Shown here one piece after another: positions 1 through 64,000 of a stretch of 64,000 bases of DNA; the stretch's first letter is position 1; the number at the start of each line of letters is the position of its first letter. Both the position numbers and the translations under genes were made by a program. Origin of the DNA: Methylocella silvestris BL2 (GTDB lineage Bacteria; Pseudomonadota; Alphaproteobacteria; Rhizobiales; Beijerinckiaceae); contig NC_011666.1 in NCBI RefSeq assembly GCF_000021745.1, positions 3,561,001 through 3,625,000 on the forward strand, read 5' to 3'. The notes below the pieces were generated by a model that worked only from the letters and a program-made list of their open reading frames with translations, was not told where the DNA came from and did no database searches.

Positions 1-9128: not shown

Positions 9129-10070
9129 TCAGCCGTTGAGCAGGAGCGCGACGCCGCAGAGGATCAGGCCTGCGCCCAAAAGCTCCGCCTTGGAGGCGCC
9201 TTCCTTGAAAATCTGGCGGGACACGATGCGGGCGAACACGACCTCGACCAGGCCGAGCGTGCGCACGGGCGCGGCCGACTGGACCGCGAAGGCGACAAAC
9301 CAGAACAACGAAGCGAAGGCGCCGATGAATCCGGCAAAAAGCGATGGGCGCCATTGCGCGGCGATCGCGCGCAGCAACGGGCGGTCGAACAGGATCATCA
9401 GCGCCAAAATCAGCGCCGCTTGAAAGAGAAGGCTGGCCGCCAGCGCGGCGGCGGCGGCGATCAGAAATGTCGGGCCATTAAATTCGAGAATGCCGGCGCG
9501 AAAGCCGATCGCCGAGATCGCGAAGCAGGACGCCGCGCCAAGCCCCAGCGCGATCGCCCGGCCGCCGGCTGTTCGCTCCGGGGCGCCAGGCGCGTGGATC
9601 GTCCGATCCGTCGAGCGCCTTTGGAAGAGTCCCGGCGGCAGCGACAGGATGGCGACGCCTGCGGTCGATAGCAAAATCGCCGTTACGGCGACAAAGCTCA
9701 GCCGTTCGCCGAGAAAGGCGAGGCCGAAGGCCGCGACCTGGAGCGGCTCGGTCTTGGTCAAGGCGATCGTCGCGAAGAAAGAGCGGCTGCGCATGGCGGC
9801 AAGCATCAAGCCGGTCGCCGCGATCTGCGCCAGCGAAGCAGCCGCGATCCACGCCGCGCCCTTAAGCGTCAGCGCGTTGGGCGCCGATCCCGATATGATG
9901 CAAAAGATCTGAAGAAAAAGCGCGCCGAAGGGCGCGCCATAGAGAAAGCGGACCGAGGCGGCGCCGAATGGGCCTGCCGCGCCGACGAGCTCCCGCTGCG
10001 CCGCGTTGCGCGCGGTCTGCGCCGCTGCCGCGATCAGAGTCGCGGGGATCCAGATCCAGGAAAAATTCAC
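9129..10070 (-). CDS. EamA/DMT-family inner-membrane transporter
   Basis: A 313-residue protein with about ten hydrophobic segments in two repeated halves, the layout of the drug/metabolite transporter (DMT, EamA) superfamily. The first half carries FFATIALTKTEPLQVAAFGLAFLGERLSF and the second PVRTLGLVEVVFARIVSRQIFKEG; the TKTEP and E-x-R positions at equivalent places reflect the internal duplication. Substrate is unknown; members export amino acids, purines or sugars. The start is GTG (10068-10070) with no strong ribosome binding site. It is monocistronic, with the small-RNA region upstream. Confidence 0.82.
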   Translation of the reverse strand: MNFSWIWIPATLIAAAAQTARNAAQRELVGAAGPFGAASVRFLYGAPFGALFLQIFCIISGSAPNALTLKGAAWIAAASLAQIAATGLMLAAMRSRSFFATIALTKTEPLQVAAFGLAFLGERLSFVAVTAILLSTAGVAILSLPPGLFQRRSTDRTIHAPGAPERTAGGRAIALGLGAASCFAISAIGFRAGILEFNGPTFLIAAAAALAASLLFQAALILALMILFDRPLLRAIAAQWRPSLFAGFIGAFASLFWFVAFAVQSAAPVRTLGLVEVVFARIVSRQIFKEGASKAELLGAGLILCGVALLLNG

Positions 10071-10385
10071 GCCGCATCAAGAAAAAAGAGGAATGTATTG
10101 CTGCCTCGCGACGTTTTGCGGCGGTCGCCGCCGCGCGGACAATGGACCGAAGCTTCAATCAACTCAAGCTGTTGGCGAGCGTCAACGACGTCGGCGACAG
10201 CCGGGGGTTGCAACCGGGAAAAAAAGGTCGATTTGTCGCAGCAAGTCTTTTCATTCACAAAAAAATGCATTAGCGTAAGAAATACGGAAGGGGATACGGC
10301 GGAGGGGGAAATTTCCTTTACGTCGCCTTTCTAAATGAGCAGGCGCGAACCCACGAGTGAAGAAAAACAGGGGGCGTCGGCCAAC

Positions 10386-10465
10386 AATAAAGAGCCGACG
10401 GCATTGCCAGAAGCGGTCCAAGTCTAGGGGGGAAGCCCAAGAGAGTTTCGCGACAATCCCATTGC
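10386..10465 (-). ncRNA. Decayed third copy of the anti-SD small RNA unit
   Basis: On the minus strand this stretch retains the order of the two intact copies at 10766-10858 and 10982-11073: a TTGGGC element, a C-run replacing TTTCCTCCC, the block CTAGACTTGG, and a CTCTTTATTG tail. The terminator stem is broken by several mismatches, and the upstream -35/-10 pair of the intact copies is not conserved although TTGCTT remains at 10493-10498. It is probably a degenerate paralog and may not be expressed. Confidence 0.4.
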
Positions 10466-10630
10466 CGCGGCTCGTTTAGGGAAGCGCAAGAAAAGCAAAA
10501 AAGCTGAAAGGCGCGGTCAAGCTAGATCCAGGGAATTCGACCATCAGGTTGCGGAGCTGTCCGATCGGAGGGCCGCCATTTTGGTTTTGATCGGGCGCAG
10601 CGCCTTGGTCTGATTGTCTGGACGACTTAT

Positions 10631-10653
10631 GAGGCCGCAGCTCCTGCGGCCTC
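10631..10653. terminator. Perfect 10-bp hairpin, possible terminator
   Basis: GAGGCCGCAG (10631-10640) pairs perfectly with CTGCGGCCTC (10644-10653) around a three-base loop. On the plus strand it is followed by TCGTTATTCC, a modest T-rich tail. No protein gene lies next to it, so it could end an unrecognised small transcript in this gap or be another structured element of the small-RNA region. Confidence 0.4.
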
Positions 10654-10765
10654 TCGTTATTCCGACTGGAGCGCGGCCTCGACGCAGCGTTTCCCACGAG
10701 GCCTGAGAGACGACGCGAAAACGCGCGTCCGGCAGGCGTCATGAAAAGCATGAAGCATCGCCTTA

Positions 10766-10858
10766 AGACTAAAGAGGCCGCTTGCGTTTCCGCAAGCGGC
10801 CCAAGTCTAGGGAGGAAACGCCCAAGGAGGGCATCGGCGACAACAAGCGTTGCCGCAC
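10766..10858 (-). ncRNA. Small RNA, ar14/NfeR1-like, copy 1 (promoter, anti-SD motifs, terminator)
   Basis: Minus-strand small RNA of about 93 nt. Upstream are TTGCTT (10888-10893) and TATATT (10865-10870) separated by 17 bases, so transcription should start near 10858. The transcript has a small hairpin GCCC-TCCTT-GGGC whose loop shows a CCUCCU sequence, a linker with TTTCCTCCC, and a perfect 11-bp GC-rich stem (10776-10786 with 10791-10801) followed by TCTTTAGTCTT, a Rho-independent terminator. CU-rich motifs complementary to ribosome binding sites and the multicopy arrangement are hallmarks of the rhizobial ar14 (NfeR1/Smr14C) family. The family name is inference; the promoter, motifs and terminator are seen in the sequence. 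Confidence 0.68.
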
Positions 10859-10981
10859 TGCAAAAATATACGCGTGCAGCGCACAAAAAGCAAGAGTCGA
10901 AACCTGCGCGGAGTTGGATTGGCAGGGCCGGCGCGGGGTTGGTTTGCAACCCGCCGGACTGCAGGCCAGATGGATCCAGCC

Positions 10982-11073
10982 AAATAAAGAGGCCGCTCGC
11001 GTTTCCGCAAGCGGCCCAAGTCTAGGGAGGAAACGCCCAAGGAGGGCATCGGCGACAACAAGCGTTGTCGCAC
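10982..11073 (-). ncRNA. Small RNA, ar14/NfeR1-like, copy 2
   Basis: Second intact copy about 215 bases from the first. TTGCTT (11103-11108) and CATATT (11080-11085), again 17 bases apart, predict a start near 11073. The hairpin with loop TCCTT (11035-11047), the TTTCCTCCC linker and the terminator stem (10991-11001 with 11006-11016, one mismatch) followed by TCTTTATTTG are all kept. From the -35 box to the tail, copies 1 and 2 differ at only about a dozen positions, most of them upstream of the transcript body, while the DNA between the copies is unrelated. A trans-acting repressor of translation initiation is the likely role. Confidence 0.68.
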
Positions 11074-11345
11074 CGCAATAATATGCACGTGCGACGCACA
11101 AAAAGCAAGTGCCGCTGACCTATTTTGTGACGGCTGCGTCAATTTGATCTAGCTCATTGTTTTAATTTGTATTTTCGTGTCCGTTCCAGATCCCGTCGAT
11201 GGCTGCCGGCTATTCGCCGCTCCAAGACGGTCCTTTCCGTTTGCCCCGCCTGACGTTCTTCCGCTCAGATTCGGCTTTCAGCGTATGATCCGCGCGGCAA
11301 AACTGCGATTTTGCCGAAAACGCGATTCGATAAGAAAGCCTCATT

Positions 11346-12143
11346 ATGACAGCTGTGGATTTTGCCGCGTTCGTCGAGCGTCTCTCCGAGATCGCCTGCG
11401 AAACGATCCTGCCGTTTTTCCGCACCGCGCTCGGAGCCGCCGACAAGAATGTCGGAGGTGCCTTCGACCCGGTGACGGAAGCCGACCATGCCGCCGAAGC
11501 GGCCATGCGGCGCCTGATCATGACGACCTTTCCGAGCCACGGCATCATCGGCGAGGAGTTCGGATCGATCCGCAGCGACGCGGAATTCGTCTGGGTTCTT
11601 GATCCGATCGACGGCACCAAAAGCTTCATTGCCGGGTTGCCGACCTGGGGCAGCCTTATCGGCCTCCTGCACAATGGCGCTCCCACCTACGGCGTGCTCG
11701 TTCAGCCTTTCACGCGGGAGCGATTCATCGGCGATGGCGGCGGCGCGGTCTGGCGCGGTCCGGGGCAGGGCGGCGAGTTGGTCGAGCGCAAGCTGACGAC
11801 GCGCCTTTGCGACAGTTTTGCCGAAGCGACCCTGCTCACCACCTCGCCGCTGCTTTACACGGAGGACAAGCTCGCCGCATTCCGGCGCGTCGAGGCGGTG
11901 GTCAGGCTGTCGCGCTACGGCGGCGATTGCTATGCCTTCGCCATGCTCGCCGCCGGCCATGTCGATTGCGTGATCGAATCGGGTCTCAAGACTTACGATA
12001 TTGCGCCGCTGATTCCGATTATCGAGGGAGCTGGCGGCGTCGTCACCGACTGGGCCGGAGGAAGCGCGGTTCAGGGCGGCGACATCGTCGCGACCGGCTG
12101 CGCCCAGCTGCATGTGCGGGCGCTCAAGCTGCTCGAGGGTTGA
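11346..12143 (+). CDS. hisN: Histidinol-phosphatase of the inositol-monophosphatase family
   Basis: Mg-dependent phosphatase that converts histidinol phosphate to histidinol, the next-to-last part of histidine synthesis. The 265 residues carry the IMPase metal sites: DPVTEADHAAE, IGEEFG near residues 68-73, the signature WVLDPIDGTKSFI (about 82-94) and, near the C-terminus, GLKTYDIAPLIPIIEGAGG. This pattern, with TWGSLIGLLHNG, matches the HisN subfamily of alphaproteobacteria better than SuhB or CysQ. It stands alone, with no other histidine gene in the window. Confidence 0.85.
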   Translation: MTAVDFAAFVERLSEIACETILPFFRTALGAADKNVGGAFDPVTEADHAAEAAMRRLIMTTFPSHGIIGEEFGSIRSDAEFVWVLDPIDGTKSFIAGLPTWGSLIGLLHNGAPTYGVLVQPFTRERFIGDGGGAVWRGPGQGGELVERKLTTRLCDSFAEATLLTTSPLLYTEDKLAAFRRVEAVVRLSRYGGDCYAFAMLAAGHVDCVIESGLKTYDIAPLIPIIEGAGGVVTDWAGGSAVQGGDIVATGCAQLHVRALKLLEG

Positions 12144-12158
12144 GCCGCGCATAAAGCA

Positions 12159-12188
12159 AAGGGCCGCGCTTACGCGGACGCGGCCCTT
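12159..12188. terminator. Bidirectional hairpin terminator between hisN and pntB
   Basis: A perfect 10-bp stem, AAGGGCCGCG (12159-12168) with CGCGGCCCTT (12179-12188), lies between convergent hisN and pntB. On the minus strand it is followed by TGCTTTAT, so it best serves the pnt operon; it can also stop hisN transcripts. Confidence 0.7.
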
Positions 12189-12210
12189 GAGATGATCGAG
12201 GCGTCGCCGC

Positions 12211-13614
12211 CTATTCCATGGCGCGCAGAATGGATTCCACAACCTTCTTGGCGTCGCCGAACAGCATCGTCGTGTTCGGTCGGAAGAACAGTTCGTTCTC
12301 GACGCCGGCATAACCCGATCCCATGCCGCGCTTGATGAACAGCACGGTCTTGGCGTCCTCGACGTCGAGGACAGGCATGCCGTAGATCGGCGATTTCGGA
12401 TCGGTCTTGGCCGCCGGGTTGGTGACGTCATTGGCGCCGATGACGAAGGCGACGTCGGCCTTGGCGAATTGATCGTTGATCTCCTCGAGCTCGAACACTT
12501 CGTCGTAAGGCACATTGGCCTCGGCGAGGAGAACGTTCATGTGGCCCGGCATGCGTCCGGCGACAGGATGAATCGCATATTTCACTTCGCCGCCGGCTTT
12601 CTTGATCTGATCGGCCATTTCGCGCAGGGCGTGCTGGGCCTGCGCCACCGCCATTCCATAGCCCGGCACGATGATGACGAGCTTGGCCGCTTTGAGCAGT
12701 TTCGCGGCCTCTTCCGGCGTGCCCTGCTTGACGGGGCGATCTTCGACATGGCCGCCGGCTCCCGGGGCGGGCGCCGCCACTTCGCCGCCGAACCCGCCGA
12801 GAATGACGGAAATGAAGGAGCGGTTCATGCCCTTGCACATGATGTAGGACAGGATCGCACCGGAGGAGCCGACGAGCGCGCCGGTGATGATCAGCGCGAG
12901 ATTGCTGAGCGTGAAGCCGATGCCGACCGCCGCCCAGCCGGAATAGGAGTTCAGCATCGAAATGACGACGGGCATGTCCGCGCCGCCGATCGGCACAATC
13001 AGCAGCACGCCGAGCGCGAAGGACACCAGCGCGATCGCCCAGAAGACAATGTGATTGGCGGTCGTCGAAAATGCGACGATAAACAAGAGCAGCAGCACGC
13101 CGAGCGCGATATTGATCAGATGCCGATGCGGCAGCATGATCGGCTTGCCCGACATGCGGCCGTCAAGCTTCAGGAACGCGATCACGGAGCCGGTGAAGGT
13201 CAGGGCGCCGATCGCGGCCCCCAGCGACATTTCGACAAGGCTGCTCGTGTGGATCGGCGAGCCGAGGCCGAAAGCGCGCGGCGCATGCAGGGCGGCCGCC
13301 GCGACCAGCACGGCGGCAAGGCCGACGAGCGCGTGAAACAGCGCGACGAGCTGCGGCATGGCCGTCATCTGGATCGTACGGGCGCGCCAGGCGCCGATGC
13401 CGCCGCCGATCGCGATGCCGGCGAAGATGATCAGATAGGAAAGGCCGCCCGCCGGGGGCTGATAGAAGAGCGTCGTGACGATCGCGATCGCCATGCCGAT
13501 CATGCCGGCGCGATTGCCGCGGCGCGACGTTTCCGGCGACGACAGGCCGCGTAGCGCGAAGATAAAGAGAAGGCCCGAGACGAGGTAGAGGATGGCCGCG
13601 AGATTGGCGTTCAT
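12211..13614 (-). CDS. pntB: NAD(P) transhydrogenase subunit beta, PntB
   Basis: Beta subunit of the proton-translocating transhydrogenase, which uses proton motive force to drive NADH + NADP+ to NAD+ + NADPH. The 467 residues show nine or so membrane segments up to about residue 260 and then the NADP(H)-binding domain III: IVPGYGMAVAQAQHALREM, AIHPVAGRMPGHMNVLLAEA, FVIGANDVTNPAAKTDP and KRGMGSGYAGVENELF. Length matches E. coli PntB. It begins three bases after the pntA2 stop, so translation is probably coupled. Order in the operon is pntA1-pntA2-pntB. Confidence 0.96.
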   Translation of the reverse strand: MNANLAAILYLVSGLLFIFALRGLSSPETSRRGNRAGMIGMAIAIVTTLFYQPPAGGLSYLIIFAGIAIGGGIGAWRARTIQMTAMPQLVALFHALVGLAAVLVAAAALHAPRAFGLGSPIHTSSLVEMSLGAAIGALTFTGSVIAFLKLDGRMSGKPIMLPHRHLINIALGVLLLLFIVAFSTTANHIVFWAIALVSFALGVLLIVPIGGADMPVVISMLNSYSGWAAVGIGFTLSNLALIITGALVGSSGAILSYIMCKGMNRSFISVILGGFGGEVAAPAPGAGGHVEDRPVKQGTPEEAAKLLKAAKLVIIVPGYGMAVAQAQHALREMADQIKKAGGEVKYAIHPVAGRMPGHMNVLLAEANVPYDEVFELEEINDQFAKADVAFVIGANDVTNPAAKTDPKSPIYGMPVLDVEDAKTVLFIKRGMGSGYAGVENELFFRPNTTMLFGDAKKVVESILRAME

Positions 13615-13617
13615 CGG

Positions 13618-14058
13618 TCAGCCCTTCTTCTTATACATCGCGAGCATTCGCTCGGTGACGAGGAAGCCGCCGAAAATATTCACCGAGGCGAGCACGAGGG
13701 CGATAAAGCCGAAAATCTTCGCGGCGACGGCGCCCGGATCGCCATGCGCGCCAATGCCGACGGAGGCGGACAAAAGCGCGCCGACGACGATAACCGATGA
13801 AATCGCATTGGTGACCGACATCAGCGGCGTATGCAGCGCCGGCTTGACCGACCAGACGACGTAATAGCCGACGACGACGGCGAGCGCGAAAATCGCCAGG
13901 CGGAAGATGATCGGGTCGATGACTCCGCCGCTTATCGCGTGGCCGCTTCCGGCGAGCTGGTCGGCGTAGGTTTCGGCGTTTTGCGCGGCCTGTTTCGCCG
14001 CCGTCACCGCATCGTGAAGCCGTTGCAGCGCTAGTGGGTCGATTTCGTTCGCCATCAC
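13618..14058 (-). CDS. pntA2: NAD(P) transhydrogenase subunit alpha part 2, PntA2 (membrane part)
   Basis: Membrane portion of the split alpha subunit. The 146 residues start with a soluble stretch rich in Ala/Gln and then have three or four hydrophobic helices ([51 protein letters not shown]). The [16 protein letters not shown] motif is strongly conserved in the domain II alpha part. In E. coli this is the C-terminal segment of PntA; Rhizobiales and Rhodospirillum keep it as a separate gene, as here. Confidence 0.94.
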
Positions 14059-14136
14059 TCTCTCCCTCGGATTTTTTGTGGGGTCCCGGACCGTTGATCT
14101 CGGGGCGGCGTGAGCGCGTGAGCGCGCTGTGAAAGG

Positions 14137-15483
14137 TCAGGCCTTGCCTTGACCCGATCCCCTGCCTGATTTCGATCGTTGGCGCGGCTTTGCCGCGGGC
14201 TCCGGTCCTTCGGCGCCAGGCTGAGGCGGCTCGTCGTCGACCAGCGCGGGGGTTTCGGCGGCGGGCTCCGCGGCGTTCTCGGACGCCGGGGGTTGAGCCT
14301 CGGCCACAGGCCGAGATTCAGCCGGGGCTTCGGTCTGAGGTTCTGGCGCGGGGGCCTGAAAATTCGGATGGGGCAGCGCGCCATCCCGCGTCAGCGCTGT
14401 GGCCTTGATGATCTCGTCGTCCCAATCGATGGCGAGCTCATGCGTCTCTTTGTCGATCAGGGGCTTCAGGAAATTGACGAGGTTGCGCGCATAAAGCGCG
14501 GAGGCCGACGCCGGCACGCGTCCGGGGACATTGAGATTGCCGGTGATCTTGACGCCATTGTCGCTGATCACCGTCTCGCCCGGCCGCGACAATTCGCAAT
14601 TGCCGCCGCGCTCGACGGCAAGGTCGATGATGATCGACCCCCGCTGCATCGAGGCGACCATCTCCGCCGTGATCAGGACCGGCGCCTTGCGGCCCGGAAT
14701 CAGCGCGGTGGTGATGACGATGTCTTGCTTGGCGATATGAGAGGCGGTGAGCTCAGCCTGTTTCGCCTGATATTCGGGCGACATCGGCTTGGCGTAGCCG
14801 GCCGCGGTCTCGGCGGCGGCGAATTCCTCATCCTCGACGGCGATGAATTTCGCGCCGAGCGACAAAACCTGCTCCTTGGTGGCGGGCCGGACGTCCGTCG
14901 CGGTGACGAGGCCGCCGATGCGGCGCGCCGTCGCGATTGCCTGCAAGCCGGCGACGCCGACGCCCATGATGAAGATTCGGGCCGGCTGAATCGAGCCTGC
15001 CGCCGTCGTCATCATCGGGATGGCGCGATCATAGGATGCGGCGGCGTCGATGACGGCGCGATAGCCGGCAAGATTGGCCTGGCTCGACAGCACGTCCATC
15101 GACTGCGCGCGCGTAATGCGGGGAATGAGCTCCATCGCAAAGGCGCTGACGCCGGCGCCGGCGAGCGATTGCAGCGCGGCGAGGTTTTCATAAGGATCAA
15201 GGATAGCGAGCACGACGGCGCCGGGCTTGACGCCGGCAAGTTCGGCGGCGGCCGGGCGGCGCACCCGCAGCACGACATCGGCTCCCGCGGCTGCTGCGGC
15301 GGCGGTCGGCGCGATCGTCGCGCCAGCCGCGGCATAGGCGTCGTCGGCGATGGCCGATTTCCGGCCGGCGCCGGTTTCGACCGCGACCTCCGCGCCGAGG
15401 CCGATGAATGTCTTTACGGTCTCGGGCGTCGCCGCGACGCGGCTTTCATGAGGGTCGGTTTCGGCTTGGACCGCGATGCGCAT
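14137..15483 (-). CDS. pntA1: NAD(P) transhydrogenase subunit alpha part 1, PntA1, with Pro/Ala/Glu-rich tail
   Basis: Soluble NAD(H)-binding domain I of the membrane transhydrogenase, related to alanine dehydrogenase. The start RIAVQAETDPHESRVAATPETV is typical, and the Rossmann region reads IFIMGVGVAGLQAIATARRIGGLVTATDVR. The catalytic domain ends at about residue 372. The last ~75 residues (APAPEPQTEAPAESRP and on, ending in KSGRGSGQGKA) are low-complexity and probably disordered, longer than in most homologs. It lies 78 bases upstream of pntA2 and downstream of the small coxIV-like gene. Confidence 0.94.
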   Translation of the reverse strand: MRIAVQAETDPHESRVAATPETVKTFIGLGAEVAVETGAGRKSAIADDAYAAAGATIAPTAAAAAAGADVVLRVRRPAAAELAGVKPGAVVLAILDPYENLAALQSLAGAGVSAFAMELIPRITRAQSMDVLSSQANLAGYRAVIDAAASYDRAIPMMTTAAGSIQPARIFIMGVGVAGLQAIATARRIGGLVTATDVRPATKEQVLSLGAKFIAVEDEEFAAAETAAGYAKPMSPEYQAKQAELTASHIAKQDIVITTALIPGRKAPVLITAEMVASMQRGSIIIDLAVERGGNCELSRPGETVISDNGVKITGNLNVPGRVPASASALYARNLVNFLKPLIDKETHELAIDWDDEIIKATALTRDGALPHPNFQAPAPEPQTEAPAESRPVAEAQPPASENAAEPAAETPALVDDEPPQPGAEGPEPAAKPRQRSKSGRGSGQGKA

Positions 15484-15562
15484 TTGGCTCTCCGAAAGAA
15501 GATCGCGCCCCCGGGGCGAGGGCGCGTTCAGCGTTCCCGGCGCTCTGCGGCGCCGTGCGAAG

Positions 15563-15712
15563 TCAGAGGGTGATCAATGCGAGAAGAATCACGATTCCGG
15601 CGACGCCAATCGTGCCATAGAGAGCGAATTTCAGGAAAAGCCGGTAGGTTCGGACATGCGCGGCATAGTCCATATCAGGATGGCTGACGGGGTCGGCGAG
15701 ATCATGCGCCAT
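15563..15712 (-). CDS. aa3-type cytochrome c oxidase subunit IV-like small membrane protein
   Basis: A 49-residue protein starting AHDLADPVSHPDMDYAAHV and ending in one transmembrane helix (FALYGTIGVAGIVILLALI). The sequence pattern matches the bacterial aa3 oxidase subunit IV family, a single-helix accessory subunit. The ATG at 15710-15712 has GGAGG six bases upstream, which is why I reject the longer frame. In many Rhizobiales the same small gene sits just before pntA1, as here; the reason for that pairing is not clear from the sequence. Confidence 0.78.
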   Translation of the reverse strand: MAHDLADPVSHPDMDYAAHVRTYRLFLKFALYGTIGVAGIVILLALITL

Positions 15713-15835
15713 GGCGTTCCTCCGATTGACGGTTCGCAAGCGCGGCAATGAATAGCGCGCCGCGTAAGATAACAAAAGACTTTTCGCGTCCTCGTCAACG
15801 TCGATAGTCCCCTCGACTTTTGGAGTAGGGACGGG

Positions 15836-17206
15836 TCAATCCGGCGGCTGCAAGCCGGCCTTCATGAGCGCCGCGCCCTGGCGCGCGCGCAGCGCTTCGA
15901 CCGAGAAGTCGCCGATCGCCTCATTAAACAGGCGATAAAAGTTCAATTGCGCGTCAAGATGGAGAAACGCCCCGCCAAGGCCGATGGCGGCGCGGTCCAT
16001 GAAGACGAATTCGCGCGGCACCCGCACCGGCCCCTTCTGTTTCAGCGCCTGATGCACGCGAAACGCCTCCTTGCGTCCATAGCTGCCGGGCGAGACGCCG
16101 TCGGCGATGGTGCGCACCCGGTCGTCGAGCAGCGGCCCGTAGATGAATTTCGCCCAGATGTTGAGGATTTCGACGAGATCGCGCGTCAGGCCCTGAAAGC
16201 CCCAGCTTTCATAGGCGTGAAAGGTGCGCGCGAAATCATCATGCAGCAGGCCCTCGTAGAGATCGACGACGCCCTGGACGAAGTCGGGCCTGAAGATCCG
16301 CACGCAGCCATAATCCAGCAGATTGATGCCGGCGGCGTCGCCGCTTCCGTCGCCGCCGCCGAAAACGGTGTAATTGCCAAGATGCGGATCGCCATGGATG
16401 ACGCCGTATTGGTTAAAGGGGATCCACCACGCCTTGAACATGGCGCTGGCGATGCGCGCCCGCGCAGCCCCATCCGCCGATTTGAAATCAAGCAGCTTGC
16501 CGCCGTCGAGCCATTGCATCGTCAAGAGCCGCGCCGTCGACAATTCGGGGCGAATCGCCGGAACGCGGATGTCGGCGAAGTCGACGAGGATGTCGCGATA
16601 GAGGGCGGCGTGGCGCGCCTCGCGCTGATAATCCAGCTCCTCGCGCACGCGCTCGCCGATCTCCTGCGTGATCTCGCGCGTGTCGATCACCGGATTGAGC
16701 CGGCGGTGCAGGGCGAACAGGATTGCGAGCTGGCTGAGATCGGCTTCGACCGCCGATTTCATATCGGGATATTGCAGCTTGCAAGCGAGCGCCTCGCTGT
16801 CGAGCGCTTCAGCGCGATGCACCTGCCCGAGCGAGGCCGCCGCCGCGGGCTTGAAGTCGAAGCTTTTGAATTTTGATGAAAAGTCGGGGCCGAGCTCGGC
16901 CTGCATGCGCCGCTTGACGAAGGCCGCGCCCATCGGCGGCGCGTCGCATTGCAGCTTTTGCAACTCGTCGGCGTATTCTTGCGGCAGGAGATCCGGAATG
17001 GTCGCCATCATCTGGGCGACTTTCATCATCGGCCCCTTGAGGCCGCCGAGCGCCTGCGCCAACGCCGCAGCATTCGAGGCGTCGGCATTGCGCGCGCCGG
17101 AGAGCCTTGCGCCGGCGATGCGGGCGGCGACGCCGCCAACATTCGCGCCGACCCTTGCATAGCGCGCCGCGCGGGCGGAAAAGCGATTGGCTTCCTGATC
17201 CTTCAT
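15836..17206 (-). CDS. ABC1/AarF/UbiB-family atypical protein kinase
   Basis: A 456-residue member of the ABC1 (ADCK/UbiB) atypical kinase family. Seen motifs are the family KxGQ-like segment (GGLKGPMMKVAQMMATIPDLLPQEY, here with MKVAQ), AAASLGQVHRAEA corresponding to the Ala-rich loop, a Lys in ACKLQYPDM, EELDYQREA, and VIHGDPHLGNYTV with the catalytic DPHxGN. The family supports ubiquinone synthesis and membrane lipid homeostasis; this soluble branch without C-terminal helices is common in Rhizobiales beside pnt. The ATG at 17204-17206 follows AAGGGG; an upstream in-frame ATG at 17284 falls within a repeat and is less likely. Confidence 0.83.
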   Translation of the reverse strand: MKDQEANRFSARAARYARVGANVGGVAARIAGARLSGARNADASNAAALAQALGGLKGPMMKVAQMMATIPDLLPQEYADELQKLQCDAPPMGAAFVKRRMQAELGPDFSSKFKSFDFKPAAAASLGQVHRAEALDSEALACKLQYPDMKSAVEADLSQLAILFALHRRLNPVIDTREITQEIGERVREELDYQREARHAALYRDILVDFADIRVPAIRPELSTARLLTMQWLDGGKLLDFKSADGAARARIASAMFKAWWIPFNQYGVIHGDPHLGNYTVFGGGDGSGDAAGINLLDYGCVRIFRPDFVQGVVDLYEGLLHDDFARTFHAYESWGFQGLTRDLVEILNIWAKFIYGPLLDDRVRTIADGVSPGSYGRKEAFRVHQALKQKGPVRVPREFVFMDRAAIGLGGAFLHLDAQLNFYRLFNEAIGDFSVEALRARQGAALMKAGLQPPD

Positions 17207-17254
17207 GCGCGCCCCTTGCGGATCTTTTCGCGTCTGAGCGCGGCGGATTCCGCG

Positions 17255-17328
17255 CTCCAAACCATGCGAATCGATCATGTTCATGAGTTTGGATCGATCC
17301 TGTCCAAACTCATCGCGATCTAGGGGCT
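17255..17328 (-). repeat. Dispersed intergenic palindrome, copy C
   Basis: On the minus strand: GATCGCGATGAGTTTGGACA, then GGATCGATCCAAACTCATGA, then ATGATCGATTCGCATGG. The inverted GAGTTTGGA/TCCAAACTC arms and the flanking GATCGCGATG and ATGATCGATT match copies at 25043-25135 and 47393-47520. It lies between the ABC1 kinase gene and the GNAT gene. Confidence 0.55.
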
Positions 17329-17360
17329 ATCGCTTATGCGGCTGTCAATGCGCGCAAGGC

Positions 17361-17975
17361 TCAACTCTCCGGGACGCGCCCCGGCTCAAGAACAGTCGGC
17401 TGACCGCTCGCGAGCCCTTCTTCGAGCCTTTTGTCGAATTCGGCGAAGTCCAGCCGCACCTCGACGACATTGCCCTCGCCCCGGCGCGCGACGAAGCCGA
17501 GCTCCTCGGCCATGAGCAGCATTTTCCCATTGTCCGGCGAGATATATCCGGTCACCGCGCGAAGGCCGCGGCGGCGGGCGCATTGCAGGATTTCCGTCAT
17601 CAGCCGATAGCCGAGGCCGTGCGCCTTGAAATCCGAGCGCACCATCACGTCATATTCGGCCGTGTCGGATTGCGGCGTGTCCTGGCCGATATGCACGATC
17701 CCGTAGATCTCTTCGGGGCCCGAGTCCGGCAGGCTGGTCGCGACGATGGCGGCGTCCCTCTCCGGATCGAGATGGGCGAACCGCTCCGCCATGTGAGCGG
17801 CGAAGCCGCGCACGGCGCCGAGCAGCCGGAAGCGGATGTCCTCAGGCGAGGCGTGCGAGAACATTTCCTCCAGACGCGCTTGGTCGTCTGGCCGGACGTA
17901 GCGTAGCTGAAAGCGTTCGCCGTCTGGAAGCCTGATGATGTGCTGGCGCTCTGACTGTCTGATCGGCATATTCAT
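17361..17975 (-). CDS. GNAT-family N-acetyltransferase
   Basis: A 204-residue single-domain acetyltransferase. The start PIRQSERQHIIRLPDGERFQLRYVRPDD and the core DVMVRSDFKAHGLGYRLMTEILQ with its acetyl-CoA loop (K-A-H-G-L-G) are GNAT features, and the pattern resembles the acetyltransferase domain of Pat/YfiQ-type protein acetylases. C-terminal EELGFVARRGEGNVVEVRLDF completes the fold. Substrate is unknown. The ATG at 17973-17975 has GAGG about nine bases upstream; a longer N-terminus is possible but does not look family-like. Confidence 0.75.
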   Translation of the reverse strand: MNMPIRQSERQHIIRLPDGERFQLRYVRPDDQARLEEMFSHASPEDIRFRLLGAVRGFAAHMAERFAHLDPERDAAIVATSLPDSGPEEIYGIVHIGQDTPQSDTAEYDVMVRSDFKAHGLGYRLMTEILQCARRRGLRAVTGYISPDNGKMLLMAEELGFVARRGEGNVVEVRLDFAEFDKRLEEGLASGQPTVLEPGRVPES

Positions 17976-18358
17976 GGAGTTGGGCCTCGATTTGACCTGT
18001 CTGATTCCAAACCGCAAGACGCAACAGGCGCATCTTGGCGGCATCAAGCGGCGTCTTCAGCGCATTGGCTTGATGTACTTTGGACCCGGAAGGCGTCACG
18101 GCGCCCCGCCTTTGCGTCTCAGGCTGGGCTCACGACTTTTGTCGCGTCCTCGTTCCGGCCCGCGCTCGACTCGCGGTCGATTGGATCGGGCGGCCTTCTC
18201 CGGTCTCTACGCGAATATGCCCCCGCGCGGCTCACTTCGCAAGTGCAGCATTTACCGAACGGACATCGGCCGCGACGGCGGGCGCGTGCGCCACCCTCTT
18301 GATTCAACGTAAAAAAGCGGCGGAACGTCGCAGCAGTTTCGAGATGGTTAATGTTTCG

Positions 18359-19696
18359 TTAGGCTGCGGCGATCAAATGGAAAAAGCTGCCGCTGACATC
18401 GGCCCGGCGAGACCCTTCCGCGCGCTCCGATCCGCCATGCGCGTCGATCACATGGGCAAAGGGCGGATCCTCGCCGCCGTTCGTTTGCACGGTCGCATAA
18501 TGAAATTCGTGCCCGCGCAGCCGCGCGCCTGCCTCGCCGAGCGGGTGGGGGGCCGCCAGCCTCGCCTCGCGATAGCCAAGATGCAGCGACCGTTTGGCAA
18601 AGCTGAAGCTCGGCGCCAGAAGCCCCGCCATCGCATGGCTCGCGCCCTTCGCATCGATGAGCGATTGCCCCAAGATCATGTAGCCGCCGCATTCGCCGTG
18701 GACCGGCTTCGATTGCGCGAAGGCGCGCAGCCCCGCCATGAATCGCTCCGCCGCGGCGAGTTGCCCCGCGTAAAGCTCCGGGTAGCCGCCGGGCAGCCAG
18801 CAAAGATCGCAATCCGGCGGGGCTTCGTCCGCGAGCGGCGAGAAGAAGACGATCTCGGCCCCGAGCGCGCGCCAGCCTTCCAGAATATGCGGATAGAGAA
18901 AGGAGAAAGCGGCGTCGCGCGCGATGGCGATCCGCTGCGCCGGCGGCGGCAAAGCGGCGATTTTCTTTGACGCGCCCGCGCCCTCCGCGCGCGCAAGCGC
19001 GACGATTGCGTCGAGAGCGCAATGGCCCGCGACAAAGCCGGCGATCTCCTCAAGAAGCGTCTCCAGCCCTGCGATCTCCTGCGCCTGCACAAGGCCGAGA
19101 TGGCGCTCCGGCAGCTCGATTTTTTTGTCGCGCGGCAAGGCGCCGAGGACGGGAACTCCCGTCGCTTCGATCGCATCTGTGGCGAGGCGCCGGTGGCGCT
19201 CGCTTGCGACCCGGTTGAGGATCGCGCCCGCCACTCTTATGCGCGAATCGTAGATTTCACAGCCCTTTACAATGGCCGCGGCCGATTGCGCCTGCCCGCT
19301 CACGTCGACACAAAGCAGGATTGGCCAGCCGAGCGCGGCGGCGACGTCGGCCGACGATCCGGTGCGGCCGGGCGCGCCGCGAACGCCGTCGAACAGCCCC
19401 ATCGAGCCCTCGCACAGCACGAGGTCAGCGGCGCCGTTTCCGTTCTCCGCCGCCCGGCCCGCCAGCCCGCGCAAAAGCTCCGGCGTCATCGCCCAGCTAT
19501 CGAGGTTGACGCTACTCCGTCCCGTCGCGGCGGCATGGAAGGCAGGGTCGATGTAATCCGGCCCGCATTTGGCGGCGCCGACGGCGAGCCCCTTGCTCCT
19601 CAGCGCCCGCATCAAGCCGAGCGTCAGCAGCGTCTTGCCGCTGCCCGAGCGCGGCGCGGCGATCATCAGGCCTGGGACCGGTGCGCCCGCGCTCAT
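18359..19696 (-). CDS. cobB: Cobyrinate a,c-diamide synthase (hydrogenobyrinate a,c-diamide synthase), CobB
   Basis: ATP- and glutamine-dependent amidation of the a and c side chains of hydrogenobyrinate in the aerobic cobalamin pathway. The 445 residues comprise an N-terminal P-loop domain ([19 protein letters not shown] near residues 14-32, then [12 protein letters not shown]) and a C-terminal class I glutamine amidotransferase domain with the nucleophile cysteine in [12 protein letters not shown] and GHEFHYATV near the end. The start codon overlaps the cobM stop by four bases (ATGA), so it is co-translated as the last gene of the riboswitch-led operon. Confidence 0.95.
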
Positions 19697-20454
19697 GGCG
19701 GCCCGCCGCGAAAACGGCGCCTGTAATCGCGGTTATAAAGCGCGCTGTCGCGAAAATCGCGCGCCCCCAGCGCCGGACCGACGAGGATCAGCGCGGTGCG
19801 CTCCATCGGCGCCGCGGCGACCGCTTGCGCGATGGTTGACAGCGTTGCGCGCAGCACGCGCTCGTCCGGCCAGGAGGCGCGATAGACGACGGCGGCGGGG
19901 CAATCGGCGCCATAGAAGGGCGTCAATTCAGCGCACACGCGTTCGATCGCATGGATCGACAGATGTACGGCGAGCGTCGCCCCGGTCGCCGCGAAGGCGC
20001 TCAGCTTCTCACGCTCCGGCATCGACGACGCCCGCCCCGGCGTTCGCGTCAAGACCAGCGATTGCGCGACTTCCGGCAGGGTCAGTTCGCTTTGAAGCGC
20101 GGCGGCGGCTGCGGCGAAAGCCGGCACGCCGGGCGTGATCGTATAAGGAATTTCGAGTTCCTCCAGGCGGCGAAGCTGTTCGCCCATCGCGCTCCAGATC
20201 GAGAGGTCGCCGGAATGCAGCCGGGCGACATCCTCGCCGCGCTTCTGCGCGCGCAGGAATTCCTCGGCGATCTGATCGAGATCGAGCTCGGCCGTGTCGA
20301 CGATCCGGGCGCCGTCCGGGCAATAGCTGAGGATCGCGCGGGGCACCAGCGAGCCGGCGAACAGGCAGACCGGACAGCGGGCGATGAGATCGCGGCCCCG
20401 CACGGTGATGAGGTCCGGCGCGCCGGGCCCGGCGCCGATGAAATGCACGGTCAT
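19693..20454 (-). CDS. cobM: Precorrin-4 C11-methyltransferase, CobM
   Basis: SAM-dependent methylation of precorrin-4 at C11 to precorrin-5. The 253 residues belong to the tetrapyrrole methylase family: the N-terminal [18 protein letters not shown] glycine loop, [31 protein letters not shown] for SAM binding, and [15 protein letters not shown] start at the ATG 20452-20454 immediately before [10 protein letters not shown], since the longer open frame adds 25 residues with no family match. It lies ten bases after cobE and overlaps cobB by four. Confidence 0.95.
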
Positions 20455-20464
20455 GGCGCGGCGC

Positions 20465-20848
20465 TCATCGCGGCTCGTTGCTGGCGATGGCGCAGCTTGC
20501 GCCCGCCTCGCTGATGCGGGGGAGCACAAGTCGCGCGCCGGCGCCCGCCCCTGCGAGCGCCGCCGTTTCGGCGAGCGACGGCAGGCCGAACAGCGCCTCG
20601 ACTTTCACGGAACGGGTTTGTGCGCGAGGCGAGGCCTCCTGTAAAAGCTGCGGGGGAAGAAACACCAGAGGCAGGCCGAGCCTCGCCGCGGCGATAAAAA
20701 GGCCGGGCTCGCCGTTCTTGGCGGCGTGAGTAAAGAGGGCCGCTGGCGCTTCCGCGCATCCCGCCCGCAGGATGGCGCGGCGGACCAGCGTCTCGATCGC
20801 CTCGCCGGGGCAGTTTCTTTTGCAGCCGACGCCGATCGCGAGCGTCAT
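20465..20848 (-). CDS. cobE: CobE, cobalamin biosynthesis protein (CbiG C-terminal-like)
   Basis: A 127-residue protein of the CobE/CbiG C-terminal family. The start [19 protein letters not shown] and the central [17 protein letters not shown] are typical. CobE is linked to the aerobic pathway around the ring contraction and methyl transfer steps; its exact chemistry is uncertain. The gene overlaps the cobL stop by four bases and precedes cobM, consistent with coupled translation. Confidence 0.9.
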
Positions 20849-22086
20849 GTCGCCATTCCCTCAACTTTTGTGATCGCCCATTGTGTGATGGGCATGGACG
20901 GCCGCCAGCCGAAAAAGCCGCCGAGTTTTTCGGCACGCGTTACGCTCAGCCGCGTCAGTTCGCCGCCCATCGCCTGAAAACGCGCCAAAAGCTCGGCTTC
21001 GGCTTCGAGCGTGACGGCGTTGACGACGAAGCGTCCGCCGGGCTCCAGCGCGGCGAAAGCTTCATCGAGGAGGTTCGGGTCGCTCGATCCGCCGCCGACA
21101 AAAATCGCGTGCGGCCGCGGCAGACCATCGAAGGCCGCCGGCGCCTTGCCTTCGACGATTTTGATCTGGGGCGCGCCGAGAGTCTTGGCGTTGCGGCCGA
21201 TCCGCGCCGCGCGCTCGGCGTGGGCCTCGATGGCGATGGCGCGATTGGCCGGATCGAGGCGCAGCCATTCGATCGCCACCGAGCCGGAGCCGGAGCCGAC
21301 ATCCCAAAGCAGATCGCCGCGTCTCGGCGCCAGCGCCGACAGGCTCGCCGCGCGGATTTCGCGCTTGGTCAATTGGCCGTCATGCTCAAACAGCGAATCG
21401 TCGAGTCCATTCGATATCGGAATAAAATTTTCGCGCGGCTCTGACGTGAGCTCCACGGCGACGAGATTGAGCGGGTCTATGTCGACAAGGTCAAATTGAT
21501 CTGCCTCGACGGCGCGGATTTTTTCACGCGGCCCGCCGAGCGCTTCCAGTACATGGATCATGGAGCGCCCAAGACCCCTCTCACGCAAAAGCGCGGCGAT
21601 TTTTGCCGGCGTCGACCCGTCCCAGGAAAGGCAGAGGATTTTTGCGCCCGGCTGGAGCGCCGGAATGATCCGCTCGAAATCCCGGCCATGCAGGGAGAGG
21701 AGCGCGCAATCCTGCAGGCTCCAGGCGAGGCGGGCTGCGGCGAGGCTGAAGGAGGACGGCGCCGGGAGGCAGATCATCTCGCCGCGCGGGACATGCGCCG
21801 AAAGCAGCGCGCCGACGCCATAGAAGAAGGGGTCGCCGGAGGCGAGCACGCAGATCCTTTGGCCGCGCCGGGAGAGAATCTCCGGCAGCGCCGCCTCGAT
21901 TGGCGAGGGCCAGGCCATGGTTTGCGCTTTGAGCGGCCCCGCGAGTTTCAGATGGCGCGCGCCGCCGATGACGAATGAGGCTTGCGCCAATTTCTCCCGC
22001 GCGGCAGGGATGAGGCTTGGGGCCCCGTCTTCGCCGATGCCAATGAGAGCGAGCCAGGGCGCGGCGACGTCGGGCGAGGAGGTCAT
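20845..22086 (-). CDS. cobL: Precorrin-6Y C5,15-methyltransferase (decarboxylating), CobL
   Basis: Bifunctional enzyme that methylates precorrin-6B at C5 and C15 and decarboxylates the C12 acetate. The N-terminal half is a CbiE-type tetrapyrrole methylase (ALIGIGEDGAPSLIPAARE, ICVLASGDPFFYGVGALL), and the C-terminal half a CbiT-type Rossmann methyltransferase (LLWDVGSGSGSVAIEWLRL, then IFVGGGSSDPNLLDEAFAAL). Length 413 residues fits fused CobL. The start lies 32 bases from cobK, which runs on the opposite strand, so a promoter for one or both may lie in or near that short gap. Confidence 0.95.
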   Translation of the reverse strand: MTSSPDVAAPWLALIGIGEDGAPSLIPAAREKLAQASFVIGGARHLKLAGPLKAQTMAWPSPIEAALPEILSRRGQRICVLASGDPFFYGVGALLSAHVPRGEMICLPAPSSFSLAAARLAWSLQDCALLSLHGRDFERIIPALQPGAKILCLSWDGSTPAKIAALLRERGLGRSMIHVLEALGGPREKIRAVEADQFDLVDIDPLNLVAVELTSEPRENFIPISNGLDDSLFEHDGQLTKREIRAASLSALAPRRGDLLWDVGSGSGSVAIEWLRLDPANRAIAIEAHAERAARIGRNAKTLGAPQIKIVEGKAPAAFDGLPRPHAIFVGGGSSDPNLLDEAFAALEPGGRFVVNAVTLEAEAELLARFQAMGGELTRLSVTRAEKLGGFFGWRPSMPITQWAITKVEGMAT

Positions 22087-22118
22087 GGCGTAGCGAAGCC
22101 AGGACTGCGGAGAGAAGG

Positions 22119-22880
22119 ATGCGCGTTCTTATTCTCGGCGGCACGGCTGAAGCGAGCGCCCTTGCGGCTCTGCTCGCCGGACTGCCCGACATCGCGCCGA
22201 TCCTGTCGCTCGCCGGGCGCACCGCCGCCCCCGTTAAGGCGCCGATTCCGATGCGAATCGGCGGCTTCGGCGGAGCGGCCGGCCTCGCGCGCTACATCGC
22301 GGAAGAGTGCGTCGATCTTTTGGTCGACGCCACTCATCCTTTCGCCGCCGAGATATCGCGCAATGCCGCCAGCGCGGCGTCGGCGCGCACAATTCCGCTG
22401 GTCGTCGTGGGCCGCCCGCCCTGGATCGCGCAGCCCGGCGACCGCTGGATTGCGGCCGGCGATATGGCGGAGGCCGCCGCTCTCCTCGGCGCGACCCGCC
22501 GGCGCGTTTTTCTCGCCATCGGCCGGCTGCAGCTTGCCGCCTTCGAGGCGGCGCCGCAGCATTTCTATCTGATCCGCGGCATCGAGCCCATTTCGCCGAA
22601 GCTGCCGGACTACCGCTTCATCAGCGCGCGCGGGCCGTTTGAGGCGGAGGCGGAGCGGCGGCTTCTGAAGCAAGAGCGGATCGACATCGTGGTCGCCAAG
22701 AACAGCGGCTCCCAATCGGTTTACGGCAAGATCGAAGCGGCGCGTGAGCTGGGACTGCCCGTCGTCATGGTCGAGCGCCCGCCCCAGCAGGTCGAGGTCA
22801 AAACTCCGGCCGAGGCTCTGGATCTGATCCTTCGCCATCGCGCGATTCATGAGGCCGCCCTCGCGCCGCGCGGCGTATAG
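22119..22880 (+). CDS. cobK: Precorrin-6A reductase, CobK
   Basis: NADPH-dependent reduction of precorrin-6A to precorrin-6B (dihydro form). The 253 residues start RVLILGGTAEASALAALLAG, the nucleotide-binding start of CobK, and contain LVDATHPFAAEISRNAA, HFYLIRGIEP and DIVVAKNSGSQSVYGKIEAA, which are family hallmarks. It is the only gene of the main cob block on the plus strand: divergent from cobL with a 32-base gap and convergent with cobJ, whose last 34 bases it overlaps. Confidence 0.95.
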   Translation: MRVLILGGTAEASALAALLAGLPDIAPILSLAGRTAAPVKAPIPMRIGGFGGAAGLARYIAEECVDLLVDATHPFAAEISRNAASAASARTIPLVVVGRPPWIAQPGDRWIAAGDMAEAAALLGATRRRVFLAIGRLQLAAFEAAPQHFYLIRGIEPISPKLPDYRFISARGPFEAEAERRLLKQERIDIVVAKNSGSQSVYGKIEAARELGLPVVMVERPPQQVEVKTPAEALDLILRHRAIHEAALAPRGV

Positions 22881-23626
22881 ACAAAAGGCGCGCCGTTCGG
22901 GCGGCGCAGCAGGCGCGTTCCGCTCGACCCGACGATGACCAGCGTCGCCATATCGGCGAGATCCGGGTCCGCGTCGCCAAGGTCGCAGAGGGTGATGCGC
23001 TCATCCGCCCGTCCGATCGCCCGCGCAAAGATCACCGGGGTCGCCGGCGACTTCAGCTTGCGCAAAAGGGCGAAGGCGCCGCGGATCTGCTCGCGCCGCG
23101 TGTGGGAGGCAGGATTATAGAGCGCCATGACGAAATCGGCGTCGGCGGCCGCCGCCAACCTCTTTTCGACGAGCGCCCAGGGTTTTAGATTGTCGGAGAG
23201 GGAGATGGCGCAGAAATCATGGCCGAGCGGGGCGCCGAGCCGGGCGGCTGCGGCCTGCATCGCCGATATGCCGGGAGAGACGGTGACGTCGATCTCGCGC
23301 CAGCCCGGCTCGCCATCCTCGATCGCTTCAAACACCGCTGCGGCCATGGCGAAAATGCCGGGATCTCCCCCCGAGACCACGGCGACGCGCCGGCCTTCGC
23401 CCGCCAGCCGAAGGGCGGCGCGGGCGCGATCGAGCTCCACCCTGTTGTCGCTCGCATGGCGCGCTTGTCCGGGCACAAGCTCGCAGCGATCGAGATAGGG
23501 CGCATAGCCGACGAGATCGGAGGCCGCATGGATGAGGCGCGCCGCCTCCGGCGTCACCCAATCCGCAAACCCAGGGCCGATGCCGACGACGCTCAGCGAA
23601 CCGGACGATGGCGAAGCCGCGGTCAT
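22847..23626 (-). CDS. cobJ: Precorrin-3B C17-methyltransferase, CobJ
   Basis: SAM-dependent methylation at C17 with ring contraction, giving precorrin-4. The 259 residues carry the tetrapyrrole methylase core (LSVVGIGPGFADWVTPEA, VAVVSGGDPGIFAMAAAV, TVSPGISAMQAAAARLGAP) and the CobJ-specific HDFCAISLSDNLKPWALVE. Its start overlaps the cobI stop by four bases, and its end overlaps convergent cobK by 34 bases. Confidence 0.95.
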   Translation of the reverse strand: MTAASPSSGSLSVVGIGPGFADWVTPEAARLIHAASDLVGYAPYLDRCELVPGQARHASDNRVELDRARAALRLAGEGRRVAVVSGGDPGIFAMAAAVFEAIEDGEPGWREIDVTVSPGISAMQAAAARLGAPLGHDFCAISLSDNLKPWALVEKRLAAAADADFVMALYNPASHTRREQIRGAFALLRKLKSPATPVIFARAIGRADERITLCDLGDADPDLADMATLVIVGSSGTRLLRRPNGAPFVYTPRGARAAS

Positions 23627-24366
23627 GGCCGCCGTCCCTCGCCGGGAATGAGGATCATCGAGAAATAGGGCGCGAGATCGTCGGTCTTTTCGTCCAGCGG
23701 AATGATCCGCTCGGCGGCTTGCGTGCCATGCTCGACATAGATCGCCGCGCTCGAACGGCCGGCCTCAAGAATCGCGGCCCTGACCTTACCGAGATTCGCG
23801 CCGAGTTTTATGATGATCGCAGCGTCGCAGGCGCCGAGGAGCCGGGCGAGATCCGGCCCGCCGAGCGTTCCCGGCAGCACGCTCAGCACATCGTCGCCCC
23901 AGGTGATCGGCAGTTTCGCCGCGCTCCAGCAGCCGGACATGCCGGTGACGCCCGGCACGACTTCGACGCAGAAGCGGTCCTTCAGCCGCACATAAAGATG
24001 CATGAAGGAGCCGTAGAACAGCGGGTCGCCCTCGCAGACCAGCGCCACGTCGCGGCCGGCCGAAAGATGGCCGGCGATCTCCTCGGCGGCGTTGGCGTAA
24101 AAGGCGCCCAGCGTCTCGACATAGACGGGGTCCTGGAAATGGCGCTCCGTCGTCATGGGATAGAGCAGGGCGAGCTCCGTCGAGGCGGGGCTGAGCCAGC
24201 TTTCGAGGATCGCGCGGGCCTGTCCGCGCCGGCCCTTTTTGGCGAAATAGGCGACGACCGGCGCGGCTTTCAAAATCTTCACGGCCTTGACGGTCAAAAG
24301 GTCCGGGTCGCCTGGCCCGAGCCCGACGCCGTACAGCCGGCCAATGGGAGGCGAGCTTGTGGTCAT
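23623..24366 (-). CDS. cobI: Precorrin-2 C20-methyltransferase, CobI
   Basis: SAM-dependent methylation of precorrin-2 at C20 to precorrin-3A, the committed step to corrins. The 247 residues show GRLYGVGLGPGDPDLLTVKA, DVALVCEGDPLFYGSFMHL and VEVVPGVTGMSGCWSAAKLP, as expected of CobI/CbiL. The start overlaps the cobH stop by four bases. Its substrate precorrin-2 must be made by a uroporphyrinogen-III methyltransferase encoded outside the window. Confidence 0.95.
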   Translation of the reverse strand: MTTSSPPIGRLYGVGLGPGDPDLLTVKAVKILKAAPVVAYFAKKGRRGQARAILESWLSPASTELALLYPMTTERHFQDPVYVETLGAFYANAAEEIAGHLSAGRDVALVCEGDPLFYGSFMHLYVRLKDRFCVEVVPGVTGMSGCWSAAKLPITWGDDVLSVLPGTLGGPDLARLLGACDAAIIIKLGANLGKVRAAILEAGRSSAAIYVEHGTQAAERIIPLDEKTDDLAPYFSMILIPGEGRRP

Positions 24367-25010
24367 TCGGCCTCGCCCGCCAGCGCGTTGAGGGCGCCCG
24401 CCGTCATGGCGCTGCCGCCCTTGCGTCCCCGCACCGTGATGAAGGGCGCCTGCGCCGTCTCGATCAGCGCCTCTTTCGATTCGGCCGCCCCGACGAAGCC
24501 GACGGGCATGCCGATGATGCAGGCCGGGCGCAGCGGCAAGCGCTCCAGGAGGTTCAAGAGGCGAAACAGGGCAGTCGGCGCATTGCCGATGGCGACGATT
24601 GCGCCATCGAGGCGGTCGCTCCAGAGTTCGATTGCGGCGGCGCTGCGCGTATCGCCGAGATTTTTCGCCAGCATCGCGACAGACGGATGATCGAGCGTGC
24701 AGATCACCTCATTGCGGTTGGGCAACCGGGCGCGAGTCACCCCTTCGGCGACCATTTTCGAATCGCACAGGATCGGCGCGCCCTCGCGCAAGGCGGCCCG
24801 CGCGCGGGTTGCGGCGCCCGGCGAAAAGACAAGGTCGGCGGCGATCTCGACCATGCCGCAGGCATGGATCACCCGCACCGCGACGATCTCCTCATCCGCG
24901 GAAAAGCGCGAAAGATCGGCTTCGGCCCGGATCGTCGCGAAGGAGCGGCGGTAGATTTCCGCGCCGTCGCGCAGATAGTCGAAGCGGCCTTGCTGTTGCT
25001 CTGCGCTCAT
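24363..25010 (-). CDS. cobH: Precorrin-8X methylmutase, CobH
   Basis: Moves the methyl group from C11 to C12, turning precorrin-8X into hydrogenobyrinic acid. The 215 residues contain YRRSFATIRAEADLSRF, then AVRVIHACGMVEIAADLVFS with the catalytic histidine, PILCDSKMVAEGVTRARLP and GMPVGFVGAAESKEAL. All are standard for CobH/CbiC. It starts 115 bases after the cobG stop; that gap holds a dispersed palindrome, unlike the overlapping junctions of the neighbours. Confidence 0.95.
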   Translation of the reverse strand: MSAEQQQGRFDYLRDGAEIYRRSFATIRAEADLSRFSADEEIVAVRVIHACGMVEIAADLVFSPGAATRARAALREGAPILCDSKMVAEGVTRARLPNRNEVICTLDHPSVAMLAKNLGDTRSAAAIELWSDRLDGAIVAIGNAPTALFRLLNLLERLPLRPACIIGMPVGFVGAAESKEALIETAQAPFITVRGRKGGSAMTAGALNALAGEAE

Positions 25011-25042
25011 CTGCTCGCTGCTGCTGCGCGCGCGCCGGCGCT

Positions 25043-25135
25043 CGAGATCACGATGATTTTGGACCGATTCGGACCAAAACCGCGAAACGCGATCGATTTA
25101 AAAAGTCCGGAGCATGATGCCGGCGTCATGTGCTG
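25043..25135 (+). repeat. Dispersed intergenic palindrome, copy A, inside the cob operon
   Basis: Consists of GATCACGATGATTTTGGACC, TTCGGACCAAAAC, CGCGATCGATTTAAAAAGTC and a second inverted repeat CATGATGCCGGCGTCATG (25113-25130). The same modules in the same order recur at 47393-47520 and 17255-17328. The right end reaches the last bases of cobG. Repeats of this style are widespread in Rhizobiales genomes. Confidence 0.6.
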
Positions 25136-26397
25136 GCCATGGCGTGCAACAAATCCCGCGCGGCCGTCAATGAGAGATTTCGGCTAGACGCCGCGTCAAA
25201 GGGCGAGCCGTCGAGAACGAGATCGTAAAGCCCGTCATGGGCGACCAGCGTCAGCGGCGCTTCGCGTGGCCGGGCGCAGCCCTTGGCGCAGCCCGAGACA
25301 TGCAGGGCGAGGCCGTCGGGGTAAAGCTGTCGCGCGAGCGCCGCGAGCGCCAGCGCGTCCGTATGCGTTGCCGTCGTGCCCCGCGTGCAGGCCGGCGCGC
25401 CGCCGCAGGCCGCGACGCCGAGCCGCTTGTCGTCGGGGGAGACGATGAAGCCGGCCGCGTGAAAATATTCTGCGAGCGCGTCTGCGCCTTTGGGCGCAAC
25501 GCCGGGCAGAACGAGCGCCCGCCATGGCGTCAGACGGATCTCGCCGCGCCCATGTACCTGCGCCGCGTCGGCCGCCGCCGCCAGCATATTTGCGGAGAGG
25601 CGCCCGAACGGCGCAGCAGCTCCGAAGCAGAAAAGATCGCCGAAGCGCAATAGCCCGACCGGCGGCGCCGGCGCAGGGCGGGGCGGCGCCCATGCTTGCT
25701 GCGTGGCCGGTCGGCCTGCGGCGGCGGCGAGCGCAGCGAGTCCGCCTCCAGAAATGATGTCCATCATTCTTCGCGGCGGCTCGGGCATCGCGCCGCCGAC
25801 GTCCAAAAAAGCGCGGGCGATCTTGAGCGCTGTCGCCACAATTTCGTCCCGCGCGCAGGAGCCAATGCCGACGGCGTCGGCGCCGAGCGCGATGTCGAAT
25901 TTTTCGCGCGGCTCGTCGAAGGCGAAGCGAACGTCGGTTATCTCATCACAGAGCGAAAGCGGGCCGCCGTCGTCGATCAGGAAGCCGAATTTTCCGGGCA
26001 GGCGGTGGAGGCCTGTTGCTTCGATGAGCGCAGCTTCGAGCGCGGCGCCAATCGGCGTCACATCCACCCGGCCGCAAACTCCGGAGAGCGGGCTGATCAT
26101 GACATTGCGCACCGATTCCGCGGCGGCGTCGCGGTCGATCAGGCCAAGCCGATCGAGTTCGGCGAGAAGATCCGGCAGGCGCTCCAGCGTCACACCGCGC
26201 AACTGTAGATTTGCGCGAGACGTCAGCTCGCATTGACTATTGCCGAACCTGTTTGCGGCGGCGGCGATCGCGCGCGCCGTTTCCGTCGGCAGGCGGGCGC
26301 CGCTGATGCGGAGCCGCGCGATCAGCCCGTCGCGCGCCTGCATCGGCGCGAGCGCGCCGGGACACCAGCCCTTGCGAAGCTCCGCGCGCGTCAACAT
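25126..26397 (-). CDS. cobG: Precorrin-3B synthase, CobG (siroheme/Fe-S oxygenase-like)
   Basis: Oxygen-dependent formation of precorrin-3B, the step that marks the aerobic pathway. The 423 residues follow the nitrite/sulfite reductase fold: KGWCPGALAPMQARDGLIARL, SQCELTSRANLQLRGV, and the cluster-binding segment ACGGAPACTRG with LHVSGCAKGCARP near residues 345-400, which supplies the cysteines for a 4Fe-4S centre. The start overlaps the cobN end by seven bases. Its presence implies synthesis under oxic conditions. Confidence 0.93.
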   Translation of the reverse strand: MLTRAELRKGWCPGALAPMQARDGLIARLRISGARLPTETARAIAAAANRFGNSQCELTSRANLQLRGVTLERLPDLLAELDRLGLIDRDAAAESVRNVMISPLSGVCGRVDVTPIGAALEAALIEATGLHRLPGKFGFLIDDGGPLSLCDEITDVRFAFDEPREKFDIALGADAVGIGSCARDEIVATALKIARAFLDVGGAMPEPPRRMMDIISGGGLAALAAAAGRPATQQAWAPPRPAPAPPVGLLRFGDLFCFGAAAPFGRLSANMLAAAADAAQVHGRGEIRLTPWRALVLPGVAPKGADALAEYFHAAGFIVSPDDKRLGVAACGGAPACTRGTTATHTDALALAALARQLYPDGLALHVSGCAKGCARPREAPLTLVAHDGLYDLVLDGSPFDAASSRNLSLTAARDLLHAMAST

Positions 26398-29300
26398 GCC
26401 AGGCGCTCGCGCATCGATCTGATATCTTCATGCGTCGAATTGCGCCGGCTGCGCCAAAAGCCGCGCCGCGCCGCCTCCTCGAAACGGGATAGGATCGCCC
26501 CGGCGGCTTTCGGATTGGCGCTCGCGAGAAACGCTGCGACCTCAGGGTCGCCGCAGGTCGCGTCGAACATCAGGTCGAAGTGATGGCTTTGCGTCGCATC
26601 GGTCATGATGGCAAGGCCGAAGAGATGATCGACGGTCTCGGCGATCTCGGCCGCGCCGCGATGGCCGTGTTGCATCTGGCCCCTGATCCAGCGGGGATTG
26701 CCGGCGCGCCCGCGCATGATGCGGGCGATCTCCTCGGGCATGGTCCGCACTGTGATCTTTTGGGCGTCGCTTGTCGCGACATGGTAGATCGCGGGACGCC
26801 CGCCAAGCATCTCGGCGGCGGCGGAAAATCCACCCGCGTGATCGACGATGGCGTCGGATTCAAGAAGGTCCTGCTCGACCTGATCCTGAACATGGATCAT
26901 CGCATCGGCGCTGGCGATGCGCCCCGCGAAAGCCGACGTTTGGGTCGCCTCGCCCCGCGCGCCGCGATAAGCGTACGAAGTCGCCTCGATGTAGAGCTGC
27001 CCTAGCTCTTCACGCGTGATCGACGCGTTGTCATTGATCGCCCGCGACAGCGAGAGCCCGAAGGCGCCGGGGGCGGCGCCGAAGATGCGCAGCGGCGCCT
27101 CGCCGCTCTTGCGCGCAAACGCCGCAAGAGGATTATCATCGTCATCTTCATCACGCTGGCTAATGGCGCGAACGGCCTGGTCGAAGAGCGCGATCTGCGC
27201 CGGAAAGGCGTCGCGGAACATCCCGGAAATGCGCAGCGTGACGTCAACGCGCGGGTGCCCGAGTTTCGCGAGCGGGATGATGTCGAAGCCGCTGACGCGG
27301 GAGGTTGCGGCGTCCCAGACGGGCGCGGCGCCGATCAGCGCCATGGCCTGGGCCAGATCGTCGCCGCCGGTGCGCATGGTCGCGCTCGCCCAAATGTCCA
27401 TCACGATGCGCTTTGGCCAATCGCCGTGATCCCGCGCATGGCGGCGCAGCACTTCTTCCGCCGCGCGCTTGCCGATTTCGAAGGCCGTGCGTGTGGGGAC
27501 AGAGCGCGGATCGACGCTGTAGATATTGCGCCCTGTCGGCAGCACGTCGATGCGCCCGCGAGAGGGCGCGCCGCCTGGTCCCGGCGCGACAAACCGCCCG
27601 TCGAGCGCGGCGATCAGCGCAGCGAGCTCGGCTGCGCCGCAACGCGCGATGAGTTCGCCCGCGCCGGGGCGAGCCTCGTGCGGCAAAGCTGCAATCAACG
27701 ACTCGCGACGGCCGGGATCGGGCGCTTCGCCGAACACATGAAGCCCGTCGCCGATGCGCATATCCTTGACGTCGCAGAGGAAGGCGTCGAGGCGCGCCAG
27801 AGCGTCAAGATGATTTTCGTCATCCTTTATGCCGCAATCCTGAGCGAGGCCAGTTTCGCGCGCGCGGGCGATGATGGCGGCGCCGATCAGCTTTGCCCGC
27901 TTCGGGTCGAGCGATTCAGCGCTCGCATATTCATCGAGCAGCGATTCGATGTCCTGCGCTGCGCCAAAACTGCCCGCGCTCATCAGCGGCGGGGTCAGAT
28001 GGCCGATGGTCAGGGCGGCGATGCGGCGCTTCGCCTGCGCCGCCTCGCCCGGATTGTTGACGATGAACGGGTAGACGACCGGCGTCGGCCCTAGCACGGC
28101 TTCGGGGGCGCAGGAGGGACCGAGCGCATTGGCCTTGCCGGGGAGCCATTCCAGCGTGCCGTGAGCGCCGCAATGGATGAGCGCGTCCATTTTCGCTGCA
28201 TGCCGCAGCCACATGTAGAAGGCGATATAGGCATGGCGCGGCGCCAGCGTCACGTCATGATAGTTCGCCTTGTGGTCGGCGGCCGCGCCGCGTCCGGGTT
28301 GCAGCGCCACGAAGAAACGGTTCGCCGAAATGACCGAGAAACGGAACATGCCGTCCGCGCCGGCTTCGCCTGCGGGATCTCCCCATTGCGCGAAAACCTG
28401 CTCCGAGAAGGCGCGCGGCGCGGCGGCGAGCGCTTCCTTATAATCGGACAAGGGGTAGCAAACCGCGAACGCCTGCGCTTCGAGGAGCCGCATCAGTTCG
28501 TCGTCCGGCGGCAAGGCGCCGATGTTATAGCCGGATTGGCCCAGGGCGCGCGCGATCGCGCCGACGCTTTTTGCCGTGTCGAGCCCCACCGCATAGCCGC
28601 CGCGTCCCGCCTTGCCCGGATAGTCCGACAGGATGCAAGCGATCCTGCGCTCGGAGCGCGGCGTCTTGCGCAATTTGGCCCAGGCCGCCGCGAGGTCCGC
28701 CACGAAGTCGATGCGCGAGGGGAGGGCGACATGGGTCAGCGGCGTGAATTCAAGATCGGCGCGATGCGCCGTTTCCGCCTTCACGGCGATCGCGCGCGTA
28801 ATCAGCCGTCCGTCCATTTCCGGCAGCACGACATTCATGGCGAGGTCGGCCGCTCGCAAGCCCCTTGGATCATCCGCCCATTGCGCCTCGGTCGCGCTCG
28901 CGAAAATAATTTGCAGGACCGGCGCGTCGGCCTCGTCAAGCACGCTTGCGCCATCCTCAATCCGGGCGGAAAACGCCGTCCCATTGAAAATGACGTCAGG
29001 TTTTTCCCGGCCGAACTGCGCGCGAAGAAAACCGATCGCTTGCGGGTCCTTGAGGCTCGACACGAAAACGGCCTCGACGCCAAATCCCCGGAGGCTCAGC
29101 GCGTCGGCGAGCGCCAGGATCGGCCCGGTGTCGCCGGCCAGGAGATATGATCGGTAAAATATGATTTCCGCGCGGGGCGCGTCTTTGGCGGCGCGGCGGC
29201 GGGCTGGATCATAGAGGCCAGCGGGCGGCTCCATCCCTTGCGCGGTCCACGCCGCCGGTCCGTTCAGCGTCGCCTCGATCCAGTCGAGAACAGTCCCGAT

Positions 29301-29738
29301 ATTGGCGGCCCCGCCGGCCTGCAGCCGGGCGGAAATTTCGTCAAGATCGGCTTGCGCGACGGTCGAGGCCTCGCTGAGGCGCAGGTCGGCGACGGAATCT
29401 CCAGGGATGATGCCGAGGGCCACTCCATTCACGCGAGCGGCGCGTGAAATCTCCTCGACGCCATAGCGCCAATAGTCGAGGCCGCCGAGCAGGCGCACGA
29501 GAACGAAGCGGGACTTCGCAATGACTTTTTCGACGTAGAGGTCGACGGAATAGGGGTGCTTCAGATCGGCGAGATTGGCGAGCCTTATGCTCAGGCCGCG
29601 CCTTTGCGCGGCGTCGGCGAAGGACGACAGATCGCTGTCCGAAAAGGACAGAAAGACGAGATCGGCCGGCGTCTGCGCGAGATCGACGGCGACCTCGGCT
29701 TCGTCGACCGATCGGCTCTCTGTACGGAGCAGATGCAT
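26391..29738 (-). CDS. cobN: Cobaltochelatase subunit CobN
   Basis: Large subunit of the ATP-dependent cobaltochelatase that inserts Co(II) into hydrogenobyrinate a,c-diamide; CobS and CobT are the partner AAA and accessory subunits. The 1115 residues include LIHCGAHGTLEWLPGKANALG, YPFIVNNPGEAAQAKRRIAA, FDIIPLAKLGHPRVDVTLRI and GRAGNPRWIRGQMQHGHRGAAE, all hallmarks of the CobN/BchH family. It is somewhat shorter than the Pseudomonas denitrificans protein. It directly abuts cobW upstream. No cobS or cobT is in the window. Confidence 0.96.
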   Translation of the reverse strand: MHLLRTESRSVDEAEVAVDLAQTPADLVFLSFSDSDLSSFADAAQRRGLSIRLANLADLKHPYSVDLYVEKVIAKSRFVLVRLLGGLDYWRYGVEEISRAARVNGVALGIIPGDSVADLRLSEASTVAQADLDEISARLQAGGAANIGTVLDWIEATLNGPAAWTAQGMEPPAGLYDPARRRAAKDAPRAEIIFYRSYLLAGDTGPILALADALSLRGFGVEAVFVSSLKDPQAIGFLRAQFGREKPDVIFNGTAFSARIEDGASVLDEADAPVLQIIFASATEAQWADDPRGLRAADLAMNVVLPEMDGRLITRAIAVKAETAHRADLEFTPLTHVALPSRIDFVADLAAAWAKLRKTPRSERRIACILSDYPGKAGRGGYAVGLDTAKSVGAIARALGQSGYNIGALPPDDELMRLLEAQAFAVCYPLSDYKEALAAAPRAFSEQVFAQWGDPAGEAGADGMFRFSVISANRFFVALQPGRGAAADHKANYHDVTLAPRHAYIAFYMWLRHAAKMDALIHCGAHGTLEWLPGKANALGPSCAPEAVLGPTPVVYPFIVNNPGEAAQAKRRIAALTIGHLTPPLMSAGSFGAAQDIESLLDEYASAESLDPKRAKLIGAAIIARARETGLAQDCGIKDDENHLDALARLDAFLCDVKDMRIGDGLHVFGEAPDPGRRESLIAALPHEARPGAGELIARCGAAELAALIAALDGRFVAPGPGGAPSRGRIDVLPTGRNIYSVDPRSVPTRTAFEIGKRAAEEVLRRHARDHGDWPKRIVMDIWASATMRTGGDDLAQAMALIGAAPVWDAATSRVSGFDIIPLAKLGHPRVDVTLRISGMFRDAFPAQIALFDQAVRAISQRDEDDDDNPLAAFARKSGEAPLRIFGAAPGAFGLSLSRAINDNASITREELGQLYIEATSYAYRGARGEATQTSAFAGRIASADAMIHVQDQVEQDLLESDAIVDHAGGFSAAAEMLGGRPAIYHVATSDAQKITVRTMPEEIARIMRGRAGNPRWIRGQMQHGHRGAAEIAETVDHLFGLAIMTDATQSHHFDLMFDATCGDPEVAAFLASANPKAAGAILSRFEEAARRGFWRSRRNSTHEDIRSMRERLAC

Positions 29739-30788
29739 TCAGCGCTCCAGCGCCTGCCGGATGGCGGCGGCGTTCAGGCCCTTTTCGCCGATGACCACAA
29801 GCCGCCCCTCGCGCGCCTCGCCCAAAGCCCAGGGGCGGTCGAAACTATGCTTGAAGCGCGCGCCGACGCCCTGCACCAGAAGCCGCATCGGCTTGCCGCG
29901 CACATCAACGAAGCCCTTGATGCGGAGCACGTCGTGAGCCTCCGCGATCCTGGCGAGGCGGCCGATGAAGGAGGCGGGGTCGTCGATCGTCGGCGCTTCG
30001 ACGATGAGGCTTTCGAAATCATCATGGTCGTGATCGGCCTCGTCATCATGATGCGAGCGCCGGTTCAAAAGATCGTCCTCGGCGGCGGCGTTGAGGCCGA
30101 GAAGAATTTTGGCGTCGATGCGCCCTTGCTCCGAGCCGACGATTCGAACGGCGCGCGGCAGAACGGCCGTGATGTCGGCGCGCACCCGCGCCTCGTCCTC
30201 GGCCGACATGAGATCGGTCTTGTTGAGAATGACGAGATCGGCGCAGAGCAGCTGATCCTCGAAAACCTCTTCCAGCGGATTATCATGCGCGATCGAGGGA
30301 TCGGCCTCGCGCTGGCGCGCCAGTTTCAGGGGATCGTCGGCAAAGCGTCCCTCGGCCGCCGCTGCGCCGTCGACGACGGCGATGACGCCGTCGACCGTGA
30401 GCCGCGCGCGGATCTGCGGCCAGTCGAACGCCTTGACGAGCGGCTTTGGCAGGGCGAGGCCCGAAGTCTCGATGACGATGTGCTCGGGCGGCGGATCGAG
30501 CGCGAGCAGGCGCTCGATCGCGGGCAGGAAATCATCGGCGACAGTGCAGCAGATGCAGCCATTGGCGAGTTCGACGATGGCGTCCGCGTCGCAGCCGAGA
30601 TCGTCGCAGCCGCGTAAAATGTCGCGGTCGACGCCGATATCGCCGAATTCATTGATGATCAAAGCGAGGCGCCGCCCCGCGTTATGGGCTAGGAGATGAC
30701 GGATCAGCGTCGTCTTCCCGGCGCCGAGGAAGCCGGTGATGATGGTGGCGGGAATCCGCGACAGGCGCGCGCTGGAGAGATCATTCAT
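29739..30788 (-). CDS. cobW: CobW, COG0523 GTPase metallochaperone
   Basis: GTP-dependent metal chaperone, proposed to deliver cobalt for corrin synthesis. From the start at 30786-30788 (349 residues) the P-loop GFLGAGKTT lies at 19-27, the metal-binding CxCC motif at C78/C80/C81 in ELANGCICCTV, and a His/Asp-rich loop (RRSHHDDEADHDHDDF) near residue 255. This start fits the family; the open frame extends a further 28 codons into the riboswitch expression platform and is less likely. First gene of the operon, immediately before cobN. Confidence 0.93.
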   Translation of the reverse strand: MNDLSSARLSRIPATIITGFLGAGKTTLIRHLLAHNAGRRLALIINEFGDIGVDRDILRGCDDLGCDADAIVELANGCICCTVADDFLPAIERLLALDPPPEHIVIETSGLALPKPLVKAFDWPQIRARLTVDGVIAVVDGAAAAEGRFADDPLKLARQREADPSIAHDNPLEEVFEDQLLCADLVILNKTDLMSAEDEARVRADITAVLPRAVRIVGSEQGRIDAKILLGLNAAAEDDLLNRRSHHDDEADHDHDDFESLIVEAPTIDDPASFIGRLARIAEAHDVLRIKGFVDVRGKPMRLLVQGVGARFKHSFDRPWALGEAREGRLVVIGEKGLNAAAIRQALER

Positions 30789-30829
30789 CAGGCCCGGGGT
30801 CTCCGCTCGACGCGGGCGCTGAGGAAAGG

Positions 30830-30848
30830 GGGGCGCTGCGAGCGCCCC
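30830..30848 (-). terminator. Hairpin of the riboswitch expression platform
   Basis: On the minus strand, GGGGCGCT and AGCGCCCC form a perfect 8-bp stem around a three-base loop, followed by CCTTTCCTC. It lies between the AdoCbl aptamer and the cobW start. It may act as an intrinsic terminator, although the T run is short; sequestration of the ribosome binding site is an alternative. Confidence 0.5.
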
Positions 30849-30913
30849 TTCTGCCGGCGCAATAGCCGGCATCGATCATGGCCGGAGCGCCCCGCCGGCC
30901 AGAACTCGATCGA

Positions 30914-31090
30914 ACGGCAGGTTTCCTGGCTCGCGGATCGGCGCCGCTCGCCGCCTTCCCAGAAGCTTATGGCTTCCAGTGGCTTATGGCGCGCGGCTAC
31001 CCGCTTACAGTTGCGGGGGCAGCTGTGGATTGCGCGCTTTTGGAAAGCGCGCGCCACATTCCCTTTAAACCCTCGGCAGAGGGACCGTTA
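30914..31090 (-). promoter_or_regulatory. Adenosylcobalamin (B12) riboswitch upstream of cobW
   Basis: Read on the minus strand, the conserved cobalamin aptamer blocks appear in order: GGT with hairpin CCCTCTGCCGAGGG, TTTAAAGGGAATGTGG, GCTGCCCCCGCAACTGTAAG, GCCACTGG, TGGGAAGGCGG, and CGAGCCAGGAAACCTGCC (ending near 30916). The B12-box segment matches the consensus closely. It should shut down cobW and the downstream cob genes when adenosylcobalamin is plentiful. The divergent cytochrome and cobO genes lie on the other side and have no aptamer of their own that I could see. Confidence 0.95.
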
Positions 31091-31140
31091 CGGGCGCGAG
31101 AGTAGACCCTGTGGCTGTCGTGTCAATCGCGACGTCAGAC

Positions 31141-31656
31141 TCACCCAAAACAGGCGTCGATGGTCTTTTCCCAATCCGCCGGCTTCGGCTCGTGGTTGCT
31201 CGGCCGTTCGCGGTTCAGCGCTCCGTCCGAGCGCGCGCGGAGATAGACGTAGATCGGATCGAGATAGCACATGACGTTCTTGTTCTCGCCGAAGCTCGGC
31301 ATGACCAGCTCCTGCGAGGCGCTGATGTTACGCTTGCCGCCGATGATCGTGCCCTGCACCTGCTGCGTCGTCAGGGATTTGAGCGAATCGACGAGAGAGG
31401 GCGCATAAGATGAGCCGAGCGCGTCGGGGCCATGGCACTGCAGGCAGTTTGCGCCATACATGCGGTAGCCGATGAACGTATACCAATCGACCATGCCGTC
31501 CTTCCCGATCTTATAGGTCGGGTTGCCGTCCTTGTCGAAATATTCGCCGTTTGTCGAGGTGACCGGCGCGGGGTCCCCGGCGCCATCGGCGCGCGCCGAT
31601 GCCGCTGCGAGGAGACTTGCTGCGGCAAGGCAGGCGAGAGATGCGGCAAGCTTCAT
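31141..31656 (-). CDS. Four-cysteine c-type cytochrome, methanol-metabolism-related family
   Basis: Periplasmic monoheme cytochrome of 171 residues. A signal peptide (LAASLACLAAASLLAAASARA) is followed by NGEYFDKDGNPTYKIGKDGMVDWYTF and the heme site CLQCH (C71, C74, H75); VMPSFGEN holds a candidate axial Met. Two further cysteines, in VMCYLDP and DACFG at the very end, could form a disulfide and give the four-Cys pattern of the family seen near methanol or lanthanide-dependent dehydrogenase genes in methylotrophs. No dehydrogenase gene is in the window. The partner in electron transfer is inferred, not shown. It is transcribed toward the riboswitch. Confidence 0.8.
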   Translation of the reverse strand: MKLAASLACLAAASLLAAASARADGAGDPAPVTSTNGEYFDKDGNPTYKIGKDGMVDWYTFIGYRMYGANCLQCHGPDALGSSYAPSLVDSLKSLTTQQVQGTIIGGKRNISASQELVMPSFGENKNVMCYLDPIYVYLRARSDGALNRERPSNHEPKPADWEKTIDACFG

Positions 31657-31844
31657 TTTCTTGTTCTCCTAACGATCGGGCGCATTTTTTCATGGACGCT
31701 TGCGTCAAAGCCGCGCGCGGATTGTCATGGGCGATGAAAGCGCGCGCAAGAGCGGAGTTGATTTTCTCCGTCACAAATCATTGCGGGCATTGACCTTTTG
31801 CCCGCGGCCCCGCAGGCCGCTACACTCCGAGGGAGGAGAGGGTG

Positions 31845-32462
31845 ATGAACGAACTGCTGGACCAGACGGATTTGCGCCATCGCGAGAAGATGGCCAATCG
31901 CAAGCGCGTTCAGGACGCCAAAGTCGCCGGCAAGACGATCACGGACAAGGGCCTGCTGATGGTCCACACCGGATCGGGCAAGGGGAAATCCACCGCGGCG
32001 TTTGGGCTTCTGTTGCGCGCGCTGGGTCATGGCTGGCGCTGCGCCGTGGTCCAGTTCGGCAAGGGCGTCTGGGACAGCGGGGAGCGGGCGGCGCTCTCGC
32101 TTTTTGCCGATCTTGTCGAATTTCATGCGCTCGGCGAGGGTTTTACGTGGGAGACGCAGGATCGCGCTCGTGACGTCGCCAGCGCCGAGGCCGCCTTCGC
32201 CAAGGCGGAAAGCCTGATGCGCGATCCCGCCCTGAAACTGATCGTGCTCGACGAACTGAACATCGCCTTGCGCTACGATCATCTTCCGGTCGCGCGCGTC
32301 GTCGAGGTGCTTAGCGCGCGGCGCTCCGATCTCCATGTCGTCGTCACCGGCCGCAACGCCAAAGCGGAGCTGATCGCCGCCGCCGATCTCGTTACCGAGA
32401 TGACGCTGGTGAAGCATCATTTCGCGGCCGGGGTGCGGGCGCAGGCGGGCGTCGAATTTTGA
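31845..32462 (+). CDS. cobO: Cob(I)yrinic acid a,c-diamide adenosyltransferase, CobO
   Basis: Transfers the adenosyl group of ATP to cob(I)alamin precursors (CobA/CobO/BtuR family). The 205 residues contain [18 protein letters not shown], the P-loop [31 protein letters not shown] and [20 protein letters not shown] choose the ATG at 31845 with GGGAGGAG centred eight to twelve bases upstream; a GTG one codon earlier is possible. The stop overlaps the cobQ start. Confidence 0.95.
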
Positions 32463-33940
32463 CTCCTTCGGGCGGGCGGCCAAGGGCGCGCGCGCTGATG
32501 ATTCAGGGCTCTGGCTCCGACGTCGGCAAGTCGCTCATCGTCGCCGGGCTTTGCCGCGCCTACCGCAATCGCGGCCTGAAGGTGCTGCCGTTCAAGCCGC
32601 AGAACATGTCGAACAACGCCGCCGTGACGCCGGACGGCGGCGAGATCGGCCGCGCCCAGGCGATGCAGGCGCTGGCCTGCGGCGCGCCCCTCAGCGTCGA
32701 TATGAATCCAGTGCTGCTGAAGCCGCAGACCGGCAATGGCGCGCAGATTGTCGTGCAGGGCAAGGTCGTTGGAACCGCCGCCGCGCGCGACTATCAGCAG
32801 TGGAAGCCGAAACTTCTCGGCGCCGTGCTCGACAGTTTCTCAAAGCTTGCGGCCAAGGCGGATCTCATTGTTGTCGAAGGGGCGGGGAGCGCCTCCGAAG
32901 TCAATCTGCGCCAGAACGATATCGCCAATATGGGATTTGCGCGCGCCGCCGGCGTTCCGGTGATTCTTGTCGGCGATATCGACCGCGGCGGCGTCATCGC
33001 CCAGATCGTCGGCACGAAATCCGTGATCGCGCCTGAGGACGCCGCGATGATCCAAGGCTTTATCATCAATAAATTCCGTGGCGATCCGACGCTGTTCGCC
33101 GACGGCATGGCCTTCATCGCGCAAAGATCCGGCTGGCCCGCGCTCGGGCTCATTCCCTTTTGCGCCGAGGCGGCGCTTCTGCCGGCTGAGGACAGTTTTG
33201 GCCTTTCGACGGCAAGACCGAAAGGCCGCGGCAAAATTCTCATCGCCGTTCCAATTCTGCCGGGAATCGCCAATTTCGACGATCTCGATCCGCTGCGGCT
33301 CGAGCCCGACGTCGAAATCGCGATGGTGCGGTCAGGCGAGGTTCTGCCGGCCGAAGCGCGCCTCGTGCTGTTGCCCGGCTCCAAAACGACGATCGCCGAT
33401 CTCGCAGCGTTCCGACGCGAGGGGTGGGACATCGATCTTGCCGCGCATGTGCGCCGCGGTGGTCATGTCATCGGCCTTTGCGGCGGCTATCAGATGCTCG
33501 GCAGGACGTTGCGCGATCCCGCCGGCGTCGAAGGGCCTTCCGGCGAGGCGGCGGGGCTCGGGCTGCTCGATGTCGAGACCGAATTGACGGGCGACAAAAC
33601 CCTGGCTCCGGCGGTGGGCGCGTCGGCGGCGGATGGCGCGCCGTTCAAGGGATATGAAATGCATCTTGGCCGCACCTTTGGGCCGGGCTGCGCGGCGCCG
33701 CTGCTGATTTTGGCCGATGGCCGGCGCGAGGGCGCCGTTTCGGCGGACGGGCGGGTCAGCGGCTCCTATGTCCACGGCCTCTTCAGCGAACTGGCGCAAC
33801 GCGCCAGTCTGCTGGCGCGGTTGGGGGGCGAAGGATCGGGGCTGTCCTATGAGGCGTCGATCGAGCGCGCGCTTGACGCCGTCGCCAACCATCTCGAGTC
33901 CCATATGGACCTCGACCATCTGCTTACCCTGGCCAGTTGA
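32459..33940 (+). CDS. cobQ: Cobyric acid synthase, CobQ
   Basis: ATP- and glutamine-dependent amidation of the b, d, e and g side chains of adenosylcobyrinate a,c-diamide. The 493 residues have the dethiobiotin-synthetase-like domain ([38 protein letters not shown]) and a C-terminal glutamine amidotransferase domain ([13 protein letters not shown] with the nucleophile cysteine, [20 protein letters not shown]). The start is probably the TTG at 32459 overlapping the cobO stop (TTGA), which couples the two genes. Confidence 0.95.
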
Positions 33941-34916
33941 GGCAAAGCGCGGCGAGCCCGACCAAGGCGAGATTGACGAGGCATGCGCGCCAATAGAGCG
34001 CCAGCGCGCGAAAAATGTCCTGGGGGGCAGCGGCTTCGGAGCCCGCCCCCATCCAGCCGTCCGCCACCAGCTTCTCGCCATATTGCCGGGGTCCGCCAAG
34101 CTTCAGGCCGAGGGCGCCGGCGAAAGCCGCCTCCGGCCAGCCGCCGTTTGGCGAGGGATGGCCGCGCGCATCGCGGCGCATGGCGCGCCAGGCGGCTGCG
34201 GGATCCCCGCCCCGCAGGAGGGCGGCGCCGATCACGATAAGAACGGCCGAAAGGCGCGCGGGCAGAAAATTGGCGAGATCGTCGAGCTTTGCGGCTGCAA
34301 AACCGAAAGCTTCATGTCTTGGCGTCAAATGGCCGATCATGCTGTCGGCTGTATTCAGCGCCTTGTAGGCGACCCCGCCCGGCAGGCCGCCGAGCGCCAG
34401 CCAGAAGATTGGGGCGACGACGCCATCGGAAAAATTCTCGGCGAGGCTTTCGATCGCGGCGCGGCAGACGCCGGCTTCGTCGAGTTGATCGACATTGCGC
34501 CCGACAATGGCGCCGACCGCGACGCGCCCGCCCTGAAGCCCAGACTCCTCCAGCGCCAACGCCACGGCGCGAACATGCTGGTCAAGACTTTTTTGCGCGA
34601 TCAGGGTTGAGGCGGCAAGCGCGAGGAGAATAAGCGAGAGGATGGGCGCCAGCCCGGCATGAAGAATGAATTGTTCGATGAGAAAGGCGCAGCCTCCGGC
34701 CACGCCGAGAACGAGAACCAGCGCCGCCGCGCCGAGAAGACGACGTTGGCCAAAAGGCAGATCGTCCCGGTTGAGCCTGCGGTCGGCGAACGCGATCAGG
34801 CCGCCGATCCAGGTGACCGGATGGCCGATGGCCGCAAAAAGCGACCTGGGGTAGCCGATCGCGCCTTCGATCCCAGCCGCAACGCTTGCCAGCGCGAAAA
34901 ACATCGGGAAATTCAT
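33924..34916 (-). CDS. cobD: Adenosylcobinamide-phosphate synthase, CobD (CbiB)
   Basis: Membrane enzyme attaching the aminopropanol (phosphate) arm to adenosylcobyric acid. The 330 residues have several membrane segments and the family motifs [61 protein letters not shown] and [11 protein letters not shown]. The C-terminus has [19 protein letters not shown]. It converges with cobQ, overlapping its end by 17 bases, and is divergent from cobC with a 54-base gap. Confidence 0.94.
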
Positions 34917-34970
34917 GTTAGGTCTGGCCGCGCTTTATGACAGGCGGCCCCTTGCTGAGAGTGGAGACGA

Positions 34971-36029
34971 TTGAGAAACGAGCTTTTTCTGGACGAGGGA
35001 GCCGGCGCGGAAAGCGTAGGCCGCGGCTTTGAACAAACCGAAGCGGAACCGGCGCATGGCGGCGATCTCTCCACTGCCCGACAAATCTTTCCGGCGGCGC
35101 CCGAGCCTTGGCTCGACCTGTCGACCGGCGTCAATCCCCATTGCTATCCGTTCCGCGCCCCGCCTTCCGAAAGTTTTACGCGTCTGCCGGACCCTCGGGC
35201 CCTCGCCGGGCTTGAGGGCGCCGCCGCCGCCGCCTATGGCGTAGAGGAGGCGGCGAGCGTCGTCGCGGCGCCGGGCACGCAGGCGATCATCAATTGGCTG
35301 CCGCATCTCCTCCCGGCGCAGCGCGTCGGGCTTTTGGGTTTTACCTATTTCGAGCACGCCCGCGCCTGGGGGCGGGTTGGCGCGCAAACCAGCGTGGTTG
35401 AGGACATTGACGCGCTGGAAAAATTCGACGTCGCGATCATCGTCAATCCGAATAATCCGGACGGACGACTCGTCTCCATCAATCGCCTGCGCGATCTGGC
35501 CGACCGCTTTTACCGCAGCGGCCGGCTTCTCATTGTCGATGAGGCGTTCGGCGATTTTCAGGGCCCCTCCGCCAGTCTCGCGCCGCATCTGCCGCCCTCC
35601 GGCGCCGTCGTGTTGCGCTCCTTCGGCAAGGCTTTTGGCCTGCCGGGGGTCCGGCTCGGCTTTGCCGTGGCGGCGCCTGAGTTTGCCGCAAAGCTTCGCG
35701 CCGCCCTCGGATGTTGGCCGGTTTCCGGCGCGGCCGTGGCGATCGGGACGCAGGCGCTGGGCGATGCGTCCTGGCTCGGGGAAACGCGCAGAACACTAGA
35801 GGTCGATGCGGAAAAGCTCGACGCTATCCTGATCGAAGCCGGTTTGACGCTCGCGGGCGGCACCGCGCTGTTCCGGCTGGCCGAGGCGGGCGATGCGCAA
35901 TACTGCTTCAGCCGGCTTGGCGAGGCGGGGATTTTGACGCGCCGATTCGCTGAGCGTCCGCACTGGCTTCGCTTCGCCATTCCGGGGAGCGAGGCGGATC
36001 GGGCAAGGCTGCGTTCGGCGCTTATTTAG
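34971..36029 (+). CDS. cobC: Threonine-phosphate decarboxylase, CobC
   Basis: PLP enzyme that makes the (R)-1-amino-2-propanol phosphate linker used by CobD. The 352 residues are a fold-type I aminotransferase-like protein: WLDLSTGVNPHCYPF, AAPGTQAIINWLPHL, VIIVNPNNPDGRLVS, LLIVDEAFGDF and VLRSFGKAFGLPGVRLGF with the PLP lysine. The start appears to be TTG (34971), with GGAG ending five bases upstream. The stop overlaps the nadD stop on the opposite strand by four bases. Confidence 0.93.
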   Translation: MRNELFLDEGAGAESVGRGFEQTEAEPAHGGDLSTARQIFPAAPEPWLDLSTGVNPHCYPFRAPPSESFTRLPDPRALAGLEGAAAAAYGVEEAASVVAAPGTQAIINWLPHLLPAQRVGLLGFTYFEHARAWGRVGAQTSVVEDIDALEKFDVAIIVNPNNPDGRLVSINRLRDLADRFYRSGRLLIVDEAFGDFQGPSASLAPHLPPSGAVVLRSFGKAFGLPGVRLGFAVAAPEFAAKLRAALGCWPVSGAAVAIGTQALGDASWLGETRRTLEVDAEKLDAILIEAGLTLAGGTALFRLAEAGDAQYCFSRLGEAGILTRRFAERPHWLRFAIPGSEADRARLRSALI

Positions 36030-36760
36030 CGCTGGCGCGCCGCGCGCAGCGCCGTCGAGGAGGCGGGCGAACGCGGCCCGTGCAAGAAGACGAAAGCAGG
36101 CGGCTTGGCGCAAGGCAGGAGGCGCGCAGCGCTTTCGCTGATGCGATAGGGCGCGAGCGCGCGGCCCGCGCGCGACGCCATCGCTTTCAGGGTCGAGCCC
36201 GGACGGTCGACAACCGCAATCGGCGTCAGCATCAAAAAATCGCGCCAGCGCTTCCAGCGATGAAACGAAGACAGATTATCGGCGCCCATGATCCAGACAA
36301 AGTGAACGCCGGGGCAGCGGCGTTTCAGATAGCTCACCGTATCGAAGCTGAACGGCGAGCCGAGCGCGGCCTCGATCGCACTCACCTTTATGCGTGGGTC
36401 TCTGGCGAGCCGCCTCGCTTCGGCGAGGCGCGCGGCGAGCGGCTCAAGTTCGTCCCTATCCTTCAGCGGATTGCCGGGGCTCACCAGCCACCAGACGTTA
36501 TCCAGCCCCAATCGCCTCAAAGCGATCAGGCTGACGGCGAGATGGCCGGCATGCGGGGGGTTGAAGCTGCCGCCGAACAGGCCGATGCGCAGCCCCGGCG
36601 GATGCGGCGGCAGCGTCGGGAAAGGCCGCGGCTCGGCGCGGGGCGACGGCGACGCAAGGTTGACCGTTTCAATCACGCCGTCGCTCATCCCAAGAGCCAT
36701 CTCATCAGAAATGGCGTCTCGAAGAATGCGTTCAGGGGGGGCTTGAGACGTCCTCGTCAT
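36026..36760 (-). CDS. nadD: Nicotinate-nucleotide adenylyltransferase, NadD
   Basis: Adenylation of nicotinate mononucleotide in NAD synthesis. The nucleotidyltransferase core is clear: RIGLFGGSFNPPHAGHLAVS (the HxGH motif), WWLVSPGNPLKDRDEL, FVWIMGADNLSSFHRWKRWRDF and PIAVVDRPG. The core begins late in the frame, so the N-terminus is uncertain: candidate ATGs lie at 36847, 36790, 36760 and nearer the core. I use 36760, since 36847 would overlap proA. Downstream of proA in the usual rhizobial order; the usual next gene rsfS is not found here. Confidence 0.9.
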   Translation of the reverse strand: MTRTSQAPPERILRDAISDEMALGMSDGVIETVNLASPSPRAEPRPFPTLPPHPPGLRIGLFGGSFNPPHAGHLAVSLIALRRLGLDNVWWLVSPGNPLKDRDELEPLAARLAEARRLARDPRIKVSAIEAALGSPFSFDTVSYLKRRCPGVHFVWIMGADNLSSFHRWKRWRDFLMLTPIAVVDRPGSTLKAMASRAGRALAPYRISESAARLLPCAKPPAFVFLHGPRSPASSTALRAARQR

Positions 36761-36821
36761 TCGAGACGGCCCTGCGGGCCTTCTCACCATGAGGGCCTGG
36801 AGCGGGGCGGCGCATCCCGTC

Positions 36822-38111
36822 TCACGGACGAATCTGCCCGTCGCCATGCACCCTGTATTTGAAGGTCGTCAATTGCTCGACGCCGACCGGGCCTCGGGCG
36901 TGCATGCGGCCGGTGGCGATGCCGATTTCCCCGCCAAAGCCGAACTCGCCGCCATCGGCAAATTGCGTCGAGGCGTTGTGCATGACGATCGCCGAATCGA
37001 CCTCGGCGAGGAAGCGGTCGGCGGCGGCAGGGTCTTCCGTCACGATGCAGTCGGTATGGTGCGAGCCATAGGCTTCGATGTGGGCGATGGCGCCGTCGAT
37101 CCCGTCGACCAGCCGCACGCTGATGATGGCGTCGAGATATTCGGCGCTCCAGTCGGCTTCGCTTGCCGGGCTCACGCGCGGATCGGCCTCGAGCGCCGCG
37201 GCGTCGCCGCGCACGGCGCAGCCGGCGTCAAGCAGCGTCTTGACGAGCGGGGCGAGATGAGTCGCCGCGCAGGCGCGGTCGACGAGCAGCGTTTCGGCGG
37301 CCCCGCAGACGCCGGTGCGGCGCAGCTTGGCGTTGAGGAGGATTTTTGTCGCTTTGGCGAGGTCGGCGGCGCGATCGATATAGATATGCACGACGCCTTC
37401 GAGATGGGCGAAGACCGGAACCCGCGCCTCATTCTGAACGCGGGCGACAAGGCTTTTGCCGCCGCGCGGCACGATGACGTCGATGTCGCCATTGAGCCCG
37501 GACAGCATTTCCCCGACCGCGGCGCGATCGGCGATCGGCACGCGCGAAATCGCCGCCGCCGGCAGGCCGGCTTCCAAAAGCCCGGCGACAAGGCAATCAT
37601 GAATCAGCGCGGCCGAACGCAGGCTCTCGGAGCCGCCGCGCAGAATCGCGGCGTTGCCGGCCTTGAGGCAGAGCGCGCCGGCGTCGGCGGTCACGGCCGG
37701 GCGGCTCTCATAGATGATGCCGATGACGCCGAGCGGCACGGCGACCCGCTCGATCACAAGACCGTTCGGCCGTTCGAAGCGCGCCAGCACGCGCCCGACC
37801 GGATCGGGCAAAGCGGCGACCTCCGCGATCCCGCGCGCCATGGCCTCGATGCGGCTGGGATCGAGTTTCAGGCGGTCGAGAAAGGAGCCGGCGACGCCTT
37901 TCGCCTGCGCGGCGGCGTAGTCCTGTGCATTGGCCGCCGCGATCGCGCCGGCCTTCGTGCGGATCGCCGCGGCGGCGGCGAGAAGCGCGCTGTTCTTCGT
38001 TTCCGTCGAGGCGAGCGACAGCGTGCGGGCGGCTTTGCGGGCTTCGCGCCCGATCTCCGCCATCAGGGTCCGGACGTCGGGGCCGGACGCCACACGATTT
38101 AGATTGTCCAT
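36822..38111 (-). CDS. proA: Gamma-glutamyl phosphate reductase, ProA
   Basis: NADPH-dependent reduction of glutamyl-5-phosphate to glutamate semialdehyde in proline synthesis. The 429 residues belong to the aldehyde-dehydrogenase superfamily; the catalytic cysteine lies in [16 protein letters not shown], and [31 protein letters not shown] and [19 protein letters not shown] are typical of ProA. I use the ATG at 38109-38111 ([16 protein letters not shown]). The partner kinase proB lies 1.8 kb away beyond two opposite-strand genes. Confidence 0.95.
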
Positions 38112-38205
38112 CGCTCTTCGCTTCAAAGCTGTTCGAGCGCCATGATTTATTCAATCCTTGGAAGCGGCGCAATGGAAGCTTTCGACGCCGGCGGGTCGCG
38201 GGGTA

Positions 38206-38763
38206 ATGATGCGGATTGAATGGCGCAGGCTTACGGCGCGATCCTGGTTCGCCTCGCGCCTCTATTACCGGCTGCACGGGCTCGAACTTGCCGGGCGCGC
38301 GTCTGACGCCGTCTGGTATTTCGCCTATGGCGCGAACATGCATGAGAGCGCCTTTGTCGAGCGCCGCGGGATGCGGCCGCTCGACTGGCGTCCCGGGCGG
38401 CTCGGCGGCTACCGGCTGCGCTTCAATCTCGACGGCCGGCCGAAAGGCAAAGCGGCGCCTGCCAATATCTGTGCCGACGGGAGCGCCGAAATCTGGGGCG
38501 TTCTCTATTCGATCACCGCTCGTGACATGCTGCGCCTCAACTTTTCCGAAGGCGTGCCGGGGCGGAGATATAGGCCGGTGTGGCTCGACGTCGAAGACGC
38601 CAACGGACGTCCGCTGCGCGCGATGACCTATGTCGCCGAGGGCAATCCACAGGACGGACGTCCCTCGCTGCGCTACATCACGCTGTTGCGCGAGGGTGCC
38701 CGCGCGCATGGCCTGCCCGATGAATGGCTGCGATTCCTTGACGGCGTCGCGCCGGCCGAGTGA
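38206..38763 (+). CDS. Gamma-glutamylcyclotransferase-like (GGCT/AIG2) protein
   Basis: A 185-residue protein with the GGCT-fold signature WYFAYGANMHESAF (Y-x-A-Y-G-x-N-M near residues 38-45), followed by RRGMRPLDWRPGRLGGYRLRFN, EIWGVLYSITARDMLRLNFSEG with the catalytic-type Asp/Glu region, and RPLRAMTYVAEG. Family members act on gamma-glutamyl peptides, which would be a loose thematic link to proA/proB, but activity is unproven. Start chosen at the first of two adjacent ATGs (38206 and 38209). It sits on the plus strand between divergent proA and ssuA-like genes. Confidence 0.75.
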   Translation: MMRIEWRRLTARSWFASRLYYRLHGLELAGRASDAVWYFAYGANMHESAFVERRGMRPLDWRPGRLGGYRLRFNLDGRPKGKAAPANICADGSAEIWGVLYSITARDMLRLNFSEGVPGRRYRPVWLDVEDANGRPLRAMTYVAEGNPQDGRPSLRYITLLREGARAHGLPDEWLRFLDGVAPAE

Positions 38764-38893
38764 GGCGGGGCGCGAATCCTCGACGGAGTCGCGCCGGTCG
38801 TGACGCTCCTTATCGGTTCGCGGCGCGACCGGACGTTGCATTTCGTTTTTTACTCTATAGTCTTTATGGAATTATTGCGTCCATGAGGTGGTT

Positions 38894-39877
38894 ATGCCTG
38901 TCCGTCTGATCCGAACCTTAACTCTCTTGGCGCGCATCCTTTCTGGGATTGTGGGCTTGTCGCTTTTCGCCTGCGCTCCAGCAGCCGCGGAAAGCGCGCC
39001 CTGGATCTTGAATTTTGGCTATCAGAAATCCTCGACGCTCTCGGTGATTCTCAAGACGAACGGCGAACTGGAAAAAGCGCTGGCGCCGCTTGGCGTCGAA
39101 ATCAAATGGCACGAATTTACGAGCGGCCTGCCTCTGGTCGAAGCGTTGAATCTGGGCCACCTCGATTTCAGCGCCGACGTCGCCGATACCGTGCCGATTT
39201 TCGCCCAGGCGGCTGGCGCGAAGCTTGTTTATGTTGCCGACGAAGCTGCTTCTCCGGGCGCTGAGGCCATTCTGGTGCCGGCCGCTTCGGACATCAAAAC
39301 CCTTGGGGATCTTCGCGGACGCAAGATCGCGGTGACCAAGGCGGCGGGCAGTCATTTTCTTCTCCTCGCCGCGCTTCAGAAGGCTGGCCTGACGTTCAGG
39401 GATATTTCGCCCGCCTATCTCGCGCCGGGCGACGGGCGCGCCGCTTTTATCGGCGGCAAGGTCGACGCCTGGGTGATCTGGGACCCATTCCTGACGAGCG
39501 CCCGGCTGAAGGAGGGGTCGCGGGTTCTAGCTGACGCCGCCGGCCTCGCGAGCTACAAGCGCTATTATCTGGCGTCCGACGGCTTTGTCGCAAATCACGG
39601 CGATGCGCTCAAAATTGTCTTCGCCAAACTGCAGGAGACCGGACTTTGGGTGAAAAGCCACCCGGCCGAGGCGGCGGCGCTCCTGTCCGGCATCTGGAAC
39701 ATCGACGCCGCGGCTGTGGAAGAGGCCAATAGCCACCGCAGCTACGCCGTCGGTCTCGTGACGCGCGAGGGGCTGACGGAGCAGCAAATCATCGCGGACG
39801 CATTTACGCGAGAAGGGCTGATCCCCGCCAAACTTGACGCGAGCGACGTGAAGATATGGCGCGGCGAGGCGAAATAG
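38894..39877 (+). CDS. SsuA/TauA-type ABC transporter substrate-binding protein (orphan)
   Basis: Periplasmic binding protein of 327 residues with a signal peptide (LARILSGIVGLSLFACAPAAA) and the aliphatic sulfonate/nitrate binding-protein fold: LNFGYQKSSTLSVILKTNG, VEIKWHEFTSGLPLVEALN, LDFSADVADTVPIFAQAAG and KVDAWVIWDPFLTSARL. These match SsuA closely. The cysteine in the signal region (FACAPAAA) could be a lipobox variant, but ordinary cleavage after AAA looks more likely. No permease or ATPase gene is adjacent. The ATG at 38894 has GAGG five bases upstream; GTG at 38888 is the alternative. Confidence 0.85.
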   Translation: MPVRLIRTLTLLARILSGIVGLSLFACAPAAAESAPWILNFGYQKSSTLSVILKTNGELEKALAPLGVEIKWHEFTSGLPLVEALNLGHLDFSADVADTVPIFAQAAGAKLVYVADEAASPGAEAILVPAASDIKTLGDLRGRKIAVTKAAGSHFLLLAALQKAGLTFRDISPAYLAPGDGRAAFIGGKVDAWVIWDPFLTSARLKEGSRVLADAAGLASYKRYYLASDGFVANHGDALKIVFAKLQETGLWVKSHPAEAAALLSGIWNIDAAAVEEANSHRSYAVGLVTREGLTEQQIIADAFTREGLIPAKLDASDVKIWRGEAK

Positions 39878-39883
39878 GCCAAC

Positions 39884-41047
39884 TCACCCCATTCTTTCGC
39901 CCGCGACCACCATGTCGTCGCGATGAATGAGGACCGGGCGCTGTGGGCCGCCCAAGATCGCTTCGAGATCTTGCGAATTATGGCCGGCGATGAGGACCGC
40001 GTCGCCAGAATCATAAGCGACGAGGCCGCGTCCGATCTCGCCGCCCGCAACATTGCGCATGATGACGCAATCGCCGCGCGAGAAGTCGCCCTCGACTTTT
40101 ACGACTCCGGCCGGCAGCAGGCTGGCGCCGGCGCGGATCGCCCGTTCCGCCCCGGCGTCGAGATGCAGTGCGCCGCGCGGCTCGACCGAGCCGGCGATCC
40201 ATTTCTTGCGCGCCGTGATCGGGCTGGAGCCGGTGAGGAACCAGGTGCAGGGCGCGCCTTGCTTGATCCGCTCGATCGGATGGGCGATGCGCCCGTCGGC
40301 GATCAGCATATGCGCGCCGCCGGTGGTCGCGATCTTGGCCGCCTCGATCTTGGTGCGCATGCCGCCGCGCGACAGATGTGACGCGGCTCCTCCCGCCATC
40401 GCCTCGATCTCGGCGGTGACGCGCGGCACCACCGGGACGAGCGAAGCGTTCGGATCCTCGCTTGGCGGCGCCGTATAGAGGCCGGGAACATCGGACAGAA
40501 GAATGAGCAGATCGGCGCTGGCCATCGTCGCGACGCGGGCGGCGAGCCGGTCATTGTCGCCATAGCGGATTTCCGAGGTCGCGACCGTGTCGTTCTCGTT
40601 GATGACGGGCACGGCGCGAAGATCCAGCAGGCGGCCGATGGTCGCGCGCGCATTGAGATAGCGCCGGCGCTGCTCCGTATCGCCATAGGTGACGAGGATC
40701 TGCCCGGCCGTGATCTCATGCGAGGCGAGCGTCTCGGCCCAGATGCGGGCGAGCGCAATCTGGCCGACGGCTGCGGCGGCCTGGCTGTCCTCAAGTTTTA
40801 GAGCGCCGTCCGGCAGGCCGAGGACGGTGCGCCCGAGCGCGATCGACCCCGACGAGACCACGAGCACATCCGCGCCCAGCCGATGCAGCGCGGCAATATC
40901 CTCGGCGAGGCAGACGAGCCATTCCCGCTTGACGCGCCCCTCCGCGCGGTCGACCAGCAGCGACGAGCCGACCTTGATGACGATGCGGCGGAAGCGTTCA
41001 AGGCTCGGCAGCGCGCTCGCCAGCATCGCCGCCGAGGACCGCGTCAT
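39884..41047 (-). CDS. proB: Glutamate 5-kinase with PUA domain, ProB
   Basis: ATP-dependent phosphorylation of glutamate, the first step of proline synthesis and normally feedback-inhibited by proline. The 387 residues comprise an amino-acid kinase domain ([76 protein letters not shown]) and a C-terminal PUA domain ([31 protein letters not shown]). Start overlaps the obgE stop by four bases (ATGA). ATG at 41026 is an alternative. Confidence 0.95.
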
Positions 41048-42084
41048 GGCGCCCAGACGACGGCGTCGGCGGCCGTCCCCGCGGCGTCGGCGACGGCTGC
41101 GGCGTCGATCTCGGCAAGAACCGCGCGCAGCGCCTTCTGCACATTGAGGTTCGTCGCCGCCGACAGCTGCAGCGGCGCGCGCTTGGCGGCGCGCTTCAGA
41201 CGCATCGCCTGTTGTTTCAAGGTGTCCGGGTCGACGCTGTCGACTTTCGACAGAGCGACGATCTCGGGCTTGTCGGCCAGGCCGCCGCCATAGGCCTCGA
41301 GTTCGCGCCGTACGGTTTTATAGGCCTTGCCGGCGTGCTCGGTGTCGGCGCCGACGAGATGGAGCAGCACGCGACAGCGCTCGACATGGCCAAGGAACCG
41401 GTCGCCAAGGCCAATTCCCTCATGCGCGCCCTCGATCAGGCCGGGAATGTCGGCGAGCACAAATTCGCGCCCGTCGCAGCCGACGACGCCGAGCTGCGGA
41501 TTAAGGGTCGTGAAGGGATAGTCGGCGATTTTCGGCCGCGCTGCGCTGACGGTCGCAAGAAAAGTCGATTTGCCGGCGTTGGGCAGGCCGACGAGGCCGG
41601 CGTCGGCGATCAGCTTCAGCCGCAACAAGACGGTGCGCTCCACGCCTTCCTGGCCGGGATTGACGCGGCGCGGGGCCTGGTTCGTCGCCGATTTGAAATG
41701 CGCATTGCCAAAGCCGCCATTGCCGCCCCGCGCAAGCACGAGGCGTTGGCCGGCTTCGGTCATATCGGCGATCATGGTCTCGCCGTCCTCATCCAGGATC
41801 TGCGTGCCGACGGGAACCTTGAGGACGGCGTCGGCGCCACGGCCGCCGGCGCGGTTCTTGCCCATGCCGTGAACGCCGGTCTTCGCCTTGAAATGCTGCT
41901 GGTAGCGGTAGTCGATCAGCGTGTTGAGGCCGCCGACGCATTCGACGACGACATCGCCGCCGCGACCGCCGTCGCCGCCGTCAGGGCCGCCGAATTCGAT
42001 GAATTTTTCGCGGCGGAACGACAGGCAGCCGGCTCCGCCGTCGCCGGAGCGGATATAGATTTTCGCGGAATCGAGAAATTTCAT
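41044..42084 (-). CDS. obgE: Obg/CgtA GTPase, ObgE
   Basis: Essential ribosome-associated GTPase linked to 50S assembly and stringent response. The 346 residues start [19 protein letters not shown] with the Gly-rich OBG fold ([29 protein letters not shown]), then the G domain: G1 [13 protein letters not shown]3 [15 protein letters not shown]4 ALSKVD, G5 [12 protein letters not shown]. The C-terminal tail is short, ending soon after the G domain, as in many alphaproteobacteria. I use the internal ATG at 42082-42084 because the extra 17 residues of the longer frame do not match the family. Confidence 0.95.
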
Positions 42085-42153
42085 AGCCCTGTCGCCTGTC
42101 AGCACAGCAATATGGGGAAGACGGGGCGCTTTCAAGCCTAACGGCTTCAGTGG

Positions 42154-42189
42154 AAATGTTGCGCGCCGTCAAGGCGGCGCGCAATGTTT
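42154..42189. terminator. Bidirectional hairpin terminator between the GNAT gene and obgE
   Basis: TTGCGCGCCG (42159-42168) pairs perfectly with CGGCGCGCAA (42175-42184) around TCAAGG, and the stem continues through two G-T pairs into an A-run on the left and TTT on the right. This GC stem with an A/T-rich base is a typical intrinsic terminator. It should separate the rplU-rpmA-GNAT transcript from obgE-proB. Confidence 0.65.
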
Positions 42190-42223
42190 AATCGGTCGTC
42201 AGGTCTGCGTTGGCCGCGCCGCG

Positions 42224-42868
42224 CTACTCGCCGGCGATCGTCAGATGGGCCAGCATCGAGTCCGGCGTCTGATGCAGCATCGGCGGCAATTGCGGGCTGA
42301 GCCGCTGCGCGCCCCAGGCCTTGCGGCTGAGCCGGAACCGGTCGCAGGGATGCAAACCGCCGCGCGCCGGCAGAAGATCAAGGCCGGAGTCGACATAGGC
42401 GAAGCCGCATTTTTCCAAAACGCGACGCGAGGCCGGGTTATGGGCGCGGGCGTTGGCGCAGATATAATCGGCCCGCGTCAGCGCAAACAACGCCTCGATA
42501 TGCGCCTGCGCCGCTTCGGCGGCGTAGCCCTTGCCCCATGCCGATGGCGAAACCATGAAGCCGAGTTCGATCGCCCCGCTGTCGGTCAGGGTCGCGCTGG
42601 TCAGCCCGATCACCGGCCGGCCTTCGCCCTTCTGGCTGATGACCAGAACCATGGCGCGGCCATTGGCGTTGTCGGCGCGCGCTTTGAAGATGAAGCGCTC
42701 GGCCTCTCCCGCCGGATAGGGATGCGGGATCGCCGCCGTCATCCGGGCGGTCTCTTCAAGGCTCGCAAAAGACTTGATCGCTCCGGCGTCGCTGGCGCGC
42801 GGCCAGCGCAGCCAAAGCCTCTTTGTCTCGAGGCGGAAGATATCGTCGCTTGTCAGATCAGGGAACAT
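42224..42868 (-). CDS. RimJ/RimL-type GNAT acetyltransferase
   Basis: A 214-residue acetyltransferase of the RimJ/RimL branch: IFRLETKRLWLRWPRASDAGAI at the start, GAIELGFMVSPSAWGKGYAAEA with the acetyl-CoA loop (W-G-K-G-Y), and NPASRRVLEKCGFAYVD. The C-terminal ~45 residues (LSPQLPPMLHQTPDSML) extend beyond the fold. Substrate is unknown; ribosomal or other N-terminal amines are possible. The ATG at 42866-42868 has GGAG five bases upstream. It sits between rpmA and obgE, where Rhizobiales commonly carry one or two GNAT genes. Confidence 0.82.
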   Translation of the reverse strand: MFPDLTSDDIFRLETKRLWLRWPRASDAGAIKSFASLEETARMTAAIPHPYPAGEAERFIFKARADNANGRAMVLVISQKGEGRPVIGLTSATLTDSGAIELGFMVSPSAWGKGYAAEAAQAHIEALFALTRADYICANARAHNPASRRVLEKCGFAYVDSGLDLLPARGGLHPCDRFRLSRKAWGAQRLSPQLPPMLHQTPDSMLAHLTIAGE

Positions 42869-43048
42869 TTCAGCTCCGGAACGGAGAACCGAGGGGCTCT
42901 GCAAAAAGAGCGGCATGATCCCATCGGCCGATCCGGACGCGTCACTCAATCCCCTGTCTGCTCGCCGGGTCTCAGAGAGTCTGTCAAACATGGAAACGCG
43001 TCCGCCTGGGTCTTTGGGATCCGGCGGAGGTTTCCAGAACGCTCCGCC

Positions 43049-43324
43049 TTATTCCGCTGCTTCGGTCTGCTGCTCGATAACGACCGATACGTAAGACCGG
43101 CCTTTGTCTTTAGTAAGGAATTTGACCGCGCCATCGGCGAGGGCGAACAGCGTATGGTCGACGCCGATGCCGACATTGGCGCCGGGATGCCATTTGGTGC
43201 CCCGTTGCCGGACGATGATGTTGCCGCTGACGACGCGCTCGCCGCCGAATTTCTTCACGCCGAGACGTCGGCCGGCGGAGTCGCGGCCGTTGCGGGATGA
43301 ACCGCCTGCTTTTTTATGCGCCAT
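43049..43324 (-). CDS. rpmA: 50S ribosomal protein L27
   Basis: Ribosomal protein L27 at the peptidyl transferase centre. The 91 residues begin [20 protein letters not shown], the invariant L27 start, then [20 protein letters not shown] and [19 protein letters not shown]. It lacks the processed N-terminal extension of Firmicutes L27. It follows rplU by 155 bases in the standard order. Confidence 0.97.
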
Positions 43325-43479
43325 CGATCTGGCTCCAAATTGGTGCGGCGGAGGCGCTAAAGCGCACATCGCTCGCCGCGGACTACTGATTGGGCGGAGC
43401 CTCACGGGGTTAGGGCGCAAACGACCCTAGCCGTGAAGCAAAATTTGTTCCGATTCGCGAGGGCCGGCGCCGAAAGCGC

Positions 43480-43857
43480 CTAGGCCTCCGGGGCGCTGGC
43501 TGCGGGCGTCTCGCTTGAGGCCGCAGCCGCCGCGGGTGACGCGCCGCCGGCGCCGAGCGAGGTGATGCGCACGAGGGTCAGATCCTGCCGATGACCGCGC
43601 TTGCGCTTTGAATTCTGGCGCCGGCGCTTCTTGAAGGAGATCACCTTCGGCCCGCGCTTCTGCTCGACGATCTCGCCGACAACGCTGGCGCCCTCGATAA
43701 AGGGCGCGCCAAGCGTCGATTGGCCTTCGCCGCCAAACATCAGGACCGTGTCAAAGCTGACGGCGTCGCCCTTTTCTCCGGGCAGGGCCATCACCGTAAT
43801 GGTGTCGTCGGCGGAAACATTATATTGCTTGCCGCCGGTTTTGATGACTGCGAACAT
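43480..43857 (-). CDS. rplU: 50S ribosomal protein L21 with Ala-rich C-terminus
   Basis: Large-subunit protein L21. The 125 residues start FAVIKTGGKQYNVSADDTI and contain VVGEIVEQKRGPKVISFKKRRR and RKRGHRQDLTLVRITSL, all standard. The last ~25 residues (GAGGASPAAAAASSETPAAS) are an Ala-rich extension beyond the ribosomal core, common in Rhizobiales. AAGGA lies just upstream of the ATG. First gene of the rplU-rpmA unit. Confidence 0.97.
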   Translation of the reverse strand: MFAVIKTGGKQYNVSADDTITVMALPGEKGDAVSFDTVLMFGGEGQSTLGAPFIEGASVVGEIVEQKRGPKVISFKKRRRQNSKRKRGHRQDLTLVRITSLGAGGASPAAAAASSETPAASAPEA

Positions 43858-44581
43858 CGTTTTTCCTTGTGTTCGATCCGGCTCTTACGGGTGAAACCGC
43901 GGGCCATCTTCTTTGCAGTTGTCGAAATCCGGTCGGGACGGGAGCCGCTTCCTGAGAAACCGCCCGCGTCCCCTCGATGATTGCCCGCCATTGCGCAACG
44001 ACGGGGCTCTTCGCCCGACGCAAATTTGAATGTCGGGCTTTCCGCGTTCGGCCGGTTGCTGAAGCGGCTGAGGCGCGAATAGAAAAAGCGCGGACGAAAG
44101 AGCGCCGCGCTGCGGAGGATCAATTACAAAAGCTGGCCGCTCTTGTCAAATCATTCGATGTCGGCCCACCCGCGCGCAACGCCCAATTTGGGCCATGTTC
44201 GGCAGGCTTTGTCGTTTGTATGCAACGTTTGCGCGCGCCTCATCCTGTCTTTCGTGAAAGCGGGACCGCAGCGACGGCGCCCTTGGGAAAGGATTGCTCG
44301 CAAATATTAAGAGACTTAACGCTAAACTGACGCGCCCTGTTTGAGGAGTGTCGGTTTTTCGGTCAAGCAGGCTCTGCGGCGCTTTCGGCGTCGGCCTTGT
44401 CGGCCTTCGGGCCGCCGCGGTAAAGCCGCACTCCGCCAGCTTCCCGCCAGGTTTCGGTTTCTCAAGTGCCCCTTTCGGCTGCAATCATCCTAAAAAAACC
44501 ATCAGCGCGCTTTCCCGCAAGCGCCGCGCAGCGGCGGCCGGATGGAAACGACGAAGACATCGATCAGGGCCAGAAAATCGC
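43858..44581. other. Divergent intergenic region between rplU and the M23 peptidase gene
   Basis: A 724-base gap. On the minus strand it contains the long leader of rplU and a candidate promoter near 44121-44149. On the plus strand a reading frame continues upstream of the M23 gene to 44348, but its translation (basic, low in recognisable sequence) does not look like part of that protein. No repeat or strong terminator was seen. Confidence 0.5.
44121..44149 (-). promoter_or_regulatory. Candidate promoter for rplU-rpmA
   Basis: On the minus strand TTGACA (44144-44149) is a perfect -35 box. A weak TAATTG lies 17 bases downstream (44121-44126), and the better-looking TGTAAT (44123-44128) at 15. 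It is about 290 bases upstream of rplU and points toward it. The -10 assignment is uncertain. Confidence 0.35.
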
Positions 44582-46579
44582 ATGACCATGGATGCGCCTT
44601 TGCGCAGTCATCAGTTCGTCCCGGGGCTCTGGCTCGGCCGCTTTCAGGGCGGCGTCGATCTCGGGCATGAACCCGCGATCGAGGCGGACGGCAAGCGTCA
44701 TTCGTCCTTCGACCGGCGGCGTATTTCCTTCCGATGGTTATCCGGCACGATTTTAACCGGCGTCTCGGGCGGCGCGCTGATCGGCGCCGCGATCTACGCC
44801 TCGCTCGGCAATCATGCCTTTATTCCCGAACCGCCGTCGCTTGCGCCGCGCAAGGAAATCAATGTCGATTTCGGGGTGAACCAGCACAAGGCGGATCGGC
44901 TCGTCAAAGCGGTCGACATTGTCGCGGCGAAGCAGAGCTTTCGCGCGCCGACGACGATCAAGGTCGGCGACAAGGAGGTGATGAAGACCCACACCTTCAC
45001 CCGCGTCGAGACTACGCTGCTGACCAGCAGCAGCGGCTTTGCCGATGTGCCGGCGTTTAACCCCTTGAAAATTCTCGCGGACGCGCGCAATCCGATCGAC
45101 GTCGCGCCGGAGCCGGTGCAGGACGACGCCGAAGTGTCCTGGACGATGCGCGACGTCTCGGTGGAAAATCTCGCTGCGACCAGCCTCAGTGACGAAGAGG
45201 TTCGCGCCCAGGTCGCCGAACACGTCAAGAACAGCGCGACCGCTGGTTCAAGACAGATCGCCCTGCCGCCGCAACTGCTCTTGATGCGCACGGCGCGCGC
45301 CAATCTGCCCGGCATGCTCGCCTACGCAAATCCCGCCGAGCAAATCAAGACGACGCCCTTTTCCGCGATCGAAGTGCGCATGGTGCCGGAAAACGTGACC
45401 AATGTCGCGCGCGCGCCGCAGCCGGCAAAGCCGGCGCAAACCGAGGAGCGGCTCGTTGTGGTGCGCCATGGCGAGACGCTCGACGACGTCCTGCGCGCGG
45501 CGGGGCTCAGCAGGGATAAGGCCGCCTTGGTGATCGCCGCGTTCAAACTGAAGGCCGGCGAATCGGCGGCCCCGGAGGGACGTCGCATTAAGCTGCTGTT
45601 CGCCGACCTCGAGGGCGCCGAGGAGAAAACGACGCTGGCGCGGCTTTCCGTCTACCAGGAGGAGAGCCTCGAGAGCGCCGTCGCCATCAACGATCGCGGC
45701 GACTATGTGCGCGTCACGGCGCCCGCGCGTCCGGCCAAGCGTCAGACCGACGACAGCGAAGACGAGGACGGCCTGCGCCTTTATGATTCGCTTTATGAAA
45801 CGGCGTTGAAACAGGAAATCCCGCGTCCGATCATCGATGATCTCGTGCGCGTCTTTGCCAATGACGTCGATTTTCAGCGCTCCGTTAGCGGCGGCGATTC
45901 GTTCGAGGCCTTCTACGACGAAAGCGACGAGGGCGAGGCGCGCAATCAGCTCCTTTATGCGACGATCACGGCGCGCGGCGAGACGTACCGCTATTATCGG
46001 TACCAGACGCCGGACGATGGCGTCGTCGATTTCTACGATCAGGACGGACGGTCGACCCGAAAATTCCTCGTGCGCACGCCGATCCTCAACGCCAAATTCA
46101 CCTCGGGATTCGGGTCGCGGTTCCATCCGATCCTCGGCTACACGCGTCCGCACACCGGCGTCGACTGGGCGGCTCCGATCGGCACGCCGATCGTCGCCGC
46201 CGGCAATGGCGTGATCGTCAAGGCGGGATGGGATTCAGGCTATGGCCGCCGCGTCGAGATCGAACACGCCAACGGCTATGTCACGACCTATAACCATATG
46301 TCGGGCTTTGCCCGCGGGGCGGGCGAGGGCGCGCGCGTCAAGCAGGGTCAGGTCATCGGCTATCTCGGCCAGACCGGCCTCGCGACCGGGCCGCATCTCC
46401 ATTACGAGGTGCTGGTCAACGGCCATTTCGTCGATCCGATGAAGGTGAAACTGTCGCGCACGCGTGAGTTCGACGGGCGCATGCTGGCCAATTTCAAGCG
46501 CGAGCGCGACCGCATCGATTCTTTGCTTGCCGAAGCGCCGGCGGCGGAGCGCGTCGTCGCCGAACAGCGCTCCAAATAG
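44582..46579 (+). CDS. Membrane-anchored M23-family peptidoglycan metallopeptidase
   Basis: Predicted cell-wall endopeptidase or divisome activator, 665 residues from the ATG at 44582. An N-terminal membrane anchor (FRWLSGTILTGVSGGALIGAAIYASLG, about residues 49-75) precedes a long periplasmic region, a LysM/OapA-like segment (LVVVRHGETLDDVLRAAGLS), and a C-terminal LytM/M23 domain: FGSRFHPILGYTRPHTGVDWAAPIGTPI with zinc ligands H and D, and GLATGPHLHYEVLVNG with the HxH motif. All zinc-site residues are present, so it is probably active. The upstream 78 codons of the open frame lack homology-like features and are excluded. Confidence 0.88.
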   Translation: MTMDAPLRSHQFVPGLWLGRFQGGVDLGHEPAIEADGKRHSSFDRRRISFRWLSGTILTGVSGGALIGAAIYASLGNHAFIPEPPSLAPRKEINVDFGVNQHKADRLVKAVDIVAAKQSFRAPTTIKVGDKEVMKTHTFTRVETTLLTSSSGFADVPAFNPLKILADARNPIDVAPEPVQDDAEVSWTMRDVSVENLAATSLSDEEVRAQVAEHVKNSATAGSRQIALPPQLLLMRTARANLPGMLAYANPAEQIKTTPFSAIEVRMVPENVTNVARAPQPAKPAQTEERLVVVRHGETLDDVLRAAGLSRDKAALVIAAFKLKAGESAAPEGRRIKLLFADLEGAEEKTTLARLSVYQEESLESAVAINDRGDYVRVTAPARPAKRQTDDSEDEDGLRLYDSLYETALKQEIPRPIIDDLVRVFANDVDFQRSVSGGDSFEAFYDESDEGEARNQLLYATITARGETYRYYRYQTPDDGVVDFYDQDGRSTRKFLVRTPILNAKFTSGFGSRFHPILGYTRPHTGVDWAAPIGTPIVAAGNGVIVKAGWDSGYGRRVEIEHANGYVTTYNHMSGFARGAGEGARVKQGQVIGYLGQTGLATGPHLHYEVLVNGHFVDPMKVKLSRTREFDGRMLANFKRERDRIDSLLAEAPAAERVVAEQRSK

Positions 46580-46614
46580 GGTCTGTGGCGAGCGGCTGAG
46601 CGCCCGCCAAAACC

Positions 46615-47322
46615 CTATTTTACAAGATCGGAGACGACAACCGACTTGTCGGACCCGACGAGTTTCATCCGCACCAACTCGTCGCCGTCAAACCAGAGGT
46701 CGCGGTCGAAATCCTCGGGGGGCTTGGCTGACAGCTGAAAATGCTGCGTCTTGCGCGCCACGCCGCCGATCGTCAGCGTCTCTTCGCCAAGATCCTTGAC
46801 CTTCACCGTATATCTCTTGCCGTCGGCGGGATCGAACAGCTCGGTCCGCGTAACAAGATCCCGGCTCCACAGGCTCGCCGGCGCGATCGATTTCGGCTCC
46901 TCCGACGACTTGCCGTCGACGATCAGCGTGATCTTGTCCGGCGTCGCAGACGGGGCGATTTCGATCGTGTGCTTCGTTCCATTATCGTCGGTCTGCGATT
47001 TGAAGGCGGTGAGCTGACCGGCTTTCCAGGTTTCGCTGCAGGCGTGCTCGTAGCGATAGGCTTCGATATACATGATCTTGACCGAAATATTGGTCTTGTT
47101 CTTGGCTGTGGTCGTATCGCCCTTGCGCTCGATGTCGATCACATTCGAGCCGATCTTGTCGCCTTTGCGGACGATATCGAAGGTCTGCTGCGCTTTCGCC
47201 GGGGGTTTCGACGCGGGCGCATGCGGGGCAGCTTCGCCTTTCGGCGCCGCTGGATCGGCGCGACCCGGGGTCACAGCGACCAATGCGGTCGTCAAAGCAA
47301 GCATAACGCCAAGTATTTTCAT
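46615..47322 (-). CDS. Exported DUF6134/DUF3108-like protein
   Basis: A 235-residue exported protein with signal peptide (KILGVMLALTTALVAVTPGRA) and an Ala/Pro/Lys linker. The domain follows the pattern of DUF6134: FDIVRKGDKIGSNVIDIERKG, NISVKIMYIEAYRYEHACSETW, LTAFKSQTDDNGTKHTIEI and a C-terminal DLWFDGDELVRMKLVGSD. The function is unknown; a beta-rich lipid- or cell-envelope-associated role is suggested by the similar DUF3108 group. It converges with the M23 peptidase gene with a 35-base gap. Confidence 0.72.
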   Translation of the reverse strand: MKILGVMLALTTALVAVTPGRADPAAPKGEAAPHAPASKPPAKAQQTFDIVRKGDKIGSNVIDIERKGDTTTAKNKTNISVKIMYIEAYRYEHACSETWKAGQLTAFKSQTDDNGTKHTIEIAPSATPDKITLIVDGKSSEEPKSIAPASLWSRDLVTRTELFDPADGKRYTVKVKDLGEETLTIGGVARKTQHFQLSAKPPEDFDRDLWFDGDELVRMKLVGSDKSVVVSDLVK

Positions 47323-47392
47323 GTCAGCACCCGTAAATTGCGGTCGAAATCATCTAAATCACAAAAGCGTCGGATTTTAGTCCCGAGCGAAC

Positions 47393-47520
47393 TCGGCGGC
47401 GTCCCGAGCGGGATCAGGAAAAGCGGGCCCCGGTTTCCGCCCGCATCCCACTCTAAACGCTTAGATCGATCCCGCGCATGACTTTGGACCGATTCGATTC
47501 AAAATCATCGTGATCAACTG
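47393..47520 (-). repeat. Dispersed intergenic palindrome, copy B (longest)
   Basis: On the minus strand: GATCACGATGATTTTGAATC, GAATCGGTCCAAAGTCATGC, GCGGGATCGATCTAAGCGTT, then AGAGTGGGATGCGGGCGG, AAACCGGGGCCCGCTTTTCC and TGATCCCGCTCGGGAC. The inner part is the same as copies A and C; the outer arm GGGATGCGGGCGGAAA/CTTTTCCTGATCCCGCTC is an extra inverted repeat. It fills most of the gap between the DUF6134 and gluQ genes. Families of this form occur in many Rhizobiales genomes. Confidence 0.62.
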
Positions 47521-47602
47521 TTGGCGAGCCCGCAGCTATTCCCATTCTCTCGATCGCGTCAACATTACCGGGGTTAATCTTGCTTCATCTTCGCCAATGA
47601 AA

Positions 47603-48493
47603 TCATGAGGCGGCAGTCGCCTCGACTTTCAGGGATTCGCGCGCCGCCTGCGGCGACAGGCCTTCCTGTCGCAGCGCTCGCAGCGATTTGGCGCGCAGGC
47701 TTTTCGACAGTTTCTGTCCCGATGCGTCACGAAGCAGGCGATGATGGCGATAGGTCGGCGCCGGCAGATCGAGCAGCGTCTGCAACAGGCGGTGGAGATG
47801 CGTCGCCATGTAGAGATCCTCGCCGCGGACGACGTCGGTCACGCCCTGCAGCGCGTCATCGGTCACGACGGCGATATGGTAGCTCGTCTTGATGTCGCGG
47901 CGCGCGATGATCGCGTCGCCCCAGATCGCAGGCGTCGCCGGGCGGCGCGACGCGCCGGCGCCCGAGGGGGAGCGCTCGAGCCAGTCGAGCTGAAACCCGA
48001 CATGGGCCAGCGCCGCCGCCATATCGATGCGCATCGCCGCGGAGCGTCCGCCGGCCAATCGCCTGGCCCGCTCGCTTGGCGAGAGATGTTTGCACAGGCC
48101 CGGATAGAGCGGCGATCCGTCGGGGTCGCGCGGCCAATCCGGCTTGCAGGCGACCGCGGCCATGATCTCGCCGCGCGAGCAAAAACACGGATATGCAACC
48201 CCGAGCGCGCGAAGCCGCTCCAGCGCATTGGCGTAATCGGCGAAATGTTCAGATTGGCGCCGCGGCGGCAGCTCCCAGCTGAGGCCCAGCCAGCGAAGGT
48301 CGTCATAGATCGCCTGCTCGAATTCCGGGCGGCACCGTTCGACGTCTATATTCTCGATGCGCAGCAGCATGCGGCCGCCGGTCGATTGCGCCAGATCGAA
48401 GTTCAGCGCGGCCGAATAGGCATGGCCAAGATGAAGCAATCCGTTCGAGGAAGGCGCGAAGCGGAAGGTCTGATTCGAGAAGCTCCGCGTCAT
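47603..48493 (-). CDS. gluQ: Glutamyl-Q tRNA(Asp) synthetase
   Basis: Attaches glutamate to queuosine at the wobble base of tRNA(Asp). It resembles the catalytic half of glutamyl-tRNA synthetase without the anticodon-binding domain. The 296 residues show RFAPSSNGLLHLGHAYSA (HIGH-like HLGH), LRIENIDVERCRPEFEQAIY, a cysteine-rich insertion beginning YPCFCSRGEI, VVRGEDLYMATHLHRLLQTL and GQKLSKSLRA (KMSKS-like). Length agrees with GluQ-RS rather than GltX. It is followed downstream by the palindrome copy B. Confidence 0.92.
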   Translation of the reverse strand: MTRSFSNQTFRFAPSSNGLLHLGHAYSAALNFDLAQSTGGRMLLRIENIDVERCRPEFEQAIYDDLRWLGLSWELPPRRQSEHFADYANALERLRALGVAYPCFCSRGEIMAAVACKPDWPRDPDGSPLYPGLCKHLSPSERARRLAGGRSAAMRIDMAAALAHVGFQLDWLERSPSGAGASRRPATPAIWGDAIIARRDIKTSYHIAVVTDDALQGVTDVVRGEDLYMATHLHRLLQTLLDLPAPTYRHHRLLRDASGQKLSKSLRAKSLRALRQEGLSPQAARESLKVEATAAS

Positions 48494-48497
48494 GCTT

Positions 48498-48596
48498 TCA
48501 GGCGTCCGAAGGAATGTCGATCAAGTCGCGGCGCGCGCGCCGGCGCTTCAGTCTCGGTTCGAAAATCGAGAATTTCACCCCGTATTTATCAAGCAT
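48498..48596 (-). CDS. Possible 32-residue small protein between phaC and gluQ
   Basis: A short frame in the gap after phaC encodes a basic peptide (LDKYGVKFSIFEPRLKRRRA and a further DLIDIPSD). It ends five bases before the gluQ start, a spacing typical of coupled genes, but the ribosome binding site is weak and I do not recognise the sequence. It could equally be the end of a chance frame that runs into phaC. Confidence 0.25.
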   Translation of the reverse strand: MLDKYGVKFSIFEPRLKRRRARRDLIDIPSDA

Positions 48597-48700
48597 AATG
48601 CGGCGCTTCGATTCGCGCGAAAAATCGTGCGGCGGGTCAAAAAGGCGTGAAAAGCCCTCCGGCCCGGCCGGTTTCGCGCGCGCAGGAGCCTGATCGGGCG

Positions 48701-50794
48701 TCAGTAGCGCACCTTCACATATTCGCCCGGCGCGTCGCAAAGCGGCTTCAGCGCGCCTTCGCCGGGAATGCGCGCCGGCACGCGCTCGGGCGCTTGCGCC
48801 GTGACCCATTGGATCCAGTCCGGCCACCAACTGCCGGGATGCTCCGTCGCCTTGGCCAGCCAGTCCTCGAACGCGCCGGAGGGCGGTTCGCCGACCCAAT
48901 ATTGATATTTGGGTTTTGCGACCGAATTGATGACGCCGGCGATATGGCCGGACCCCGCAAGCACATAGCGAACCTCGCCGCCGAACAGCTGCGCGCCGAT
49001 AAAGACGGAGCGCGCCGGCGCGATATGATCCTCGCGCGCGGCGAGGTGATAAATCGGAATCGTCACCTTGTGCAGGTCGAGAGGCTTGCCGCCAAAGGAG
49101 GACAGGCCGCGCGCGAATTTATTTTCGAGGTAGCAGTCGCGCAGATAGGCCATGTGGTTGGCCGCCGTCATCCGCGTCGCGTCGGAGTTCCAGGCGAGCA
49201 GGTCGAAGGCGAGCGGCGCCTTGCCTTTCATGTAATTGTTGATGACGAAGGACCAGATCAAATCTTCGGGCCGCAGCATGTTGAAGGAATTCGCCATCGA
49301 CGCCGCTTCGAGATAGCCGGGGCCGGCCATTTTCTCCTCAAGATCGCGCAATTGCTCCTCGTCGACGAACAGTTTCAGATCGCCGGCCTGGCTGAAATCG
49401 GTCTGCGTCGTGAAGAAGGAGGCGCTGTCGATCCTCTTGTCGCCCGTCTCGGCCATATAGGCGAGCGTCATCGCGAGCAACGTCCCGCCGATGCAATAGC
49501 CGATGGGGGTCACGGCGGTTTCGCCGGTCGCTTTCTCGATGGCGTCGAGCGCGGCGAAAATGCCCTCGCGCATATAGTCCTCGAACCCCTTGTCGCGATG
49601 GCGCGCGTCGGGATTGACCCAGGAGATGATGAAGACGGTCAGCCCCTGCGAAACCGCATAGCGCACGAAGCTTTTTTCGGCGGTGAGATCGAGGATGTAG
49701 AATTTATTGATCCAGGGCGGCACAATCAGCAGCGGCCGTTTGTAGACGGTCTCGGTGGTCGGCGCATATTGAATGAGTTCGATGAGTTCGTTGCGGAAAA
49801 TGACTTTTCCCGGCGTCGTCGCCAGATTGACGCCGACCTCGAATTTCGACGCGTCGTAGCGGGTAATTTTCAGGCGCCCGTTGCCGGCCTCAAGGTCGCG
49901 CGCGAGCATGGAGGCGCCGCGCACCAGGTTTTCGCCGCTCGACTGCCAGGTTTCCTTCAGCACCTCGGGATTGGTCGCGAAGAAATTCGACGGCGACAAG
50001 GCGCTGGACAGCTGCCGGAAATAGAATTTGGCTTTCTCGCGCGCGCGCGGATCGAGCTCTTCGGAGCGTTCGATCAGGCCGTTCGCCCAATTGACGCTGA
50101 TCGCATGCGCCTGCCGCAGAAAATCGAAGAACGGGCTTTCGCGCCATTCCGGAGCGGCGAACCGCTTGTCGGATGGATCATAGGGGACGAGCGGGTCGCC
50201 CGATTCGCCGGAGAGCCGGCGCACCGTGTTCGACATGAGGCCGAGAAAACTCATCATCAGCGCGGTCTGCGCCTCGGCGGTCTTTTTCGGGTCGCTGAGC
50301 CAGAGTTCGGTCACCTTGCTGATCGAGCGCACCGCATTTGAGAGCTCGGTCGCAAGTTCGCTCTTGATTTCGCCGGGCTCCGGCGGCTTGAGGCTCGCCG
50401 CGAGCGCCTTGCCGCCCTGTTCGAACAGGCGCGCGATGTTATAGGCCATCCGCTCGAAATCGGGTTTGGGCGCGTCGCCCGCCGCGCCGCTCGGATTTGC
50501 GAGATTTGCAAAGATCGGAGACAGCGCCGCAAGCGCTGGCGGCACGGCGGGAAATCCGGCCGGAAAGCCGACGGGGAAAGCGGGTGTCGCGGGCGGCGCG
50601 GCGGTCGGAGCGGCGTTCGCGCCTGCGCCCTTCGCCTCCGCGCCATTGCCGGATGGAGCCTGCGCCGCGGGCGCCTCGGCGCGCCGCTTCTCCTGCGCCG
50701 AGGCCTGCGCCAGCGCCCGTTTCTTGCGCGCCGCAACCTTGGCCTTGTTGACCTGTGCGGTTTCTGGCGCGCGGCGGGGTCCTGTCGGGCTCAT
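48701..50794 (-). CDS. phaC: Class I poly(3-hydroxyalkanoate) synthase, PhaC, with long N-terminal extension
   Basis: Polymerises (R)-3-hydroxyacyl-CoA into PHA storage granules. The 697 residues include an Ala/Pro-rich N-terminal stretch of roughly 110 residues, longer than in the ~590-residue Cupriavidus enzyme, then the PhaC N domain and an alpha/beta-hydrolase domain. The lipase-like box PIGYCIGGTLLA holds the catalytic cysteine; AAREDHIAPARS supplies the aspartate and GSGHIAGVINS the histidine. AGAGGA lies seven bases upstream of the ATG. No phaA/phaB or phasin gene is adjacent. Confidence 0.95.
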   Translation of the reverse strand: MSPTGPRRAPETAQVNKAKVAARKKRALAQASAQEKRRAEAPAAQAPSGNGAEAKGAGANAAPTAAPPATPAFPVGFPAGFPAVPPALAALSPIFANLANPSGAAGDAPKPDFERMAYNIARLFEQGGKALAASLKPPEPGEIKSELATELSNAVRSISKVTELWLSDPKKTAEAQTALMMSFLGLMSNTVRRLSGESGDPLVPYDPSDKRFAAPEWRESPFFDFLRQAHAISVNWANGLIERSEELDPRAREKAKFYFRQLSSALSPSNFFATNPEVLKETWQSSGENLVRGASMLARDLEAGNGRLKITRYDASKFEVGVNLATTPGKVIFRNELIELIQYAPTTETVYKRPLLIVPPWINKFYILDLTAEKSFVRYAVSQGLTVFIISWVNPDARHRDKGFEDYMREGIFAALDAIEKATGETAVTPIGYCIGGTLLAMTLAYMAETGDKRIDSASFFTTQTDFSQAGDLKLFVDEEQLRDLEEKMAGPGYLEAASMANSFNMLRPEDLIWSFVINNYMKGKAPLAFDLLAWNSDATRMTAANHMAYLRDCYLENKFARGLSSFGGKPLDLHKVTIPIYHLAAREDHIAPARSVFIGAQLFGGEVRYVLAGSGHIAGVINSVAKPKYQYWVGEPPSGAFEDWLAKATEHPGSWWPDWIQWVTAQAPERVPARIPGEGALKPLCDAPGEYVKVRY

Positions 50795-51127
50795 GGCGTT
50801 GTCCTCTGAGGTTTCTTATTTGTTTTCGACTGCGGGTTCTTTGGATTGAGGCGCCTTGTCTAAGATGCATCGTAAGATAGGAGAGCAAACGCGTCGGGCA
50901 AGCGGCCGGTTTGGCGTCATCATAATGGTTTTGCGCCGCCGGAAAACCATGTTGTGACGCTATTCTCCCTAGGTCTTAATCACGCGACGGGGCGGATGCG
51001 CGCCTTTCGCTCTTCAAGCTTCCGTTTTAACGATCGTGCGATCCGAACTGCCGGCAATTTTTCGGATCATGCTCAAAAAATCCAATAGCGACGTCCAAGC
51101 GGCGTCCCGACTGACGAGACCCTAGAT
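50795..51127. other. Divergent gap between phaC and the 51128 gene
   Basis: A gap of 333 bases that should hold the promoters of phaC (minus) and the small exported protein gene (plus). No structured RNA, repeat or small gene was recognised. Confidence 0.4.
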
Positions 51128-51613
51128 ATGGCCAAATGCGCGCGCTTTCTTCCGACTGCCTTAGCCTCTGCGTCGGCTCGCCCAACGCCGCGCGTCGCGA
51201 TGGCGCTGGCGGCCCTCTTGGCCTCGAGCCTCGCCGCGCCGCCGCTCGCCGCACAGACGCCGGCCCAGCCGTCCGCCTCTTCGCCCACCCCTGCGCCCGA
51301 TCCTTCGGCCGCCCCTGCTCCCGCCCCCGCGCGACAGAAGACCGCGGTCGAGAAACGCAATCCGGCCGGCTCGCCGCTGGATACGCTGCTGAACACCAAG
51401 ATCTGGCCCGATGTGCCGGAAGCCAAGGACTTCGTGAAGGAAGCGCGCCCCGATCCCGACACCCTCAGCTATCAGCCGACTTGGGGCGCCGAGCCGACCC
51501 GGCCGAAGCCGCGCAATCCGGCAGAGCTCGACACGCTCCGGCGCGAACTCAGCGGCGCGGAGGCTAGCAACAAGGCGCGCGGCGTCGTTCCCCCCGCCGG
51601 CGCGCAGCAATAG
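51128..51613 (+). CDS. Small exported protein with Pro/Ala-rich linker, function unknown
   Basis: 161 residues. A signal peptide (MALAALLASSLAAPPLAA, with an upstream basic stretch) is followed by a Pro/Ala/Ser linker (QPSASSPTPAPDPSAAPAPA) and a conserved-looking C-terminal part with SPLDTLLNTKIWPDVPEAKD, DFVKEARPDPDTLSYQPTWG and RNPAELDTLRREL. The WPDVPEAKDFV and DTLSYQPTWG motifs suggest a family of short periplasmic proteins in Rhizobiales; I do not know a function. A start at the internal ATG (residue 25) would give a tighter signal peptide. It converges with nth. Confidence 0.65.
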   Translation: MAKCARFLPTALASASARPTPRVAMALAALLASSLAAPPLAAQTPAQPSASSPTPAPDPSAAPAPAPARQKTAVEKRNPAGSPLDTLLNTKIWPDVPEAKDFVKEARPDPDTLSYQPTWGAEPTRPKPRNPAELDTLRRELSGAEASNKARGVVPPAGAQQ

Positions 51614-51625
51614 GCGTTTCCCGCG

Positions 51626-52384
51626 TCAGGGCAGAAGCGTCTTATCGGGAAAGTTGCAAAGATCGGCGATCAGGCAGCGCCAGCATTCGGGCCGGCGCGC
51701 CTTGCACACATAGCGCCCGTGCAAGATCAGCCAGTGATGCGCATGGCGTTTATAGACGTCCGGGATGACGCGTTCGAGGCCAAGCTCGACTTCGAGCGGA
51801 GTCTTGCCTTTCGCCAGCGGGATGCGGTTCGAGACGCGAAAAATATGCGTGTCGACGGCGATCGTCGCCGCGCCGAAAGCGATGTTCATCACCACATTGG
51901 CGGTCTTGCGCCCAACGCCGGGAAGGGTTTCGAGCGCCGCCCGGTCGTGCGGGACCTCGCCGCCGAAGCGTTCGACCAATTGGCGCGACGCTTCGATGAT
52001 ATGTTTGGCCTTGGTCCGGTAGAGGCCGATGGTCCTGATCATTTCGCGCAGGCGATCCTCGCCGAGCGCCAGCATTTTTTGAGGGCTGTCGACGAGCGCA
52101 AACAGCGCCTTCGTCGCCTTGTTGACGCCGACGTCGGTCGCCTGAGCCGACAGCGTCACGGCGACCAGCAAAGTATAGGGATTGATATAATCGAGTTCGC
52201 CTTCGGGATGCGGCGAGGCGGCTTCGAAACGGGCGAAAATCGCGGCGATTCGGCCGGCCTGCGCCGCCCGCGCTTTTGCGGAGGCCGCTGGAGCGCCGCC
52301 GGCCACCGACAGGCCGGCCGCCGCGCGCGGGCCCGCGGATTTTGCCATGGTTCTTTTCGCCATAGGCGCGTTATAGTTTGGCAA
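51626..52384 (-). CDS. nth: Endonuclease III, Nth
   Basis: DNA glycosylase/AP lyase of base-excision repair, acting on oxidised pyrimidines. In the 252 residues the helix-hairpin-helix ETLPGVGRKTANVVMN contains the catalytic lysine, AVDTHIFRVSNRI the catalytic aspartate, and the C-terminus the 4Fe-4S cysteines spaced C-x6-C-x2-C-x5-C (CKARRPECWRCLIADLC). The first ~40 residues are Ala-rich and non-conserved; start codons at residues 8 or 13 are possible. Its upstream end is close to the divergent DUF2244 gene. Confidence 0.93.
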   Translation of the reverse strand: MPNYNAPMAKRTMAKSAGPRAAAGLSVAGGAPAASAKARAAQAGRIAAIFARFEAASPHPEGELDYINPYTLLVAVTLSAQATDVGVNKATKALFALVDSPQKMLALGEDRLREMIRTIGLYRTKAKHIIEASRQLVERFGGEVPHDRAALETLPGVGRKTANVVMNIAFGAATIAVDTHIFRVSNRIPLAKGKTPLEVELGLERVIPDVYKRHAHHWLILHGRYVCKARRPECWRCLIADLCNFPDKTLLP

Positions 52385-52410
52385 GGAGCGAGAGAGAAGA
52401 GCCGCGCCTC

Positions 52411-52920
52411 ATGCCGACCGCCGAGTCCGCCACCCTCCCAAGCGACCCCGCCCTTTTCGCGACGCGGCTGCAGCCGCATCGCTCGCTGCGCGCCGCTCAT
52501 TTCAGACTGCTGCTGATGGCGTTTTTGGCGGCCAATATAATCACCAGCCTGCCGTTCATTTTTTTGGGGGCCTGGCCCGTCGCCGGCTTCTGCGGCCTAG
52601 ACGTCGCGCTGCTCTATGTCGCCTTCAAGGCGAATTTCCGCGCCGCGCGGGCTTATGAAGATTTTGCATTGACGCCCTTCGATCTGCTCGTCGTCAAGGT
52701 GAGCGCGGCGGGCGAGCGGGCGGAATGGCGCTTCAATCCTGCTTTTGTGCGGCTGGAGCGCGAGGAGCATGAGGAATTCGGCACATTGCGGCTGGCGCTG
52801 GTGTCGCGGGGAATGAGCCTTGAGGTCGCGGATTTTCTCGGGCCCGGCGAAAAGGCGAATTTTGCAGGGGCTTTGTCCCGCGCGCTCGCGGAAGCGCGGC
52901 GCGGTCCGCGCTATTCCTGA
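52411..52920 (+). CDS. DUF2244-family membrane protein
   Basis: A 169-residue protein with two adjacent transmembrane segments (FRLLLMAFLAANIITSLPFIFLGAW and VAGFCGLDVALLYVAF) followed by a C-terminal cytoplasmic domain (AYEDFALTPFDLLVVKVSA, EWRFNPAFVRLEREEHEEFG, LVSRGMSLEVADFLGPGEK). This is the DUF2244 pattern found in alphaproteobacteria, often beside nth or cytochrome oxidase genes. Function unknown. ATG at 52411 chosen; an in-frame TTG at 52378 would overlap the nth start. Confidence 0.82.
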   Translation: MPTAESATLPSDPALFATRLQPHRSLRAAHFRLLLMAFLAANIITSLPFIFLGAWPVAGFCGLDVALLYVAFKANFRAARAYEDFALTPFDLLVVKVSAAGERAEWRFNPAFVRLEREEHEEFGTLRLALVSRGMSLEVADFLGPGEKANFAGALSRALAEARRGPRYS

Positions 52921-52944
52921 GACGGAAAAATGATCTGAGAAAGC

Positions 52945-52973
52945 CCGGCCGTTTCAACCTGTGAAACGGCCGG
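52945..52973. terminator. Strong hairpin terminator downstream of the DUF2244 gene
   Basis: CCGGCCGTTTCA (52945-52956) pairs perfectly with TGAAACGGCCGG (52962-52973) around a five-base loop. It lies 25 bases after the DUF2244 stop. On the minus strand it is followed by GGCTTTCTC and later a T-run, so it may also end transcripts from the convergent gene at 53212-53622. Confidence 0.55.
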
Positions 52974-53211
52974 CCAGACAAGGCGGCGCCTGCTATTTCA
53001 AGAAAATCGGCGCGAAACCGTCCGAAAGTCGCGAAGGCATCGAACCTCGCGCGGTGTCACTACTCCCGTTGACGGGGCCTGTGCTTGACCCAAACACGTT
53101 AAGAAAACATAAAAAAGAGTTGAAACCGCAGAAGATTTTGCAAGGCCGGCGCGTCTCCGACGCCTGTTCGCAACCTTTCGGCGAAGCCTTTTGCGCGCGG
53201 CGGCTGCAAGC

Positions 53212-53622
53212 CTATGGCTCCCGGCCGTAATGATAGCCGCGGTACAAAACCGGGGGCCCCGGAAAAATCAGCGAATCGGCGTAGAGGCCGCGCGACTGAC
53301 AGACTGCAGTGGCGCGAAAACGCGCGGTGTCGCCAACAAGATCGGCCTGCGGCATCGGCACGATGCTGCAGCGCGGATCGACCGCGAAAGCATAGGGCGG
53401 GGGAGCCGGAGGCTGCGGCACCAAATAGGGTCGCGGCGCATAGCCAAGGTCCGCCGCCATGCCGGGACCGCTGAGGACAAGAGCACAGACCCCAAACAGG
53501 CAGAGGGCAGCGCCGCCAAGCGTCGCGAGCCCGGCCCGCCCGTGGACCGGATGCGCGCGAGCCGGACGCTCGGGCGGCCCCGCCGCTCCCGCGCCAGAGG
53601 CAGACGCAGCCAACAGCTTCAT
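53212..53622 (-). CDS. Small exported or membrane-anchored protein, function unknown
   Basis: 136 residues. A basic N-terminus leads to a hydrophobic stretch (TLGGAALCLFGVCALVLSGPGMAA) that may be a late signal peptide or anchor. The exported part has YAPRPYLVPQPPAPPPYAF, two cysteines (DPRCSIVPMPQ and TAVCQSRGLY) that could pair, and a Tyr-rich end (YRGYHYGREP). The start has GGGAG six bases upstream, which supports a real gene. No family is recognised beyond general similarity to small rhizobial envelope proteins. Confidence 0.55.
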   Translation of the reverse strand: MKLLAASASGAGAAGPPERPARAHPVHGRAGLATLGGAALCLFGVCALVLSGPGMAADLGYAPRPYLVPQPPAPPPYAFAVDPRCSIVPMPQADLVGDTARFRATAVCQSRGLYADSLIFPGPPVLYRGYHYGREP

Positions 53623-53783
53623 AAGCTTCTCCCGGCAGGCAAGGATGAGCCGAACGGCCGGGCGCTATGCGTCGAGCGCGCCGGCGCAAATCGGCCATTC
53701 CGATTCGCGCCGATATCATATCACGCGAGCGCGCCGGAAGAAGCAAAAATCAATCATTACGCGAAAATTACAATTTTAAGTAA

Positions 53784-54503
53784 TTATTCCTTAACCTTGA
53801 GCCCCTTCAGGCTGGCGAAGACAGAATGCACGTCGACATTGTCCTCGACCTCTGCCGCCTTCGGCGCGGCCGCGCCGAAAACTTCGGCTTCCGTCCTTGG
53901 CTCCTCGCGATAGGGCGCCCGCGTCGTGGTCTCGGCCGGCAACAGCGTGTCGCCATGGCTCTCCTCGACATGCGGCCGGTCCTTGGCGGCGCGGTTGACC
54001 TCGAAATCGAGATCCATCTGCGAGCAGAGGCCAAGCGTGACCGGATCGGCCGGCGTCAGAGCGGCGGAATTCCAATGCGTGCGGCTGCGAATCGCCTGAA
54101 GGGTGGATTTCGTCGTGCCGGCGAGGCGCATGATCTGCGCGTCCTTCAATTCCGGATGATTGCGCACAAGCCACAAAATCGCGTTGGGACGGTCCTGCCG
54201 GCGCGACAGGGGCGTGTAGCGCGCGCCGCGCTTGCGCGCCGGCTCCGGCAACCGCACCTTGGACACGGCGAGCTGCAGCTGGCGGCTCGGATCCTTTTCC
54301 GCCGCGGCGATCTCCTCGCGGGTCAGCTGGCCCGAAGTGATTGGATCGTGCCCCTTGATTCCGCTCGCGACTTCGCCGTCGGCGATGCCCTTGACCTCAA
54401 GCGGGTGCAATTTGCAGAAATTGGCGATCTGATCGAAGGTCAGCGAGGTGTTCTCGACAAGCCACACGGCGGTTGCCTTGGGCATGAGCGGCGCGGTGTT
54501 CAT
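53784..54503 (-). CDS. trcR: TrcR (DUF1013), RNA-polymerase-associated cell-cycle regulator
   Basis: A 239-residue DUF1013 protein, the family named TrcR in Caulobacter, where it tracks with RNA polymerase and influences cell-cycle transcription. Features: PLMPKATAVWLVENTSLTFDQIANFCKLHPLEVKGIADGE with a helix-turn-helix-like segment, a second such segment NAILWLVRNHPELKDAQIMRLAGTTKSTLQAIR, and NSAALTPADPVTLGLCSQMDL. The C-terminal ~70 residues are acidic and disordered, ending VHSVFASLKGLKVKE. It is strongly conserved across alphaproteobacteria. Role here is inferred from the family. Confidence 0.9.
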   Translation of the reverse strand: MNTAPLMPKATAVWLVENTSLTFDQIANFCKLHPLEVKGIADGEVASGIKGHDPITSGQLTREEIAAAEKDPSRQLQLAVSKVRLPEPARKRGARYTPLSRRQDRPNAILWLVRNHPELKDAQIMRLAGTTKSTLQAIRSRTHWNSAALTPADPVTLGLCSQMDLDFEVNRAAKDRPHVEESHGDTLLPAETTTRAPYREEPRTEAEVFGAAAPKAAEVEDNVDVHSVFASLKGLKVKE

Positions 54504-54787
54504 GTTTGCTTCTCCTTTGCGCTCAAAACGGAAATTGCCCCAGACGGCGAAGAGGCGACGCCTGGAACGCCCGCCGCGCAGGGGCGAGGCTCACGAGACG
54601 AAGCTCACGAGACGAGGCTGAATGTTAGCCATGACGGGAATTGCCGTAATATAGGCGCCCCCGGCGACGAAGGCAATCCGCTCGGCTCATGGAAAACGGC
54701 GCGCGGCAGGTCGATCCAGCATGGGCGGGTTCGAAAAATTTAACCGGCGCGGCGCTATGCTAACCCAGTTTGGAGCTGTCTCGTTCG

Positions 54788-55102
54788 ATGATCCGACGCG
54801 TGTTGCAATTCATCGGCCTGTTTTCGCTCGCAAGCGCCTTCGCCCTCCTGATGATCGACGGCTGGCGCTCCTTTGCGGCCGGACGCGTGCTTCTGACGCA
54901 GCTCGCCGCCGCCGCAGCTCTTGCACCGTCGAAACTCGACGCCTTGCACGACGCGGTCGCCCGGCGCGCGCCCTCATGGCTCGAGCCGGCGTTGGAGGCC
55001 TTTGGGCGGCTGCCGAGTTTTGTTCTGCTCGCCTTGATCGGCCTCATCGCTCTGTGGCTTGCGCAAAAGCCGAAACCGAAGATCGGCTATTCCAGCCGCT
55101 GA
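54788..55102 (+). CDS. Small two-helix inner-membrane protein, function unknown
   Basis: 104 residues with a membrane segment at the start (VLQFIGLFSLASAFALLMIDGW, then RSFAAGRVLLTQL) and one at the end (FVLLALIGLIALWLAQKPKPK), separated by a short amphipathic region with a WLEPALEAFGRLPS segment. Similar small proteins are common in Rhizobiales and are sometimes labelled PetM-like in databases, a label I consider unreliable. The ATG at 54788 is chosen over an upstream non-ATG start. Confidence 0.7.
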   Translation: MIRRVLQFIGLFSLASAFALLMIDGWRSFAAGRVLLTQLAAAAALAPSKLDALHDAVARRAPSWLEPALEAFGRLPSFVLLALIGLIALWLAQKPKPKIGYSSR

Positions 55103-55363
55103 AAGCTTTTCACGTCATGCTGAAGGTTTTTCATGCTTTAGCCAATTGCAGACATGCTGTATCTGTTTGTTTCAACGCAGCTTTATACCGCGGATAGGCT
55201 TCGGCTGCTGCGAGAAAACGCGTAGCTGCGCGCGCGGAATTGATCAGAAATTAATGAGATTACGCAACTTTGACCTAGCCATAACCATTGTATTGGCGGA
55301 TCGAGGCCTCATCTGAACGGAAAGGGGCCGATGCTCGGCAAAATATTTCCTGAAAGGAAGGGC

Positions 55364-56014
55364 ATGTTCCGCAAACTCCTGACCTTGCCGTCAGCCGCCG
55401 ACGCCCTGCCGGGCCGATCCGAGCCCACCAAGACCGCTGAAAGGCATTTCGTGAATGGGCGCCCGATTTCTCCGCCGTTTCCCGAAGGCGTCGAGACCGC
55501 TCTCTTCGGGTTTGGCTGTTTTTGGGGCGCCGAGCGCAAGTTCTGGCAGTTGGACGAGGGAATTTACACGACCGCCGTCGGCTATGCGGGCGGCGTGACG
55601 CCGAATCCGACCTATGAGGAAGTGTGCTCTGGCCTCACCGGTCATAATGAGGTTGTGCTGGTCGCCTTCGATCCGAAACGCATTTCCTACGCAACCTTGC
55701 TCAAGAGTTTTTGGGAAAGTCATGACCCGACGCAGGGCATGCGGCAGGGCAATGACGTCGGCACGCAATATCGCTCTGGCGTCTACGTCGCCGACGCCAC
55801 GCAGCGCGCGACCGCGGAGGCAAGCCGCGACGCCTTCTCCAGGGCGCTGGCGCGAAAAGGCTATGGGCCGATCACGACGGAAATCATCGACCGTCCGGCG
55901 TTCTATTATGCGGAAGGCTACCATCAGCAATATCTCGCCAAGAATCCAAACGGATATTGCGGCGTTTGCGGCACTGGCGTGTCCTGCCCGATCGGGATCA
56001 GCGTCGCCGCCTGA
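55364..56014 (+). CDS. msrA: Peptide-methionine (S)-S-oxide reductase, MsrA
   Basis: Repairs oxidised methionine (S-sulfoxide) in proteins. The active-site motif [14 protein letters not shown] is present, with [49 protein letters not shown] and [25 protein letters not shown], whose cysteines are the resolving pair. The 216 residues are counted from the ATG at 55364, preceded by AAGGAAGGG and matching homolog starts ([20 protein letters not shown]). An ATG at 55331, also with a fair ribosome binding site, would add eleven residues. Confidence 0.94.
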
Positions 56015-56173
56015 GCGAAGATGCTGATCCTTTGCGTCGACATCATCCGTTAACACCGGATGTCTAGGTTGCCGGAAGCCGATTTTGAAGGCGCAAGCTT
56101 TGTGTTATGAAAGTGGCGTAAAAGCGCCTTATTCTAGGCTGGCGCGGTTTGCGTCGGGCGTTGGGAGCCGTAA

Positions 56174-56425
56174 ATGAATTGTCTGAGAGTATATGCCTTG
56201 AGCGCCGCCCTCTTCGTGATGGCGTCTGGGGGGCTGTCCGCTAATCCGCTCGCGGCGGCCCCTGCGCCTGATCAGGGGGTCGCGCCGGCCGCCTATCCGG
56301 AGAGGCATGAAGCGCCGATTGTGCTGGGCCGCAGCATCGGCGTTCGTCACAAGACCAAAATGCATCATGTTCGCCTGAAGCCGGATGAAATCTTCTCCGA
56401 TGAGGCGCCGTCGCAAAACGATTGA
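56174..56425 (+). CDS. Small exported protein, function unknown
   Basis: 83 residues with a signal peptide (LRVYALSAALFVMASGGLSA) and a mature part of about 60 residues that is Pro/Ala-rich and then basic (IVLGRSIGVRHKTKMHHVRL). It has no cysteine in the mature part and no family I recognise. Gene-like features are the signal peptide, the ATG start and its isolated position between msrA and convergent mepA. Confidence 0.5.
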   Translation: MNCLRVYALSAALFVMASGGLSANPLAAAPAPDQGVAPAAYPERHEAPIVLGRSIGVRHKTKMHHVRLKPDEIFSDEAPSQND

Positions 56426-56460
56426 GTTCAGTCCAGCTTTAGGCCGCTTGCGGCGGTCGT

Positions 56461-57384
56461 TTATTTTGCGTTCAGCACCATGCGGCATTCCGCCGGAAGC
56501 TGCGCCATCGTCAGCGGCGGCTTTGGGCGCGTTGGCGGCCCGGGCTTCGGATGCAGCACGGCGTCGGAAAACCAATAGTTCAGCGAGGCGTCGCAGCCGT
56601 CGCCGGGAGGAACGGGATCCTGATCGCGGCAGGACTCTTCTCCCGGAGGGCAAGCGAGGCGGATGTGGAAATGGTAGTCGTGCCCGTAATAGGGGCGCAC
56701 CTTGGTCAGCCATGAGCGATCGCCGACGGCTTCCCGGCAGATCGCCTTCTTGATCGCCGCATTGACGAAAATGCGCTGCACCTGATTGTCCTGCGCCGCC
56801 GCCTTGATGACCGCGAGATGGTCGGGCGTCCATCGCGCCGGGTCGACGTCGAGCCGGTCGGCGCGGACCACCATTGTCGCCGACATTTCCTCACGTTCGG
56901 CTCGCGACAATTCGCGGCCGGGCATTGGCGTCAGCCAGATATCGGCGTCGAGGCCGATCTGATGCGAGGCGTGGCCCGTCAGCATAGGGCCGCCCCGCGG
57001 TTGCGACATGTCGCCGACCAGGATGCCGGGCCAGTTGCTGACGCGCGGAACCTTGCGCGCGAACTCTTCCAGAAACGCGATGAGTTTCGGGTGACCCCAG
57101 TTGCGGTTGCGCGACAGGCGCATCACCTGCCAGGCGGGGCCGTTGACCGCCAGATTGCGGCCGCCGGCCAGGCAGCCGCGCGAATAAAAACCAATGGTGC
57201 GCGCGCTGAGCGGCGCTGGCCCCCGCTCGCGTCCGAACAACTCTTTCGCCGGCGTCGAGGGGGAGGATGCGTTGGCGAGCGGCGGCAAGATATTCGCGCC
57301 GAGCGTTCCCTTTTCCTGAGCCTCTGCGCCGCGAGCCGCCGCCATGCCCAGCAGAGCGGCCAAAATCAGGGACAGCGATCGCAT
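56461..57384 (-). CDS. mepA: Penicillin-insensitive murein endopeptidase, MepA
   Basis: Periplasmic metallo-endopeptidase (M74) that cleaves D-Ala-meso-DAP crosslinks. The 307 residues have a signal peptide (SLSLILAALLGMAAARGAEA), FYSRGCLAGGRNLAVNGPAWQ, the first zinc-site segment LTGHASHQIGLDADIWL, and the second PYYGHDYHFHIRLACPPGE. Conserved cysteines (CREA, CPPGEESC) probably form disulfides. The C-terminal tail beyond the domain is short and Pro-rich. It is followed upstream on the same strand by the IalB-family gene. Confidence 0.92.
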   Translation of the reverse strand: MRSLSLILAALLGMAAARGAEAQEKGTLGANILPPLANASSPSTPAKELFGRERGPAPLSARTIGFYSRGCLAGGRNLAVNGPAWQVMRLSRNRNWGHPKLIAFLEEFARKVPRVSNWPGILVGDMSQPRGGPMLTGHASHQIGLDADIWLTPMPGRELSRAEREEMSATMVVRADRLDVDPARWTPDHLAVIKAAAQDNQVQRIFVNAAIKKAICREAVGDRSWLTKVRPYYGHDYHFHIRLACPPGEESCRDQDPVPPGDGCDASLNYWFSDAVLHPKPGPPTRPKPPLTMAQLPAECRMVLNAK

Positions 57385-57430
57385 CTGGCCTCCTTGGCGT
57401 CAGCGCCGGACAGCAAACAATGCGGCCGCC

Positions 57431-58063
57431 TCAGCGTTTCGCCAAGGCGTCGAGCGCCTGATCGAGCCCCTTCAGCGACAATGCGATCTTGACGGGGTTG
57501 CCTCTGGGATCGGTGAAGGTGATCTGGGCCGGCTGCGACCGGTTGCGGAATAGCTGCAGCTGGTCGTTATTCAGCTCAATTTCCGAGAAACAGGCGGCCT
57601 GGATGCAGGTTTTCAGGGGGATCTTGAGCGCAGGCTGAGCCGGGTCGGCCAGCACTTCAAGGCCGGGGGCGATCGTCACATTGACCGGCACGAGGATGAC
57701 GAGCCGCGTCGTCGTTTCGGCAGGTTTCTCATCCTTCGACGCTGGTTTTTCGGCCGGCTTATCGGCCGTTTGCTTGTCCTTGTCGCCCGCTTTACTCGCC
57801 GCCGGCTTGTCTTTTCGGGCGTCCGGAGCTTGAATCTTTCGGCCGAAAGCAACCTGGGCGATCGGCTCGGCCTGGCCGGGCGGGACGACCGAGGCGATCA
57901 CCTCGCAGGCCCATTCGCCGGGGGACCCCTCGCCGCAGCGCATTTTCCAATCGCCGAAGGCGGCGATATTGTCCGCCGCGGACGCCGCCGGACGCGCCTC
58001 CGCCATTGCCGCGGCGGGGGAGACGATGAGCGCGAGCGCCGCGAGCGTTGATAATTTCCGCAT
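57431..58063 (-). CDS. Invasion-associated locus B (IalB) family protein
   Basis: Exported protein of 210 residues with signal peptide (LSTLAALALIVSPAAAMA). The IalB fold is recognised by FGDWKMRCGEGSPGEWACEV, LVILVPVNVTIAPGLEVLAD, PLKTCIQAACFSEIELNNDQ and FTDPRGNPVKIALSLKGLDQAL, including the paired cysteines. A ~45-residue Lys/Ala/Pro-rich insertion (KDKPAASKAGDKDKQTADKP) is unusual within the domain. The ATG at 58061-58063 has AAGG seven bases upstream. IalB was named in Bartonella, but free-living relatives like this one have unknown roles. Confidence 0.85.
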   Translation of the reverse strand: MRKLSTLAALALIVSPAAAMAEARPAASAADNIAAFGDWKMRCGEGSPGEWACEVIASVVPPGQAEPIAQVAFGRKIQAPDARKDKPAASKAGDKDKQTADKPAEKPASKDEKPAETTTRLVILVPVNVTIAPGLEVLADPAQPALKIPLKTCIQAACFSEIELNNDQLQLFRNRSQPAQITFTDPRGNPVKIALSLKGLDQALDALAKR

Positions 58064-58293
58064 AAGACTGCCTTGCACCTCTGCTTGCGCCGCAGATCGC
58101 TGAGACCCCGGCCCTCCCGATCGGTCCCGGCGGGACCGTTTGAATTTTTGCAGGTTCGCATTCGACCCGGAACGCCAGATATCACGGGCCGCGATTCGGA
58201 AACAGGGGGCCGCCAAGCGCGGAGCGAAAGCTGCATTTCCTTTTCAGCAGCCGAGCCGTAGATGGTGTCCTTTTCCATGAGGAGCCGCGCTGG

Positions 58294-58689
58294 ATGCGAA
58301 TGCCCGAAGGACCGAACAGAATTTTCATCGCGGCGGCTCTGGCCGGAGTTTTGGGCGCGGCCGGCGTAATCCTTTCGGCCGTCGGCGCGCACGCCGTCCA
58401 AAATCCCCTTCTGGCGACCGCGGCCAATTTTCTGCTCATCCATGCGCTCGCCATTTTGGCGCTAGCCGGGATCGCCCTCGCCGCTCCTGCGCGCGCGGGC
58501 GGATTTCTCATCGCGGCGGCGCTGTTGTTTCTTGGCGCCTGTCTCTTTTGCGGCGATCTCGCTGTCAGGGCGCTCGTCGAGGCGCGGCTGTTTCCGATGG
58601 CGGCTCCGATCGGCGGATCGATGCTGATCTGCGGTTGGACCGCGATCAGTGTCGCCGCGCTGGCGGCCCTGCGGCCAAAACGCGGCTGA
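58294..58689 (+). CDS. DUF423-family four-helix membrane protein
   Basis: 131 residues with four hydrophobic segments: FIAAALAGVLGAAGVILSAVGAHAV, LLATAANFLLIHALAILALAGI, FLIAAALLFLGACLFCGDLAV and PMAAPIGGSMLICGWTAISVAAL. The ALAGVLGAAGVILSAVGAHA start and IGGSMLICGWTAI end are diagnostic of DUF423 (YgdD-like). Function is unknown. An ATG two codons in is an equally good start. Confidence 0.85.
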   Translation: MRMPEGPNRIFIAAALAGVLGAAGVILSAVGAHAVQNPLLATAANFLLIHALAILALAGIALAAPARAGGFLIAAALLFLGACLFCGDLAVRALVEARLFPMAAPIGGSMLICGWTAISVAALAALRPKRG

Positions 58690-58789
58690 AATCTGCTATT
58701 ATGATGAACATCGGGTGATCAGGCGCGATTGTCTGGACATTGCCCGGGGCTCAAGGCAGAGTCGGCGTTAGCTTCAACCCGGGTTTGAG

Positions 58790-59161
58790 ATGACGCGCGC
58801 TGGCGAACCGCCATCGAAACGAATTTTGATCGTTGAGGACGAACCGTTCGTCGCGCTCTCCCTTGTTGACACGCTCTCTGAACTCGGTTTCGACATCGCC
58901 GCCTGCGTCGCGGACGTTCGCGGCGCGCTCGAAGTCATCCGTCGCGAGCATCTCGACGGCGCCCTGCTTGATGTCCGGCTGGGCTCCGAGCGCATCGACC
59001 CCGTCGCTGAAATGCTGGACCAGCGCGCCTGCCCGTTCATTTTCACGACGGGACTGGGGCAGGCGGACATTCCGCCGGAATATGCCAACAGGGCTATCTT
59101 GCAAAAGCCGTTTGGCACCGCGGCGCTCGTCTCGATGCTGGACAGCGTCTTTGGCCGTTAG
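58790..59161 (+). CDS. Single-domain response regulator receiver protein
   Basis: A 123-residue receiver domain with no output domain. The acidic pocket (VEDEP), the phospho-acceptor aspartate in GALLDVRLGSE, the Thr/Ser position in FIFTTGLGQADIP and the conserved lysine in AILQKPFGTAAL are all present, so it should be phosphorylatable. Stand-alone receivers like this act as phosphate sinks or shuttle proteins. No histidine kinase is adjacent; the kinase partner is unknown. Confidence 0.88.
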   Translation: MTRAGEPPSKRILIVEDEPFVALSLVDTLSELGFDIAACVADVRGALEVIRREHLDGALLDVRLGSERIDPVAEMLDQRACPFIFTTGLGQADIPPEYANRAILQKPFGTAALVSMLDSVFGR

Positions 59162-59301
59162 CTGCTGATTAAAGTTTTTTTTCAGGAAAGCGTTTGATTT
59201 TCTGTAAAATTGCATGCGTCGGCATGGCGTTTCCCGCCTTGATCGCGACATAGTCGGCAACGACAAGCAACACATCAAACTCTCGCGCAAATCGGCGTTC
59301 G

Positions 59302-61326
59302 ATGTCGCCCGAAGGGATTGACGAAGGGGCGAAGACCGAAGCTCGAGCGGTTTTGCGGCCTCGGTCCTTTGCCGAAGCGTGTGCGCGGGACGAGCGGATG
59401 GGAGCGGGGGCTTTTCAGGCCGTGGATGAAATGGCGTCAATTCCTACCGTTTCTTCCCGTCCGCCGCGAAAGCGCGGCAGAATTCTTCTAGGCTCCCTTT
59501 GTCTGTTGGCCATTCTCCTCGGCATGACCGCGGCCGCCGTCCCCTGGTTGTTTTCGACCAGCGCCTTGCGCGACGGGATCACCGCGCAAATCCGACAGAT
59601 CACCGGCCTTAGCACGCTCTCGCAAGGCAAGGCCGTGTTCGTCGTGCTGCCGCAGCCGCATATCAGCATCGACGCGATTCAATTCGCCGATCCTTCCGGC
59701 GCGCTTCGCATCGACGCCGCCTATCTCAAGGGCTATCTGCGCGTCTCCGCGCTGCTGCGCGGGCAGCTGGAAATCGCCTCGGTGACTTTGGGCGAGCCGC
59801 AGATGGTGATCGACCTCGCCGGCCGGCCGATGCGGTCCGATAGCGCGATCGGACGCGCCGCCAATGCAAAATCGGCGACGCCCCAGGCAAGCTCCGCCGA
59901 TGAAACGCGGCTCGGCGTGCTCACCCTGGTCAATGGCCGCGCCCGCCTCACTAACAGCTTCGGCGACAGCGACGCCATCGTCGAGGCCATCAATGTCACG
60001 GTCGACTGGCGTAAGCTCGGCGCCTCGGCGAACATCAATGGCACGGCGCGCTTTCGCGACCAGGGCGCGGACATCTCCGCGGCGATTGAGCATCCGGCGG
60101 ATCTGATGCGCGGCGGCGCATCGGGCCTTCTCTTGAAGATTGACAGTCCGGCCCTGTCGCTGGCGGCGGAGGGCAGCCTGGCGAGCGGGCCGCAGGCTCA
60201 ATTCGCCGGTCGAGTCACGGCTTCGGCGCCGTCCCTGCGCCGCCTCGTCGAAACAGGCGGCTATTTCATCGCGCTGCCAGCGCCCTTCGAGAATTTCGCG
60301 CTCGAGGCTGACGTCAACGCCACTGCGCCGAGCGCGAGCTTTTCCAATCTCCGATTGCAACTCGACGGCAATGATTATGAGGGCGCTCTCGCCGTTTTGC
60401 AGGGGGAAGGCCGGCCGACTCTGGCGGGGACGCTGGCGGCGAACGAGCTGTCGCTGCGCCCCTTCTTCGCCAATCTGTCGCCGATCCACGGGCGCGACGG
60501 GCAATGGAGCCATGACGCCTTCGATCTCGACGAGGATAATTTCGCCGATCTCGACATCCGGATTTCGGCTCAGCGTCTGTCCTTGCCCGGCGTCGATTTC
60601 CGGGACGCGGCCTTTTCCGTGATGAAGCGCGACCGCCGGGTCGATCTGGCGCTGATCCGGGCCAAGGCCGCTCAGGGCGAGGTCCGGGGACGGGCGTCTT
60701 TCATCAAAGCGGCCGGCGGGCTCGAGACCCATGTCACGGCCGCCCTTGCCGGCGTCGACGCCGCCGCGATGTGGCCGGGCGGCGTCGAATCCATTCGCAT
60801 CACCGGGACCGTGAACGCCACCGCCAACCTGCAGGCCGCCGGGCTCAACATGAGCGAAATGATGCGCAATCTCGAGGGCCGCGCGCAAATCGCCATGCAG
60901 AACGGCGAGATCAACGGCGTCAATCTCGGGCAGGCGCTGCGCTCGGTCGACAAGCGCCCGCTCGGCCTCGCCGACGATATTCGCTATGGCGCGACAAGCT
61001 TTGGCTCGGCGGGGTTTGGACTTCAATTCGCCAAGGGCGTCGCCACGATCGAGCACGGCGAAATGCGCAGCCGCGCCATCGATCTCAATTTCAATGGCGC
61101 CATCGATTTTGGCGACAGGACCGTCGACGTGCACGCTACAGTGATGAGCGCCGCGCCAGATCCGAATTCGAAGTCGGAGCGGCCGCAATTCGCCTTCGAC
61201 GTCGCCGGGTCCTGGGACGAACTTGCGCTGGTCCCGGACGCGCGCAGCCTGATCCGGCAGTCGGGCGCCGCGGCGCCTTTGTTCTCGACAGGCGCCAAGG
61301 TCGCCCCCGCGCCGCCGCAGCACTGA
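59302..61326 (+). CDS. AsmA-family envelope protein
   Basis: Large inner-membrane-anchored periplasmic protein of up to 674 residues. After a soluble N-terminus, a transmembrane helix (ILLGSLCLLAILLGMTAAAVPWLF) leads into the AsmA domain: LRDGITAQIRQITGLSTLSQGKAVF, PQPHISIDAIQFADPSG, AAYLKGYLRVSALLRGQLEIASV, and a C-terminal AsmA-like region with NLEGRAQIAMQNGEINGVNLGQAL. AsmA proteins are linked to phospholipid transport and outer-membrane assembly. Start is uncertain; ATGs at 59302, 59398 and 59431 are candidates and all precede the helix. Confidence 0.85.
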   Translation: MSPEGIDEGAKTEARAVLRPRSFAEACARDERMGAGAFQAVDEMASIPTVSSRPPRKRGRILLGSLCLLAILLGMTAAAVPWLFSTSALRDGITAQIRQITGLSTLSQGKAVFVVLPQPHISIDAIQFADPSGALRIDAAYLKGYLRVSALLRGQLEIASVTLGEPQMVIDLAGRPMRSDSAIGRAANAKSATPQASSADETRLGVLTLVNGRARLTNSFGDSDAIVEAINVTVDWRKLGASANINGTARFRDQGADISAAIEHPADLMRGGASGLLLKIDSPALSLAAEGSLASGPQAQFAGRVTASAPSLRRLVETGGYFIALPAPFENFALEADVNATAPSASFSNLRLQLDGNDYEGALAVLQGEGRPTLAGTLAANELSLRPFFANLSPIHGRDGQWSHDAFDLDEDNFADLDIRISAQRLSLPGVDFRDAAFSVMKRDRRVDLALIRAKAAQGEVRGRASFIKAAGGLETHVTAALAGVDAAAMWPGGVESIRITGTVNATANLQAAGLNMSEMMRNLEGRAQIAMQNGEINGVNLGQALRSVDKRPLGLADDIRYGATSFGSAGFGLQFAKGVATIEHGEMRSRAIDLNFNGAIDFGDRTVDVHATVMSAAPDPNSKSERPQFAFDVAGSWDELALVPDARSLIRQSGAAAPLFSTGAKVAPAPPQH

Positions 61327-61349
61327 GCTGGGCGTTTAGGTGGTATTCT

Positions 61350-62039
61350 CTAGCCGCCTTCGCGCATCGCTTCCTCAAGACGCGTCTCGAGCACGGTCGG
61401 CTTGACCAGCACCAGGGCGCCGCGCGTTTTTTCGATGATATGTTCCTGCGCCAGCGCGGAAAGTTCGCGTGTGACCTGCTCGCGCCGGCAGCCGATTCGC
61501 GCAGCGAGGACGTGATGGAACGGCGGCGGCGTCACCACCCGTTCGGTGGGCTTGCCGGGCCTTGGATGCGCCATGCGCAGCAGTTCGGAATAGAGCCTGT
61601 GCTTCAGATCGAAGATCGAATGCTCGGCAAGGCGAGAGTTGAGTTCGCGGATGCGGCCAGTCAAGAGGCGCAGGATTCGCTCGCAGGCAGTGTTTGAGGA
61701 GAAAATGACTTCGCGGAAGACATGAGCCGGCATGATACAGAGCTCGGATTTGGTGAGCGCCGTCACATTGGCCGACCGTTTGGCCCCGTCGATCGCCGTC
61801 ATCTCGCCGAAAAACTGGCCGGCGCGGCTTTCGCCCAGAATGATCTCCTTTCCCGCGACGGTCCGGATCAGCACGCGAACCTCGCCGGTGACGATGAAAT
61901 AGACGTCGGAGGATTCGTCCTCGTAATCGACGACGAGTTCCCCGTCATCGAAGCGCCGCCAGAGACAGAGCCGGTCGAAGCGGTCGAAATCGAGATCGTC
62001 GATATCCTTGAAGAATGAGACGCGCCTTAGGCTTTGCAT
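61350..62039 (-). CDS. Crp/Fnr-family transcriptional regulator
   Basis: 229 residues with an N-terminal cyclic-nucleotide-binding fold (FDDGELVVDYEDESSDVYFIVTGEVRVLI and SRAGQFFGEMTAIDGAKRSANV, the FGE-A-x-D-x-x-R phosphate-binding cassette) and a C-terminal winged helix (HVLAARIGCRREQVTRELSAL, then HIIEKTRGALVLVKPTVLE). The cassette suggests cNMP binding. It lacks the four N-terminal cysteines of oxygen-sensing Fnr. Convergent with the AsmA gene. Confidence 0.9.
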   Translation of the reverse strand: MQSLRRVSFFKDIDDLDFDRFDRLCLWRRFDDGELVVDYEDESSDVYFIVTGEVRVLIRTVAGKEIILGESRAGQFFGEMTAIDGAKRSANVTALTKSELCIMPAHVFREVIFSSNTACERILRLLTGRIRELNSRLAEHSIFDLKHRLYSELLRMAHPRPGKPTERVVTPPPFHHVLAARIGCRREQVTRELSALAQEHIIEKTRGALVLVKPTVLETRLEEAMREGG

Positions 62040-62367
62040 GGCTCTCTCGGTGGAAGGCGGCGATCACGACCGAACGCTGGACGCTGGTCCGGTCGCGGCA
62101 GCAGGGTCCGCACGGCGTCCGGACCGTCCGCGGACCGCGGAAATCGGCCGACCATCGTTTCAAAGCATTTAGAGCATGCCGGCAGCGCGAAAGTCCGCAT
62201 TTTGGCGTCATGCTCTGGCGAGGCAGATCGTCGCGATCCTCGTGAAGCCTGATTCGACGATGATCTTGCGCAATTATTCCCGCTAAAGCGTCGATTAAGG
62301 CTGCGGCGGCGGAACTGTCAATGAGTTGCCCCACATTTGCCGGCGCGCGCGGCGGCAAGTTCTGGCG
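62040..62367. other. Intergenic region upstream of the Crp/Fnr regulator
   Basis: A gap of 328 bases between the Crp/Fnr gene and the extensin-like gene, both on the minus strand. It contains the probable repeat copy D and the promoter region of the regulator, with GGTCCGG/CCGGACC-type palindromic sequence near 62085-62135 (TCCGGACCGTCCGCGGACCG) that might be a binding site; this is not established. Confidence 0.4.
62165..62260 (+). repeat. Decayed copy of the dispersed intergenic palindrome, copy D
   Basis: TTTAGAGCATGCCGGCAGCG and GGCGTCATGCTCTGGCGAGG form inverted AGAGCATG/CATGCTCT arms, followed by GATCCTCGTGAAGCCTGATT and GACGATGATC, which recall the GATGATT core of the other copies in reverse order. 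The similarity is weaker than among copies A, B and C. Confidence 0.4.
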
Positions 62368-63120
62368 CTACTGACAGAATTTCGCTTTTCCGTCGGAGCC
62401 CCGGGTTTCGAGGTCGAAATGCCAATGCGAGCTGTGAAAGGCGTCGGCGCCGGGCCCGAGCGCCGTGTGGAAATAACCGCAGGCGGCGGCGCGGGCGGCA
62501 TGATCGAAGGCGCGCTCCGGCGCATCGGCCAATCGGCCGACTTCGTAAAGGCGTCCGCCCGCGAAATGCAGCGCCGCGATGTCGATCGCTAGCCCCTTTG
62601 CATGAGCGCTCAGCTTGCTGTCGGCGATGTGGTTGCGGGATCTGCAATCGAAGCCGGGGCCGGTTCCGATGGCTATGATGGTCGCGTCGAAAGACCCCTT
62701 GGCGAGAGGCGCCAGCAACTCGTCGACAAAATCCGCGAAAGTTGCAGCAGTTGGGCAGTCGAGCGTCGGGCGATCGGGCAGATCGACGCGCTGGCCGTTG
62801 CGCAGCGTCAAGGAGATGAGCTGGACTGGCGTCGCGATCACGCAGCGAGGATCGGCCGGTGATGCTTGCTCCACAGGCTTTAGGGTGACGCCGCGGGAGG
62901 CAAGGCCCACCCGGCAATCGTCCGCCGCTGGCGGCTGATTCGCCGCTGCGGGCGGAGGAGGCGGCGCCGGAGCGGCCGGAGGGGCGCTCGGGGCGGCGGG
63001 CGCCGAGGGGAAAGCTGAGGCCGCCGGCGGGCGCCTCGGCGGCAGCGGCGGTCCGCCACCATCGTCCATCGCGGCCGCCCGGCCGCAATTTGCGTTGATC
63101 GCCGCGACGACGGCGAGCAT
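62368..63120 (-). CDS. Extensin-like family exported protein
   Basis: A 250-residue protein with a short hydrophobic N-terminus (LAVVAAINANCGRAAA), a Pro/Ala-rich linker of about 55 residues and the extensin-like C-terminal domain: DCRVGLASRGVTLKPVEQAS, FDCRSRNHIADSKLSAHAKGLAIDIAAL and the closing SSHWHFDLETRG. The conserved H-x-K-G-x-A-x-D and H-W-H motifs recall D-Ala-D-Ala peptidase-like metal sites, so a cell-wall role is plausible. The open frame extends to 63378; I chose the ATG at 63118-63120 because it precedes the signal-like segment, but the start is uncertain. Confidence 0.8.
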   Translation of the reverse strand: MLAVVAAINANCGRAAAMDDGGGPPLPPRRPPAASAFPSAPAAPSAPPAAPAPPPPPAAANQPPAADDCRVGLASRGVTLKPVEQASPADPRCVIATPVQLISLTLRNGQRVDLPDRPTLDCPTAATFADFVDELLAPLAKGSFDATIIAIGTGPGFDCRSRNHIADSKLSAHAKGLAIDIAALHFAGGRLYEVGRLADAPERAFDHAARAAACGYFHTALGPGADAFHSSHWHFDLETRGSDGKAKFCQ

Positions 63121-63425
63121 GAGCTGGCCACGCTCGAAAAAGCGTCGCCGCTGCGTCTTTGCACGTCGTTCTCGACGGGCTCTGGCGCGGACGCCGCTCA
63201 AAAATTGTCGCAATCTCGATCCGATGGCGCGTCCTCCGGGCGTTGTGCAATCCCGCCCGCATGAAAAGGTTCGCTCTCCGGCCTCCCCCCTGCGGTCGTC
63301 GCTGATCTGGGGAGAAGAGGTCGGAGCCGAAGCGCGACTTTGGCGTGATATTTGCTCATCTTGAGGGGCCGGTCCCAAATGCGCCGGCCAGATGACCCCG
63401 CGCTCCCTCCTTCGAAGTTCATCCC

Positions 63426-64000
63426 ATGCATGACTACGATATGATCGTCATCGGGAGCGGTCCCTCTGGGCGACGGGCCGCGATTCAGTCGGCGAAGCTC
63501 GGCAAATCCGTGCTTGTCGTGGAAAAAGGGCGGCGCGTCGGCGGCGTCTCGGTGCACACGGGGACCATTCCGTCGAAAACCCTACGCGAGACCGTGCTCA
63601 ATCTCGCCGGCTGGCGGGAGCGCGGATTTTACGGACGATCCTATCGCGTCAAGGAGCAGATCGGCGCCGATGATTTGATGGCGCGCATGAGCAAGACGCT
63701 CGACCATGAGGTCGAGGTGCTCGAACATCAGTTCAGCCGCAACGCCGTCCGGACCAAGCGCGGCCACGCCCGCTTTGTCGGCCCGCATGAGGTCGAGATC
63801 AAAGGCGAGAGCGGCGAAACGCAAAATTATTCCGCGGCCCATTTCCTGATCGCGTGCGGCACGCGGCCGTTCAGGCCGGATTATGTGCCCTTCAATGAAA
63901 TTAACGTCTTCGATAGCGACGAAATCGTCGATCTGAAGAAAGTGCCGCGCAGCCTCACCGTCATCGGCGCAGGGGTGATCGGGGTCGAATATGCGACGAT
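63426..64000 (+). CDS. sthA: Soluble pyridine nucleotide transhydrogenase, SthA (5' part, runs off the window)
   Basis: FAD-dependent soluble transhydrogenase that transfers hydride between NADPH and NAD+. About 191 codons are visible. The start HDYDMIVIGSGPSGRRAAIQ is the FAD-binding GxGxxG, followed by VVEKGRRVGGVSVHTGTIPS, where the redox cysteines of lipoyl dehydrogenases are replaced (V, T), as in SthA. Later AHFLIACGTRPFRPDYV and SLTVIGAGVIGVEYAT begin the NAD-binding domain at the window edge. The ribosome binding site is weak. Dihydrolipoamide dehydrogenase is excluded by the missing CxxxxC pair. Confidence 0.92.
   Translation, partial: MHDYDMIVIGSGPSGRRAAIQSAKLGKSVLVVEKGRRVGGVSVHTGTIPSKTLRETVLNLAGWRERGFYGRSYRVKEQIGADDLMARMSKTLDHEVEVLEHQFSRNAVRTKRGHARFVGPHEVEIKGESGETQNYSAAHFLIACGTRPFRPDYVPFNEINVFDSDEIVDLKKVPRSLTVIGAGVIGVEYAT

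Follow-up and report, generated by a model that had tools for sequence, protein, structure and literature searches.

The report that founded the alpha-r8 family described a small RNA encoded on the strand opposite to suhB, equipped with a promoter and a terminator of its own and present in several copies per genome (PMC1273637), and the signature of the family consists of a weak hairpin, the 10-nucleotide sequence UUUCCUCCCU and a Rho-independent terminator (PMC12559287). One member, MmgR of Sinorhizobium meliloti, lowers the amounts of phasin protein and of PHB (PMC8401924), and according to a review mmgR is controlled at a dyad that lies between the −35 and −10 elements (PMC8401924). Another, SisA of Caulobacter crescentus, silences mRNAs through the same 10-mer, as compensatory mutations show (PMC12559287). 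The promoters of the dispersed Caulobacter siblings SisA-D are unrelated to one another (PMC12559287), so that control by PhaR is not universal in the family.

Here we describe two adjacent copies, A and B, found in a 64,000-nucleotide stretch of the genome of Methylocella silvestris BL2 (the window, to which all positions refer unless another source is named). They resemble MmgR in their three hairpins, their alpha-r8 core and a PhaR operator, in our case predicted, between −35 and −10 (PMC12542648, PMC8401924, PMC7143759). They differ from it in that Methylocella has two tandem copies and a diverged third, that the copies are divergent from a suhB-type gene, and that a second PhaR-like site follows 21 bp downstream of the first, whereas a single PhaR site is listed for mmgR. 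With SisA-D they share the 10-mer, the terminator and the weak hairpin (PMC12559287), but A and B are adjacent and have promoter and operators in common; silencing of the anti-Shine-Dalgarno type with Hfq has been shown in Caulobacter (PMC12559287), whereas here it is proposed by analogy. Three points are new: the occurrence of a tandem pair in this lineage, a third copy that has diverged and, as a modestly new promoter detail, the proposed double operator.

The locus and its RNA family

The two units lie in an intergenic region of 1,275 bases (10071-11345), between an EamA-family gene and a suhB-type gene, and form a 130-base direct repeat with 92% identity and an offset of 215 bases. A sequence-only reading of this DNA had described two minus-strand units, and we found all the elements that it listed at their places; its view that they are complete tandem sRNA genes, with the promoter copied along with the transcript, is supported. 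The features are as follows.

9129-10070, minus strand: EamA-family transporter gene, other flank of the intergenic region (PF00892, E 5e-16)
11346-12143, plus strand: suhB-type gene of the inositol monophosphatase (IMPase) family, divergent neighbour (PF00459, E 2.1e-46)
about 11108-10982, minus strand: unit B, whole, proximal to suhB
11103-11108, minus strand: copy B −35, TTGCTT (from the sequence; CTTGC conserved there in relatives)
11080-11085, minus strand: copy B −10, CATATT (from the sequence; CATATTATTG conserved in relatives)
10982-11073, minus strand: copy B predicted transcript, about 92 nt, alpha-r8/MmgR (suhB) sRNA (RF00519, local model R1, fold z −7.07)
11052-11071, minus strand: copy B hairpin SL1, 8 bp (folds, covariation)
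11032-11050, minus strand: copy B hairpin SL2, loop UCCUU (folds)
11024-11033, minus strand: copy B 10-mer UUUCCUCCCU, anti-Shine-Dalgarno linker (from the sequence)
10990-11017, minus strand: copy B terminator stem SL3, 12 bp, followed by a T-rich tail (terminator scan, covariation)
about 10893-10767, minus strand: unit A, whole
10888-10893, minus strand: copy A −35, TTGCTT (from the sequence)
10865-10870, minus strand: copy A −10, TATATT (from the sequence)
10767-10858, minus strand: copy A predicted transcript, about 92 nt, alpha-r8/MmgR (suhB) sRNA (RF00519, R1, fold z −6.20)
10837-10856, minus strand: copy A hairpin SL1 (folds)
10817-10835, minus strand: copy A hairpin SL2 (folds)
10809-10818, minus strand: copy A 10-mer UUUCCUCCCU (from the sequence)
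10775-10802, minus strand: copy A terminator stem SL3
about 10374-10475, minus strand: copy C, diverged third alpha-r8 paralogue (direct-repeat match, R1)

Copies A and B are members of the known RNA family alpha-r8 (MmgR/suhB). The Rfam model RF00519 (suhB/MmgR, alpha-r8) matches copy B with 67.4 bits (11054-10976, E 9.5e-12) and copy A with 61.8 bits (10839-10761, E 2.6e-10), in both cases over model positions 1-77 of 77 and above the gathering cut-off of 41 bits. In the whole genome (4,305,430 bases in a single contig) this cut-off is passed at these two places only, which also shows that the units are not a mobile repeat, and the local model R1 gives them 107.2 bits (B) and 106.3 bits (A). 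Further RF00519 matches in the genome (24.6, 18.5 and 17.6 bits) were dropped because the local model does not find them, and matches to SraC/RyeA and HOTTIP were dismissed as far under their cut-offs. In both copies the 10-mer lies single-stranded between the weak hairpin and the terminator, in the wording used for the family (PMC12559287), and the units are divergent from the IMPase-family gene, which is the layout of the founding report (PMC1273637). Within the window TTTCCTCCCT occurs only at 11033-11024 and 10818-10809, and CTAGACTTGG at the same two places and once more, at 10427-10418. The anti-Shine-Dalgarno motif proposed before is supported, with its place in the linker.

That additional occurrence belongs to copy C, in which CCCCCC replaces CCUCCC and SL2, the −10 and the operators are missing. 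Its homology is shown through the local model only (30.4 bits, E 2.4e-6 with rough calibration): RF00519 has no match there at E≤1, and the full-length match, the 10-mer and SL2 that mark alpha-r8 are absent. It folds little better than shuffled sequences (z = −1.48). Counterparts exist in the related genome G008 (93.4% identical, moderately above the 86.9% of the neighbouring DNA), in M. tundrae and in G014, and TGCGCCGCA is still present upstream of those in M. tundrae and G014. Copy C is probably a paralogue in decay.

The DNA from copy C to the EamA gene includes a 64-base stretch, CTTACGCTAATGCATTTTTTTGTGAATGAAAAGACTTGCTGCGACAAATCGACC (10216-10279, minus strand), that shows strong conservation in G008, in M. 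tundrae and in G014. Stretches related to it occur twice in G009, near the sRNA copies of that genome; a search for a second good copy in the Methylocella genome found none. It is possibly the promoter region of the EamA gene. The earlier statement that nothing other than the sRNA pair explains the protein-free gap was too strong, since both copy C and this element lie there. The intergenic region also contains a near-perfect terminator-like hairpin, GAGGCCGCAGCTCCTGCGGCCTC (10631-10653, plus strand), and elsewhere in the window there is a cobalamin riboswitch (RF00174, 118.8 bits, 30899-31105, minus strand).

Structure and conservation of the tandem copies

Both predicted transcripts fold far better than expected (z = −7.07 for copy B and −6.20 for copy A, with no shuffle folding as well). 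SL2 and the terminator had been described before; the first hairpin, the 8-bp stem GCGACAAC/GUUGUCGC of SL1 at the 5′ end, had been missed. Across 16 units, 99.5% of the cells of the three-helix structure are paired, and none of 500 shuffles reaches the figure for pairing or for covariation. SL1 is paired in 98.4% of its cells and SL3 in 100%, two-sided changes occur in six pairs (three in SL1, three in SL3), the four core pairs of SL2 are invariant, and sliding the pairing partners abolishes the covariation signal. The −35 and −10 elements are 17 bases apart in both copies. A simple sigma-70 scan of the region calls neither promoter, and the case for both promoters consequently stands on conservation and not on a consensus score.

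The nearest named relatives belong to Methylocapsa and Methylocella. Compared with G008, the nearest relative, copy B is 99.3% and copy A 97.8% identical, against 52.5% for the unconserved DNA between them; from copy B to suhB the identity is 77.1%. This contrast implies that the duplication predates the split from G008 and that both copies have been kept since. In a set of 60 related genomes, our own included, RF00519 finds a match at E≤0.001 in 54, and in 48 the score is over the cut-off. Tandem copies, less than 400 bases apart, occur in 11 of the 54 positive genomes (G000, G002, G003, G004, G008, G009, G017, G033, G036, G053 and G058; G017 has three neighbouring copies and both G003 copies are under the cut-off), and also at the IMPase loci L053, L055, L059, L060 and L061. 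Alpha-r8 copies are unusually many in G027 (14 RF00519 matches) and G003 (8 matches), where they are dispersed and have varied upstream regions (loci L155-L160 and L119-L125).

Several other readings of the pair have to be weighed against two functional alpha-r8 genes. The sequence-only reading had assigned the units to ar14/NfeR1, and a tandem of ar14/NfeR1 or ar15/AbcR sRNAs is indeed suggested by their similar CU-rich anti-Shine-Dalgarno motifs and by AbcR1/AbcR2, which are in tandem in S. meliloti (PMC7143759), carry such motifs and are partly suhB-like. This assignment was wrong; the Rfam models refute it, which makes it extremely improbable: a scan of the whole genome at E≤1 with the ar14 model RF02344 and the ar15 model RF02345 gives no match, whereas RF00519 matches both copies end to end and well over its cut-off. 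Moreover, NfeR1 has an anti-Shine-Dalgarno motif in all three loops, whereas each Methylocella copy has a single one, in the linker, with GAAA in the terminator loop and GCUU in the SL1 loop. We give equally little credence to the idea that the element acts in cis on suhB, as a leader or an attenuator, although the local model places it divergently upstream of the IMPase gene at 44 of the 60 named loci examined (a share that describes this set only, the loci having been picked by IMPase similarity). The element is on the opposite strand, reads away from suhB and has its own conserved promoter and terminator, relatives have copies on several further contigs, and the founding paper came to the same view (PMC1273637). 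Somewhat less remote, yet still unlikely, is that one copy alone is expressed, its duplicate being silent and at an early stage of decay. Copy C shows that decay occurs at this locus, and just one of six NfeR1 loci is reliably seen in S. meliloti (PMC7143759); against this, neither A nor B has lost its promoter, operators, core or terminator, and G008 has nearly identical versions of the two while the intervening DNA diverged. Two complete alpha-r8 genes thus remain the preferred reading.

Operator-like sites and a probable connection to PhaR

Each copy carries two palindromic sites in its promoter region, here called O1 and O2, predicted from sequence and without strand.

11090-11101: copy B O1, TTGTGCGTCGCA (reverse complement TGCGACGCACAA), predicted PhaR/AniA site in the −35/−10 spacer
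11069-11077: copy B O2, TGCGGTGCG, predicted, over the predicted transcription start
10875-10886: copy A O1, TTGTGCGCTGCA, predicted PhaR/AniA site
10854-10862: copy A O2, TGCAGTGCG, predicted

In both copies O1 is a TGCRNYGCA palindrome over the core promoter and O2 follows 21 bp downstream. PhaR protects two 12-mers with the consensus TGCRNYGCASMA from DNase I on phaP1 in Bradyrhizobium diazoefficiens (PMC6201568), and O1 of copy B, read as TGCGACGCACAA, is identical to one of the two. O2 of copy B agrees with YGCRNYGCR, the core of the PhaR motif in S. meliloti. In that species the mmgR promoter is bound by PhaR at the corresponding position, and the PhaR shifts of the promoters tested were lost once their palindromes had been changed or removed (PMC12542648).

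These sites are widespread in relatives. Of 65 units, taken from the window and from related genomes, 45 have TGCRNYGCA upstream (shuffles: mean 2.8, maximum 8). Pairs of the looser YGCRNYGCR site are present in 33 units, against a mean of 0.12 and a maximum of 2 in shuffles; they cover 18 of 27 genera, and the spacing is exactly 21 bp in 27 of the 33. At the named loci, whose species partly overlap those of the 65-unit set, the pair is present in 29 of 49 units. The spacer site occurs singly in four units that we checked, from Xaviernesmea (two), Hoeflea and a Hyphomicrobiales genome (L081). O2 covers the predicted start and shares bases with the 5′ arm of SL1, so its conservation may be due in part to the structure of the RNA. 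For the Beijerinckiaceae and many other Hyphomicrobiales we propose a double PhaR operator, with one site in the spacer and one at the start, two helical turns apart, so that a pair of PhaR proteins could lock the promoter until granules remove PhaR; we see this proposal as evenly balanced between being right and being wrong.

The genome contains phaR (TIGR01848, 145.4 bits, cut-off 109.45), four phasin genes and hfq. The pattern TTGTGCRNYGCA occurs 18 times in it, against three occurrences of the reversed pattern, and its sites include both sRNA copies and one phasin promoter, in which related palindromes flank TTGACG on both sides. Among the 60 genomes, suhB matches over the cut-off are present in 46 of 51 with PhaR but in two of nine without (Fisher p 6e-5, an optimistic value, as relatives are not independent). 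These two exceptions, in which PhaR was not found, differ in their sites: G057, with a listed completeness of 100%, has retained the core of the sRNA and has no operator, and G021, a fragmented assembly of 93% completeness, has both loose sites. One further TTGTGCRNYGCA site (L190:1501-1512; G000:C1:1715898-1715909) lies about 450 bases upstream of a gene for a PQQ-dependent alcohol dehydrogenase, the N-terminus of which resembles that of methanol dehydrogenase, and a link between PhaR and methanol oxidation is possible.

The sRNAs could be as we describe them and the spacer palindrome nevertheless serve some regulator that is not PhaR, since the motif is short, other dyad-binding proteins exist and the Methylocella sites are known as sequences. 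We consider this improbable in view of the identity of O1 to a footprinted PhaR 12-mer, the motif on a phasin promoter of the same genome, the co-occurrence of the sRNA with PhaR together with the missing site in one genome that lacks it, and the PhaR binding demonstrated at the matching position of S. meliloti mmgR. PhaR remains our preferred candidate.

A proposed circuit between PHB granules and two small RNAs

Family membership, anatomy, covariation, conservation, operator sequences and the presence of phaR, phasins and hfq are established here, and to these our model adds PhaR repression, Hfq dependence and target silencing by analogy with S. meliloti, Bradyrhizobium and Caulobacter. We hold it to be very probable that A and B are tandem alpha-r8 sRNA genes that PhaR represses and granules release, and whose RNAs mask ribosome-binding sites with the aid of Hfq and so limit phasin and granules. 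PhaR (AniA) would repress each copy by binding O1 in the −35/−10 spacer, and probably also O2 at the start. As PHB granules form, PhaR would be sequestered and both copies would be switched on together. The unpaired 10-mer could then mask purine-rich ribosome-binding sites and reduce the translation of several mRNAs, with the terminator hairpin and its U-rich tail being suited to Hfq binding. Phasin mRNAs are plausible targets, and the RNA would in this way limit phasin production and granule build-up. The predicted duplex of a phasin leader with the sRNA linker (−13.5 kcal/mol) gives no distinctive signal against 40 ORF starts of the window (median −8.3, four of them better), and these energies leave a phasin target neither supported nor excluded. 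Two copies that share core and control would mainly provide a higher dosage.

Through this analysis two genes for regulatory RNAs, from what is likely a facultative methanotroph, are assigned to a known family under a corrected name, and a testable circuit of PHB granules, PhaR, tandem sRNA and target mRNAs is offered; several Hyphomicrobiales are of interest for the production of bioplastic from methane. The double operator, if real, could sense granules with a sharper switch than does the single site listed for S. meliloti mmgR, and would explain the tight tie of alpha-r8 RNA to carbon storage in many Hyphomicrobiales, and in Methylocella this switch would have been duplicated together with the RNA that it controls.
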